From: Candidatus Poribacteria bacterium
Lineage (GTDB): Bacteria > Poribacteria > WGA-4E > UBA9662
Reading direction: 5' to 3'
Length of the DNA stretch: 48,350 nt
Assembly (NCBI GenBank): GCA_002709695.1
Contig: PAQF01000078.1
Span: 1 to 48,350 of the forward strand
Position 1 is the stretch's first letter; each line of letters starts with the position of its first letter. A program made the position numbers and the translations under genes. Below the pieces are notes generated by a model. The model had not been told where the DNA came from. It did no database searches and worked only from the letters and a program-made list of their open reading frames with translations. Positions 1-48,350 of this stretch are shown here, piece after piece.

Positions 1-55
1 CACACCGGATTGCATCAAAGCGAAATTGGTCTGCCATAAGTAGGAGAATGTTCAT
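1..55 (-). CDS. Sulfatase family protein, N-terminal fragment (runs off left edge)
   Basis: The minus strand from an ATG at 55-53 encodes MNILLLMADQFRFDAIRC and then leaves the window, so only about 18 codons are visible. This matches the usual start of arylsulfatase-type proteins (N-[IV]-[LI]-x-[LI]-x-x-D-[DQ]-x-R-x-D), where the Asp binds the catalytic Ca2+. A GGAA element lies about five bases upstream of the ATG. There is no signal peptide, so the enzyme would be cytoplasmic or use an unseen route. The catalytic Cys/Ser motif (CxPSR) lies outside the window. Sulfatases are common in polysaccharide-degrading marine bacteria and fit the neighbouring PhyH and DUF1080 genes. Confidence 0.6.
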   Translation of the reverse strand, partial: MNILLLMADQFRFDAIRC

Positions 56-299
56 TTTCGTTCCAAATAGCTTTCATCCATCTGTCGTCTTGATTTGCAT
101 TATAGTTAATTGAGAACTAAATGTAAATTCCTAAACTTCGTAATGAATTTTGTATTAGATGCTATTTAAGGTGCTATTTCTGTATTTAGCTTCTGATTCT
201 ACCAATTGTTTCTTAGTTTTTTGTTGTATATGTTTTTGGATGACAATATTATTGTAGGAGCTTGGCGCGTAACCAAAATCTGTTGCAATTGCCATTTTT

Positions 300-2294
300 T
301 TGCGACCATCGAATTTAAAATTTTACTTAACAGTTGAAACTCAAATGAGATATCCTTCCCAGTTTGAAAAAACGTCCGTCAATGGTCGAAGCATTGTCAT
401 TGGTTTAATATGTGTTTCACTGATTTGCTTTACGGAAGCTTACAACGATTATTATATTAACAACACTTGGTTAGCAGCACATCACTTCCCTATTGTAGCT
501 GCTTTTTTATTGATGGTTCTAGTGTTAGGGATTAATATTTTTGCTAAGTTGACCCGTTTTTTCTCTCCATTGAAAGTTAGTGAACTAATAACTATATGGT
601 GTATGATGATTGTAGTTGCGAGTTTGCCGACATTGGGGCTAGCAGCGTATATGCTTCCGACACTAGTGGGTCTGACCTACTATGCTACTTCCGAGAACGA
701 ATGGGTCGAATTGTTTCATCACCATTTGCCGGAGTGGTTAATTCCGAGAGGAACCGGAGTCGTACAAAATTTTTTTGAGCCAGCAACTCGTAGTATTGGT
801 GTCCCATGGTTAGCTTGGGTGCCACCGCTATTATTCTGGACTTGTTTCACCTTTCTCCTATGGGGAACAATGGTTTGTTTGTCTACCATTTTAAGACGAC
901 AGTGGGTGGAACAAGAAAAGTTTGCGTTCCCTCTAGTTCAATTGCCAGCTGAAATGTCGCAAGACATGCCAACCTATGGCCTGTTAAATCCTTTTTTTCG
1001 ATCTAAGTCGATGTGGTTGGCCTTTTTGTTCCCAGTTGTTATCCATTCTGTTAGTACTTTACATTTTTACTATCCTATTTTTCCTGAGATACCACTTCGA
1101 TATAGCACTGGGCATTTGTTTGCTGAAAAACCTTGGAATTCCATTCGTCCCTTCAATTTAAACATTCAACCTTCGACTATTGGCTTGTCCTACTTAATGT
1201 CACTAGATGTTTCCTTTAGCCTATGGGCTTTTTATCTGATTTACAAGTTTGAACGGTTAGTGGGGAGTGCAACTGGAATTTCTACCATTTTGTATCATAA
1301 AGGGTTTGTGCCGTATCGAGAAATGGGAGCTTACCTAATTTTGATTTTGTTTTTTTGCTTTTTGTCGAGAAGTCATCTGCAAAACGTATGGGCAAAAACG
1401 ATTTCCAATAAAACTGAAATCTTAGATGTAGACGAGCCATTGCCTTACCGCTGGGCGGTAGTTGGATTATTGATTACATTGGTAGGACTTTCCTTTTTGT
1501 TAATTTTGGCTGGAGCTCACTCATTTTGGTTAATGTTGTCGATCCTCACTTTTTTTGGAGTTGTTTGTGTGATAGATGCTTGGTTGGTGACACGTGGTCT
1601 GTTTTTTATTCATGGCTCTTTTAAAGCACCAGATTTATTTGTATCAGCAATTGGGACTACTCGTTTTGGGGCTGCGAATTTGACCTTAATTGCCTTTCCG
1701 AAACGAATTTTCTTCCGGGATCGACGCGAAATCCTCATGCCGCATTTGGTCAACAGTTTCAAAATCTCTGATGAGGCACAGGTTAACCGCCGTCATCTAC
1801 TCATTGCAATTTGTTTGGCACTAGTAATGGGATCTATAATCTCTTTTTACAGCTATTTGAAACTAGTGTATACCAAAGGAGCAATTACACTAAGTCGGTC
1901 ATGGATCCATACTATTTCTCCTCAAGAACCATTTCGGGAGCTAGAGCGGTTTTTAGTTAATCCACAAGATACTAATTGGCAACAAATGGCTTTTGTAGGA
2001 AGTGGAGCTTTAGCTATGTTTGGCCTTTTGAGCATGCAGTACCGGTTTATGTGGTGGCCATTGCATCCAATTGGTTTTATCACACCAGGTCAATTTCCCA
2101 TGAACAATATTTGGTTCTCTATCTTTTTGGGTTGGTTCTTTAAATCCTTAGTAGTTCGGTATAGTGGGTTGAAAGGGTATCGGCGTGCAAAACCCATCTT
2201 TTTAGGTGTAGTTTTAGGTGAAGCTTTCATTGCGGGGGTATGGGCAATAGTTGGCTTTTTTTCAGGAAAAGGATACAATTTTCTCTATTTTTGA
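300..2294 (+). CDS. Large polytopic membrane protein, DUF6785/DUF6784-like
   Basis: This encodes a protein of 664 residues (649 if the ATG at 345 is used) with about 12-14 hydrophobic helices spread over its length, such as SIVIGLICVSLICFTEAY near the N-terminus and IFLGVVLGEAFIAGVWAI at the C-terminus. I recall this architecture as the DUF6785 (N-terminal) plus DUF6784 (C-terminal) family found in Poribacteria and Planctomycetes, whose function is unknown. A transport role is only a guess. The reading frame opens with TTG at 300; the in-frame ATG at 345 (MRYPSQFEKTSV) is an equally good start, and neither has a clear ribosome binding site. It stands alone, convergent with the PhyH cluster. 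Confidence 0.75.
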   Translation: MRPSNLKFYLTVETQMRYPSQFEKTSVNGRSIVIGLICVSLICFTEAYNDYYINNTWLAAHHFPIVAAFLLMVLVLGINIFAKLTRFFSPLKVSELITIWCMMIVVASLPTLGLAAYMLPTLVGLTYYATSENEWVELFHHHLPEWLIPRGTGVVQNFFEPATRSIGVPWLAWVPPLLFWTCFTFLLWGTMVCLSTILRRQWVEQEKFAFPLVQLPAEMSQDMPTYGLLNPFFRSKSMWLAFLFPVVIHSVSTLHFYYPIFPEIPLRYSTGHLFAEKPWNSIRPFNLNIQPSTIGLSYLMSLDVSFSLWAFYLIYKFERLVGSATGISTILYHKGFVPYREMGAYLILILFFCFLSRSHLQNVWAKTISNKTEILDVDEPLPYRWAVVGLLITLVGLSFLLILAGAHSFWLMLSILTFFGVVCVIDAWLVTRGLFFIHGSFKAPDLFVSAIGTTRFGAANLTLIAFPKRIFFRDRREILMPHLVNSFKISDEAQVNRRHLLIAICLALVMGSIISFYSYLKLVYTKGAITLSRSWIHTISPQEPFRELERFLVNPQDTNWQQMAFVGSGALAMFGLLSMQYRFMWWPLHPIGFITPGQFPMNNIWFSIFLGWFFKSLVVRYSGLKGYRRAKPIFLGVVLGEAFIAGVWAIVGFFSGKGYNFLYF

Positions 2295-2440
2295 GGCTTG
2301 TTCTGGGGCTTGGAATGTGCGTGTTGGTAGGGGCTTAGGAGCTGTTGTGAGAGACACTCTTTTTAAAATTACTAGTGGAAAGGTTATCAATTGATTTATA
2401 TCAGTTTGAAACTTTTCCGACTGGACTGGTCAGTTTTTGA

Positions 2441-3310
2441 TTAGTTGACTGGGGTTGTGGCCGGGTCTCGCTTAGCATCTGCATCTTCCTGGACCCACAT
2501 TTTCCAAAGTTTAGTCTCGGGAATAGTAACATCCATCTGACGGGAAAGAACGAGATCATCAATTCCGAACAGTCGCATGAGGCGTCGATCTTTTTGTTGC
2601 TGAGCTGCTTCGATAATCTGTTGAACATTGGGGCCAGTATGTTGGTCTCGATGTGGCAGATAACTTTTATTGTAAAAACGACTCATAAAATATCGTGGCT
2701 GGCCACTTATGTTTGGTGAGGCCGCGTGAACTAAAGCTGAGTGGATAACCACAACATCACCTGCTCGAGCGTAAATGAAGTGTTCATTGGGTTGTGCTTG
2801 AAATTGATTTTGGACTAGATTTTCGGAACGGTGTGAGCCGGGTAATATCCGCAGTGGGCCAATCTTCTTATCTATATCTTGGAAATAGGTTAAGACATTG
2901 CAAGCATTTGGTGGGAGATAATCGCTAGTCCAACCAACAGGAATTGTCCACATGTCTCGGTGCCAATTTCTTGTTTCGACCTCGAGCTGTTCTGCAGCTA
3001 CTGGCTCGGTTAGGTTAATACGCAAACTTTCAAGTTGTACAAAAGGGCCCATCAATAATTCTAGAAAATCCAGAATTACTGGGTTGGTGACAGCAGGTAA
3101 CATTATCTTGGGGGCATGTTCCACCAAATTATCCATTACAATTTGCTTGCCTAGACCATATTTTGATGGTCGCTGAATTGGATCGAATTCCTGAATTAGC
3201 TGGTGAAAAGACTTTTTCCAGATATTGATTGTTTGGAGATCAATTCGCCCTTCTAGTATGGTGTACCCAGTTTGTTGGAATTGCTCCAGATATTTGTTTT
3301 CTGTTGCCAT
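2441..3310 (-). CDS. PhyH family Fe(II)/2-oxoglutarate dioxygenase (third gene of PhyH cluster)
   Basis: This 289-residue protein has the double-stranded beta-helix signature of phytanoyl-CoA dioxygenase-like enzymes: an HxD pair (H117-R-D119 in NWHRDMW), a distal His (about H195 in HSALVHAASPN) and an Arg (about R206 in GQPRYFMS) positioned to bind 2-oxoglutarate. All iron ligands are present, so it should be active as an oxygenase. The substrate cannot be read from sequence. It is cytoplasmic, with no signal peptide. It lies 30 bases downstream of a second PhyH gene and 130 bases upstream of the convergent membrane protein. The three PhyH proteins here are clearly divergent from one another, so this is not a recent tandem duplication. 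Confidence 0.9.
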   Translation of the reverse strand: MATENKYLEQFQQTGYTILEGRIDLQTINIWKKSFHQLIQEFDPIQRPSKYGLGKQIVMDNLVEHAPKIMLPAVTNPVILDFLELLMGPFVQLESLRINLTEPVAAEQLEVETRNWHRDMWTIPVGWTSDYLPPNACNVLTYFQDIDKKIGPLRILPGSHRSENLVQNQFQAQPNEHFIYARAGDVVVIHSALVHAASPNISGQPRYFMSRFYNKSYLPHRDQHTGPNVQQIIEAAQQQKDRRLMRLFGIDDLVLSRQMDVTIPETKLWKMWVQEDADAKRDPATTPVN

Positions 3311-3340
3311 AATTAGATTGTTTGGTTTGGGTGTTCTCTA

Positions 3341-4174
3341 TTATTCCCACATATCCAAGCCAAGCAATTTCTTACCCAAGGATGTGAGTTGTGCCACAGG
3401 GTGTTCTTTTTCCCACCCCCGTGGATCACCAGGGAAAGCGTTGGATGGTGGTTCTTCCCGGTTTTTCCAGAGGTTAATTCGCTGTTGACGGTAATCTTCA
3501 TTTTCCATTCTAGCAGGGCTCATGCTGATATATTGTGCTAGTCGTGGTTTGTTTGATGTGTTGTGAGCATTACCGTGTGCTAATGCTCGATGCCAGATGA
3601 GTAAGTCCCCAGCTTTACCTGAAATTGCCTTTGGTGTGAATTCTCTCAGGCTGGGAATTTCGTATTTATAATTTGGTGGGCGGTTTGCACCAAAATCTGC
3701 TAATTGGTGGTGAATACCGGGAATACATTGAAACCCTCCCTGATTCTCCTCCGTGTCAGTCAAGTATAGTACACCTTGTACACCAAAACTTAAAGGTAAC
3801 TTAGATGTATCTGCATCCCAATGAATGAAACCCTCGTTTGCATAATCAGGGTAATTTGGATGGGCTGGTGGTTTGAAACTGATGCGATCGATCGACACCC
3901 ACAGCTTTTCTGTCTCCCAAATCTCGGTGAAAATCTGATGTATTCGTGAATGCTGGCGGTTGTCCCACATTGCCTGATGGTGATACATCTCGACCATTCC
4001 ATTAGTACGAAGTGGTCTACGATACCAATCATCAGGCTTGTCATGTGTCATACCAAGAAAGTTGTACATCGCATCTATTACGGCATCAAGATTCTTCTGG
4101 GGCAAAGCCTTGGGAACAATAATGTAGCCGTTTTTTCTGAAAAAATTCCAATCGTTGTTAGAAAGTATCGCCAT
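3341..4174 (-). CDS. PhyH family Fe(II)/2-oxoglutarate dioxygenase (second gene of PhyH cluster)
   Basis: This 277-residue protein has the PhyH fold signatures: H118-W-D120 in FIHWDADTS, followed by a beta-strand region GVQGVLYLTDTEENQGGFQ, a GIH turn, and the distal iron ligand about H200 in HRALAHGNAHN, with R211 as the probable 2-oxoglutarate anchor. The N-terminus (FFRKNGYIIVPKAL) is typical of the family. The ATG start at 4174 lies 62 bases after the stop of the upstream PhyH gene on the same strand, which suggests co-transcription. The substrate is unknown; characterised relatives hydroxylate diverse small molecules, including ectoine and acyl-CoAs. It is probably cytoplasmic. Confidence 0.9.
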   Translation of the reverse strand: MAILSNNDWNFFRKNGYIIVPKALPQKNLDAVIDAMYNFLGMTHDKPDDWYRRPLRTNGMVEMYHHQAMWDNRQHSRIHQIFTEIWETEKLWVSIDRISFKPPAHPNYPDYANEGFIHWDADTSKLPLSFGVQGVLYLTDTEENQGGFQCIPGIHHQLADFGANRPPNYKYEIPSLREFTPKAISGKAGDLLIWHRALAHGNAHNTSNKPRLAQYISMSPARMENEDYRQQRINLWKNREEPPSNAFPGDPRGWEKEHPVAQLTSLGKKLLGLDMWE

Positions 4175-4236
4175 TTTGTTTGCTTTGGTATCTGTTACTT
4201 GTTTAAGTTATTGTATCATAGCATGGTGGGACATTC

Positions 4237-5106
4237 TCAAGTTGGAGAAGCATCCTGTTGTGCTAATTTTCCTTCCTGATTCCAAGCATGTCCGAAGGGG
4301 TGACCGGGGTAACGACTGGATTTAGGTAGGCGGATTACGCCTACGTCACATCGTACCCGACCCCGTTTCTCTCCGCATACTAGTAGACCTGTATCTTCCC
4401 AGACGCCGTCTGCTAGCTGATAAGAATCATCAGCACGATACTGGAAAACAACGCCGCGACGTAGTCGCCCAGAGATATTAGCGGGTGAACCATGAAGTGC
4501 CAAACAATGGTGGATGCTAATCCCCCCTGCTTTCGGTGTTACTTGTGCTATCTGAAGTTCGTCGTCCCAATATTGTGACTCTTGGCACATTCCTGTGAAG
4601 AGCCCATCCTGCATATGGTTTAGCAAGCCTAGTTTGTGGCTTCCTCGAACGACCTGCATACAGCCATTTGAGGGTGTCGAATCGTCCAGAAGTACCATCA
4701 CAGCGACCAAATCTGTATTAGTGTGTGGGAAATACGCGAAGTCTTGGTGCCAAGCAAATGGGCCTTTCCCTTTCATAGGTGGCTTTGTTGCTAGTTTAGA
4801 GTGTTGAAGCTGGATATTGGGACCGATCAGTGGTGTTATTCGTTTCAGAATACGTGGACTTTTGGCCAATTCCATGAAAATTGGATGCTTGACTGTGACC
4901 TCTAACAAATGCACTGTTTTGTTCTCATGGTCTTGTTTCTTCCACTCAGTTACTACTTCGGGCGAGTCACACGCTTCGCGAAGTAGCTCGACGTCGCTAG
5001 GAGGGAAGACATCATCAATCACAAGGTATGCTTCTTCCCAGAAGCACTGTATCTGTTCATTTGTAAGTCTTGTAACTTTTGTGTTGGGTGTGAGTAGTTG
5101 ACTCAT
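4237..5106 (-). CDS. PhyH family Fe(II)/2-oxoglutarate dioxygenase (first gene of PhyH cluster)
   Basis: This 289-residue dioxygenase has H120-Q-D122 (FAWHQDFAYFPH), the G-C-M-Q-V-V-R-G-S-H turn common in PhyH proteins, the distal ligand about H205 (CLALHGSPANISG) and an Arg-rich strand after it that would bind 2-oxoglutarate. The ATG at 5106 is preceded by AAGGAG about 12 bases upstream. It appears to head a three-gene PhyH transcript (5106 to 2441) with gaps of 62 and 30 bases. The HQD version of the motif and the preserved SH turn make it closest to the classical PhyH group. The reaction and substrate are not identifiable from sequence alone. Confidence 0.9.
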   Translation of the reverse strand: MSQLLTPNTKVTRLTNEQIQCFWEEAYLVIDDVFPPSDVELLREACDSPEVVTEWKKQDHENKTVHLLEVTVKHPIFMELAKSPRILKRITPLIGPNIQLQHSKLATKPPMKGKGPFAWHQDFAYFPHTNTDLVAVMVLLDDSTPSNGCMQVVRGSHKLGLLNHMQDGLFTGMCQESQYWDDELQIAQVTPKAGGISIHHCLALHGSPANISGRLRRGVVFQYRADDSYQLADGVWEDTGLLVCGEKRGRVRCDVGVIRLPKSSRYPGHPFGHAWNQEGKLAQQDASPT

Positions 5107-5250
5107 CGTTATCGTTGTCTCCTTCGTCTTCTTTAATTGTCTTCTTGGGACTGATTAGGGAGGGAAGAACAAAACAACATCGTAGCAAAGTAAGAAAACA
5201 TAACACATATTTACCGAACATTACAGGTGTTTTTCGTGTTTCTCAAAATC

Positions 5251-5280
5251 ATAATATATGAACCGATAGCTTAGTGTAAA
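5251..5280 (-). promoter_or_regulatory. Candidate sigma-70 promoter for the PhyH trio
   Basis: Read on the minus strand, TTTACA (5280-5275) and TATTAT (5256-5251) are separated by 18 bases. This would start transcription near 5244 and leave a leader of about 140 bases before the PhyH start at 5106. Assigned by eye in an AT-rich region, so chance matches are possible. Confidence 0.35.
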
Positions 5281-5561
5281 TCGTGATATCCTTAATTTTA
5301 TTTTGGTTCAAAAGTTTTTTTAGGCTTATAGAGTTTTTTCTTCATTAAAGGCGAGGGTTCTCCAGATGTAGGGAAGTAAAATAAATTGGAGTTGCCAAGA
5401 AAAAGAATTAGTGATGCTTTTGTTTATGCCTTTTGTTGAGTATGGGGTTTTTGTGAGCATGTATTGATTTTTGTGTTTCGATAGGATTTTGATTTGTTGG
5501 TAGTGAGGTTTTAGTCTCCTGTGATTTAACTGCCGCCGAATATAGTAGTAAGTAGCTTGGG

Positions 5562-5586
5562 ACGGTATGTCATTTTGACATGCCGT
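5562..5586. promoter_or_regulatory. Inverted repeat upstream of hsp20, candidate activator site
   Basis: ACGGTATGTC (5562-5571) and GACATGCCGT (5577-5586) form a near-perfect inverted repeat: 10-base arms, one mismatch that would be a G:U pair in RNA, and a 5-base spacer. No T-run follows, so it does not look like a terminator. Its centre lies about 130 bases upstream of the predicted sigma-54 start of hsp20, a usual distance for an enhancer-binding-protein site. The function is inferred. Confidence 0.4.
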
Positions 5587-5677
5587 TGCATAAGGTTCTA
5601 TTACCAAAATGGCATACTTTTTAGAATTATTTAACATGAAATTCTGTAAATTCCTGTTATAGCTAATATTCACTAGT

Positions 5678-5694
5678 TTGGCATTCTAATTGCA
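5678..5694 (+). promoter_or_regulatory. Sigma-54 (-24/-12) type promoter upstream of hsp20
   Basis: TTGGCATTCTAATTGCA matches the RpoN consensus TGGCA-N6-TTGC exactly, with the required 10 bases between GG (5680-5681) and GC (5692-5693). The predicted start is near 5705, giving a leader of about 57 bases to the hsp20 ATG. I found no good -35/-10 pair and no CIRCE element (TTAGCACTC-N9-GAGTGCTAA) in this interval, which makes the sigma-54 reading more attractive. Confidence 0.5.
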
Positions 5695-5761
5695 CATTGA
5701 GCTGAACAGTTAAAAAATACAAAATCTAAAATTCAACATACATCAAAGTAGGAGATTTTAA

Positions 5762-6193
5762 ATGAATAAACTTACACAATACAAGCCTTTTTCAGCTTTT
5801 AGTCTGTTTGATAGTGAATTACATAATCTTTTCAATCAATTGTCCAATCATCGTTCAGAGACAAAGTGGGTGCCTGCAGTTGATATCATTGAGGCAGATG
5901 ACCATTTTGAATTACACGCTGAAGTTCCAGGAGTGTTGCAAGAAGATGTTAAGATTGCGATTGAGGATAATGTTTTAACTATATCTGGAGAAAAAAATGT
6001 TGACACAAAAAGCGAGGGGCGAACTCGTCATCGTGTAGAGCGCAGCAGCGGGAAATTCGAAAGATCGTTTCAGTTACCTGAGACAGTAGAAGTAGATCAA
6101 ACTAAAGCTGACTACAAGGCAGGTATCTTGACGATATCTCTGCCTAAAGCCGAAAAGACTAAACCGAAAGAGATTGAGATCAAAGTCGGATAA
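5762..6193 (+). CDS. Hsp20/alpha-crystallin family small heat shock protein
   Basis: This 143-residue ATP-independent holdase binds unfolding proteins and passes them to DnaK or ClpB. After a short N-terminal arm (SAFSLFDSELHNLFNQL) comes the alpha-crystallin domain from about residue 38 (WVPAVDIIEADDHFELHAEVPGV) to 135, with the A-x-x-x-x-G-x-L-x-I-x-x-P signature as YKAGILTISLPK. The C-terminal I-x-I motif used in oligomer assembly is IEI in KEIEIKVG. The length is normal. The ATG has a clear AGGAG (5750-5754) seven bases upstream. The gene is monocistronic: a sigma-54-like promoter precedes it and a strong terminator follows 20 bases after the stop. A DnaJ-domain protein and ClpB are elsewhere in the window. 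Confidence 0.95.
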   Translation: MNKLTQYKPFSAFSLFDSELHNLFNQLSNHRSETKWVPAVDIIEADDHFELHAEVPGVLQEDVKIAIEDNVLTISGEKNVDTKSEGRTRHRVERSSGKFERSFQLPETVEVDQTKADYKAGILTISLPKAEKTKPKEIEIKVG

Positions 6194-6213
6194 TATTGAC
6201 AAACCCAAATATT

Positions 6214-6240
6214 CCCTGCATCTTTGGATGCAGGGTTTTT
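6214..6240 (+). terminator. Rho-independent terminator of hsp20
   Basis: A perfect 9-base stem, CCCTGCATC (6214-6222) with GATGCAGGG (6227-6235), a TTTG loop and a following TTTTT run (6236-6240), 20 bases after the hsp20 stop. It is the clearest intrinsic terminator in the window. Confidence 0.9.
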
Positions 6241-6381
6241 ATGGGGGGGTAGCTGTGATTTTTACCTTCAGTATTTCGCTCTGGAACATTTAAATTCGAT
6301 ACTCATAGAGTATATTTCCTGATCAATACGCTTGATTATTTTGCAAATGAATCTCAAAGAAACAATTCTTTTTCAAGCCCA

Positions 6382-6739
6382 TTAACTCTCCTCAGGTATG
6401 TCAATTTCTTTGGTTGTTTCCATACTCTGAATTATAGGATCCTGATAGGGAATACCACCATCCCACTGAATAATCCTGCCATTAGGATAGTTACCTTTTC
6501 CAATTGGTATATCTGGATGAAAGCTTAGTCCAATTTTGCGTTTCAACTCGATTAGGACCATCACCAATTACTAAACAGCGATTTTCAAAAATAGGTGAAT
6601 GGAAATAGATAGTCTGACTGCCAGAGATATCAATTGGAAAAAGTGATAATTGATAACGGCAGCATAATGCACGTTTTTCGGATGACTTCGCCTCCTTGAT
6701 GTCATCCGCAAGTAGAGTTTTTAAAGCTAGATTTTCCAA
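6382..6739 (-). pseudogene. Possible decayed gene split by a frameshift
   Basis: Two overlapping minus-strand frames look like one protein interrupted near 6540. The first (from TTG at 6739) reads SSEKRALCCRYQLSLFPID, IYFHSPIFENRCLVIGDGPN and then runs out of frame at 6491. The second frame (to the stop at 6382) continues with IGLSFHPDIPIGKGNYPNG and IIQWDGGIPYQDP. Both halves have protein-like composition, unlike the usual antisense shadows, but the total is only about 118 residues. An in-frame stop lies just upstream of 6739. I do not recognise the family; the KRALCCRYQ segment faintly recalls the C-terminal half of some PhyH proteins. It could also be chance. Confidence 0.3.
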
Positions 6740-6862
6740 GGAAATTTATATTCAGATGAGTTTTAACTGTATTGGTTCGGTTTAATCGTTTATCATCTTG
6801 ATATAAAGTAAAGGATCCCTGCATCAATCACGTTTTAGAAACTTTTTTAGGTTTTCCTTTGA

Positions 6863-6892
6863 TTGACACTCTTCAGTTTTCTATGGTATATT
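6863..6892 (+). promoter_or_regulatory. Sigma-70 promoter upstream of the DUF1080 gene
   Basis: TTGACA (6863-6868), an 18-base spacer and TATATT (6887-6892) with TGG just before it as an extended -10. The predicted start is near 6899, giving a 5' leader of about 240 bases to the ATG at 7141, unusually long for this window. Confidence 0.5.
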
Positions 6893-6916
6893 GAGCTTAG
6901 AGAAAACGTATAATTG

Positions 6917-6936
6917 ATGGTGTCAATTGAGACCAT
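6917..6936. promoter_or_regulatory. 20-base dyad just downstream of the DUF1080 promoter, candidate operator
   Basis: ATGGT-G-TCAATTGA-G-ACCAT is a palindrome centred on CAATTG with one symmetric mismatch pair. It begins about 18 bases after the predicted transcription start, where a bound repressor would block RNA polymerase. The regulator is unknown. Confidence 0.4.
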
Positions 6937-7140
6937 TGACGGTAATAGAAGTGCTATGCGTCTCGCTTGGATCCTTGTTCCTTGCAAGGGGCTGATTAAG
7001 TACTACAACACTTTTTCTTAGTCTCGGCATTATTCCGCTACTAATTGCTTGGTCATGTGTTCAAACTCAAACCAAAAATGGTCCTTTTAACTGGAATCTA
7101 GAAATAAGAAATTAAGATAATTCACTAAGGAGTACAAATA

Positions 7141-7851
7141 ATGAGTGTTGGATATAATGACACACCAATACTTCCTGATTCTGAATGGCATGTCCATGAT
7201 GGGGATCGGCCGCAGCCTGCAATTGTTACCCCTGGTACACAGGAAAGTCTTGGAGGTGCCCCATCTGATGCCGTAGTTCTTTTTGATGGAGCAGATACAT
7301 CAAAATGGGTTGGCCGAGATGGTGAAGTACAGTGGAAAGTTGAAGACGGTTACATGGAAGTAACTCGCACTGGAGACATAAAAACCAAAGACAGTTTTGG
7401 CAACTGCCAGCTTCATATAGAATGGGCTTCACCAAGTGAAGTTAAAGGTGAAAGTCAGGGGCGAGGAAACAGTGGCGTGTTTCTGATGGATAGATACGAA
7501 ATCCAAGTACTTGACGGTTATGATAACATTACTTATGCTGATGGAATCACTGCGGCTATTTATGGGCAATACCCACCTTTGGTAAACGCGTGTCGAAAAC
7601 CTGGTGAATGGCAAACATATGACATCATTTTTATAGGTCCTCGCTTTGATGGAAACGAATTAATTCAACCAGCCTATGCAACCATTATTCATAATGGGGT
7701 TCTCGTCCACCATCATCAGGCTGTTTTGGGACCCACTGGACATAGAAGCTTGTCATCGTATAGCCAACCGCATCCTCCAGAAGCACCACTCCGATTGCAA
7801 GATCATGGAGATCTTGTTCGATACCGTAACATCTGGATTCGACCAATCTAA
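7141..7851 (+). CDS. DUF1080 (3-keto-disaccharide hydrolase-like) protein
   Basis: This 236-residue protein of the DUF1080 family has a concanavalin-like beta-sandwich. Some members have been assigned 3-keto-glycoside hydrolysis. Recognisable segments are VVLFDGADTSKWVGRDG near residue 45 (usual FDGxxxxxW), WKVEDGYMEV, the strand FGNCQLHIEWASP, then GNSGVFLMDRYEIQVLDGY and the later GEWQTYDIIF and NGVLVHHH. Unlike many relatives there is no signal peptide, so it is probably cytoplasmic. The ATG has AAGGAG (7127-7132) eight bases upstream. It stands alone, with its own promoter and a candidate operator. The sulfatase, PhyH and oxidoreductase genes nearby suggest carbohydrate catabolism, but the substrate is not visible. 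Confidence 0.88.
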   Translation: MSVGYNDTPILPDSEWHVHDGDRPQPAIVTPGTQESLGGAPSDAVVLFDGADTSKWVGRDGEVQWKVEDGYMEVTRTGDIKTKDSFGNCQLHIEWASPSEVKGESQGRGNSGVFLMDRYEIQVLDGYDNITYADGITAAIYGQYPPLVNACRKPGEWQTYDIIFIGPRFDGNELIQPAYATIIHNGVLVHHHQAVLGPTGHRSLSSYSQPHPPEAPLRLQDHGDLVRYRNIWIRPI

Positions 7852-8006
7852 ACCAAAATCAGTCATAATCGCAGACAAATCTGTTTTCTGCTAAGGTTGC
7901 TAGTAGTATGCAGGGAAAAGATTAATGAATTCAAGATGTCAGTAAAATTGAAACTTAGACCGAGTTTGCAGTCAAGGCGCTAGCAACTCTAGTAAGAGTT
8001 TCTCTG

Positions 8007-8052
8007 CCCTGCTCAATTGAATGTTTGTTCCTCAAATTTTCAATTAGCAGGG
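8007..8052. repeat. Long inverted repeat between convergent DUF1080 and M20 genes
   Basis: CCCTGCT-C-AATTGAA (8007-8021) pairs with TTCAATT-AGCAGGG (8039-8052): 14 base pairs with one bulged C and a 17-base loop. Neither side has a T-run, so it is not a classical terminator, although its place between convergent genes suggests an RNA end or a processing hairpin. A smaller hairpin (AACTCT/AGAGTT, 7985-8000) and an outer GTTGCTAG/CTAGCAAC pair (7896-7903 with 7980-7987) lie just before it, so the interval may fold as a multi-stem RNA. Confidence 0.5.
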
Positions 8053-8082
8053 TGTAATCTTACAATCTGATCTGAAAGTGAT

Positions 8083-9246
8083 TTAGAAATTCATCATAAT
8101 CTGTTGGTAAATGTCAACTGCTTGAAGTACTTGATCACACTCAACCCACTCAACTGCAGCGTGTGCTTGATCGATACTTCCTGGACCAAGGACTATAGCA
8201 GGAATACCAGCAGCAGTGAACTTGCTGGCATCAGTTCCGTAAGGAACGCCTGAGGTAACAGCATCTCCTAATATGGTTTTACAAGCTTCCACGCCAATTT
8301 TTACGATATGTGAGTCCGCTGATGTTTCCATCGCTCCATCAAGTAAAAATGGCTTTTCTAAGGTTACATCTAGGTCTGGGTCGGAATCTTGTGCTCGTGA
8401 CAAAACCTGTTGAAACAATTCTATGGTCTCTATGGGGTTCTCACCTGGGATCGTACGCCGGTCGATTTCAATAACACATTGTTCAGGCACAAAATTGATC
8501 TGTGTGCCTCCAGAAATTACTCCAATATTTAAAGTTGGACTACCTACAAGGGGATGTGTATTGGTCTTATATATCGGTACAATTTCATCTTCAATAGCGC
8601 AAATCAATCGGGCCATTTTAGTAATCGCATTGATACCGAGATGAGGTTTAGAACTATGTGCGGCTGTTCCTTTAACAATAATACGAAACCGAGCTAATCC
8701 TTTATGTGTCCGGACAATTTCCAATTCGGTTGGTTCGGAAACGACGACAGCTTCTGCCTCGGTAATTGAGGCTAAATGTGAGGCGCCTCGAAATAGATAT
8801 TCTTCATCCACAACACCGGCGTACTTGATGGTGCATGGTGGGGTGAGACCTTTTTCCTTCAAACGTTTCATGGCCATCATCATGGCGACTCCTCCTGCCT
8901 TAGTATCGCAGGCACCACGGCCATAGAGTAAGTCATTACGAATATCAGGTGTAAATGGCGGAATTGTCATAATGTCAACTGAGACAGTATCCATATGACA
9001 TTCAAACAACAATACACGATTGGGATCTGCCCCATCCAAAGTGGCAACGATATTATGCCTGGCCGGCAGAATTTCATGTGTTTCGTAGGGAATACCTATA
9101 TCAGCAAAAAAACTAGCGATATATTCTACCATCCTCAACTCTCCGTCTTTGCCGCCTGGCAAGTCAGGATTAATGCTCTCAATAGCAACAACGTCTTGCA
9201 AGACAGACAAAACTTCATCATCTGCACGACGCCAAGATTGACTCAT
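8083..9246 (-). CDS. M20 family metallopeptidase (ArgE/DapE-type deacylase)
   Basis: This 387-residue di-zinc hydrolase cleaves an amide such as an N-acyl amino acid or dipeptide. Zinc and catalytic motifs are intact: H84-M-D86 (FECHMDTVSVD), D114 (YGRGACDTKAG), the E148-E149 pair (VVDEEYLFRG), about E171 (SEPTELE) and a C-terminal His (IDQAHAAVEW). The M20 dimerisation domain fills the middle (HLGINAITKMARLICAIED). N-acetylornithine deacetylase and succinyl-diaminopimelate desuccinylase are the nearest named functions, but sequence alone does not choose between them and no arg or dap genes are near. The ATG at 9246 follows a GAGGGG element by eight bases. No signal peptide. Confidence 0.9.
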   Translation of the reverse strand: MSQSWRRADDEVLSVLQDVVAIESINPDLPGGKDGELRMVEYIASFFADIGIPYETHEILPARHNIVATLDGADPNRVLLFECHMDTVSVDIMTIPPFTPDIRNDLLYGRGACDTKAGGVAMMMAMKRLKEKGLTPPCTIKYAGVVDEEYLFRGASHLASITEAEAVVVSEPTELEIVRTHKGLARFRIIVKGTAAHSSKPHLGINAITKMARLICAIEDEIVPIYKTNTHPLVGSPTLNIGVISGGTQINFVPEQCVIEIDRRTIPGENPIETIELFQQVLSRAQDSDPDLDVTLEKPFLLDGAMETSADSHIVKIGVEACKTILGDAVTSGVPYGTDASKFTAAGIPAIVLGPGSIDQAHAAVEWVECDQVLQAVDIYQQIMMNF

Positions 9247-9363
9247 TTATGACCCCTCACTAAATCTTCAGACTGATCACAGGTGTAGAACTATATGCGA
9301 TTCTTAGTTCTCATATGAGGTTTTTTTAGATACATAACACTGACAAACCTAGATCAAGTTTCC

Positions 9364-9397
9364 TTTGATTTTCTGATATATTTGATTTTCTGATATA
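9364..9397. repeat. Perfect 17-base tandem duplication
   Basis: TTTGATTTTCTGATATA occurs twice back to back (9364-9380 and 9381-9397) between mmsA and the M20 gene. It lies in the upstream region of the M20 gene and may be replication slippage or paired protein-binding sites. Confidence 0.85.
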
Positions 9398-9419
9398 GAG
9401 GTAGAAATTTACAGTTTAG

Positions 9420-10892
9420 TTAAAACTTGCGTGACCAGTTTCGAAACCATCGTTCGGCAACTACTTTCTTCTGTGTAAAGAATTCAACTGCGTCTTTTCC
9501 TTGGCCGTGCATGTCACCGAAAAAACTGTCTCTCCAACCACTAAATGGGAAAAATGCCATTGGAGCAGCAACGCCAAGGTTAATTCCAATATTTCCTACC
9601 TGCGCTTCATAACGGAATTTTCGTGCTGCAGCACCGCTGTTTGTAAATAAACATGCCATGTTCCCATAACGACCACTATTTACAAAATCGATTGCATCAT
9701 CGACAGTGTCCATATGAACCATGCCCAAAACTGGGCCAAAAATCTCTGTATGAATGATGGTGCCATCTAACTTTAGGTTTTGAAGAATAGTTGGTTTGAC
9801 GAAACTGCCATTTTCATAATTGCTGATTTTTGTGTTTCTGCCGTCGACTAATAACTCTGAATTTTCATTCAAACCTGATAGAATCAGGTTCTCAATCCTG
9901 TCCTTGCTTGCATGTGTGATCACTGGTCCCATCTGGACTCCATCATCTAGACCAAAACCGACAACTCGTGAGTTAGCTTGGCTAACAATAGCTTCAGTAA
10001 AATCCTTTTGGGAATCGCCAACAGTGATAGCCAGCGAGGCCGCGAGACAACGTTGACCTGCACAACCAAAGGCACTATCAGCGATAATTTTGCTAGCTGT
10101 TTCGATATCTGCGTCTGGGAGTATGATAATAGGATTTTTCGCGCCCCCCTGGCATTGTGCGCGTTTCCCGTTTGCAGTAGCGAGCGCATATACATGCTTA
10201 GCTACGTTTGTTGAACCAACAAAGCTAATGGCTTTAATTCCAGGATGATTTAAGATTGCTTCGGCTGTTTCTCTACCGCCATGAACGAGGTTTATCACTC
10301 CTGCAGGAAATCCCGCTTGCTCGAATAGTTCGAACAATTTTTTCATCGTCAGTGGAACTTTCTCTGATGGTTTTACGATGTAGGTGTTTCCACACGCAAC
10401 AGCATATGGCAAAAACCAAGCCACAATCATAGCAGGGAAGTTAAAGGGGGTAATTGCGGCACATACACCAACGGGTTGGCGTATCATAATTTCGTCTATG
10501 CCGCTAGCAATATCCTCTAGGTTATATCCCTGCATCAAAGTTGGAATTCCACAAGCAACTTCGACATTTTCAATAGCGCGTCTTAGTTCTCCTTTGGATT
10601 CTTCAAGGGTCTTCCCACATTCGAAAGTGATAGTTTGGGCAAGATCATCTAAGTTTTCCTCTAACAAATTCTTGAGTGTAAAGAGATGCTGAACTCTATC
10701 AGATGGGGGGGTCTGTCGCCATTCTATCCAAGCCTGCTCAGCGGTTAGCACAGCTTGATTAACTTCGTCGCTTGGAGAAAGTGGAACTTGAGCAATTACC
10801 TCTGCCGTCGCAGGGTTGATGACATCTGCATACTCTGTAGCTTTCGATTTAACCCATGTATTATTGATGTAGTTGGGTAAGGTATTTGTCAT
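9420..10892 (-). CDS. mmsA: CoA-acylating methylmalonate-semialdehyde dehydrogenase
   Basis: This 490-residue aldehyde dehydrogenase oxidises (methyl)malonate semialdehyde to propionyl-CoA or acetyl-CoA in valine, beta-alanine or inositol breakdown. The catalytic Cys is C282 ([10 protein letters not shown]). The position that carries the general-base Glu in ordinary aldehyde dehydrogenases reads CQGGAKNP, the replacement typical of the CoA-acylating MMSDH branch and strong evidence for the assignment. The NAD site shows [12 protein letters not shown] and the substrate loop [20 protein letters not shown]. The length is normal. The ATG at 10892 has an AAGGAT ribosome site. It follows the ABC ATPase gene by 19 bases. 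Whether it serves inositol (iolA) or valine breakdown cannot be told here. Confidence 0.92.
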
Positions 10893-10911
10893 TTTATCCT
10901 TTCGCTTTTTT

Positions 10912-11862
10912 TCAATGGACTAAATATTTAAAAACTGTGTCGAGATTGTCATTTGGTGAAAACATTTGTTCGACTGAAATATCTTTTTCAATAATGATCT
11001 CTGGCAAACGAGTGTAAAAATCGTCAGGCCTGATTGTTTCAACAATTACTCCATTTTTTGTTTGATCGAATTTAACACTGACGACGTGGTCTAAACCTAA
11101 GCAAATAGCTCCTAGATCACGCGGACGGTCACAGTGAATATAGACTTGATGTGGGTGTTCATCGATCAGGTCCCGTATATTCGAGATACTACCCTCAGCT
11201 CGTATTTGTCCTTGATGGATCAGCAAAATTGATTCGGTCATCGCTTCTACTTCATGCAAAACATGACTTGAAACGATTACGCTGTATCCTGTTTCACCTA
11301 GTTTGCGAATTAACTGAATCGTTTTTAGGCGTCCAACTGGATCCATCCCATTAAGTGGTTCATCAAGGAAAATTAGTTCAGGGTCGTGTACTAGAGCTTG
11401 GGCAAACTTAATCCGCTGACGCATACCTTTACTATAAGTTGTGATAGGTTTATCCTGTTGATCGGACATGCCGACTAACTCGATGACGTTTTGGGTTCGT
11501 TGTTTTGCTTCACTATCAGAGTAACCATTCAGTAAAGCTAGAAACTTGACAAATTCGAAGCCAGACATCGAACCGTATAGATTCCCACTGTCAGGACAGT
11601 AACCTATATTGTGCTTGAGGTGCGGGTTGTTCCAAACGGGTTGATTCAAGAGAAGTACTGAACCTGTGCTAGGTTTCAGTTGGCCGACGAGTAATCTAAG
11701 CAACGTGGATTTCCCCGCACCGTTTGGGCCAAGTAAACCGGTTACACCTGTATGTATTTGGAGCGTTAAGTCATTAAGACTAATGACTTGACCATACCAT
11801 TTGGATAGATTTGTTGTTTGGACAATGATTTTTTCTTGTATCGCTTCAGGTTTTGGGTGCAT
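10912..11862 (-). CDS. ABC-2 type transporter ATP-binding protein (no permease adjacent)
   Basis: This 316-residue ATPase subunit has Walker [10 protein letters not shown] (residues 44-52), the signature motif in [15 protein letters not shown] (a SKGMxQR variant typical of ABC-2 exporters), Walker [14 protein letters not shown] and the switch His in [11 protein letters not shown]-terminal regulatory segment of about 90 residues follows, as in NatA/CcmA-like proteins. No permease gene lies next to it: it is sandwiched between nadC, whose last 17 bases it overlaps, and mmsA. Its membrane partner must be encoded elsewhere. A second ABC-2 set is at 29144-30789, but each set would normally have its own ATPase. 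Confidence 0.92.
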
Positions 11863-12709
11863 GATTAATTTGTAGATCTAGGCTCATATCTAAAGGCATT
11901 GCCGAGTGAGTTAGTGCACCTACAGAAATAAAATCAACACCAATTTCAGAAATTTCTTGTATTCGGTCGAGAGTAATTCCTCCAGAGGCTTCGGTTATAG
12001 CATTGCCATTGACTTTTTTGACAGCTGCTTGCATCGTTTTGTTGTTCATGTTGTCAAGCAGCAAAATGTCGGCTTTTGCTCGAAGTGCTTCCTCAACTTG
12101 ATTAATTGTTTCAACTTCAATTTCTATCTTGGCAGTGTGTGGTGCACTTGAACGTGCCATTTCAACTGCTCGTTGGATGCCACCAGCTGCAACAATGTGA
12201 TTATCTTTTATCAGAATACCATCGTACAAGCCAAAACGGTGGTTTTTCCCGCCACCAACACGAACGGCATATTTTTGTAGTAAACGCCAGCCAGGAGTTG
12301 TTTTTCGTGTGTCTACGATTTTGGTCTTAGTATTTTTAACAACATCGACAAATTCCGCTGTCAATGTTGCCGTACCAGATAGCTTTTGCAGAAAGTTTAG
12401 TGCTGTTCGTTCTCCCGTTAGGATTGACTTTGCACAACCTGTTACCTCGGCTATAGGTGTCATCGGTTCAACTTTGGTTCCATCAGAAACTAATTGGTGA
12501 AAATCCAGACTAGGGTCAATGTGACTTAGAACGCGTTTTACGATAGGGAGACCTGCGATAACACCAACACTCTTGGTAATGATAGTACCAATGCCTTGCT
12601 GCGAAGCTCTAATAGTTGATTCTGTTGTGATATCACCGCCACTGATATCTTCTGCTAGAGCGAGATCAATAAGTTTATCAATCATCGGGGAGTTTAAAGA
12701 CAAGTTCAC
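11846..12709 (-). CDS. nadC: Nicotinate-nucleotide diphosphorylase (carboxylating), quinolinate phosphoribosyltransferase
   Basis: This converts quinolinate and PRPP to nicotinate mononucleotide in de novo NAD synthesis. The 287 residues are full length. Visible signatures are the N-terminal AEDISGGDITTES, the PRPP/quinolinate-binding TRKTTPGWRLLQKYAVRVGG, GGKNHRFGLYDGILIKDNHI, the barrel strand EIEVETINQ and LLLDNM, and the C-terminal EASGGI and GVDFISVGALTHS. The start at 12709 is used, but the internal Met at codon 9 (MIDKLIDLAL) is also possible. Its 3' end overlaps the ABC ATPase gene by 17 bases, suggesting a shared transcript. nadB, which supplies the precursor, is 27 kb away at 39875. 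Confidence 0.96.
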   Translation of the reverse strand: MNLSLNSPMIDKLIDLALAEDISGGDITTESTIRASQQGIGTIITKSVGVIAGLPIVKRVLSHIDPSLDFHQLVSDGTKVEPMTPIAEVTGCAKSILTGERTALNFLQKLSGTATLTAEFVDVVKNTKTKIVDTRKTTPGWRLLQKYAVRVGGGKNHRFGLYDGILIKDNHIVAAGGIQRAVEMARSSAPHTAKIEIEVETINQVEEALRAKADILLLDNMNNKTMQAAVKKVNGNAITEASGGITLDRIQEISEIGVDFISVGALTHSAMPLDMSLDLQINHAPKT

Positions 12710-12827
12710 CTGTTTTACCCTCTAGGAACACTTAATATGGCAATAAATATTTATTCCAAGTCCTTTTCGTTTTTAAATTTTTTCTACGGCCGTAACTATA
12801 GGAGAGATGCGGTCAACGCTATCGACT

Positions 12828-13661
12828 CTAGATTTTGCTCGCTGTAGAAAGATGTGGAGAGTTTGTCAATCCCAATTCCAGACAAATTTTTTTGATACCT
12901 GCCAATTTAGGATTAAGTTGAAGGGCTTTTGTCAACATATCTTTTCCCATATCTTTCAACCCAGCTCCTACATAAAGTTCAGCCAGCCGACGGTAAACCC
13001 AAGCTTGCTCTCGCTTAGATAACTTCAGGTCTTTAATCTTTGCCAAATCATTTGGTATATTCTCTAAGTTTTTTGGGTTTGTTAGGCAATCGATATATAC
13101 TTTTTTAAGTCTGTCCCGGATTTCAGGTACAAAATGGTGGAAAACAGGTCGCCGTTTCTCATAAGAGAGCAACTTTTCATAGAGATGCATTGCCGCGTGG
13201 TAATTGTTAGTTGCTTGATAAGCCTCGGCAATTAAAAATTCACAATCACGGCTTTCAGTATAATTCATGAAATCATCAATGCAGAAATCTTGTATTTCTG
13301 CTTGTAGTTCTTCGTAGAGTTGAATTCCCTTTTCGTGATTGAAGTGCAATAATTCCTGAAACACCAAGTCACATTTTTCCCGTTGTAATCTCGACCGCCG
13401 TAGTCTTTCTGCATAAAACTGGTGTTTTTTCTTCTTCCGTTCTATCTCTGCAATCCATGTATCGTATTCCCATTTTTTCCGATCATTACCAAGAACTTCA
13501 TAGGCTGTTTGTATGGATTGAAATGTCTGGCCTGCGTTCTTCGTCTGATTTTTGTCAGGATGGAACTGTTTGGCTAATCTACGGAAGGCTCGTTTAATTT
13601 CTTTCGAAGTTGCGCTTCGGCTGACTTTTAGTTCACTATAGTAATTGGGATGATTTTGCAT
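12828..13661 (-). CDS. J-domain protein with C-terminal TPR-like helices
   Basis: A 277-residue co-chaperone-like protein. Residues 4-65 form a J domain (YYSELKVSRSATSKEIKRAF) with the essential H34-P-D36 that stimulates DnaK ATPase. A charged coiled-coil stretch follows (RKKKKHQFYAERLRRSRLQR). The rest is helical, with TPR-like repeats near residues 150-180 and 235-265 (LAELYVGAGLKDMGKDM). There is no Gly/Phe region and no zinc finger, so it is not canonical DnaJ but a client-specific J protein. I start it at the ATG at 13661; a TTG three codons upstream is possible. Neither has a clear ribosome site. It diverges from the M48-like gene. Confidence 0.88.
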   Translation of the reverse strand: MQNHPNYYSELKVSRSATSKEIKRAFRRLAKQFHPDKNQTKNAGQTFQSIQTAYEVLGNDRKKWEYDTWIAEIERKKKKHQFYAERLRRSRLQREKCDLVFQELLHFNHEKGIQLYEELQAEIQDFCIDDFMNYTESRDCEFLIAEAYQATNNYHAAMHLYEKLLSYEKRRPVFHHFVPEIRDRLKKVYIDCLTNPKNLENIPNDLAKIKDLKLSKREQAWVYRRLAELYVGAGLKDMGKDMLTKALQLNPKLAGIKKICLELGLTNSPHLSTASKI

Positions 13662-13700
13662 TGAATTCAAGGAGAAATTCTAAGGTTTAGACTGACGTGA

Positions 13701-13729
13701 ATCATCTCATAGCAGGATGTCTTTGTCAA
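13701..13729 (-). promoter_or_regulatory. Candidate promoter of the J-domain gene
   Basis: On the minus strand TTGACA (13729-13724), a 17-base spacer and GATGAT (13706-13701). The -35 is perfect and the -10 weak. It is back to back with the promoter of the M48-like gene, leaving only about 25 bases between the two -35 boxes. Confidence 0.35.
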
Positions 13730-13754
13730 GAGAAACTTATCCCTTAAAAAGGAA

Positions 13755-13783
13755 TTGACTTGGATCATACTATATCTTATGAT
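13755..13783 (+). promoter_or_regulatory. Sigma-70 promoter of the M48-like gene
   Basis: TTGACT (13755-13760), 17-base spacer, TATGAT (13778-13783). The predicted start is near 13790. This promoter overlaps the upstream end of the open frame, which rules out the TTG at 13755 as the start codon and supports the TTG at 13806. Confidence 0.6.
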
Positions 13784-13805
13784 AACAACCTTTGGGAGGT
13801 GTTTT

Positions 13806-14777
13806 TTGGACAGAGTTTATACTGTTTTTATAGTATCTTTTTTTTCTTTGATGGGGATGGCCTTTGCTGAAACATTGCCTTACAATGTTCCCAAAAACCT
13901 TATGTTCGAAACCTTTCAAACTGAAGAGGATCAAAATTTTCTAGAAGGTTTCCGTGAAAAGAAAATCCCACTTCTCGTACGAAAAGCACTAGGGACTGAG
14001 CACGATTTTATTGTTCCTTGGCTACGTGAAAACACAGCGGAACTAAACGATTATCAATTAACGATCAAAATTATGAAACGTGGTGTACGTGTAACTGAAG
14101 ACCAATTTGGTTGGCTAAAAAAAGAAGTTGATGTCTGTGCAGAAATACTTGGTTTAGAAAAGGTGCCCCATGTTTTTGTTGTAGGTGATACTTCTATGAC
14201 AGCGGATGTCGTTAATTTTCATGACCCGATGATCCTACTTTCATCTGACTTGATTGAGAAATCTAATGTAATTGCACTTCGTTTTGCAATAGGCCAACAG
14301 ATGGGTCATATATTGTGTGATCATGTCTTTTTTGAGATGTTGTTTTCAGGTGGGTTTGACTCTATCCAGATTATTTTGGGTAAATGGGTTCAAAGCTTAA
14401 TCGAGTCCTTCATAAGCAAAATATCCAATTTGATATTGGTTGATTGGACACTGGCTCGTGAGATTTCAGCTGATCGCGCTGGACTAATTGCTTGTCAGGA
14501 TTTGGAGGTTGCACGACAAGCAATGATCAATTTCAAACTGGCTATTGATGTCAATAAAGTTAAGATTAATCCTGAAGATTACCTGAAACAAGCAAAGATT
14601 GTTCAAGCTAAACGTAACGTAGTTCATCAAAAATTACCAGATGCTGCACGTATAGGTATTGAACGCTGGGAGAGGTCAAATCAGCTGACATCGGATCATC
14701 CTTTTATGTTCTTGCGCTTTCATGCATTAGCAGGATTTTCGGAGTCTGAACTCTATCAAGGTTTGTGGAAAGAATGA
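13806..14777 (+). CDS. Exported M48-like protein with inactivated HExxH motif (pseudo-protease)
   Basis: A 323-residue exported protein resembling M48 metallopeptidases. I choose the TTG at 13806: GGGAGG (13794-13799) sits six bases before it, it lies just after the promoter, and it creates a clean signal peptide (DRVYTVFIVSFFSLMGMAFA, then ETLPYN). The family layout is kept: a VPHVFVV strand, a preserved SADRAGLIACQD helix that normally carries the third zinc ligand, and a C-terminal SDHPFMFLRFHAL. However, the zinc motif expected as HELGH reads QQMGH (residues 164-168, codons CAA CAG at 14295-14300), so the first His and the catalytic Glu are both lost. It should not be an active protease. 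It is translationally coupled to the next gene. Confidence 0.8.
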   Translation: MDRVYTVFIVSFFSLMGMAFAETLPYNVPKNLMFETFQTEEDQNFLEGFREKKIPLLVRKALGTEHDFIVPWLRENTAELNDYQLTIKIMKRGVRVTEDQFGWLKKEVDVCAEILGLEKVPHVFVVGDTSMTADVVNFHDPMILLSSDLIEKSNVIALRFAIGQQMGHILCDHVFFEMLFSGGFDSIQIILGKWVQSLIESFISKISNLILVDWTLAREISADRAGLIACQDLEVARQAMINFKLAIDVNKVKINPEDYLKQAKIVQAKRNVVHQKLPDAARIGIERWERSNQLTSDHPFMFLRFHALAGFSESELYQGLWKE

Positions 14778-15793
14778 TGGTTAAAACAAAAGTTCAATGG
14801 GGGGTTCTAGGCACTGCTGGAATCGCGAAAAAAGTGGGAGAAGCTATCAAAATGGCTGAAAATGCTGAATTGGTAGCTGTGGCTAGTCGGTCTAAAACAA
14901 GAGCAAAGCAGTGGTCAAAAAATAATCAAGTCGAACATGCTTATGGAAGTTATGATGAGCTTTTAGCAGATCCACGAATCGATGCAGTATACATCCCTCT
15001 TCCACCATCGATGCATGCTGAATGGACGATTAAAGCTGCAGATCAAGGAAAGCACGTTTTATGTGAGAAACCGTTGTCAGTAACAGTAGATGAGGCAATT
15101 GCCATGTCAAATGCATGTAAAACAAATCAGGTGCAGTTGATGGATGGAGTCATGTGGGTTCATCATGACCGAACAAGCAAAATGCTAGAGTTGATTGAAA
15201 ATGGAAGTCTTGGAGAGATGCGGCGTGTGACAGCAACTTTTACCTTTAACTGGGATCAGATCCCCTATGACAATATTCGGGTCAGAAAAGAGCTTGGTGG
15301 AGGAAGTCTTGGTGATCTTGGCTACTATTGTATTCGTGCTATCCTTTGGGCCTTTAATGATTGCCCAACTAGAGTTTTTGCTACTGCACGTTATGAGAAC
15401 GATGTCGATTATAATTTGACTGCTATTCTATGGTTTGATGGACAACGAATGGCTTCGTTTGATTGTGGTTTTGACACTGGCATGCGGAAGTGGTTTGAAA
15501 TCGCTGGAACTCAAGCGTCCTTAATTTGTGATGATTTTACTGTTCCATGGAAGCCCGAGACAGCCCGTTTCTGGATTCATCGTGCAAATGGCAAGGATAT
15601 GGAACATCGAATTAGTGGTTGCGCTCAAGAAGTCAAAATGATCGAGTGTTTTTCGGCTGCCACTCAAAATGGAGCTTTCAACTCAAAATTGATTGTAGAT
15701 GCTATTAATACCATGAATGTCTGTGACGCACTAAAAAAGTCAATCGAACTTAACCAAGTTATAGATCTGAATAAAAAAGGTATACCTATTTAA
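14774..15793 (+). CDS. Gfo/Idh/MocA family NAD(P)-dependent oxidoreductase
   Basis: A sugar-type dehydrogenase of about 340 residues. The N-terminal Rossmann fold begins WGVLGTAGIAKKVGEAI, followed by VAVASRSKTRA and YIPLPPSMHAEWTIKAADQG, then the signature HVLCEKPLSV, whose Lys is the usual catalytic or cofactor residue. The C-terminal domain has GGGSLGDLGYYCIRAILW, typical of dehydrogenases acting on xylose, glucose or 1,5-anhydrofructose-like substrates. The exact substrate is unknown. The start is ambiguous: GTG at 14765, ATG at 14774 or ATG at 14777; GGAAAG lies just upstream, and the stop of the M48-like gene overlaps in the form ATGATG. It is followed by the DUF815 gene with a one-base overlap. 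Confidence 0.9.
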   Translation: MMVKTKVQWGVLGTAGIAKKVGEAIKMAENAELVAVASRSKTRAKQWSKNNQVEHAYGSYDELLADPRIDAVYIPLPPSMHAEWTIKAADQGKHVLCEKPLSVTVDEAIAMSNACKTNQVQLMDGVMWVHHDRTSKMLELIENGSLGEMRRVTATFTFNWDQIPYDNIRVRKELGGGSLGDLGYYCIRAILWAFNDCPTRVFATARYENDVDYNLTAILWFDGQRMASFDCGFDTGMRKWFEIAGTQASLICDDFTVPWKPETARFWIHRANGKDMEHRISGCAQEVKMIECFSAATQNGAFNSKLIVDAINTMNVCDALKKSIELNQVIDLNKKGIPI

Positions 15794-16677
15794 TGATAGA
15801 TGAATGGAAGGTTTTAATTCCTCGATTGACCCATCTTATTGATAAAGCAGAAAAATTCTTTTCGCAACATGAAGCTATTAATTTAGAGGACGAAACTAAT
15901 TTAATCCTTGGTCAATATTCAACTTTTCGGTGGCAAATTCGATTTGGAATTCCTAGGCTAGTTCCAGTTCTGCACCCGGATTTGGCTAATCCTAACGACT
16001 TAATCGGAATCAATCGAGAAGTTGATACTTTAGATCGAAACACACGACAATTTCTCTGTGGTTTGCCTGCAAACCATGTCCTATTGTGGGGAGATAGAGG
16101 GACAGGAAAGTCGTCGCTTGTAAAAGCTATTTTTAACCGTTATGAAAGTCACGGATTAAGGCTAATTGAAGTTAATAAAGACGGATTGATCTATTTACAA
16201 GAGCTAACCGAACTCCTTTGGAATAGGCAGGAAAGCTACGTGCTTTTTTGTGATGATCTCTCCTTTGACAACCAAGAAGCAGAATATCGTGAATTGAAGG
16301 CGATGTTAGAAGGTGGGATTTCAGCAAAACCGGATAATGTTTTAATTTATGCTACATCAAACCGCCGTCATCTTATGCCTCGCCAAATTGTAGAAAATAA
16401 ATTTCCAGCGACAGATCAAGATGAACTCTATCCCCGTGAAACTATTGAAGAAAAGGTGTCGTTGAGTGATCGGTTTGGATTACGAATTGCCTTCCAACGT
16501 ATTTCGAGAAAAACTTACCTTGATATTGTGTCGCACTACGCTCACCAGCGGAAACTTCCTATTTCAGATGATGAGCTTGAACGGGAAGCTATTGAATGGG
16601 AAGCGTCATCAAGCGGGAGATCAGGGCGAGTCGCACGTCAGTTAATCGATGATCTGGAAGGCCGGTTGAAATTGTAA
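15793..16677 (+). CDS. DUF815 family P-loop ATPase
   Basis: This 294-residue AAA-like ATPase of the DUF815 family has Walker A GDRGTGKSS (residues 100-108), Walker B YVLFCDDLSF, a sensor-1-like ATSNRRHLMP and a conserved C-terminal region (EAIEWEASSSGRSGRVARQL). The family is widespread in bacteria with no firmly established function. It has no transmembrane segment. Its ATG overlaps the stop of the oxidoreductase gene by one base (TAATG), so the M48-like protein, oxidoreductase and ATPase form one coupled unit. The stop is one base away from the stop of the convergent PhyH gene, leaving no room for a separate terminator. Confidence 0.88.
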   Translation: MIDEWKVLIPRLTHLIDKAEKFFSQHEAINLEDETNLILGQYSTFRWQIRFGIPRLVPVLHPDLANPNDLIGINREVDTLDRNTRQFLCGLPANHVLLWGDRGTGKSSLVKAIFNRYESHGLRLIEVNKDGLIYLQELTELLWNRQESYVLFCDDLSFDNQEAEYRELKAMLEGGISAKPDNVLIYATSNRRHLMPRQIVENKFPATDQDELYPRETIEEKVSLSDRFGLRIAFQRISRKTYLDIVSHYAHQRKLPISDDELEREAIEWEASSSGRSGRVARQLIDDLEGRLKL

Positions 16678-16678
16678 A

Positions 16679-17398
16679 TTAATGCTTTTCTCCATCAAAG
16701 CTATATCTCGGCCAACCAAGATCCCAACCAGTCAAACCATGTGGTATGTAGTGATTTGCCAGTACATGTCGAAACGATTCTCTGTTTAGAATGGGACCAC
16801 CTCGATGTATTAGAACTCCATGGAAGAAGACGACGTCTCCTGGTGAGGCTTCAACTTCTATTTCGGGAAGATTATTCTCCTCGAATAGAAGATCAACGGC
16901 ATCATTATAGTCCAGACCATGAAAATCTCCTGCTTCTTCAAAATCATGGCGTGTGATTAAGCGATTCTTATGCGAACTAGGTTGTACATAAATTGTCCCA
17001 TTCTCAATACTAATGTCTTGGAGGGCGATCCAAGCTGATATGCAACGTGGCAAATAAAATTGATCTTGATGTCGACGTTGTTCCGATCCTTTCCAAAAGT
17101 ACATTGTTTGGATACCGTCAGCGTCTTCACCTAAACAATCGTAAAGAGGCTGGCGTAATCTCACATCTATTAACCATTCCATTGCTATTGGGTCATAAGC
17201 ATGTTGGTTGTGAGTACGCCCCCACTCATCTGCTTGTCGTAACGTAAAGCCATCTAATTTCCGCCGACCAGCGTGTAGATCCATCATATACCCGACAAAA
17301 TCATCGCATTCAGTTTGGCTGAAAAGTTCACGAAGGATAACATAACCTTTTTGATTGTAATGTTCTTTCTGGCCAAGTGTAAGTTTTTTTTTATTCAT
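16679..17398 (-). CDS. PhyH family dioxygenase, last gene of the heme operon
   Basis: A 239-residue Fe(II)/2-oxoglutarate oxygenase of the PhyH type: H110-Q-D112 (RRHQDQFYLP), distal H198 (FFHGVLIHRGG) and an Arg around residue 210 for 2-oxoglutarate. All ligands are present. It is shorter than the three PhyH proteins at 2.4-5.1 kb and belongs to a different subfamily. Its ATG overlaps the stop of hemC in an ATGA arrangement (17395-17398), so it is translationally coupled to hemC and co-expressed with tetrapyrrole synthesis. A role in modifying a tetrapyrrole or quinone intermediate is possible but unproven. It ends one base from the convergent DUF815 gene. Confidence 0.9.
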   Translation of the reverse strand: MNKKKLTLGQKEHYNQKGYVILRELFSQTECDDFVGYMMDLHAGRRKLDGFTLRQADEWGRTHNQHAYDPIAMEWLIDVRLRQPLYDCLGEDADGIQTMYFWKGSEQRRHQDQFYLPRCISAWIALQDISIENGTIYVQPSSHKNRLITRHDFEEAGDFHGLDYNDAVDLLFEENNLPEIEVEASPGDVVFFHGVLIHRGGPILNRESFRHVLANHYIPHGLTGWDLGWPRYSFDGEKH

Positions 17399-18324
17399 TG
17401 CTTCGCTCCAAATTGGATTTGCAAAATTTCTTTAGCTCCGTTTTGGATAAGTTTTTCCGCTAGTGAGAACCCGATTTCTATTGGGTTTGATGAATCGTTT
17501 ACAATCTTCTGTAGTATTCTTTTCCGCCCATCGGGGCTTGAAACTAAACCAATTACAGATAATTTTTTTCCCTCTAATTGTGCATTCACTCCAATTGGTA
17601 CTTGACATCCACCACCAAGTTCTCGTAGGACAATACGCTCTACTTCTACTTCTACTTCACTTCTCTGACAACGGATTTTTTTAAATAAAGTGTTGATCTT
17701 ATCATCATTTTCGCGGGTTTCAATTCCCAAAGCACCTTGACCTGCAGCGGGAACAATTTCATCAACTTCAAAGAATTGTGTGACATCATCTTCCCCGAAT
17801 AAACGCTTGACTCCAGCCGCGGCCAAAACGATAGCGTCTAGGTCAGTTTCTTTTAGTTTTCTCATTCGTGTGTCAATGTTGCCTCGTAGCGCTGTAACTT
17901 CAATATCGGGACGAAGGTGGAGAAGTTGCGATTTTCGTCTGAGGCTACTGGTACCAATCTTTGCTCCCATCGGGAGATTATTCAACTCTAATTTGGATCT
18001 AGAAACAAGTGCATCGCGGGGATCTTCCCGCACAGGAATACAGCAGATTTTTAGGCCTTTTGGCAAGTCAGTTGGTAAATCCTTAATACTGTGTACAGCC
18101 AAGTCAATCTGCTGATTAAGTAAGGCAATTTCAATTTCTTTTGTAAATAATCCCTTTGAAATGTTAATCAGTGAGTTCGATTGTAATTGATCTCCTGTTG
18201 TCTTGATAATAGAGAAATCGATATGGAGGTTGGCATAAGTATTAACTAAAAGTCCTCGAACATGCTCCGCTTGCCAGAGAGCAAGCTTACTGCCACGAGT
18301 GCCTATTGTTATATGGTGTCCCAC
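17395..18324 (-). CDS. hemC: Hydroxymethylbilane synthase (porphobilinogen deaminase)
   Basis: This joins four porphobilinogens into hydroxymethylbilane. The 309 residues include the N-terminal ITIGTRGSKLALWQA, the catalytic Asp region HSIKDLPTDLP, the substrate-binding Arg cluster SSLRRKSQLL and LRGNIDTRMRKL, and the dipyrromethane-cofactor Cys C240 in ELGGGCQVPIG. The start is GTG at 18324, five bases after the hemA stop. It is the fifth gene of the operon and overlaps the following PhyH gene by four bases. No hemD or hemB gene lies in the window. Confidence 0.97.
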   Translation of the reverse strand: MGHHITIGTRGSKLALWQAEHVRGLLVNTYANLHIDFSIIKTTGDQLQSNSLINISKGLFTKEIEIALLNQQIDLAVHSIKDLPTDLPKGLKICCIPVREDPRDALVSRSKLELNNLPMGAKIGTSSLRRKSQLLHLRPDIEVTALRGNIDTRMRKLKETDLDAIVLAAAGVKRLFGEDDVTQFFEVDEIVPAAGQGALGIETRENDDKINTLFKKIRCQRSEVEVEVERIVLRELGGGCQVPIGVNAQLEGKKLSVIGLVSSPDGRKRILQKIVNDSSNPIEIGFSLAEKLIQNGAKEILQIQFGAKQ

Positions 18325-18329
18325 TACAA

Positions 18330-19613
18330 CTAATCCAGCTTGTCAAATTGTTCTAGTTCAAAAAGCTCCTGTACAATTTGGATGTTCTGATCCTGATCGT
18401 TATCAGATGAGATGAAACATTGGCGTAGGTTCTTAGTTGGTTGGTGAAGAAGTCTCTTGATAATTGATTTAGTCATTGATCGTACAATTTGTTCCTGATT
18501 ATCGGAGAGGTTAGCTTTATTGACACAAACACACAATTCGCGTTCAATAATTTGATCGAAGCGTTGGTGAAGGGCTTTAATTGTGGGATCAGCTTCTAGC
18601 ATTTTAATGTATTCGTTGAAGTTAGTTGCTTCTTCTCTAACAATTCCTTCACCCGTTTTAGCGTCTTGTCTTCGTTCTTCGATATTGGATGAGATTATAT
18701 GTCGTAAATCATCAATATTATATAGGAAAGTATTTTCCACGTTGCTAATGCTTGGGTCGATATCACGTGGTACGGCAATGTCAATCATTACAATAGGCCG
18801 ATTATCGCGTTTCTTCATTATTTCTTTAAATGGCTCAATTTGAACAAGGTAATGGGGTGCAGTTGTCGAAGAGATAACAATGTCGGTCTCGATCAAAAAA
18901 TCAAGGTTGTTATCGAAAATGGTTGCTGTTCCATCAAACATTTCAGCTACACGCTCAGCCCGTTCACAGGTTCGGTTAACGACAGAAACCTTGGACGCTC
19001 CATTCTCAACTAGAGCTCGTACCGCCAATTCTCCCATTTCACCTGCACCGATAATTGTAACGGATTTGCTTTCTAAATTGGTAAAGATCTTTTTGGTTAG
19101 TTCGACTGCTACATAGCTGATTGAGACAGCTCGTGACGCAATTTGGGTCGTCGACCTTGTGCGTTTACCAACCTGAATTGCTTTTGTAAGTAGGCGATTC
19201 AGTAATTGACTGGTTGTTTCAGCTGATAAGGCTTGTTCGTATGATTCTTTGATTTGACTGAGGATCTGTGACTCGCCAATGACCATCGAATCAAGACTTG
19301 AAGCAACACGAAAGAGGTGTAAAATAGCCTTAGATCCTTCGTAATTATAGGTATATTCGTCAAACTCTCCTCTGTCGATTTGGTGTAATGCAACAAGATA
19401 ATCGGATAGAATCTCCACCTTAGCACTTGGTTTAATAACAGCATATAATTCGACACGGTTACAAGTTGACAGAATGGCAATTTCTTCGATTTGTTGATGA
19501 TGCTTTAATGTTTTCAAGGTGCTTATGAGTTCGCTGTCACTAAAAGTCAGTTTTTCCCGAAATTCAAGGGGGGCTGTATGATGACTTGTGCCAACAATGA
19601 CAATTTTGTTCAT
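18330..19613 (-). CDS. hemA: Glutamyl-tRNA reductase
   Basis: The NADPH-dependent first step of C5 tetrapyrrole synthesis: glutamyl-tRNA to glutamate-1-semialdehyde. The 427 residues are full length. The catalytic nucleophile is C51 in LSTCNRVELYAV. The signature GESQILSQIKESYEQA follows, then the NADPH-binding GAGEMGELAVRAL and the C-terminal dimerisation helices. The ATG at 19613 lies six bases after the stop of the siroheme-synthase gene. In this operon hemA is separated from hemL by two other genes. No heme-regulatory Cys-Pro motif was noticed. Confidence 0.97.
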   Translation of the reverse strand: MNKIVIVGTSHHTAPLEFREKLTFSDSELISTLKTLKHHQQIEEIAILSTCNRVELYAVIKPSAKVEILSDYLVALHQIDRGEFDEYTYNYEGSKAILHLFRVASSLDSMVIGESQILSQIKESYEQALSAETTSQLLNRLLTKAIQVGKRTRSTTQIASRAVSISYVAVELTKKIFTNLESKSVTIIGAGEMGELAVRALVENGASKVSVVNRTCERAERVAEMFDGTATIFDNNLDFLIETDIVISSTTAPHYLVQIEPFKEIMKKRDNRPIVMIDIAVPRDIDPSISNVENTFLYNIDDLRHIISSNIEERRQDAKTGEGIVREEATNFNEYIKMLEADPTIKALHQRFDQIIERELCVCVNKANLSDNQEQIVRSMTKSIIKRLLHQPTKNLRQCFISSDNDQDQNIQIVQELFELEQFDKLD

Positions 19614-19619
19614 GCTTTT

Positions 19620-20783
19620 CTAGTTGTAAGAATAAGTTTGTATTTTTTTCTGGATTTCTTTTTGTATTTGATTTGTTCTATGTGTACGTACCAAATTAAA
19701 TGTGCACTCGTTTGCGCATCCTGAATTGCTGAAATCGAAACAACATCGTTCCTTTTCACCTTTAGAGTTTTGATCAATTATGTCTTCAAAAAACTTTTTG
19801 CGTTTCGTTGTTGTTGGAATTGAGTTCATTACCTGGGGCCGCAAACTCCCCAGAAAATCAAGAAAATGGCCATAGCCCTGATTTTCGAATTGAGTTGACA
19901 AGTCTATTTGTATTTGCTTAGCATATTCCCACTCACTTTTTGAGTCTAAATTCGGAGTGATGCCGATGACTAAACCTCGATCTATAATAGCTAAGGGAGT
20001 GTAAAAAGTACCTCGCATAGGATTTCTCGTCAGCTCAACAAGTTGGGAACCACAATATTCTTGGTGCTCCACATCTGCGAAAGTAAGGAATGCAGATGAG
20101 TTCAGTTTTAGTGTGTTATCGTTCTCCATTTTAACTTTGGCACCACATTTACGCAACAGGTTGATTTTTCTCGATAATTTATTGCTTTTACCTATGGTTA
20201 TACACTGACGATTTGTTAGTAGGAACCCAATTGGATACGGAAGCTTGGAGTTGAAAGCTTGTTTTCTCCCTTCAGAAGTTTTTTCGGTGCTTTTAGGGGC
20301 TAATGGTTTCTCTGCAAAGCAGTTGATAACATCTTGGCAAAATCTTGACTCGATATATTCGCGTATACGTCTACAGACTGCAGGACTTTTGCCGCTTGTT
20401 GAAATGCTGATCGATACTTTCTCAAGTACCACAATTGAAGTCGCTGCAAAGGTACATTCTGGTACGACATCAACGACATTGACAAGGTCAATCCCATTTT
20501 TTGTATGTGCTTCCTTGAAAATACGGGTATTCGTTTGTGTAGAGTTTGTTGCAGCACATACAAGGAAAAATCCTGTGGTGTCTCCATCTTGGAATTGGCG
20601 TTTAAACCAAGATATATGGCCTTGTTGGATTAAATCGTGTAAATGTCTTGTTACTGTTGGACTTATCAGGTGAACTTCACTTCCACTACGTAATAGAGAG
20701 ATAGTTTTCCTCTCAGCAACAGTACCTGCTCCAACGACAAGGCACTTTTTGCCTTGTAAATTCAAGAATGCGGGGTAAAACAT
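19620..20783 (-). CDS. Siroheme synthase-type protein with a second degenerate CysG_N-like domain and Cys-rich tail
   Basis: A 387-residue protein. Residues 1-155 are a normal precorrin-2 dehydrogenase/ferrochelatase Rossmann domain (YPAFLNLQGKKCLVVGAGTV, catalytic D105 in NVVDVVPECTF, SISTSGKSPAV). From residue 182 the pattern restarts as YPIGFLLTNRQCITIGKSNK, with the glycines of the NAD loop lost, continues through TPLAIIDRGLVIGITPN, and only then reaches the C-terminal dimerisation segment FLDFLGSLRPQVMNSI. A tail with CC-x7-C-x3-C (C347-C360) follows. Met8p/CysG N-terminal domains are usually about 150-220 residues, so this is a tandem duplication or fusion. The ATG at 20783 is preferred over the TTG at 20786. 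It may make siroheme, or precursors for an alternative heme pathway. Confidence 0.8.
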   Translation of the reverse strand: MFYPAFLNLQGKKCLVVGAGTVAERKTISLLRSGSEVHLISPTVTRHLHDLIQQGHISWFKRQFQDGDTTGFFLVCAATNSTQTNTRIFKEAHTKNGIDLVNVVDVVPECTFAATSIVVLEKVSISISTSGKSPAVCRRIREYIESRFCQDVINCFAEKPLAPKSTEKTSEGRKQAFNSKLPYPIGFLLTNRQCITIGKSNKLSRKINLLRKCGAKVKMENDNTLKLNSSAFLTFADVEHQEYCGSQLVELTRNPMRGTFYTPLAIIDRGLVIGITPNLDSKSEWEYAKQIQIDLSTQFENQGYGHFLDFLGSLRPQVMNSIPTTTKRKKFFEDIIDQNSKGEKERCCFDFSNSGCANECTFNLVRTHRTNQIQKEIQKKIQTYSYN

Positions 20784-20821
20784 CAAAACCTAGACCTGTT
20801 TTTTTTGGTAAAGAGGTCAAT

Positions 20822-21811
20822 CTATGAGTCTCTTGATACTAGAGAGTCTCCAAGATTATTGAGAGCGACTTTAGCGTCTGTATTAGGTAACACATTCAAT
20901 GCTGCCTTTGCACGGTCTACATATTTTTGAGTAACCTTAAGGCAATATGATTTAACTCTATAAGATTCCAATAGTTGATTCATCCATTCAATTGTTTGGT
21001 CACTTGCGGGTTCTACTGTATTAAAAATGTCTTCGAGTGTTTTGCGCTCTTCTTTGGTACAGTTTTCACGCACGTAGATCATAGGAAAGGTTAGCTTACC
21101 TTCATGCAAATCTTTGAATGGTTGTTTGCCAAATTTTTCTGGGTCAGCCACAAAATCGAGCAGATCATCAATAATTTGGAACGCTATGCCAATTAATTCA
21201 CCATATTTAGTAAGAGCATTCACATGCTCAAGGTTTTTCGTACCTAAGATGGCTCCTGTATGGCATGATGCAGAAATTAGTTTGCCTGTTTTTAACTCAA
21301 CGATTTTAAGATAACTGTTTTCGCATATCTCAAAATCACCATTTTTGTAGGCATGGATCACCTCCCCTTCACACATGGCTTGAGCAGCCTTAGCTAGAAT
21401 CTCAAGAGCTGGATCGTCCGAACCACGTGAAGCTAGCATAGACAGAACTCGAGCATGAAGGTAATCACCCACCAGCACAGCAACTTTGTTACCCCACTTA
21501 GAATGAAGCGTTGCTTGGCTACGCCTAATTGGTGCATCATCAAGAACATCGTCATGGACCAATGAGGCTACGTGGATGAGTTCAATACATGCAGCTAGGA
21601 TATGAGCACCTGTTCCTGTATAGCCACATGCTTTTGACGACAGTATAAGTAGTATGGGACGAAGCCTTTTCCCACCACCTTCTATAACATGGCGTACAGC
21701 ATCATCAACGAAATCGTAGTGGATCCGTGTCTTTTCAAGCAGGATTCTTTCAATTTCTTCTAAATCATTAGCTATAATCTTCGTGATGTTATTAAAATCT
21801 AGATTCACCAT
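20822..21811 (-). CDS. Polyprenyl diphosphate synthase (trans, long-chain)
   Basis: This extends farnesyl or geranylgeranyl diphosphate with isopentenyl diphosphate to make the side chain of menaquinone or ubiquinone. The 329 residues contain the first Asp-rich motif D87-D-V-L-D91 (LVHDDVLDDAPIRR) and the second (GIAFQIIDDLLDFV), plus GGGKRLRP at residues 45-52. Small residues before the first motif suggest a long product, but the chain length cannot be fixed. The ATG at 21811 lies six bases after the hemL stop, so quinone and heme supply share a transcript. It could be named ispB or hepT depending on product. Confidence 0.94.
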   Translation of the reverse strand: MVNLDFNNITKIIANDLEEIERILLEKTRIHYDFVDDAVRHVIEGGGKRLRPILLILSSKACGYTGTGAHILAACIELIHVASLVHDDVLDDAPIRRSQATLHSKWGNKVAVLVGDYLHARVLSMLASRGSDDPALEILAKAAQAMCEGEVIHAYKNGDFEICENSYLKIVELKTGKLISASCHTGAILGTKNLEHVNALTKYGELIGIAFQIIDDLLDFVADPEKFGKQPFKDLHEGKLTFPMIYVRENCTKEERKTLEDIFNTVEPASDQTIEWMNQLLESYRVKSYCLKVTQKYVDRAKAALNVLPNTDAKVALNNLGDSLVSRDS

Positions 21812-21817
21812 AGATTA

Positions 21818-23104
21818 TTACAGGTTCGAAAAAACATGGTCTATTGCGCGAATAGTATTCTCCACGTCTTCTTCGGTGTGAGCAAGGGACACAAAACCCG
21901 CCTCAAATTGTGAAGGCGCTATATAAATACCTTGGTCTAATAGTCCCCAAAAGTATTTGGAAAACTTTTCTGTATCAGACGTTTTCGCTGTTTCATAGTC
22001 AATTACTTCTTGATCAGTAAAGAAACAAATTATCATGGAGCCAACGCGATTATGGAAGGACGAAATATTATGCTTCTTAGCTGAATGTTTTATACCATCA
22101 GAGAGTGTGTTTGAAGTTTCTTCAAGTTTGGCATATGTACTAGGTTGTGAGAGCTCTTTTAGTGTTGCAATTCCAGCTGCCATGGCTAGTGGGTTTCCAG
22201 ACAGAGTTCCTGCTTGATAAACGTCACCGATTGGTGAAACACACTGCATTATTTCTTTTCTTCCACCATATGCTCCTACAGGCAAACCCCCACCAATTAT
22301 CTTTCCGAAGCAGGTAAGATCTGCGTCAACGCCGTATATTTCCTGTGCTCCGCCATAAGCAACACGGAACCCAGTCATGACTTCATCAAATATCAAAACA
22401 ATACCGTGTTCAGTAGTAACCCTGCGGAGTTCATTTAGATAACCATCCTTGGGTGGAATCACTCCCATGTTTCCAGCAACCGGCTCTAAAATCAGGCAAG
22501 CGATCTGATCTGGGTGTGCTTCAATTACTTGATGAACCGCATTAATATCATTGAAAGGGACTGTTAATGTATGTTGGGCAAACTCTTTTGGCACACCTCC
22601 ACTATCAGGTAGTCCGAAAGTTGTTAGTCCCGAGCCAGCCTTTACAAGCAAATAGTCAACATGACCATGATAGCATCCTTCAATTTTTATGACCTTGTTA
22701 CGTTTTGTATATCCACGTGCAAGTCGAATTGCCGTCATCGTTGCTTCCGTGCCGGAATTGACCATTCTAATTTGATCGACAGACTTCACCGCTGAGGTAA
22801 CGATGTCTGCTAATTCAACTTCCAATTCAGTTGGAGCGCCGAAACTCGTACCATTTTGCATGACTTCTGAAATTGCCGATAATACCATCGAGTTAGCGTG
22901 TCCTAAAAGCAAAGGACCCCAGGAACCTACATAATCAATATACTGGTTGTCGTCGATATCGTATATTTTTGAGCCTTGAGCATGTTTGATGAAAATGGGG
23001 GTTCCACCAACGGATTTAAAGGCCCGAACTGGACTGTTTACACCGCCAGGGATTAACCTTTGTGCCCTTTCCCATGTTTGTAATGATCGCAGTTTTTTTG
23101 CCAC
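21818..23104 (-). CDS. hemL: Glutamate-1-semialdehyde 2,1-aminomutase
   Basis: This PLP enzyme converts glutamate-1-semialdehyde to 5-aminolevulinate. The 428 residues include [15 protein letters not shown] near the N-terminus, the [18 protein letters not shown] cofactor region, [13 protein letters not shown] and the PLP lysine K268 in [17 protein letters not shown]. The start is GTG at 23104, with a GAAGAGAG element upstream and a promoter about 75 bases upstream. It heads a six-gene minus-strand operon: hemL, polyprenyl synthase, siroheme synthase-like, hemA, hemC, PhyH. The order hemA-hemC is common; the aminomutase plus prenyl synthase at the front is less so. Confidence 0.97.
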
Positions 23105-23177
23105 GTTTCTCTCTTCAGAAATGCCCTTAGAAACTACATTTAATATTTTGTCGAAATAAATGACAATAATCGATTAC

Positions 23178-23207
23178 ATTATAACTTAATGTCCGAAGGG
23201 GCGGCAA
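23178..23207 (-). promoter_or_regulatory. Promoter of the heme operon
   Basis: On the minus strand TTGCCG (23207-23202), an 18-base spacer and a perfect TATAAT (23183-23178). The predicted start is near 23171, leaving a leader of about 67 bases to the hemL GTG. Confidence 0.5.
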
Positions 23208-23232
23208 CAAATAAACAGTACATCTGATTGTC

Positions 23233-23249
23233 AATATGAACCTCATATT
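23233..23249. promoter_or_regulatory. Dyad upstream of the TIG-protein promoters
   Basis: AATATGA-ACC-TCATATT is a perfect 7-base inverted repeat with a 3-base spacer, about 64 bases upstream of the predicted sigma-54 start. It could be an activator site; it is AT-rich, so chance is possible. Confidence 0.35.
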
Positions 23250-23277
23250 CGTAATCATCTTGAAGGCTGTTAGTAAA

Positions 23278-23294
23278 CTGGCAGCTCACTTGCT
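23278..23294 (+). promoter_or_regulatory. Sigma-54-type promoter upstream of the TIG protein
   Basis: CTGGCAGCTCACTTGCT fits TGGCA-N6-TTGC with 10 bases between GG (23280-23281) and GC (23292-23293). The start would be near 23305. It has the same spacing as the site before hsp20. Confidence 0.4.
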
Positions 23295-23307
23295 TTTTGG
23301 AAAATAT

Positions 23308-23337
23308 TTGACAGATTACTGAGTGTAAGACTAGAAT
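23308..23337 (+). promoter_or_regulatory. Sigma-70 promoter upstream of the TIG protein
   Basis: TTGACA (23308-23313), 18-base spacer, TAGAAT (23332-23337); start near 23344, leader of about 72 bases. The gene would have two promoters if the sigma-54 site is real. TAGAAT is the recurrent -10 hexamer in this window. Confidence 0.5.
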
Positions 23338-23415
23338 AAGTTTTGACGTTGTTTTTCTCCTAAACCCCAGAGCAATTTGAACGACTATTTCGGTGCTTTA
23401 CTTAAGGACTTTTTC

Positions 23416-25194
23416 ATGAAAAGAATGGTGTCTTCAGTATCACTCACTTTAGGATTACTTATGGTTATAGGAATCATCTGTGCTTGGTCGGTGCCCATTA
23501 TGGTAATCACTGGTCAAGTGCAAGATAGTGATGGCACTCTCCTTGAAAATGTAGAGGTGATCATCAAAAATACTAACAAGGTAACAGAGAACTCTCAACG
23601 TACGCTTGCGGGTGATGAAGCTGGGACATTCGATTTCACTTTGATAGATTTTACAAACCAAAGCGTTGCTGATACAGGGGAAAAACTTGAAGTCATTGTA
23701 AAGCAAGATGGTGGAGAGATTATTGCCAGAAAGATTCACGTTCTGACGCAAGATGAGGTTGACAGCTCATTGGCTATCATACATGTTCAAATTAAGGAGG
23801 GACCATCGGTTTCATCAATTGAACCATCAACTGATATTATTGATGGGGGGATGACTGTCGCTATCACAGGGAATGAGTTTCAGAATGGAGTGTCAGCTAA
23901 TATTGGTGGGAATGCTATGATAGATGTGACTTTTGTGTCTAAAACCTCCTTAACCGCCATTGTTCCTGCTGGAATGTTAGGTGTTACGGATTTGGTCGTC
24001 AGTAATCCAGATGGTCGCTCAGCAAAGTTGCCTCAAAGTTTCGTTTATACATCGCTTGCGCCTGTTGTTAAAGCGATTAACCCAATGCTTGGTGTTACGG
24101 TTGGTTACACTTCAGCTACAATCACCGGTGAAAATTTTCAGGAAGGCGCAACCGTGAGTTTCGGCGGCACGGAGGCCAAAAGGGTCGTTTTCGTTTCAAT
24201 GACGGAGTTGATTGCGGAGGTCCCCGCACGGGAAGCAGGGGATGTGATAATTCAAGTAACTAATCCTGACAACCAATTTTCTACGCAGTTAATTTCCTTC
24301 ATGTATATTCTTCCTGCTCCAACTATTTCAAGTCTCTTTCCTAATAGTGATAAAATTTCTGGAGGAGAAACAATCATTATTTCCGGTGAAAACTTTCAAA
24401 ATGGAGCGAATGTAAGCTTTGGCCAGATTGATGGAATCGATGTATCTTTCGTTTCCTCAAGAGAGATAGCCGTTATCGTTCCAAGAGTTGAAAAAGCTGG
24501 TACTATCAATATAACGGTGAAGAACCCCGATGATCAATCAACATCAAGCGAATTTACGTATAAAGAGCCAAGAAAACGGCTTATTTGGGATATCGATCAA
24601 AATGAGATTGTTGACATTTTTGATCTTGTAATCGTGGCAAGTCAATTCGGGAAAAAAGGCGAAAACTTAACTGGCGATGTCGACAAAAATTATGTAGTTG
24701 ACATCTTTGATCTCGTACAAGTTGCTAGTAACTTTGGTGCAAAAACAGGTGCATCTGCGGCTCCACTAATGCGAAGCAATCGAACAGCTTGCTTACGCAA
24801 TGCACTAACCGAAATGGAAGTGTGGGGCAAGACAAATCCCAACATTATCTTTGTAACCAAGTTATTAAAGGGTTGGATGATTGATGATGGGAGTATTCCG
24901 AGGGTTACAAAACTATTGCCAAATTATCCCAATCCGTTTAATCCTGAAACATGGATTCCATTCCAAATTTCGGATGCGTCAATCGTTAAGCTTTCCATCT
25001 TTGATGTTAAAGGACATCAGATACGCCAAATCGAAGTTGGATACCTTCAAGCAGGAAACTATATTAATAAATCGGATGCGATTTATTGGGATGGTCGAAA
25101 TCAAATTGGAGAACTTGTGCCTAGTGGTGTTTATTTCTATGTGCTGCAAATCGATAATTTCTCGGCGCAGCGAAAGATGATAGTTTTGAAATAA
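23416..25194 (+). CDS. Secreted TIG/IPT-repeat protein with dockerin-like segment and T9SS-like C-terminus
   Basis: A 592-residue exported protein. I start at the ATG at 23416, with AAGGA (23404-23408) seven bases upstream, which gives a hydrophobic leader (LTLGLLMVIGIICAW). Order: carboxypeptidase-regulatory-like beta domain (about 30-125), three IPT/TIG repeats (about 130-215, 216-305, 306-392; each with a G-x-N/E-F-Q-x-G-A/V core), a dockerin-like pair of Ca2+ loops (DIDQNEIVDIFDL and DVDKNYVVDIFDL, about 400-450), and a C-terminal FlgD/por-sorting-like beta domain opening NYPNPFNPETWIPF and ending FSAQRKMIVLK. It is probably cell-surface or secreted and may bind polysaccharide or protein. 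The C-terminal signature is a strong pointer to Poribacteria. Confidence 0.9.
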   Translation: MKRMVSSVSLTLGLLMVIGIICAWSVPIMVITGQVQDSDGTLLENVEVIIKNTNKVTENSQRTLAGDEAGTFDFTLIDFTNQSVADTGEKLEVIVKQDGGEIIARKIHVLTQDEVDSSLAIIHVQIKEGPSVSSIEPSTDIIDGGMTVAITGNEFQNGVSANIGGNAMIDVTFVSKTSLTAIVPAGMLGVTDLVVSNPDGRSAKLPQSFVYTSLAPVVKAINPMLGVTVGYTSATITGENFQEGATVSFGGTEAKRVVFVSMTELIAEVPAREAGDVIIQVTNPDNQFSTQLISFMYILPAPTISSLFPNSDKISGGETIIISGENFQNGANVSFGQIDGIDVSFVSSREIAVIVPRVEKAGTINITVKNPDDQSTSSEFTYKEPRKRLIWDIDQNEIVDIFDLVIVASQFGKKGENLTGDVDKNYVVDIFDLVQVASNFGAKTGASAAPLMRSNRTACLRNALTEMEVWGKTNPNIIFVTKLLKGWMIDDGSIPRVTKLLPNYPNPFNPETWIPFQISDASIVKLSIFDVKGHQIRQIEVGYLQAGNYINKSDAIYWDGRNQIGELVPSGVYFYVLQIDNFSAQRKMIVLK

Positions 25195-25250
25195 ACAAAT
25201 AAGGCCATTTGGTCGAGTCTGGTGGGGCAATTTGAAATTTTAGAACCTAC

Positions 25251-26486
25251 CTAGATTTCTATCGTTTTATGTTTATAACAAATAGTTCCTGCTACAATGG
25301 TCATTAGGTTTTCTGAATTCTGGTCACATACTTGTTCAAACACTGGTCGTTGATCGTCAGAGATTCCTATGACAATCAGATCTGCTTGCCAATTCTTTTC
25401 TAGCTTGCCAATTCCCTTTAATTTCAAAGATTTTGCGCCATTGATAGTAAAAAGAGAAATTAGCATTTCGGATGACAACTCCTCATAGTTATTGGCTAAG
25501 AATTTAAGCTCGTCAAGCATACTTAGTGAACGATTGCTAGCCAAACTGTCAGTTCCAATTGACACGTTGACGCCTGCTGATATTAAACGTGCGATTGGGT
25601 GATTAGTGTGATGGAAATATTGATGACTGCGAGGACAAAAGGCAACACTTGAACCGCTTTTAGCTAGTATGTCGATATCATCGTTTGTCAAATAATTGCA
25701 GTGAGCTAAAAGCGGTTGGATGTCTAAAACACCCTGTTCCTTTAAATACTTGATAGGGGTAACTTTAGGAGGGGTCCAGGTATCCAATGGAATATCAAGT
25801 ATATTTAGTAACTCAGTGAGTTTGCCCGTGCCATGTTTCAGGAATTCTATTTCCTCTCTTGTTTCAGCAATATGTGTTGATAAATTTAGTCGCTTCGATT
25901 TTGCTATATCAGTGCAATGCCTATAGAGTTTGGTAGATGTTGAGTATGGAGCATGAGGGGTAACAGCTATTGTGAACAAGTCATCATTCTGAAGGGACTC
26001 TAAACGTTTATTAATGCGGGCAGATTCGTTGGCAAAGACATGCGGGGAAAAACCGAGTGTCTCTAGAAAAACAACCTTTCGAATCTGAGAATATTTGAGC
26101 TTTTTTAGACCACTCTCAGCAGAGTGGATGTTACCAATTGTCGTAGCTCCTCCTGCAAGAGTTAAATGGATTCCGTCCGAGATAGCTTGATTGATTTGTT
26201 GATTATCTTGGGAGTTCGATTTGGTTATAATCTGAAGCAGCCAATCAGTAAAAGAAATATAATGATTAACAAGGTTCTTGTGGTGAGTTAGCTCAAGGTG
26301 GGTATGAGTATTGATTAGCCCCGGCATGATCACAGCTGATCCTAGGTCAATTACCTTAGTGGGAGTGAGATCTCGAATTTCAGTGTATCGACCAACCTTT
26401 TGAATTATTGATCCACACAAAATAACCGCACCATCCTCAATAAAGGTGCGGTCGTTTTGTATGACATACTTAGCACGAAGGATCAA
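25251..26486 (-). CDS. Amidohydrolase (SAH/aminofutalosine deaminase-like, MtaD/SsnA group)
   Basis: A 411-residue metal-dependent deaminase or hydrolase. Metal and catalytic motifs: H61-T-H63 (PGLINTHTHLELTHH), HAPYST, a His-Glu pair (STHIAETREEIEF), the HCNYLTNDD His and the GTDSLASN Asp. This is the chlorohydrolase/adenosine-deaminase-like group, which includes S-adenosylhomocysteine, methylthioadenosine and aminodeoxyfutalosine deaminases. The last would fit menaquinone synthesis, but the sequence does not decide. The start is TTG at 26486, overlapping the stop of the DUF4340 gene as TTGA; no ribosome site is visible, so it probably relies on translational coupling. It is the last gene of the ABC/GldG operon. 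Confidence 0.85.
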   Translation of the reverse strand: MILRAKYVIQNDRTFIEDGAVILCGSIIQKVGRYTEIRDLTPTKVIDLGSAVIMPGLINTHTHLELTHHKNLVNHYISFTDWLLQIITKSNSQDNQQINQAISDGIHLTLAGGATTIGNIHSAESGLKKLKYSQIRKVVFLETLGFSPHVFANESARINKRLESLQNDDLFTIAVTPHAPYSTSTKLYRHCTDIAKSKRLNLSTHIAETREEIEFLKHGTGKLTELLNILDIPLDTWTPPKVTPIKYLKEQGVLDIQPLLAHCNYLTNDDIDILAKSGSSVAFCPRSHQYFHHTNHPIARLISAGVNVSIGTDSLASNRSLSMLDELKFLANNYEELSSEMLISLFTINGAKSLKLKGIGKLEKNWQADLIVIGISDDQRPVFEQVCDQNSENLMTIVAGTICYKHKTIEI

Positions 26487-27490
26487 TTTGATTTATTTTC
26501 GTTTTCTTCACTTTCCTGTGTTTGGTTATTGGTGTCTTTTTCAATATTCTCTTCGTTGGTCTCAACGACGGGTGGTTCTTCCTTCAAGTCTTCAGACGAC
26601 TTAAATAACTTTTCTCTATTATATTTATATAAAGCAAAAATCTGTTTTTCTCCATCTCGTTTTGCTGGATGTTTCCCACCACCTTCATCTGCCGTCATTA
26701 AGATTCTTTGAGACCCATCATTGAGAGTGGCTGTAATTGTTGACGTCGATTCAAAACTGTCACCATCAATGAAGTCATCTGTTTCGAGACTACTCAGTGT
26801 ATTAAGTATCTGGTCGATTTCTGACTTCTTGGCCAGGGAAACAATAGGTTTAAGCATTTGCCATTTTCCTTCAGAATCAAGCTGAAGTTCAATTTCTTCT
26901 ACTTCAGATTCCATTGATAAGGTGGTTACGTCTCCCTTGTTAAAGGCGAAAATCTTCCGGTTCTTCCATGTACGGGATCCTTTGTCAAACGTGGATTTAA
27001 GGTATCCTTTAGCTTTGTAAACTTCGTCTGAGCCATCTTTTCGAATATAACTATCTAGGAAACTTGATGTTGTTTTGCCAATAAAGACATGGGCCAAAAT
27101 CGTGCTTCCAGAATTCAAAAATTTAGCTTCAACACCGGAACTATCGACTTCAAACTTGGCTTGCTTTTCTGGGTTTTTTGAGATGAGATCTAGCATTTTG
27201 AACTCTTTAACCTGTTTGAGTATCTCTTCGATTCCTTGTTGATCTGCAGGATAATTATCCATTGATTCTACAAGCCATTGACCACTAGATTTTGCCAAGA
27301 CAGTGGTTGTTGAGTCAGTGGTAATTTCTATTTTGGTCACAGTCTCAGTATCAAAACTGGGAAATAGTTCTTGTGCACTTTCGACTTTCTTGGTTCTCTC
27401 ATCCTTCCCCCATGGGTTATCAACAACAAGTATAGCTGCACCAAGAAAAATAAGTATACCTAGCAAAATCAGAATTTGTATAGTTTTCAT
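26483..27490 (-). CDS. DUF4340 domain protein
   Basis: A 335-residue membrane-anchored protein with an N-terminal helix (IQILILLGILIFLGAAILVV) and a large extracytoplasmic region. Repeating segments such as WLVESMDNYPADQQGIEEIL and SRTWKNRKIFAF (the conserved Y/W-R-x-R-x-F/L) match DUF4340. The C-terminus is a charged Glu/Asn-rich tail. DUF4340 genes commonly follow a GldG-like gene and an ABC-2 transporter, as here, but their biochemical role is not established. It starts three bases after the GldG-like stop and overlaps the amidohydrolase start by four bases. Confidence 0.88.
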   Translation of the reverse strand: MKTIQILILLGILIFLGAAILVVDNPWGKDERTKKVESAQELFPSFDTETVTKIEITTDSTTTVLAKSSGQWLVESMDNYPADQQGIEEILKQVKEFKMLDLISKNPEKQAKFEVDSSGVEAKFLNSGSTILAHVFIGKTTSSFLDSYIRKDGSDEVYKAKGYLKSTFDKGSRTWKNRKIFAFNKGDVTTLSMESEVEEIELQLDSEGKWQMLKPIVSLAKKSEIDQILNTLSSLETDDFIDGDSFESTSTITATLNDGSQRILMTADEGGGKHPAKRDGEKQIFALYKYNREKLFKSSEDLKEEPPVVETNEENIEKDTNNQTQESEENENKSN

Positions 27491-27493
27491 GAT

Positions 27494-29140
27494 TTACATC
27501 CTTCCGAATGATTCTACCATTTGCCTTGCTCGCCGTTTTAATAAGAAGCGCATGGCTCCAATAATTGCAACTAAAGTTGGTACCAATCCAATACAGATTA
27601 ATTTGATGAAGAATCTGGTTGTATTGCCTGGATCTGTTTGAAAAGATCTATCACTTAATTTTTGAGATCGAATACCTATCAGTTCTCCACCTAGCGCTAG
27701 ATAATCAAGTGTGTTCTGGAAAAAGGCCATCCCAGCAGGACTAACTTGATTTAGGATTTGTGAGGTGCCGACTACTACAATTTTCGTTGGCTGCCCCTCT
27801 ATGATGGTCTCCGGATTAGATTTTTCAGCTCCTTCACCAGTATTTCCATCTTCGTTACCTGCAATGGGAGGAATATCCTTTCCATTATAATAGCTTTTAA
27901 ATTCTCCTGATAGAATTGCTGCTACGGGAAATGACTTTTGGCTAGAACTTGGTGGCTGGAATCGTTGACTTCCGGGATTTAGGTCATATGGACTTTGAAC
28001 AGCCGATGATCCTTTGCTAGTCTGGGCTAATATATGAGTCTTAATTTGCTCATTAGAGAAAATCTCCAGACTGCTAGTCCATGGCAGGGTTAAACTATCC
28101 AGTCTCCCTGTGATCATGTGGTCGACAGCTAGCCCCGTTGAGGTCTCTCCGGTCAAGAATTTGAACTCTTTGAGTACTTTTGGGAAATATGGATATGGAC
28201 GAGTAACTGTCATAAAACCACCTTGGGAATAGGTTAAATTATCGTGAGAAGCATAATCAGCAACCAAATTGTTTCCAAGTTTCACACCATGGTGGGTAAG
28301 CAAGTCATTTAAACCAGTGGAAAGGGGATTCGCTTGAATTGTCCCGGGTGGCATATTAATTGAATCTATTAGAAATATCGCTTTACCACCCCGCATAATG
28401 AACTGATCAATTTCATATTTTTCTCGTTCCCCAATTGTTGATTTTGGGCCGGCAACTACCAAGGTTGAAATTTTTTCATCAATTGGTTTCCCGTCCTTAA
28501 TTTCGACTGTTTGAATCTCATATTGCTTCGCTAATTCTTGACGTAGTTGGGCATTATTCTGAGCATTTATATCAAACTCATCATGTCCAGTGAGAAAACC
28601 AATCGTTGATGTTTCGGTGTTGGTCAATTTGATGATTGCAGAAGTTAGATCATATTCTAAACTCGAAGTGTTTTGGACAACAGGAATAATTTCCTTCTTG
28701 TCTTCATAGAGTATAGCAATTCCCATGTAAACATTTGCAACTTCGATTTTGTCTTTTTCTCGAACGTTCACTTGAACTTCAGGAATACCCATGAAACGAA
28801 GCTTCTGTTTGAAGTCTTCATCATCACCTATAGGCAGAAAATCAATCTTTAGGTTGCTACTTCCGAATGCATTATATTCATCCAACATATCCTTGACTTC
28901 TCCACGGATTCTGCTTACTTGAACCGGTGACTTGGAAAAATAGGCTTCAATTCGTACAACGTCATCTAATTCTTTAAGTTTTTTCTTGGTTGACTTAGAT
29001 ATCGTATACATCTTATTTTCTGTTAGATCTAGGCGATTGAAAAATCGTTTTGACAGAAAATTTATGGCTAACACAATGCCAAGAATAACGAGTGCTAAGA
29101 CGACTGTATTTGTCCCGTGTATAAGTTTTTTTATGGCCAT
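27494..29140 (-). CDS. GldG-like ABC-associated membrane protein
   Basis: A 548-residue protein with one N-terminal helix (VVLALVILGIVLAINFL), a conserved start LDLTENKMYTISKSTKKKL, a long periplasmic region that includes a GldG-type rhodanese/GATase-like fold (TIGFLTGHDEFD, LVVAGPKS, FIMRGGKAIFLIDS) and one C-terminal helix (FIKLICIGLVPTLVAIIGAM) ending in Arg/Lys. This is the uncharacterised auxiliary subunit of ABC-2 systems related to Bacteroidetes gliding protein GldG. It lies three bases after the permease. No gliding genes are visible, so the cargo is unknown. Confidence 0.9.
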   Translation of the reverse strand: MAIKKLIHGTNTVVLALVILGIVLAINFLSKRFFNRLDLTENKMYTISKSTKKKLKELDDVVRIEAYFSKSPVQVSRIRGEVKDMLDEYNAFGSSNLKIDFLPIGDDEDFKQKLRFMGIPEVQVNVREKDKIEVANVYMGIAILYEDKKEIIPVVQNTSSLEYDLTSAIIKLTNTETSTIGFLTGHDEFDINAQNNAQLRQELAKQYEIQTVEIKDGKPIDEKISTLVVAGPKSTIGEREKYEIDQFIMRGGKAIFLIDSINMPPGTIQANPLSTGLNDLLTHHGVKLGNNLVADYASHDNLTYSQGGFMTVTRPYPYFPKVLKEFKFLTGETSTGLAVDHMITGRLDSLTLPWTSSLEIFSNEQIKTHILAQTSKGSSAVQSPYDLNPGSQRFQPPSSSQKSFPVAAILSGEFKSYYNGKDIPPIAGNEDGNTGEGAEKSNPETIIEGQPTKIVVVGTSQILNQVSPAGMAFFQNTLDYLALGGELIGIRSQKLSDRSFQTDPGNTTRFFIKLICIGLVPTLVAIIGAMRFLLKRRARQMVESFGRM

Positions 29141-29143
29141 GAA

Positions 29144-29833
29144 CTATCTCCAACGTTTACTTTCAACTGATAAGACACTGAGGTATAAAAAGAATCCGAT
29201 AACCGAGAAATAATAGATTAAATCCCGTGTATCCACAACACCCCTGGTTATACTGCCGAAATGCGATTCTAAACCGAAATCTCTGAAATATGGGACAAAA
29301 CCGATTACTAACATGCCAAAACACATCAGAATTCCGGAGATAAAGGCAATAATTTGATCACTTGTTATGGTAGAAGCACACAAACCGATTGACAGATATG
29401 CTCCGCCCATTAGAAGCAAGCCTAGGTAGCTAGCAATGATCTGGCCACCATCAGGATCGCCTAAAAAAGAAAGTGTGATTGGAATTGGAAACGATAGAAT
29501 AACCATGATAGCTATTAGCAAGAAACTGGAAAGGAACTTGCCAATGATAACTTCATGACTTTTAATTGGTAACGTCATAAGCATTTCAACTGTTCCCATC
29601 TTCTTCTCCTCTGCCCACAGACGCATTGTCATAGCTGGTACGAAGAAAAGAAAAATCCACGGCATTAATCTAAAAAAGTAGGTCATCTGAGCTTGGCGTC
29701 TTTCGAAAAAGAAACCGAACCAGAAGAAAAGCCCTGCAGAAACAGCAAGGTAGGCAATGATGTTAAAGTAAGCAATAGGAGAGTTGAAATAGCTACTGGT
29801 TTCTTTTTTAAAGAGAGCTAATATATTGTTCAT
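29144..29833 (-). CDS. ABC-2 type permease, GldF-like
   Basis: A 229-residue inner-membrane permease with six hydrophobic segments. The first (AYFNIIAYLAVSAGLFFWFG) follows a short cytoplasmic N-terminus (LALFKKETSSYFNSP), which is characteristic of the GldF/NosY group. The RLWAEEKKMGTVEMLMTLP motif is the typical ABC-2 cytoplasmic loop. Its ATG overlaps the stop of the ATPase gene by one base (TAATG), so the two subunits are translationally coupled. Confidence 0.92.
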   Translation of the reverse strand: MNNILALFKKETSSYFNSPIAYFNIIAYLAVSAGLFFWFGFFFERRQAQMTYFFRLMPWIFLFFVPAMTMRLWAEEKKMGTVEMLMTLPIKSHEVIIGKFLSSFLLIAIMVILSFPIPITLSFLGDPDGGQIIASYLGLLLMGGAYLSIGLCASTITSDQIIAFISGILMCFGMLVIGFVPYFRDFGLESHFGSITRGVVDTRDLIYYFSVIGFFLYLSVLSVESKRWR

Positions 29834-30789
29834 TATCCTAGTTCTCCTGTTCTTTGTGACTCACTTTGAGTTAGTTTTAAAAACACATTTTCTAAATCAA
29901 TTGCTGTTTTATATAATTCAGTTAGTTCCCAATTATTTTGACTGACAAACTTCGCCAATTCTGGGGCAGTTTGATGGTCCTTATGAGATGTTATGTGATA
30001 ACAAGAATATTCTGTCTCTGAATCGAGCTTTTTAAAGTCTAGAACAAAATCAAGATGTTCTAATTTTGTCTGGATTTCCTCATGAGGACCGATGATACCT
30101 ATTTGTGTTACCTGTTGATCCATTGTACTGAGTGCCAGTTCTTGGGGTGAATCGTTCGCTACAATTTTTCCGTTACTTATAATAAGTGTTCTATCACACG
30201 TTGCTGCGACTTGTGATAGAATATGAGTACTGAAAATAATAGTTTTCTGCCTGCCAATTTCTTTTATCAAATTTCGAATTTCGATAATCTGGTAGGGATC
30301 AAGTCCTGCTGTTGGTTCATCCAGTATCAAAACTGGTGGATCATGAATTAACGCTTGTGCCAAACCTACTCTTTGGCGATAACCTTTTGAAAGTTCACCG
30401 ATATTTTTATGCATCATCGGTTCTAGGCTACATATATCAATTACATCTTTAATCCTCTCATTGCGTGTGTGTCCAGCAACTCCTCGAATCTGAGCAACGA
30501 ACTTTAGGTAATCGACCACACCCATATCAGTGTAAAGCGGGGTACTTTCGGGCAGATAACCAATTCGTTTCCTTGCTTCTATTGATTCTTCAAAGACATC
30601 ATAGCCGTCAACTGTTACTGTTCCCTCATCTGCTGGCAAATAGCAGGTAATAACCCGCATCGTCGTACTCTTCCCAGCACCATTTGGGCCAATAAATCCC
30701 ACGATTTCACCCGCTTGAGCAGAAAAGGAAACGTTATTTACTGCTATTGTCGCGCCGTAACTTTTGGTGAGGTTTTTTACTTCGATCAT
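29833..30789 (-). CDS. ABC-2 type transporter ATP-binding protein, GldA-like
   Basis: A 318-residue ATPase with Walker [10 protein letters not shown] (residues 34-42), signature LSKGYRQRVGLAQAL, Walker B VLILDEPTAGLDP, switch His in STHILSQV and a C-terminal extension of about 100 residues (GPHEEIQTKLEHLD). It energises the adjacent permease and GldG-like protein. It is the first gene of a five-gene operon that has its own promoter 90 bases upstream. The GldA/GldF/GldG resemblance is by family and gene order only; similar operons occur in many non-gliding bacteria. Confidence 0.93.
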   Translation of the reverse strand: MIEVKNLTKSYGATIAVNNVSFSAQAGEIVGFIGPNGAGKSTTMRVITCYLPADEGTVTVDGYDVFEESIEARKRIGYLPESTPLYTDMGVVDYLKFVAQIRGVAGHTRNERIKDVIDICSLEPMMHKNIGELSKGYRQRVGLAQALIHDPPVLILDEPTAGLDPYQIIEIRNLIKEIGRQKTIIFSTHILSQVAATCDRTLIISNGKIVANDSPQELALSTMDQQVTQIGIIGPHEEIQTKLEHLDFVLDFKKLDSETEYSCYHITSHKDHQTAPELAKFVSQNNWELTELYKTAIDLENVFLKLTQSESQRTGELG

Positions 30790-30876
30790 GAGCTTTCACC
30801 TGTTTAAGTAGATCTTTTCTTTTACTTGTTCAAAAACGATATGTTGTTTAGTTACAACCTGATATAGAAACAGACA

Positions 30877-30906
30877 ATGATAGCAAATTCAAAAAAAAAA
30901 CGTCAA
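30877..30906 (-). promoter_or_regulatory. Promoter of the ABC/GldG operon
   Basis: On the minus strand TTGACG (30906-30901), an 18-base spacer starting with ten T residues, and TATCAT (30882-30877) preceded by TGC (extended -10). The start is near 30870 and the leader about 80 bases. Confidence 0.55.
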
Positions 30907-30946
30907 GTAAAAAAGATATGTTGATTATTAGATCATTTAAAGATAC

Positions 30947-30975
30947 TTGAGCGTTTCTTGGTTTTATGCTAGAAT
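30947..30975 (+). promoter_or_regulatory. Promoter of the sugar isomerase gene
   Basis: TTGAGC (30947-30952), 17-base spacer, TAGAAT (30970-30975) preceded by TGC. The 11 bases TATGCTAGAAT are identical in the nadB promoter. It is back to back with the ABC-operon promoter. Confidence 0.6.
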
Positions 30976-31017
30976 CTGTAGAGTATCAAGATCACAGAGT
31001 ATTGAGGAATTAGAGTA

Positions 31018-31830
31018 ATGAAATTATGTATTTGTAACGAGATGTTTGAGGGCTGGAAAATTGAGGATGTTTTCGAATGTGCAGCTGGACTTGGTTATAA
31101 AGCAGTCGAAATTGCCCCGTTTACATTGGCTGATGATGTAAGAGACATTAGTATCACAGAGAGGGATCGAATCAAGAAAGCTGCTGAAGACTCGAACATC
31201 GAAATCGCCGGGTTACACTGGCTTTTGGTATCGCCAAAAGGCCTATACGTCAATCATCCGGATAGTGAAATTCGTCAACAGACACTAGAGTATTTCCAAG
31301 CGTTAATCGATCTCTGTGCTGACTTAGATGGGAGAGTAATGGTTATTGGTTCACCTCAACAACGTTCTATTCAAGAGGATTGGGATTCTGATCAAACTTG
31401 GGAACACGCGAGAGAAACATTTTACCAAAGTGCTATGTATGCTGAAAGTAAAGATGTAACTTTATGTATGGAACCCCTGTCTGATAATCAGACTAATTTT
31501 ATTAATACTCCTGCTGAGGCGGTAAAGTTAATTGAACAAATTGACAAGCCTAATTTCAGGTTGATTCTCGATGTGTGTAGTACATCAAATCAGGGCCTGG
31601 ACATGCCGACAGAAATTCGCCAGTTTTCTAGCTACTTAGCTCATTTTCATACCAACGATAATAACTTGTACCTCCCTGGGTCAGGTAATGTTGATTATCC
31701 TCCAATTATTGAAGCACTAAAAGAGGTGGAGTTTGATGGCTATCTATCGACTGAGGTCTTTAAATTCGAACCTGATCCGGAGACAATTGCTCGTCAAAGC
31801 ATCGAGTTTCTGAAACCATTGGTAGAATAA
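31018..31830 (+). CDS. Sugar phosphate isomerase/epimerase (xylose isomerase-like TIM barrel)
   Basis: A 270-residue single-domain TIM barrel of the AP-endonuclease-2/xylose-isomerase superfamily. Probable metal ligands are a Glu in LCMEPLSDN, an Asp in LILDVCSTSNQG, a His in LAHFHTNDNN and a Glu in YLSTEVFKFEP, in the usual order for D-tagatose/D-psicose 3-epimerase- and hydroxypyruvate-isomerase-like enzymes. The true sugar is not predictable. No signal peptide. The ATG follows GAGG (31004-31007) by ten bases. It stands alone with its own strong promoter. Poribacteria-type genomes carry many paralogues, generally linked to carbohydrate or inositol use. Confidence 0.9.
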   Translation: MKLCICNEMFEGWKIEDVFECAAGLGYKAVEIAPFTLADDVRDISITERDRIKKAAEDSNIEIAGLHWLLVSPKGLYVNHPDSEIRQQTLEYFQALIDLCADLDGRVMVIGSPQQRSIQEDWDSDQTWEHARETFYQSAMYAESKDVTLCMEPLSDNQTNFINTPAEAVKLIEQIDKPNFRLILDVCSTSNQGLDMPTEIRQFSSYLAHFHTNDNNLYLPGSGNVDYPPIIEALKEVEFDGYLSTEVFKFEPDPETIARQSIEFLKPLVE

Positions 31831-31949
31831 AAATTTGCATTTTCTACTCTTAAAATGGTTCTCATATATTTTTGATCAATACAAATTGGTCTTAATTAAT
31901 ACAAAGCTAATGTAGTTATACGTGTCAACTCGGTGCAAAGTAAATAAAT

Positions 31950-31978
31950 TTGGCTGTTGAGTTTATTGGGGTTAATAT
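31950..31978 (+). promoter_or_regulatory. Candidate promoter of purB
   Basis: TTGGCT (31950-31955), 17-base spacer, TAATAT (31973-31978); start near 31985 and leader of about 90 bases. I saw no PurR-like box and no purine riboswitch in the leader. Confidence 0.45.
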
Positions 31979-32075
31979 ACGTCAGACCAAGAAAATAAAA
32001 ATCAAGTCAGCTATAGATCGAAACTCCATGTTTTCGGGATTTCATGACTTACAGTTGTAAACTAGGAATAAGAAA

Positions 32076-33485
32076 ATGGAACTTTTTGAAGCGGTAAGTC
32101 CGCTCGATTTCAGATATTACGGTGCAAATCCAGCATTTATGGAAAAACTTTTGCCGTATGTTTCAGAAGCAGCCTATGTCAAATACCAAGCCAAGGTTGA
32201 GGCCGCGCTTGTGCGAACATTGGCGAACAATAATGTTTGTTCACATGAAATAGCTGATCAAGTTGAGAAAGCCATTGATCACGTAACCGCTGAAGAAGTT
32301 TACGAAGAGCAAGCACGAATACGTCATAATATTCGGTCTCTAGTCAACGTTATCCGACGAAAAATTTCACCGGAGGCTCGTCCATATGTCCATTTGTTTG
32401 CTACGTCTGCTGATATTTTGGATACTGCTACAGCGATGCGTTTCAAAGATTTAACCAAAAAAGTCATTTTGCCTGACCTTATTAGTTTAGAGAAGCAGTT
32501 AATTGAGCTTGCTTGTGAACACGCGGAAACAGTACAGATTGGCCGGACTCATGGACAACATGCTGAGCCTATTACTTTTGGATATGCTATAGCTTTGTAT
32601 GTTAGCCGGATTGGGAATCGGATTGAGCTGATTGATCAAATGAACCAAAACTTACGTGGACAATTCTCAGGTGCAGTAGGGGCTTTTAATGGATTGTCCA
32701 TGATTAGCGAAAATCCAGAACAAATTGAATTAGATTTGCTCAACCAACTTGGGTTGAAACCCTCGGATACTCATACCTCAACACAATGTGTGGAACCTGA
32801 GTTCATTAGTGATTTAGCTTATGCAATCACCTCAGCTTATACTGTTTTGGCTAATTTTTCTGATGATATGCGGCATCTATTCCGAACAGAAATTGCTGAG
32901 GTTAGCAAAAAATATGATTCTAAGTTAGTCGGATCCTCAACTATGCCACATAAAATCAATCCCGAAGCTTTCGAGAATATCAAGAGTTTGTGGAAAGCTT
33001 TTGTTCCTCGTATGCAAACAGTATTTACGGATAGTATTCTTGAACATCAGCGGGATCTGACAAATTCGGCGTCAAGCCGCTTCTTGACTGAATTATTTGT
33101 AGCCTTTGATTATTCAATTTATCGTTTGAGCCGTGTATTAAAAGAGATCGATGTCAAGGTCGATCAGATGCGAAAGAATCTTGACTTGAGTGCGGGCAAT
33201 ACAGTAGCAGAACCAATCTATCTCCTTTTGGCCTATTATGGTTTCCCTGAAGCGTATGATCACACTAGAAAATTAGTGGCTCAAGTCCATGAAACGGGAC
33301 AAACTTTAACAGAATTACTGTGGAAAGATCCAGATCTACGACCGTTTCTCGAAAACTTGACTGACAAACAACGGGATGTGTTACGTGATCCTTCAGCATA
33401 TATAGGGACATCAGTTAATCGAACACATGCTACATGTACTGAATGGGGTCTAAGAATAGAAGAAACTTTGGCAAATCAAACTTGA
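32076..33485 (+). CDS. purB: Adenylosuccinate lyase
   Basis: Splits SAICAR and adenylosuccinate, releasing fumarate, in purine synthesis. The 469 residues carry the fumarase/aspartase superfamily signature GSSTMPHKINPE (residues 286-297, with the flexible catalytic Ser loop), a conserved TSADILDTATA and QIGRTHGQHAEPITFGY with the active-site His. The length fits the longer PurB branch. The ATG has AGGA eight bases upstream. It is monocistronic, and its last 10 bases overlap the convergent recD2 gene. Confidence 0.96.
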   Translation: MELFEAVSPLDFRYYGANPAFMEKLLPYVSEAAYVKYQAKVEAALVRTLANNNVCSHEIADQVEKAIDHVTAEEVYEEQARIRHNIRSLVNVIRRKISPEARPYVHLFATSADILDTATAMRFKDLTKKVILPDLISLEKQLIELACEHAETVQIGRTHGQHAEPITFGYAIALYVSRIGNRIELIDQMNQNLRGQFSGAVGAFNGLSMISENPEQIELDLLNQLGLKPSDTHTSTQCVEPEFISDLAYAITSAYTVLANFSDDMRHLFRTEIAEVSKKYDSKLVGSSTMPHKINPEAFENIKSLWKAFVPRMQTVFTDSILEHQRDLTNSASSRFLTELFVAFDYSIYRLSRVLKEIDVKVDQMRKNLDLSAGNTVAEPIYLLLAYYGFPEAYDHTRKLVAQVHETGQTLTELLWKDPDLRPFLENLTDKQRDVLRDPSAYIGTSVNRTHATCTEWGLRIEETLANQT

Positions 33486-35734
33486 TCAGTGGATGAAGGC
33501 GTAAGGAAGTTTGATCCGCTATTTATATACAAATCATCTATCAAAAGCTCTTCATAGTCTAGCTTGATTTCTAAATTTTCATCCGTGATTGCTAGTCGGG
33601 TTGCTAAATTTGTATTTCTTTGTGTAACTTTATTGTTTCGGATGGCTAATCCCATGGCTTGTTTGGTGCCAACAATCACCACTAGCTCTTTTGCTCGGGT
33701 AATACCAGTGTAAACCAAATTTCGCTGCAACATTATATAATGTTGTGTCATCAAAGGGATTACTACGGCAGTATATTCACTACCTTGTGATTTATGAATG
33801 GTTGTGGCATAAGACAAAACCAGCTCGTTTAAATCTAGCATGTCATAGTGAACGGTTTTTTCGGGAAAAGTAACCTCTACAATTTTGTCGGTTCGACTGA
33901 AATTAGTGATTCGACCTATATCGCCATTAAATACGTCAAGATCATAATTATTCCGGATTTGCATAACTTTATCATTGATTCGGAATCCACTTCGATTGCC
34001 AATTTGATTAGAATCATCTCCGTTTAGTGCATTCTGTAAAAGTATATTTAGGTTTTCAGAACCAATAGCTGATCTGCGCATTGGGCAAAGAACCTGAATA
34101 TCATCCATCGGATGGTAAGTGTAGTGTTCAGGTAATCGTTCTTTTACTAATCCACATATCTTTTCAGCTGCCAGATTTGGATCTTCTTCCTCAATAAAAA
34201 AGAAATTTCGGTCTTCCAAACCATTGAGTTGAGGAAATTGGCCTGAATTAATCCTATGAGCGTTAGTGATGATCATGCTCTCCTGTGCTTGACGGAATAT
34301 CTCAGTCAGTTCGACAACTTCAATTCGTCCACAGCTGATTAGATCTTTTAGTATGTTCCCAGCACCGACGGATGGCAATTGATCTACATCCCCAATCATT
34401 ATTACAATTGCATCTTGTGGGATAGCCTTGACTAAATTGTTCATCAGAACTAAGTCTACCATTGACATTTCGTCAATAATTATCACATCTGTGTCAAGAG
34501 GATTGTTACGGTTTCTTTTGAATCCCATCTCCTGTGGAGAAAACTCTAGCAACCGATGAATTGTTTTGGCTTCACGTTGTGTCATTTCACTTAGCCTCTT
34601 AGCAGCGCGACCAGTTGGAGCTGCAAGAGTGATTTTCTGATCTAGCATCTCAAAAAGACAAATCATTCCAATTGTTGTTGTTGTTTTACCCGTTCCCGGT
34701 CCTCCGGTAAGTATCATCGCTTTTGCGTTTGCCGCAGTACGAATGGCTTGTTGTTGTTCCATGGCAAGATGGATAGACAATTTCGATTCGATTTGTTTAA
34801 GAGCGTTATTAATGAATTGATCCTCTAATATGGGGCGATTTGTGGAGAGTGCTTCATTGAGGGTGTTGTTAATTCCAACTTCGCAATAATAAAATGGTGC
34901 TAAATAAATTGCCTCATCATTACCGATTTTTTCAATGATTACCTCTTCTTCGGCAATTAAACTGGCAATTCCGACATCAATATCATCTGGTGAAAGTTCT
35001 AGGATTTCTTGGCAAACTTCGATCAACTCTTGGCGGTAAAGGAAAACGTGTCCTGAACTGTCTGCTTCTTGGCTCAGAACATATTTGAGTCCTGCTTTGA
35101 CACGACTGGGTGCGTTTTTTTCAATACCCAACTTTTGGGCGATTGTATCTGCAGTTTTGAATCCTATACCGTAAATTTCGTTAGCCAGTCGATATGGATT
35201 TTCTTGAACGATCTCGATCGAGTCATTTTGGTAAGTTTTGTAGATTTTAGTAGCGTGAGAGGTACTGACATTATGAGCTTGGAGGAAAATCATCACATTT
35301 TTGATTTCGCGTTGTGCGTCCCAAGCTTCTCTTATCATGGAAACACGTGCGGTTCCAATTCCTTGTACTTTATTCAGCTGATCTGGACTGTTTTCAATAA
35401 CGTCTAGTGTTTCCAGCCCAAACTTATCGACAATTCGGTTGGCCATAACCGGCCCAATCCCCTGAATCATTCCGGAACCGAGGTATTTGCGTAGTCCTAC
35501 AATCGTTGCTGGTAATACAGTTTCATACTTCTCAATCTTAAACTGTTGACCATAAGTAGGGTTATTCACCCAAAAGCCTTGGAGCAAAACACTTTCGCCT
35601 GCGTTGATTGAAGCAATATTGCCGATGATTGTGACGAATTCATTGTAAGCGGGTGAGTCAAGTCGGGCAATAGTAAAACCATTTTCCTCATTTTCGAAAA
35701 CTATTCGTTCAATTACGCCCTTGAGTATATCCAT
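33476..35734 (-). CDS. recD2: RecD2-type ATP-dependent DNA helicase
   Basis: A 752-residue superfamily-1B 5'-3' helicase of the RecD2 type, which works without RecBC in repair and replication-fork maintenance. It has the RecD2-specific N-terminal OB-like region (VTIIGNIASINAGESVLLQG), tandem helix-hairpin-helix motifs (GSGMIQGIGPVMANRIVDKFG; NKVQGIGTARV), Walker A LTGGPGTGKTT (about residues 342-352), Walker B DVIIIDEMSMVDL, motif III MIGDVDQLPSVGAG and the C-terminal YATTIHKSQGSEYTAVV. No RecB or RecC gene is present. It lies 18 bases after thrC on the same strand and is probably co-transcribed. Confidence 0.96.
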   Translation of the reverse strand: MDILKGVIERIVFENEENGFTIARLDSPAYNEFVTIIGNIASINAGESVLLQGFWVNNPTYGQQFKIEKYETVLPATIVGLRKYLGSGMIQGIGPVMANRIVDKFGLETLDVIENSPDQLNKVQGIGTARVSMIREAWDAQREIKNVMIFLQAHNVSTSHATKIYKTYQNDSIEIVQENPYRLANEIYGIGFKTADTIAQKLGIEKNAPSRVKAGLKYVLSQEADSSGHVFLYRQELIEVCQEILELSPDDIDVGIASLIAEEEVIIEKIGNDEAIYLAPFYYCEVGINNTLNEALSTNRPILEDQFINNALKQIESKLSIHLAMEQQQAIRTAANAKAMILTGGPGTGKTTTTIGMICLFEMLDQKITLAAPTGRAAKRLSEMTQREAKTIHRLLEFSPQEMGFKRNRNNPLDTDVIIIDEMSMVDLVLMNNLVKAIPQDAIVIMIGDVDQLPSVGAGNILKDLISCGRIEVVELTEIFRQAQESMIITNAHRINSGQFPQLNGLEDRNFFFIEEEDPNLAAEKICGLVKERLPEHYTYHPMDDIQVLCPMRRSAIGSENLNILLQNALNGDDSNQIGNRSGFRINDKVMQIRNNYDLDVFNGDIGRITNFSRTDKIVEVTFPEKTVHYDMLDLNELVLSYATTIHKSQGSEYTAVVIPLMTQHYIMLQRNLVYTGITRAKELVVIVGTKQAMGLAIRNNKVTQRNTNLATRLAITDENLEIKLDYEELLIDDLYINSGSNFLTPSSTDQV

Positions 35735-35752
35735 GCCTAATCGTTCAGGGTT

Positions 35753-36985
35753 TTAAATTGCCTCCATCAATTGAGTAAAAGACCTAAGTCTTGGGTCAAT
35801 AACATGAGGTTTATTGAGCTGACCGTTGAATGCTTCTATAGTCTTCATCCCGTTACCTGTAATCAGGACAACTATACTTTCATCCCGACCAATTTTGCCT
35901 GATTCAATTAGCTTCTTGGTTGCAGCTAGTGTTACGCCGCCAGCAGTTTCAGTAAAAATCCCTTCTGTACTGGCAAGTAATTTCATCGCATCAATTATTT
36001 CGTCATCGCTCGCGGATTCACCATAACCACCGGATTCTTTGACGGTCTCAATAGCATAAATGCCGTCGGCTGGATTTCCAATCGCGAGTGATTTAGCAAT
36101 CGTGTTAGGTTTCACCGGTTTGAAGAATGTGCTCCCTTCCTTCAAGGCATTTACAATAGGTGCACATCCATCAGCCTGAGCAACATGAATTTTGGTATGG
36201 CTTCCATCTTCAATTAAGTCCATCATTTCGAATTCGCGGCGGGCTTTAGCCATTTTGGTAACCAATGACCCCCCAGCTGCGGGAGCGATAATATGATCTG
36301 GTGGTTGCCAACCAAGTTGTTCAACCACCTCAAAGTAAAGTGTTTTAGAGCCTTCAGCATAAAATGGCCTTATATTTATATTTGCAAATGCCCACTTATA
36401 AACATCGCTGATCTCGCTACACAGCCTATTAACTTGATCATAGTTGCCATTAATTCCAACAACGACTGGGTTATATACGCTTGTGCCAACGACTTTACCC
36501 GTTTCGAGATCAGCAGGGATAAAAATGAAGCAATCTAACTTGGCAATTGCAGCATGAGCCGAAACTGAATTAGCTAAGTTTCCAGTTGATGCACACGAAA
36601 CAGTGTCAAATCCAAATTCAACTGCCTTACTTGTGGCAATGGAAACGACACGATCTTTGAATGATAACGTTGGTCGACATACTGTGTCGTCTTTAATGTA
36701 AATCTCTTTCGTACCGAGTGCCTCTGCCAAATTTCTGGCCCGAATAAGCGGTGTAAAACCGGTATTGAGACCAGTTACTGGTTCACCATCAAGTGGCAGT
36801 AGATCTGCATACCGCCACATACTAAGTGGACCATTCTCGATAGATTTTCGAGATATCGTTTTTTTTATTTTTTCATAATTATAATCGACCTCAAGTGGAG
36901 CGAAAGACATTTCGCAAACGTGGATCGGTTTTTTTTCATACTTTCTGCCGGTTTCCCTACACTTGAGACCTAAAATTTTTCCCAC
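35753..36985 (-). CDS. thrC: Threonine synthase
   Basis: This PLP enzyme makes threonine from O-phosphohomoserine. About 410 residues with the PLP lysine in TLSFKDRVVS, the phosphate loop ASTGNLANSV and GGSLVTKMAKARRE. The N-terminus resembles the zinc-ribbon-like start of many archaeal and bacterial ThrC proteins, but two of four Cys are replaced (KCRETG, HVCEMSF), so metal binding is probably lost. Several GTG starts are possible: 36997, or 36985, which has GGAG six bases upstream and is preferred. An aspartate-family threonine pathway is implied, but hom and thrB are not in the window. Confidence 0.93.
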   Translation of the reverse strand: MGKILGLKCRETGRKYEKKPIHVCEMSFAPLEVDYNYEKIKKTISRKSIENGPLSMWRYADLLPLDGEPVTGLNTGFTPLIRARNLAEALGTKEIYIKDDTVCRPTLSFKDRVVSIATSKAVEFGFDTVSCASTGNLANSVSAHAAIAKLDCFIFIPADLETGKVVGTSVYNPVVVGINGNYDQVNRLCSEISDVYKWAFANINIRPFYAEGSKTLYFEVVEQLGWQPPDHIIAPAAGGSLVTKMAKARREFEMMDLIEDGSHTKIHVAQADGCAPIVNALKEGSTFFKPVKPNTIAKSLAIGNPADGIYAIETVKESGGYGESASDDEIIDAMKLLASTEGIFTETAGGVTLAATKKLIESGKIGRDESIVVLITGNGMKTIEAFNGQLNKPHVIDPRLRSFTQLMEAI

Positions 36986-37345
36986 ATTCTTCTCCACAAC
37001 AGCAAATTAAATTAGCTTAGCGATAACATAAAATATACTCGATTTTTAAGGCATTGTCACCTAGAAATGCCTAGATGATATTCCTAAAGTCGAATTACCC
37101 TTGAACTTTAGCAGAAAAAACATCAGATTTAGTGAAAGACAATTTGATATTAAACACTCAGGAGATGATTTGTTACAATCTCAGCTGGCTAGCAAAAAGT
37201 GTTTGTATAGCTCTTGCAGTATCCATTTTTATATGTAGGAAACTAGACCACTCTGTTCGGAATAAATTAAGAAGATCTGTGTTTGTCTGAAATAGATTTG
37301 GGGTCAGGTAATCCATCTTTGCTTCTTTACCTCGGAGCCAATTTT

Positions 37346-37374
37346 TTGACATCGGTCAATAGCTATTGTATTCT
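37346..37374 (+). promoter_or_regulatory. Promoter of the TonB-like vWA gene
   Basis: TTGACA (37346-37351), 17-base spacer, TATTCT (37369-37374); start near 37381 and leader of about 97 bases. Confidence 0.5.
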
Positions 37375-37382
37375 TATACAAT
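37365..37382. promoter_or_regulatory. Inverted repeat over the -10 of the vWA promoter
   Basis: ATTGTAT-TCTT-ATACAAT: 7-base arms with a 4-base spacer covering the -10 box and start point. A repressor bound here would block the promoter; no regulator is identifiable. Confidence 0.35.
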
Positions 37383-37477
37383 TAATAATAAATGATTGCA
37401 TTTCGAATCTTTCCATTATCTGGTTAATGTTAGGATCTTCAAGGTGCAGAAGAGATGTGGACGTGAGGCAACTGTAG

Positions 37478-38458
37478 GTGAACTTTAAAAGATCGTTTGG
37501 GGCTTTCGGAATATCTTCATTGTTACACATGGTATTGATTGTTATCTTAGCATTCTACATTTTGCAACAGACGATTAGCAATCAGTATGATCCGATTTAT
37601 TCTGAGATTTTGGTGGCCGAACCAGAAAAAATCAAACGGGTAATACCACGGAAGCGGATAGAATTTCAGAAACCAAATGTTTCCAAAGTGAATGTGGATC
37701 AGCCAAACTTAAAAATTTTGACCAGTAACGCTCCACCTACTGATCGTGGTGTTATTTCCGCTTCAAAACCAACAGAGTTCAGTCTTGATGGACCTATTAA
37801 CCTGAACACCGAAGTTGGAAATTTGGGGGAAGGAATTTCAATCCCGAAGAAATCTGCACATTTAGGAAAGATGATAGGAAGGCCAACAGGAACAAATCAA
37901 AAGGAAAAAGAACGTGAGAAAAGCAAATTGGTGAAATTCATTGAGCGTCAATTAGGAGTACAACAGGTCTTCTACTCTCTTGATCTTTCATCAAGTATGC
38001 GAAATCTCAGCTCCTTAAAGCTCAGGAGAATTATTGCGATAATACAAGATTCCCTCGATTTTCTTGAGAGTCATGATAAATTTAATCTGGTAACTTTTAG
38101 TGGTGATATCAGCCTTTACCATCCTGAATTAGTTGATCCAACCATTGGTAATGTCAAACAAGTGAAGGAATACTTAAACAGGATTAAACCGGAACAGAGT
38201 TCCCGGGCGTCTGATCAAGATATGTTGTCGGCACTCAATTTCATAAAACCAAATAACCCCACAATTGTAGTACTTTTCAGCGATGGTATTCTTACTTCTG
38301 CCGGAATCCCGCAACCGGAAGAGATAGGAAAATATGTGCCCTCCAATACAAAGATATTTACAATTGCAATTGGTATGTCGCCCGATTTCCCAGGAGCGAT
38401 CTTACTCAAGATGCTTTCGAATCAAAGTGATGGCGAATTTTGGCTTGTTGACAATTGA
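37478..38458 (+). CDS. Membrane-anchored vWA domain protein with TonB-like N-terminus
   Basis: A 326-residue protein. The N-terminus resembles TonB: a short basic stretch, one helix (FGISSLLHMVLIVILAFYIL) and a Pro/Lys-rich extracytoplasmic linker (residues 40-150). Residues about 164-320 form a von Willebrand factor A domain with the MIDAS motif D169-L-S-S-S (YSLDLSSSMRN) and VVLFSDGIL, so metal-dependent protein binding is plausible. The start is GTG at 37478, nine bases after a GAGG. It is convergent with the HEAT-repeat lipoprotein gene, 13 bases apart. The binding partner is unknown. Confidence 0.85.
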   Translation: MNFKRSFGAFGISSLLHMVLIVILAFYILQQTISNQYDPIYSEILVAEPEKIKRVIPRKRIEFQKPNVSKVNVDQPNLKILTSNAPPTDRGVISASKPTEFSLDGPINLNTEVGNLGEGISIPKKSAHLGKMIGRPTGTNQKEKEREKSKLVKFIERQLGVQQVFYSLDLSSSMRNLSSLKLRRIIAIIQDSLDFLESHDKFNLVTFSGDISLYHPELVDPTIGNVKQVKEYLNRIKPEQSSRASDQDMLSALNFIKPNNPTIVVLFSDGILTSAGIPQPEEIGKYVPSNTKIFTIAIGMSPDFPGAILLKMLSNQSDGEFWLVDN

Positions 38459-38471
38459 ATGTTACACAGAT

Positions 38472-39668
38472 TTAAGAGGCGTCCAAATCATTTAGAAGCT
38501 TGCTTAGATGAGCCTTCACCATATCATTACCTTCCTCCTTTTGAAAAAATTCAGATAGTTGAAATTCAAGATTGTCATAAGGATTTGCTTTAATCTGGCG
38601 CCTCAATCGTTCTGCCCTGAGAATGGCGATGATCCGTAGTCTATCTTTTGGAACTTCAGTTTTGTGCAATTGATTGACCAGAGTTTTGGCTAATCCTTTA
38701 GCTAGACCATTGTCGGCATGTGCTACGAGTGCATTTATCGCTGACTGTTTTGCGCTTTCGTATGCATCGTTGTATAGAATATCGAGAAGCATATTGACAG
38801 CATCTTTAGTTGGAAATTTAGTTAGAGCTTCAACAGCGTGTGTTCGAACTTGACCACTTGAGTCCTTCAAGGATATCAGCATTTCTTTGGTAGCAGGTTC
38901 CTCGAACATGGAAAGGGTTCTGGCTGCAGAAAGACGAATGGCTGGATTGTCATCGCTTAAGTTAACCAAAATGTCGGATTTATACTCTTTCTTTCCAAGC
39001 TGATAGAGCACAGACACGATTGATGCTTTGACGGTTCCACTACTCTTTTTCTTTTGCATTTCAAGCTTTGGAATAATCTTTAAATCGTTTATTTTTCCAA
39101 CAATCTGCAGAAAGTTCAGCTTAATAGCCTCACTAAATTCAGGATTGTCTAGTGCTTCAACGATTGGTTCTGATAAGCCGGTTTCTTCTAGAATATGGTT
39201 TAATTCAGGGTGAGCTTTATCATAGCGCTCGTTTTGATACGCGCTGATCAGGATCTCGAGTTTATCAGGGCTTTGTACGATTTTATCAATAAAAATTTGG
39301 AGCAAATCCTTCTGTAAGTCGCCGTGTCGCTGGCCAAGGATGTCAATTAGAAAGTATATTTCTTCGTTATTAAGCTCATTTAAACGTTTTTCCTTTTCCC
39401 TTCCAAATTCTGCAGATTTACCTTGGGTGCCTGCATCGCCGGTTGTAATTGCATTATAGTAGGCAATCAGGAGAAGTCCTCGCGGTTCGACTTTGCGTTC
39501 CCGTTTTCCTTCAGACTGCCTTAGATGTTCGATGGCTTCAATTGTTAGTCCCGAACCAAGTAATTTGTCGCGACCGAGTTCATATGGAGTTGGCCCCGGT
39601 TGATCCATACAGCCAGTATTCAACACTAACGGTATGAGCACCCACACAGCCAAAAGGTACTTTGTCAT
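38472..39668 (-). CDS. HEAT-repeat putative lipoprotein
   Basis: A 398-residue protein with a signal peptide ending near C20 (LLAVWVLIPLVLNTGC). The lipobox is imperfect, with Asn at -3 and Leu at -4, so lipidation is likely but not certain. The rest is helical: HEAT/PBS-like repeats are clearest between about residues 195 and 330 (DNPAIRLSAARTLSMF, SSGQVRTHAVEALTKF, AYESAKQSAINALVAH), preceded by a less regular region that includes ELGRDKLLGSGLTIEAIEHL. It is a probable scaffold on the outer face of a membrane. The ATG at 39668 has AGGAG about 13 bases upstream. It has its own promoter. Confidence 0.82.
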   Translation of the reverse strand: MTKYLLAVWVLIPLVLNTGCMDQPGPTPYELGRDKLLGSGLTIEAIEHLRQSEGKRERKVEPRGLLLIAYYNAITTGDAGTQGKSAEFGREKEKRLNELNNEEIYFLIDILGQRHGDLQKDLLQIFIDKIVQSPDKLEILISAYQNERYDKAHPELNHILEETGLSEPIVEALDNPEFSEAIKLNFLQIVGKINDLKIIPKLEMQKKKSSGTVKASIVSVLYQLGKKEYKSDILVNLSDDNPAIRLSAARTLSMFEEPATKEMLISLKDSSGQVRTHAVEALTKFPTKDAVNMLLDILYNDAYESAKQSAINALVAHADNGLAKGLAKTLVNQLHKTEVPKDRLRIIAILRAERLRRQIKANPYDNLEFQLSEFFQKEEGNDMVKAHLSKLLNDLDAS

Positions 39669-39733
39669 AAAAAATTCTATTCTCCTAATAGTTTTGTAGT
39701 CGGTGTCAGGGGTACTTGCTACGCGAATTTCCT

Positions 39734-39762
39734 AGTTTACAGAAAACCCGCATCTCTGTCAA
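39734..39762 (-). promoter_or_regulatory. Promoter of the HEAT-repeat lipoprotein gene
   Basis: On the minus strand TTGACA (39762-39757), 17-base spacer, TAAACT (39739-39734), giving a start near 39727 and a leader of about 58 bases. Confidence 0.5.
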
Positions 39763-39825
39763 GACATTTTCTGAATTGAAATTAGAGTTTCATTGTCTTT
39801 TGAATACTGGATTTATCGGTTTGTT

Positions 39826-39854
39826 TTGCTATTCTAAAACTGATATGCTAGAAT
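39826..39854 (+). promoter_or_regulatory. Promoter of nadB
   Basis: TTGCTA (39826-39831), 17-base spacer, TAGAAT (39849-39854) with TGC before it. TATGCTAGAAT is shared exactly with the sugar isomerase promoter. The leader to the ATG at 39875 would be only about 14 bases. Confidence 0.55.
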
Positions 39855-39874
39855 AAAATTCCCTCGTAAATTTA

Positions 39875-41512
39875 ATGTCAGTAATCCATTCATGTGCTTT
39901 AAGCAAAAGTCTAACGATTATGAGCCACAGATACATAGCTGAATTCAATTTGGAAAGTCTTCCCGTGATTCAAACTGAATTTCTGATAATTGGTAGTGGA
40001 AGCGCTGGCATGCGCGCTGCCATTGAGGCTGCCCAGCATGGAGATGTACTCTTAGTAACTAAAGGACAACTTCAAGAGAGTAATTCACGTTATGCTCAGG
40101 GTGGGATCGCCGTTGCTATGAGTAAACACGATACAGTTGAGTGTCATGTTGAAGATACACTAAAAGCTGGTAATGGCCTTTGTGATGAGGAAGCTGTCAA
40201 AATTATGGTAGAAGAGGGCATTGATCGTGTTTCTGAGCTAATTGGGTGGGGAGCAGAATTTGATGGTGATGAGAATAACAACCTCGGTTTTACAATCGAA
40301 GCAGCTCATCAACGTCATCGAGTTGTTCATCGTGGTGATGAGACGGGTAAAGAAACCACAAAAGTGTTAATGAACCATTTACAGGGACAAAAGCGTATTC
40401 GGTGTATTGAGTATTGTTTTGTTATTGACCTTGTAGTGGTGAATGAAGTTTGTTTTGGAGTACTTGCGATTATTAATGATGAATTACATTGGATTTTTGC
40501 TGGAGCGACGGTGATTGCCTCAGGGGGGCTGGGTCAGGTTTTTGAATGTACTTCAAATCCTTCGATTGCTACTGGGGATGGATTTGCAATTGCTTGGCGT
40601 GCTGGATGTAAAATGATGGGTATGGAGTTTGTACAATTTCATCCAACGACCCTATTTGTGGAAGATGCTCCTCATTTCCTGATTTCTGAAGCAGTTCGCG
40701 GAGAGGGTGGTATTCTCTTAAATTCATGTGGAGATATATTCATGGAAAAATATCATCATATGAAGGAGCTAGCCCCGCGTGATGTTGTCAGTCGGGCAAT
40801 TTCAAGTGAAATGCAACTCACAGACTCACCTTGTGTTTATCTAGACGCTACACATCTTAAAGAGGAATACATTAAAAAACGTTTCCCTGCAATTTACGAA
40901 ACATGCATATACTATGGATTGGATATATCATCGTCTCCTATTCCAGTGCGGTCGGCTGCTCATTTTATGATGGGTGGAATACAGACAAATACGGATGCTG
41001 AAACAAATATCCAAGGACTGTTTGCCTGTGGCGAGGTCGCCTGTACAGGGGTTCATGGGGCTAATCGCTTGGCAAGCAATTCATTGCTTGAATGCTTGGT
41101 ATTCGGTGCACGGGCTGGAAATTCAGCGGCTGTGTATCTCAAGGATATTAATGGTTGTCAAATGCCCAAAGGGCCTATCAGGAACGAAAAGGACTGTAGG
41201 CTCAACGTGGATTTCGATGTGAAATCTACCCAGCAATTGGTTCGCAAATCGATGTGGGAATTTGCTGGAATCACACGTGATGCAAACCAACTGCAACATC
41301 TTATGAATATACTTGATAATGTAGGCGAAATTGTTTTAGTAGATGGCATTGAAGCCTTTGAACTTCAAAATATGATTGATGTAGCAAAGCTAATTGCCCG
41401 AGCTGCGCTTCAGCGTACCGAAAGTCGTGGTGCACACTATCGGCACGATTTCCCGAATGAAAATGATGCTGTATGGAAAAGGCACATCGATTTGCAATAC
41501 GGCGACAATTAA
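39875..41512 (+). CDS. nadB: L-aspartate oxidase
   Basis: This FAD enzyme oxidises aspartate to iminoaspartate, the first step of bacterial de novo NAD synthesis. It has 545 residues, normal for NadB. The FAD-binding FLIIGSGSAGMRAAIEAA is near residue 36, followed by SRYAQGGIAVAM, the substrate loop HRVVHRGDETGKE, FHPTTLF, the capping-domain DATHLKEEY and a C-terminal helical domain. The start is uncertain: the ATG at 39875 lies about 14 bases after the predicted transcription start, with no ribosome site; the ATG at 39920 (MSHRYIAEFN) is an alternative. Forty-two bases later comes the small TM protein, so nadB may head a three-gene unit. nadA is not in the window. Confidence 0.96.
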   Translation: MSVIHSCALSKSLTIMSHRYIAEFNLESLPVIQTEFLIIGSGSAGMRAAIEAAQHGDVLLVTKGQLQESNSRYAQGGIAVAMSKHDTVECHVEDTLKAGNGLCDEEAVKIMVEEGIDRVSELIGWGAEFDGDENNNLGFTIEAAHQRHRVVHRGDETGKETTKVLMNHLQGQKRIRCIEYCFVIDLVVVNEVCFGVLAIINDELHWIFAGATVIASGGLGQVFECTSNPSIATGDGFAIAWRAGCKMMGMEFVQFHPTTLFVEDAPHFLISEAVRGEGGILLNSCGDIFMEKYHHMKELAPRDVVSRAISSEMQLTDSPCVYLDATHLKEEYIKKRFPAIYETCIYYGLDISSSPIPVRSAAHFMMGGIQTNTDAETNIQGLFACGEVACTGVHGANRLASNSLLECLVFGARAGNSAAVYLKDINGCQMPKGPIRNEKDCRLNVDFDVKSTQQLVRKSMWEFAGITRDANQLQHLMNILDNVGEIVLVDGIEAFELQNMIDVAKLIARAALQRTESRGAHYRHDFPNENDAVWKRHIDLQYGDN

Positions 41513-41554
41513 GTCACTAGAACTCGAAAAATGAAGATGTATTAGGAACTCAGA

Positions 41555-41824
41555 TTGCGATCAATTATTCTTCTCACGATTTTGGCTGCTGTTTTTGTAG
41601 TAGCAAGCCAAAACATGAAGTTCGTGCTTGGTATTACAGTAGCTGGAATCTTAACCGTTGTTCTGCTTGTTTCAGTTGTCTTGGAAATTGAACCTACAGA
41701 TAAAACCACCCAGAAAGAAGTCAATAGTGGAACCGAGGATGATGGATTGCCAGACCGAATCGAAATTCCAGAAGAAGCAGAGCCAATCATCGTTGACGCT
41801 GAATCACCAGGGGGACGAAACTGA
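41555..41824 (+). CDS. Small two-helix membrane protein
   Basis: An 89-residue protein with two hydrophobic segments (IILLTILAAVFVVASQ and FVLGITVAGILTVVLLVSVV) followed by an acidic Glu/Asp/Pro-rich tail (DDGLPDRIEIPEEAEPI). The start is TTG at 41555, with AGGAA (41544-41548) six bases upstream. I know no family for it. Its stop overlaps an ATG that starts an out-of-frame ten-codon frame, and it is followed within about 25 bases by the large double-vWA protein, so the two probably work together at the membrane. Opposite-strand frames here are shadows. Confidence 0.6.
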   Translation: MRSIILLTILAAVFVVASQNMKFVLGITVAGILTVVLLVSVVLEIEPTDKTTQKEVNSGTEDDGLPDRIEIPEEAEPIIVDAESPGGRN

Positions 41825-41848
41825 TGATTGGCTTTGCTTTTGCTTCCT

Positions 41849-44527
41849 ATGTTTAGCTTGGCCTCGCCGATTTTCCTGTTAGTCTTTTTACTTTCCATTC
41901 CTCTTTTTTTGCTAATTCAACGGTGGGGGAAAACGCAATCTCAATCAGAGAAAAGAAATTCCCTTCTACTACTGCGGTTCGCTAGCTTAGCTTGTTTGTT
42001 TCTCGCCCTCGCTGGAGTCCATCGAAAAACTCAGTCTAGTCAACTAACGTTTGCGTTTTTGGTTGACATTTCAAAAAGTATACCTGAAGCACAAAAGCAC
42101 TTTGCGATTAATCAAATTAATACTATTATTGACTCACTGAAACCTACGGATCGATATTGTGTAATTTCATTTGCCAAACAGCCATCAGTTTCAGTGCCTT
42201 TAGTCGCTGTTCAGAATAATCCATATGTATCACCAAAATCCATTTTGGGAAACGCCATTGCTCAAAATGGAACTGACTTAGCGAGTGCAATCCAGCTGGC
42301 AATTTCCATTTTGCCTGAGGTTGCCCAAAAGAGAGTTGTCTTATTCAGCGACGGCCTTCAAAATACCGGTCAAATTGACAGTGTACTTGAACTAGCCCAA
42401 GCAAGTGAAATCAGGGTGCTTACTATACCAATTTTAGCTGAGAGAAAGAATGAAATTATCGTACAGAAGCTTCAGGTTCCACCTAAGATACAAAAAGGGA
42501 GGATTTTTAAAGTAAGGGCAACTATAGAGAACACTATGGATCAAACAGTAAGTATAAATCTTTACCGAAATGGAGTTCCTGTCATCGCCCAAAAGAAAGT
42601 GGTTTTAAAATCGGGACAACAAACTATTGTATTTGATCAGCAAATCTTTGATATAGGCAATCACGAATTTCAGGTAGAGGTGATTGCCGACGATGAGGTA
42701 AGCGAAAATAATACTGGCTATGCGTTAGTAGAAATTTCGGATGGGTCTCGCTTACTTTGTGTTACTTCTGACAAATTTGCTGGACAAACAATAAAAACCG
42801 TTCTTGAAGCCAGTAATTTTTCAGTTGACGTGGTTACACCATCTAGTTTCCCAATCGATTTTGCTCAATTACAGAAGAACGAAGCGATAGTTATGATAAA
42901 TGTATCAGCTAATGAATTATCTCTATTACAAATGAATCAGATTGAAACTTACGTTCGGGACTTTGGTCGTGGATTAGTTGTGATTGGAGGCAATCAGTCA
43001 TTTGGTAGAGGAGCATACGAAGATACTTCGTTCGAACGTATATTACCGTTAAAAATGATACCTAAAACACAAAAAGAGTCACTCTCAGTACTTATGTTGA
43101 TTGATACTTCTGGTAGTATGGCAAATTATGTAGAAAGTGACCAGAAGATCGGATTGGCTATTGAAGGTGTTCGGTTAGCTGTCAATGCACTAGGCGAGGC
43201 TGATTTAGTTGGTGTTGTTAGTTTTTCCGCCTCTATTGGTCTTCAGATACCACCAACAACTGATCATCAAAGAGTTCTGAAAGCGATAGGAACACTACGT
43301 CCTAGAAATGGAACACAGTTGTTCCCCGCACTTCAGGAAGCATATAAATTGGTAAAAGAAACTGAAGCAAAGCAAAAACACATTGTCATTCTTTCTGATG
43401 GGAAATCGGATGGTGATTTTGAATCGTTAACAACTCAGATTGCCAAGAACGATGTTACTATTACGACTTTGGCTATAGGTGATGTTGCGCAGGACTTGCT
43501 ACAAACGATTGCACGTAACGGTAAAGGGCGCTATGTACATGTAAAAGATATGACACAGCTACCTAGGGTACTGGCTGAGGAAGTACATCAAATCCAAGAA
43601 TATACTGTTCAAGAAATGTTTGTGCCGCGCTTGCATCAGACCACTCGGATTTTAGACGGGATTAGTCAGACACCTCACCTTTACGGTTACATCGCTACAT
43701 CAAGAAAGGAAACCGGTCAGGTTTTGATTAAATCCCATAAAGATCATCCGATTCTTGCAGTATGGGACTGTGGGCTAGGGAGATCAGTTGCTTTTACTTC
43801 TGATTTAAAGGGTTGGGGGCGAGATTGGATTAGGTGGGAGAATTTCGGCAAATTTTGGATTCAAGTCGTGAGCTCAGTTTTGCCGAGATCTAGCATAGGC
43901 AATAATTTCGATGTACAAACATCTATTAATGGTGCATATATTGGAGTTACTGTTGAAGCAAAAAATCTGCGAGCAATTAATGATAGTTCTGAACTACTTG
44001 TTCGCGCTTCTTTCCCTAATCATCATGGACAATTAGTTGAAATGATACGTACAACACCAACTCACTATGAAGGTCGATTTGAAATTGATGAGCTTGGTGT
44101 TTATTTGATTACTGCCAAGACAACTGGAGATCAACAAACAGCATGTCTTGTTGTGCCGTATTCGTCAGAGCTGGCAAATTTCGAAACAAATCAACAGCTA
44201 CTACGCAAGATTGCTAATCAAACAAACGGAACCTTCAAGCCGTCTATAGCAGAAGTTGCTTCTCGTTCTGATCAATTGGTCCAGAAAGCTAAAGACCTCG
44301 CTCCAATGTTTCTAATAATCTGTATTATTGTTTTTGTGTTAGAAATGGTTATACGACAGTTTCGCTTCAGAGATTATCAGTCAACTGTAACAAGAGAATC
44401 TACGACAGAGCAATGGTCAATGCAAAACCCTGAACTGACAGGTCAAAAGTTAGAAATTGATTCGAGCATACAGAAATTGCTGCACGTCAAACGTCAGGCA
44501 ACTACCAATTCTCAAATGACACCATAG
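41849..44527 (+). CDS. Double-vWA membrane protein with GATase-like domain (BatA/YegL-like)
   Basis: An inner-membrane protein of about 892 residues: two N-terminal helices (SPIFLLVFLLSIPLFLLIQ; LRFASLACLFLALAGV), a first vWA domain (FAFLVDISKSIPEAQ, FSDGLQNTG), a beta-rich region, a glutamine-amidotransferase-like segment (RGLVVIGGNQSFGRGAYE), a second vWA domain with a full MIDAS (MLIDTSGSMANYV, the NGTQLF Thr, ILSDGKSDGDF), and a C-terminal helix (MFLIICIIVFVLEMVI). This is the BatA/YegL-type layout; the binding partner is unknown. The ATG at 41849 gives the usual family start (MFSLASPIFLL); a TTG at 41828 is the alternative. The last 26 bases overlap the convergent dehydrogenase gene. Confidence 0.88.
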   Translation: MFSLASPIFLLVFLLSIPLFLLIQRWGKTQSQSEKRNSLLLLRFASLACLFLALAGVHRKTQSSQLTFAFLVDISKSIPEAQKHFAINQINTIIDSLKPTDRYCVISFAKQPSVSVPLVAVQNNPYVSPKSILGNAIAQNGTDLASAIQLAISILPEVAQKRVVLFSDGLQNTGQIDSVLELAQASEIRVLTIPILAERKNEIIVQKLQVPPKIQKGRIFKVRATIENTMDQTVSINLYRNGVPVIAQKKVVLKSGQQTIVFDQQIFDIGNHEFQVEVIADDEVSENNTGYALVEISDGSRLLCVTSDKFAGQTIKTVLEASNFSVDVVTPSSFPIDFAQLQKNEAIVMINVSANELSLLQMNQIETYVRDFGRGLVVIGGNQSFGRGAYEDTSFERILPLKMIPKTQKESLSVLMLIDTSGSMANYVESDQKIGLAIEGVRLAVNALGEADLVGVVSFSASIGLQIPPTTDHQRVLKAIGTLRPRNGTQLFPALQEAYKLVKETEAKQKHIVILSDGKSDGDFESLTTQIAKNDVTITTLAIGDVAQDLLQTIARNGKGRYVHVKDMTQLPRVLAEEVHQIQEYTVQEMFVPRLHQTTRILDGISQTPHLYGYIATSRKETGQVLIKSHKDHPILAVWDCGLGRSVAFTSDLKGWGRDWIRWENFGKFWIQVVSSVLPRSSIGNNFDVQTSINGAYIGVTVEAKNLRAINDSSELLVRASFPNHHGQLVEMIRTTPTHYEGRFEIDELGVYLITAKTTGDQQTACLVVPYSSELANFETNQQLLRKIANQTNGTFKPSIAEVASRSDQLVQKAKDLAPMFLIICIIVFVLEMVIRQFRFRDYQSTVTRESTTEQWSMQNPELTGQKLEIDSSIQKLLHVKRQATTNSQMTP

Positions 44528-45524
44528 CTTTAATTGTCCCGGAATCTGGGTTGAGCCATGTTGGAAAAGCTTCAATTAATTCATCGGAGTTTGCGCGGTG
44601 TGTAATCCATGGATTGGTATCAATTTTGTTCTGTTCCATCAGTGTAATAATTCGTTTGAAGTCATTTCCTGTTGAGTTACGTGTGCTAAAGAGGGTGATC
44701 TCTTTTCGATGGAATTCTGGGTCGTGGAAAGTGATATTGTCCTGTACTAATCCAACAAATATCAGTTTTCCTCCTGATGCCACGTAACTAAATGCGTTTT
44801 CCATTGACTTGACGTTGCCAGTTGCATCAAAAACAACAGTTGGCATTTCGTTTGAAGTAATTGCCTTGAGTTGATCAAATGGATTCTCTCGTCCGTTGAC
44901 AGTGAATTCAACCTCAAAAGCCTGTTGGCAGAAATCAAGACGATTCTCGTTAATATCCATTACGATAATACGACCACCTGCAATCTTAGCAAATTGAGTA
45001 ACTGTTAATCCTATCGGACCTGCACCAATGACCAGAATAAATTCTCCCGGGTTGAAATTCGCCCGATCTACAGCGTGAGCTCCGATACCAAGCGTCTCAA
45101 CCAGTGCAAGTTGATCTAGGCTCAATAAGTCCGATTTATGTAGTTTATTAACTGGTATTGTGATGAATTCACGCATTCCGCCATCAGTGTGCACACCTAG
45201 TGTTTGTAATGTTGTACAGCAATTGGTTTTCCCTCGTCGGCAGGAAATGCATCTGCCACAATTTAAATATGGCTCAATTGCACAGATATCTCCTGCATGG
45301 AGATCTTGATCATTTGCATCAATTTCCATGATTTGAACACCAAGTTCGTGTCCTAGAATCCTTGGGTAGCTAAGGAAAGGCTGTCGGCCACGAAACGCAT
45401 GTAGATCAGTTCCACAAATCCCAACCCTGTAGATTCTTACTAGTGCCGAATCTGGAGGTCGCTTCGGAATTTCGGTTTGCGATATTGAAAAATTACCAGG
45501 ACTATCAAGTGTGATTGTTTGCAT
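44502..45524 (-). CDS. Zinc-containing alcohol/sugar dehydrogenase (MDR family)
   Basis: A 340-residue medium-chain dehydrogenase. The catalytic zinc site has C37 (GICGTDLHAF) and H59-E60 (ILGHELG). The structural zinc site C89-C92-C95-C103 (NCGRCISCRRGKTNCC) is complete, as in sorbitol, threonine and L-idonate dehydrogenases. The NAD loop is VIGAGPIGLTVTQF. Probably an NAD(P)-dependent sugar-acid or polyol dehydrogenase. It lies three bases after an aldo/keto reductase and 950 bases after the uronate epimerase, so it probably belongs to uronate or sugar-acid catabolism. It overlaps the convergent vWA gene by 26 bases. Confidence 0.92.
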   Translation of the reverse strand: MQTITLDSPGNFSISQTEIPKRPPDSALVRIYRVGICGTDLHAFRGRQPFLSYPRILGHELGVQIMEIDANDQDLHAGDICAIEPYLNCGRCISCRRGKTNCCTTLQTLGVHTDGGMREFITIPVNKLHKSDLLSLDQLALVETLGIGAHAVDRANFNPGEFILVIGAGPIGLTVTQFAKIAGGRIIVMDINENRLDFCQQAFEVEFTVNGRENPFDQLKAITSNEMPTVVFDATGNVKSMENAFSYVASGGKLIFVGLVQDNITFHDPEFHRKEITLFSTRNSTGNDFKRIITLMEQNKIDTNPWITHRANSDELIEAFPTWLNPDSGTIKAMVSFENW

Positions 45525-45527
45525 AAT

Positions 45528-46457
45528 TTAGTTGTTTTCAAGTCTACCGCTGATCCAAGTTTTGTTGCGAATTGGATCTAGAATTTCTAGGACTTCTGAG
45601 AGTAATTGCGTGTTTGGATTCCGGCCGACGCAAGCAATGTTCTTTTTGACATTGGTGGGATTTGCTGTTCCCATTAAGGTTGTATGAATTTTCGAGTTAG
45701 CTAAGGAAAACTGCAAGCTAAGTTCTGAAATATCGGTGTTTTTGTTACGACAATGTTCTGCAGCCTTCATGCAGGCTGATTTGATTTTCTTGTTAGCTGG
45801 ATGCCAACTTGGGGCTCCTTTGTTAGTAAGGAGTTGCATGGATAACGGTGAAGCGCTAATGATGCCTATATTTTTATCCTCAAGTGTTGGGATTAAACCT
45901 TCTAGAGAGACGTCATTTAGTGAATAACGGCAATAGGATAAAATGGTATCCACTTTGGTTCTTTCTAGCACATAGCGGAATATTTTTAATGGTAACCCAG
46001 TAATACCAATAAATCTAACTTTCCCTTGCTTTTGGGCTTTTCGTAATGCGGGAATAGTTTCATTAACAATTATATTGAGATCAACAAATTCAATGTCATG
46101 ACATTGAATCAGGTCAATGTAGTCGGTGTTGAGACGAGTTAGACTTTGATCTACACTTTCGATGACACAATTGGCTGTAAAATCAAAATTTTGGAGGTCA
46201 TAACGCCCAACTTTGGTAGCAAGATAATATTGATTTCGGTTGACTGTTCCAAGTGCTTTACCCAAGACGATCTCAGATTCGGTACGTCCATAATAAGGAG
46301 ATGTATCAATGAAATTGACTCCTAAATCAAGTGCGGTATGGACGGCAGAAATCCCCTCTGACTCATCTGTTTTTCTATATTCACTGCCAAGCGGTGCTGC
46401 TCCAAAACTGATTATTGAAACTTCTAAATCTGTTTTTCCGAGGGTTCTATATTCCAT
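45528..46457 (-). CDS. Aldo/keto reductase
   Basis: A 309-residue (alpha/beta)8 NADP-dependent reductase. Catalytic tetrad in order: Asp in NFIDTSPYYGRTE, the second Tyr of the same segment, Lys in YLATKVGRYD and His in LIQCHDIEFVD. The start EYRTLGKTDLEVSIISFGAAPLG is typical of the L-galactose or L-fucose dehydrogenase-like group. The substrate is probably an aldose or sugar acid. It lies 18 bases after the epimerase gene and three bases before the dehydrogenase gene, all on the minus strand, in what is probably one operon. Confidence 0.92.
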   Translation of the reverse strand: MEYRTLGKTDLEVSIISFGAAPLGSEYRKTDESEGISAVHTALDLGVNFIDTSPYYGRTESEIVLGKALGTVNRNQYYLATKVGRYDLQNFDFTANCVIESVDQSLTRLNTDYIDLIQCHDIEFVDLNIIVNETIPALRKAQKQGKVRFIGITGLPLKIFRYVLERTKVDTILSYCRYSLNDVSLEGLIPTLEDKNIGIISASPLSMQLLTNKGAPSWHPANKKIKSACMKAAEHCRNKNTDISELSLQFSLANSKIHTTLMGTANPTNVKKNIACVGRNPNTQLLSEVLEILDPIRNKTWISGRLENN

Positions 46458-46475
46458 AATCTGATTTTCTTCTAT

Positions 46476-47777
46476 TTAACCATGACTCAATAGTCGAATG
46501 TGACGCCCTAGGTGCTCGTTCAAAAGTTGGTTGTGCAAATCTGAATTAGTGCTGAGCGTTTCCAGAATTATTTCTTTGAAAGGTTGTCTATCTGACATTT
46601 TGTTAGTTGTTAACACGGAACCAAACGTAACGTGCATAATTTGGCGACCATCATCTAGATCAAGAAATTCCGCCTCTCTTTCTTTATGGTTTAGGTCCAT
46701 TGGGTCTTTGACCCGATTAAGGTCTGCCGATATATGATATGTTGCTCGATCTGTTTCAAACTTTTCAAGAGAGAACTTAATAATTTCCAGAAACGCTTCG
46801 GGATTTTTTCTCGCTACGACTCTTAATGCCTCTAGGTAACTAGTACCAGCAGTTTTAACATGTAGTAGGTTTTCACAAACACGACCAATGATTGGATAGA
46901 TACTAAATTTGTCTGATCCACTGTGAACGCTAATTTTATATGGTCCGCACCAGCGAGCAATAGCAACATGCTGAGTCAGTGTTGATTCAAATAAGCTGAG
47001 GTTACCTTTATAATCAATTGCTTTTTCAAATTGGCCTACAAATCTTGGAGCGAGGCTAACATATTGAACTTCCCTGCGTTTAAGTTCCATGCCGATGAAT
47101 AGATGTTCAATTGGTGTTGTTGGTGTATCTGTTTCATCAACTGATACTTCTATCTCATAGTCAGCACCTTTTGTCGCTTCAGCAATCCATTCTGACATTC
47201 TTTCGGTGTATGCAATTGCCCGACCATATTTCACAACTGCTCGATACAGTTCCTCCCGATCTTTGAATTCAAGGGTAAGGTCGTTACTGACTTCAATACT
47301 CTTGTCTAAATAGAGATCCTCGATTTGTTTAATTGATTCGAATGCTTGCGATTTAACCACTTCACCTAAAGCTGTGTTTAATTGGTTTTGAACCAAATTA
47401 TCTGCTTTGTTATTCACAAACTCTGAGGGGTCAATGGTGAAAAAAGTAAACCCTGACTTGGCCAGATTTACTACGTCTGTCTTTGTTTTTAAGTGGTCTG
47501 CATCAGCTCCCCAGGTTCCTTGCCAACCGGAAGTTCGGATTGCCTCTTGTACACTAGACATAACTTCTAATGGTGTACGGTTCGTTCGGTCCATTTCTCG
47601 TACTGATTGTTGTGCAAATATCGGAAGGAGCTGACTTCGTTGCATGGCTAAGATATGGCCTGGAGTTGCTAGCCCAAGCCGGTCACCAAAACCAAACGAA
47701 GGATAGAGACCCAAGAGCGAGGGAGTAAGTGAATTTCTTGTTTGCGGTTCCACATTCTTGATTCTATCATGTGTCAA
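46476..47777 (-). CDS. uxaE: Tagaturonate/fructuronate epimerase-like (UxaE family)
   Basis: A 433-residue protein that I recognise as the UxaE-type tagaturonate epimerase known from Thermotoga. Matching segments are PSFGFGDRLGLATPGHI, PIFAQQSVREMDRTNRTP, WGADADHLKT and FTFFTIDPSEFV, with a His-rich second half (SVHSGSDKFSIYPIIGRV). It would link galacturonate to glucuronate breakdown. The start is unclear: TTG at 47777 has no ribosome site, and TAGAAT (47766-47761, minus strand) falls inside this frame. If that -10 is real, translation probably begins at the GTG at 47753 with almost no leader. Confidence 0.82.
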   Translation of the reverse strand: MTHDRIKNVEPQTRNSLTPSLLGLYPSFGFGDRLGLATPGHILAMQRSQLLPIFAQQSVREMDRTNRTPLEVMSSVQEAIRTSGWQGTWGADADHLKTKTDVVNLAKSGFTFFTIDPSEFVNNKADNLVQNQLNTALGEVVKSQAFESIKQIEDLYLDKSIEVSNDLTLEFKDREELYRAVVKYGRAIAYTERMSEWIAEATKGADYEIEVSVDETDTPTTPIEHLFIGMELKRREVQYVSLAPRFVGQFEKAIDYKGNLSLFESTLTQHVAIARWCGPYKISVHSGSDKFSIYPIIGRVCENLLHVKTAGTSYLEALRVVARKNPEAFLEIIKFSLEKFETDRATYHISADLNRVKDPMDLNHKEREAEFLDLDDGRQIMHVTFGSVLTTNKMSDRQPFKEIILETLSTNSDLHNQLLNEHLGRHIRLLSHG

Positions 47778-47790
47778 TCAAGAAGGACAA
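47761..47790 (-). promoter_or_regulatory. Candidate promoter of the uronate operon
   Basis: On the minus strand TTGTCC (47790-47785), 18-base spacer, TAGAAT (47766-47761). The predicted start near 47754 is practically at the GTG of codon 9, which would imply a leaderless message. Confidence 0.35.
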
Positions 47791-47870
47791 TAAAAAAGCT
47801 GAATCTTGTCATAATTTCTAAAATCGGGTTTGTACAAACCGAATTGTCTAAGAATCGCACGCTAACTCTA

Positions 47871-48350
47871 TCAAGATTGATGGAAATGGAACTGATCGTC
47901 CTCAAAATCAAGGAGCAGATTAGTTTTATCACTGAGTCTTCCTTCAAGAAGTTGAATAGCTAAAGGGTCAAGAATTTTGCGTTGAATGATGCGTCGAAGC
48001 GGTCTGGCACCATAAACTTCGTCATAGCTTTGTTCCGCCAGTTCCTCTTTGGCCAATTCTGAAATCTGTAGGTTGATACCTTTGTCCGAAAGTCTTAGTC
48101 CAACTTGATCCAATTCTCGTTGGACAATTCGTTTGATAGATTTAAGGTCGAGCTGATTAAAGACAATCTGCTCATCAATACGATTAAGGAATTCGGGACG
48201 GAAGTGTTGCTGTAAAGATTCTATAATTCGCTGATTTGCCTCATTTGGGTTTAGACTTTCATCATTGAACCATTGGCTGCCAATGTTTGAGGTCATAATG
48301 ATAACAGTATTTTTAAAATCAACAACTCTCCCTTGGCTGTCTGTTAAACG
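47871..48350 (-). CDS. clpB: ClpB disaggregase, C-terminal part (runs off right edge)
   Basis: The last 160 codons of a ClpB-type AAA+ chaperone. Reading in from the edge: RLTDSQGRVVDFKNTVIIMT, then SNIGSQWF (second-domain sensor-1 region), RPEFLNRIDEQIVF (with the arginine finger) and the C-terminal D2 small domain EVYGARPLRRIIQRKI with the sensor-2 Arg. The frame is open to the last base, so the gene starts outside the window. An internal Met at 48296 is not the start. ClpB works with DnaK, DnaJ and Hsp20 to dissolve aggregates. Confidence 0.95.
   Translation of the reverse strand, partial: RLTDSQGRVVDFKNTVIIMTSNIGSQWFNDESLNPNEANQRIIESLQQHFRPEFLNRIDEQIVFNQLDLKSIKRIVQRELDQVGLRLSDKGINLQISELAKEELAEQSYDEVYGARPLRRIIQRKILDPLAIQLLEGRLSDKTNLLLDFEDDQFHFHQS

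Follow-up and report, generated by a model that had tools for sequence, protein, structure and literature searches.

A tandem SirC/CysG-B-like protein with a degenerate second Rossmann domain and a cysteine insert in one order of Poribacteria

The window, meaning the whole 48,350-nucleotide stretch of Poribacteria DNA analysed here, contains a run of tetrapyrrole genes in which the gene of interest lies between a polyprenyl synthetase gene and hemA. The assignment of the class-III aminotransferase as hemL is based on its position in this cluster. The genes of the run are as follows:

21818..23104, minus strand: class-III aminotransferase (PF00202), probably hemL (glutamate-1-semialdehyde aminotransferase)
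20822..21811, minus strand: polyprenyl synthetase, adjoining the tandem SirC gene in the window and in L115
19620..20783, minus strand: whole ORF of the tandem SirC/CysG-B-like siroheme synthase (ATG at 20783, stop codon at 19620-19622, 387 amino acids)
18330..19613, minus strand: hemA, glutamyl-tRNA reductase (PF05201/PF00745), directly downstream of the tandem SirC gene
17395..18324, minus strand: hemC, hydroxymethylbilane synthase (PF01379/PF03900)

The MFYP start is common to the relatives in an alignment of 66 full-length members, with MYYP in one, and the nearest GTDB relative among the matches listed is 70% identical to the window protein. The cluster varies somewhat within the order. 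In L115 (6001-11874), the tandem SirC gene and hemA are separated by a cytochrome c assembly (CcsA-like) gene, and a SUMT-HemD fusion comes after hemC. The window cluster (17395-20783) includes neither of these, and a SUMT-type gene is present on contig C26. Elsewhere in the 48 kb there are four phytanoyl-CoA dioxygenase (PhyH) family genes, three of them consecutive (2441-5106 and 16679-17398), and a 605-residue ORF (23377-25194) in which repeated IPT/TIG-like segments, a dockerin-like repeat (DIDQNEIVDIFDLVIVASQFG) and a sorting-like C-terminal end can be made out by eye.

Domain architecture of the 387-residue protein

The initial annotation of this ORF described a protein that starts as a normal precorrin-2 dehydrogenase, with a GAGTV nucleotide-binding loop (residues 18-22) and D105, and profile searches agree. 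NAD_binding_7 (PF13241) matches residues 6-113 with 99.4 bits against a cut-off of 22.1 (E 2e-28), and the NCBIfam model TIGR01470 matches the window protein with 137.8 bits (cut-off 62.3). Sirohm_synth_M (PF14824) falls slightly below its cut-off of 25 on residues 124-146 (24.9 bits), and CysG_dimeriser (PF10414) is found on residues 303-337 (26.4 bits, cut-off 23, E 6e-6). Pfam detects nothing trustworthy in residues 150-300, and the second Rossmann domain is seen only by profile-profile comparison. Neither the TP_methylase domain of SUMT (PF00590) nor a CbiX-type chelatase domain (PF01903) is matched by Pfam in the window protein; the SUMT-type genes are separate. The following segments are distinguished:

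20445..20783, minus strand: R1, residues 1-113, intact NAD(P)-binding Rossmann domain (PF13241, E 2e-28; CysG superposition)
20469..20471, minus strand: D105, the equivalent of CysG D104 (D in 66/66)
20334..20444, minus strand: d1, residues 114-150, first dimerisation segment (tetrapyrrole loop T129-G131-S133-P134 and R138/R141)
20244..20333, minus strand: linker, residues 151-180, site of the missing first-copy helical domain
19998..20243, minus strand: R2, residues 181-262, degenerate second Rossmann domain (NAD glycines lost; profile comparison and models)
19878..19997, minus strand: d2, residues 263-302, second dimerisation segment (STSGxSP loop lost)
19770..19877, minus strand: h, residues 303-338, sole helical domain (PF10414; CysG alignment)
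19695..19751, minus strand: cysteine insert, residues 345-363, CC-x7-C-x3-C-x2-N (conserved 66/66 and 61/61)
19623..19694, minus strand: C-terminal helical hairpin, residues 364-387, homologous to the end of canonical SirC

The annotation also proposed that the protein restarts at residue 182 with a copy that has lost the NAD glycines, and that a dimerisation helix follows only after this second domain. The restart (LPYPIGFLLTNRQCITIG, residues 181-198) is confirmed by aligning family profiles with hhalign, in which residues 178-304 match residues 1-152 with a score of 80 (E 2.7e-13). Forty column-shuffled controls gave a mean of 13 and a maximum of 29, and a reversed control gave 15, so the internal repeat is not due to chance. 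The order of the parts also stands, with the helical domain coming last, but the extent of the second copy needed revision. Residues 178-340 align end to end, over 160 columns, with an independent set of canonical SirC proteins from other phyla (99.8%, E 3.7e-28). On this sequence evidence, the second part is therefore an entire SirC unit (Rossmann, dimerisation and helical parts) in which the Rossmann part has decayed. It is the first copy that is incomplete, ending after its dimerisation segment without a helical part.

The chain thus comprises two Rossmann-dimerisation segments and one helical domain, breaking the family norm of one unit per chain, and the protein is treated here as a variant architecture of the SirC/CysG-B/Met8p family and not as a canonical member. 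Residues 303-387 are also recognizable in canonical SirC (hhalign 95.8%, E 7e-9), relative to which the stretch of roughly 20 residues that separates the helical domain from the C-terminal hairpin is an insert. The predicted cysteine tail is present in this insert as C347, C348, C356 and C360.

The Rossmann fold implied for residues 182-310 is recovered in structure predictions, where residues 182-302 form a reduced alpha/beta (Rossmann-like) domain in AlphaFold2 models of the window protein (pLDDT 86.0, pTM 0.83, with low confidence in the linker at 151-169) and of the protein from a second species, L083 (pLDDT 89.1, pTM 0.86), although these two models were built on the same sequence set and are not fully independent. 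Foldseek gives a good match for R1-d1 only, which superposes on CysG at 1.6-1.8 A over about 142 columns; longer CysG alignments, with an rmsd of 14-20 A, are uninformative about the packing. The pTM values, reached despite the weakly predicted linker of the window model, indicate that the two halves are placed together with confidence, since halves placed independently would be expected to lower them considerably. The models suggest an intramolecular version of the domain-swapped pairing of CysG.

Distribution and origin of the second unit

Of the 73 genomes in one Poribacteria order, 70 carry the tandem architecture. In seven class-mates that lie outside it, the matches are of the R1 type only; they fall in frames of 205-241 amino acids, apart from one (L070, from G074) that belongs to a fusion of SirC with glutamyl-tRNA reductase (HemA) in a single frame. 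Scanning the GTDB species genomes with a single protein as the query gave no matches, and loci were obtained with an alignment-based scan. Among the best 80 loci, those that could be translated outside Poribacteria are single units of 188-220 amino acids, and the tandem form was not found there. Because the scan relied on first-unit peptides, it would miss forms that lack them, and a further 29 weaker loci fall outside the best 80. The cysteines are invariant in 66/66 members of the full-length alignment, which was used for all invariance counts, and the CC-x7-C-x3-C motif is present in 61/61 GTDB r220 loci, as would be expected of a tail that is conserved in close relatives. The most divergent member (L066, from G002) has about 37-40% identity, with K26 replaced by arginine and C76 lost.

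These sequence comparisons, together with the GTDB scan, bear out the suggestion that the layout differs from those of Met8p, CysG and SirC, and the tandem layout is a new architecture within a known enzyme family. The CysG-B part of Salmonella CysG (PDB 1PJQ and ligand-bound entries) has the same Rossmann, dimerisation and helical parts. However, each CysG chain contains a single Rossmann domain and a fused SUMT, and the homodimer has two equivalent sites, whereas the tandem protein has two Rossmann domains (one of them dead), one helical domain, a Cys4 insert and no SUMT. Yeast Met8p (PDB 1KYQ) is likewise a stand-alone dehydrogenase/chelatase without SUMT, and the tandem protein is predicted to share its bifunctionality, but Met8p is a single unit that forms a homodimer and lacks the Cys4 insert, and its sequence match is weak and limited to residues 67-150. 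The best PDB sequence match (E 2e-15 over residues 2-150) is SirC of Bacillus megaterium (PDB 3DFZ), a single unit of about 200 amino acids that is monofunctional and has a serine at the D104 position (PMC7018833). The literature searches returned nothing relevant on siroheme or heme biosynthesis in Poribacteria or on tandem precorrin-2 dehydrogenases.

In a tree, the first copies form one group and the second copies another, each fully supported, and the first copies join the SirC proteins of two class-mates with support of 88/82. As far as the sequences allow, this grouping fits one duplication before the radiation of the order. The exact origin of the second copy is unsure due to its long branch. 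Across 24 species pairs, median dN/dS is lowest in R1-d1 (0.08) and the helical domain (0.09) and higher in R2-d2 (0.24) and the tail (0.18); these are simple Nei-Gojobori estimates, and the tail value is noisy because the tail is short. At the protein level the rate of evolution of R2 is about three times that of R1, and R2-d2 has invariant residues at Y183, P184, C194, L209, L210, F232, E250, T262 and P263.

Active-site residues and the chelatase question

Residues were mapped using the CysG alignment and the published CysG ligands (PMC7018833). In R1, G18, G20, N102 and D105 are invariant among the 66 members, and D105 corresponds to CysG D104, which mutants have shown to be required for both the dehydrogenase and the chelatase activities of CysG (PMC7018833). 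R1-d1 preserves CysG N101 (as N102), D104, G130 (G131), P133 (P134) and R140 (R141) in 66/66 members, and the equivalents of K27 (K26) and R137 (R138) in 65/66 and 64/66, respectively. The position of CysG S128 is T129 in 66/66. In the helical domain, G312, R315 and R328 (CysG G159, R162 and R175) are invariant in 66/66; CysG K166 is replaced by leucine or methionine, CysG W179 by phenylalanine, and the CysG DAPK loop is altered to DVVPE. Neither the nucleotide-binding glycines nor the STSGxSP loop survives in the second unit, whose D104-equivalent position is variable, with aspartate in 44/66 and arginine in the window protein. The catalytic residues are thus split between the first Rossmann unit and the final helical domain, on either side of a dead domain.

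Gene content, checked family by family, bears on whether this protein also inserts iron. The siroheme reductase family (PF01077) is present in 29/30 genomes of the order (the exception, G002, which is also the source of the most divergent tandem protein, is an assembly 80% complete). Two TP_methylases per genome were detected in 29/30, namely a SUMT form of about 505-564 amino acids, which in L115 is the SUMT-HemD fusion, and a short one that is presumably RsmI. With only these two, there is no sign of corrin-ring synthesis in the order. The CbiX ferrochelatase is found in 0/73 order genomes, a weak match in G023 having been rejected as falling in a HemH-like ORF, and CbiK in 0/19 order genomes tested. 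B. megaterium SirC works with SirB, whereas this order is without SirB. By comparison, CbiX or CbiK is present in 6/7 class-mates with plain or HemA-fused SirC, and the seventh assembly is 79% complete. Four of these class-mates (G073, G077, G083 and G084) have no more than two TP_methylases alongside siroheme reductase-family proteins, and consequently their CbiX is probably the siroheme chelatase.

Given that siroheme reductases and SUMT are present in the order and that CbiX is not, unlike in the class-mates, the genome sequences indicate that the tandem protein is probably a sirohydrochlorin ferrochelatase as well. D105 is kept in 66/66 members, as in bifunctional enzymes, and the aligned residue is histidine or serine in two of four class-mate SirC proteins. 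However, D105 alone is no proof of chelatase activity, since the aspartate is also kept in several canonical SirC proteins. The main alternative is HemH, which occurs in 18/19 order genomes and 1/10 class-mates and could conceivably act on sirohydrochlorin.

A single-chain reading, its alternatives and the cysteine insert

In the CysG dimer the chains swap domains, each Rossmann domain facing the helical domain of the partner chain, and R162 and R175 are ligands (PMC7018833). The reading favored here, held with some but by no means full confidence, is that the tandem protein is a bifunctional precorrin-2 dehydrogenase/sirohydrochlorin ferrochelatase in which fusion has turned such a domain-swapped homodimer into a single asymmetric chain. 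The two dimerisation segments would pair within the chain in the manner of two CysG chains. This would bring the helical domain of unit 2 over R1, the only competent Rossmann domain, to give one composite site per chain, and R2, left without a helical partner, would persist as a scaffold for the pairing. R1 would oxidise precorrin-2 with NAD+, and the same R1 site would insert Fe2+ into sirohydrochlorin, using D105. A symmetric two-site enzyme thus appears to have turned into an asymmetric one-site enzyme. Intrachain pairing accounts in one step for a first unit without a helical domain and a second unit without catalytic function, and the low dN/dS of R1-d1 and the helical domain relative to R2-d2 indicates that constraint follows the proposed site. 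The chelatase assignment is independent of the second copy, given that Met8p and CysG are bifunctional without one.

A simpler enzyme is also conceivable, namely a monofunctional SirC-like precorrin-2 dehydrogenase in which R2 is an inert remnant of a partial duplication, with iron inserted by HemH or by an unrecognised chelatase. Dehydrogenase-only SirC proteins exist (PMC7242693), and both the near-universal HemH of the order and the threefold faster protein-level evolution of R2 are compatible with this. However, R2 has persisted in 70/73 genomes, is under purifying selection (dN/dS 0.24) and includes invariant residues; the invariance of D105 and the coincidence of CbiX/CbiK loss with the tandem form also count against this explanation, making it unlikely. 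It is decidedly unlikely that two tandem chains instead form a two-site intermolecular dimer, in which the R1-d1 part of each pairs with d2-h of its partner and which the fusion changes little. The CysG family is dimeric (PMC7018833) and the linker length permits either arrangement, but the confident single-chain AlphaFold2 arrangement (pTM 0.83 and 0.86) is unexpected for such independently placed halves. R2 might alternatively have been recruited as an allosteric domain that binds a ligand, for example a tetrapyrrole or metal signal, and regulates R1. Its fold is kept in both models, its invariant residues include E250, which aligns with the tetrapyrrole-binding N102, and the gene lies beside hemL, hemA and hemC, where flux control is plausible; against this, the nucleotide and tetrapyrrole loops are lost, no new conserved pocket is obvious in the sequence and a scaffold role needs fewer assumptions, so that an allosteric R2 seems improbable. 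Finally, an assembly artefact or pseudogene, for which no supporting point was found, can be dismissed given the same open frame in 66 genomes, complete chromosomes included, and low dN/dS throughout.

If the single-chain pseudo-heterodimer is correct, each half-site could be mutated alone, as the two are separate segments of one chain, which would test whether one site suffices. CysG crystals have substrate in only one of the two sites, and the mechanism by which iron is selected and inserted by CysG and Met8p is described as unclear (PMC7018833). The protein would also be a clean example of a homodimer that became a pseudo-heterodimer by fusion, one of its subunits being dead, and the change could be dated to the base of a single bacterial order.

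The cysteine insert follows the helical half of the proposed site in sequence, and judging from the motif it is plausible that it binds a metal or an Fe-S cluster, as the initial annotation suggested; which metal is a guess at the sequence level. C348-x7-C356-x3-C360, with the adjacent C347, fits the pattern CX(1,11)CX(1,11)C, as a pattern match and not as homology. This pattern is used to find [2Fe-2S] ferrochelatases, and an adjacent cysteine pair is typical of their insertion type (PMC8529089). The cysteine spacing, CC pair included, matches that of the [2Fe-2S] ferrochelatases HemH/PpfC/CpfC (PMC8529089), although these have an unrelated (class II chelatase) fold. Plant SirB, also a sirohydrochlorin ferrochelatase, holds a [2Fe-2S] cluster that is maybe regulatory (PMC6006212), but it has a CbiX-type fold and no dehydrogenase. 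The pattern, the plant SirB cluster and a CC insert in HemH of the order together favor an Fe-S site over a purely structural one. The insert would accordingly carry a putative [2Fe-2S] cluster, or less likely Zn2+, in a structural or an iron- or redox-sensing role. No cluster was found for class III (SirC/CysG-type) chelatases in the literature searched, and if the four cysteines hold one, this would place an Fe-S site in that chelatase class. The other conserved cysteines (14, 76, 110, 194 and 213) were left out of the metal site, several having counterparts in canonical SirC.

More tentatively, and with greater doubt than attaches to the fused chain itself, the order may use a class III ferrochelatase that is a one-site, single-chain pseudo-heterodimer with an Fe-S cluster, its HemH being likewise under Fe-S (iron/redox) control.

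HemH of the order was compared in 13 sequences (L168-L174, L176-L179, L151 at 1474-2415 on the minus strand, and L165 at 1360-2322). All have a CC-xn-C-xn-C insert, with an invariant CC pair and two further cysteines after the first strand, near the N-terminus (GGPTPGCC...CPGEA.CFVE), and the gap is longer in G002. In known [2Fe-2S] ferrochelatases the motifs are placed in an internal insertion or in a C-terminal tail (PMC8529089). HemH of the class-mate G075 has no CC insert within the stretch compared.
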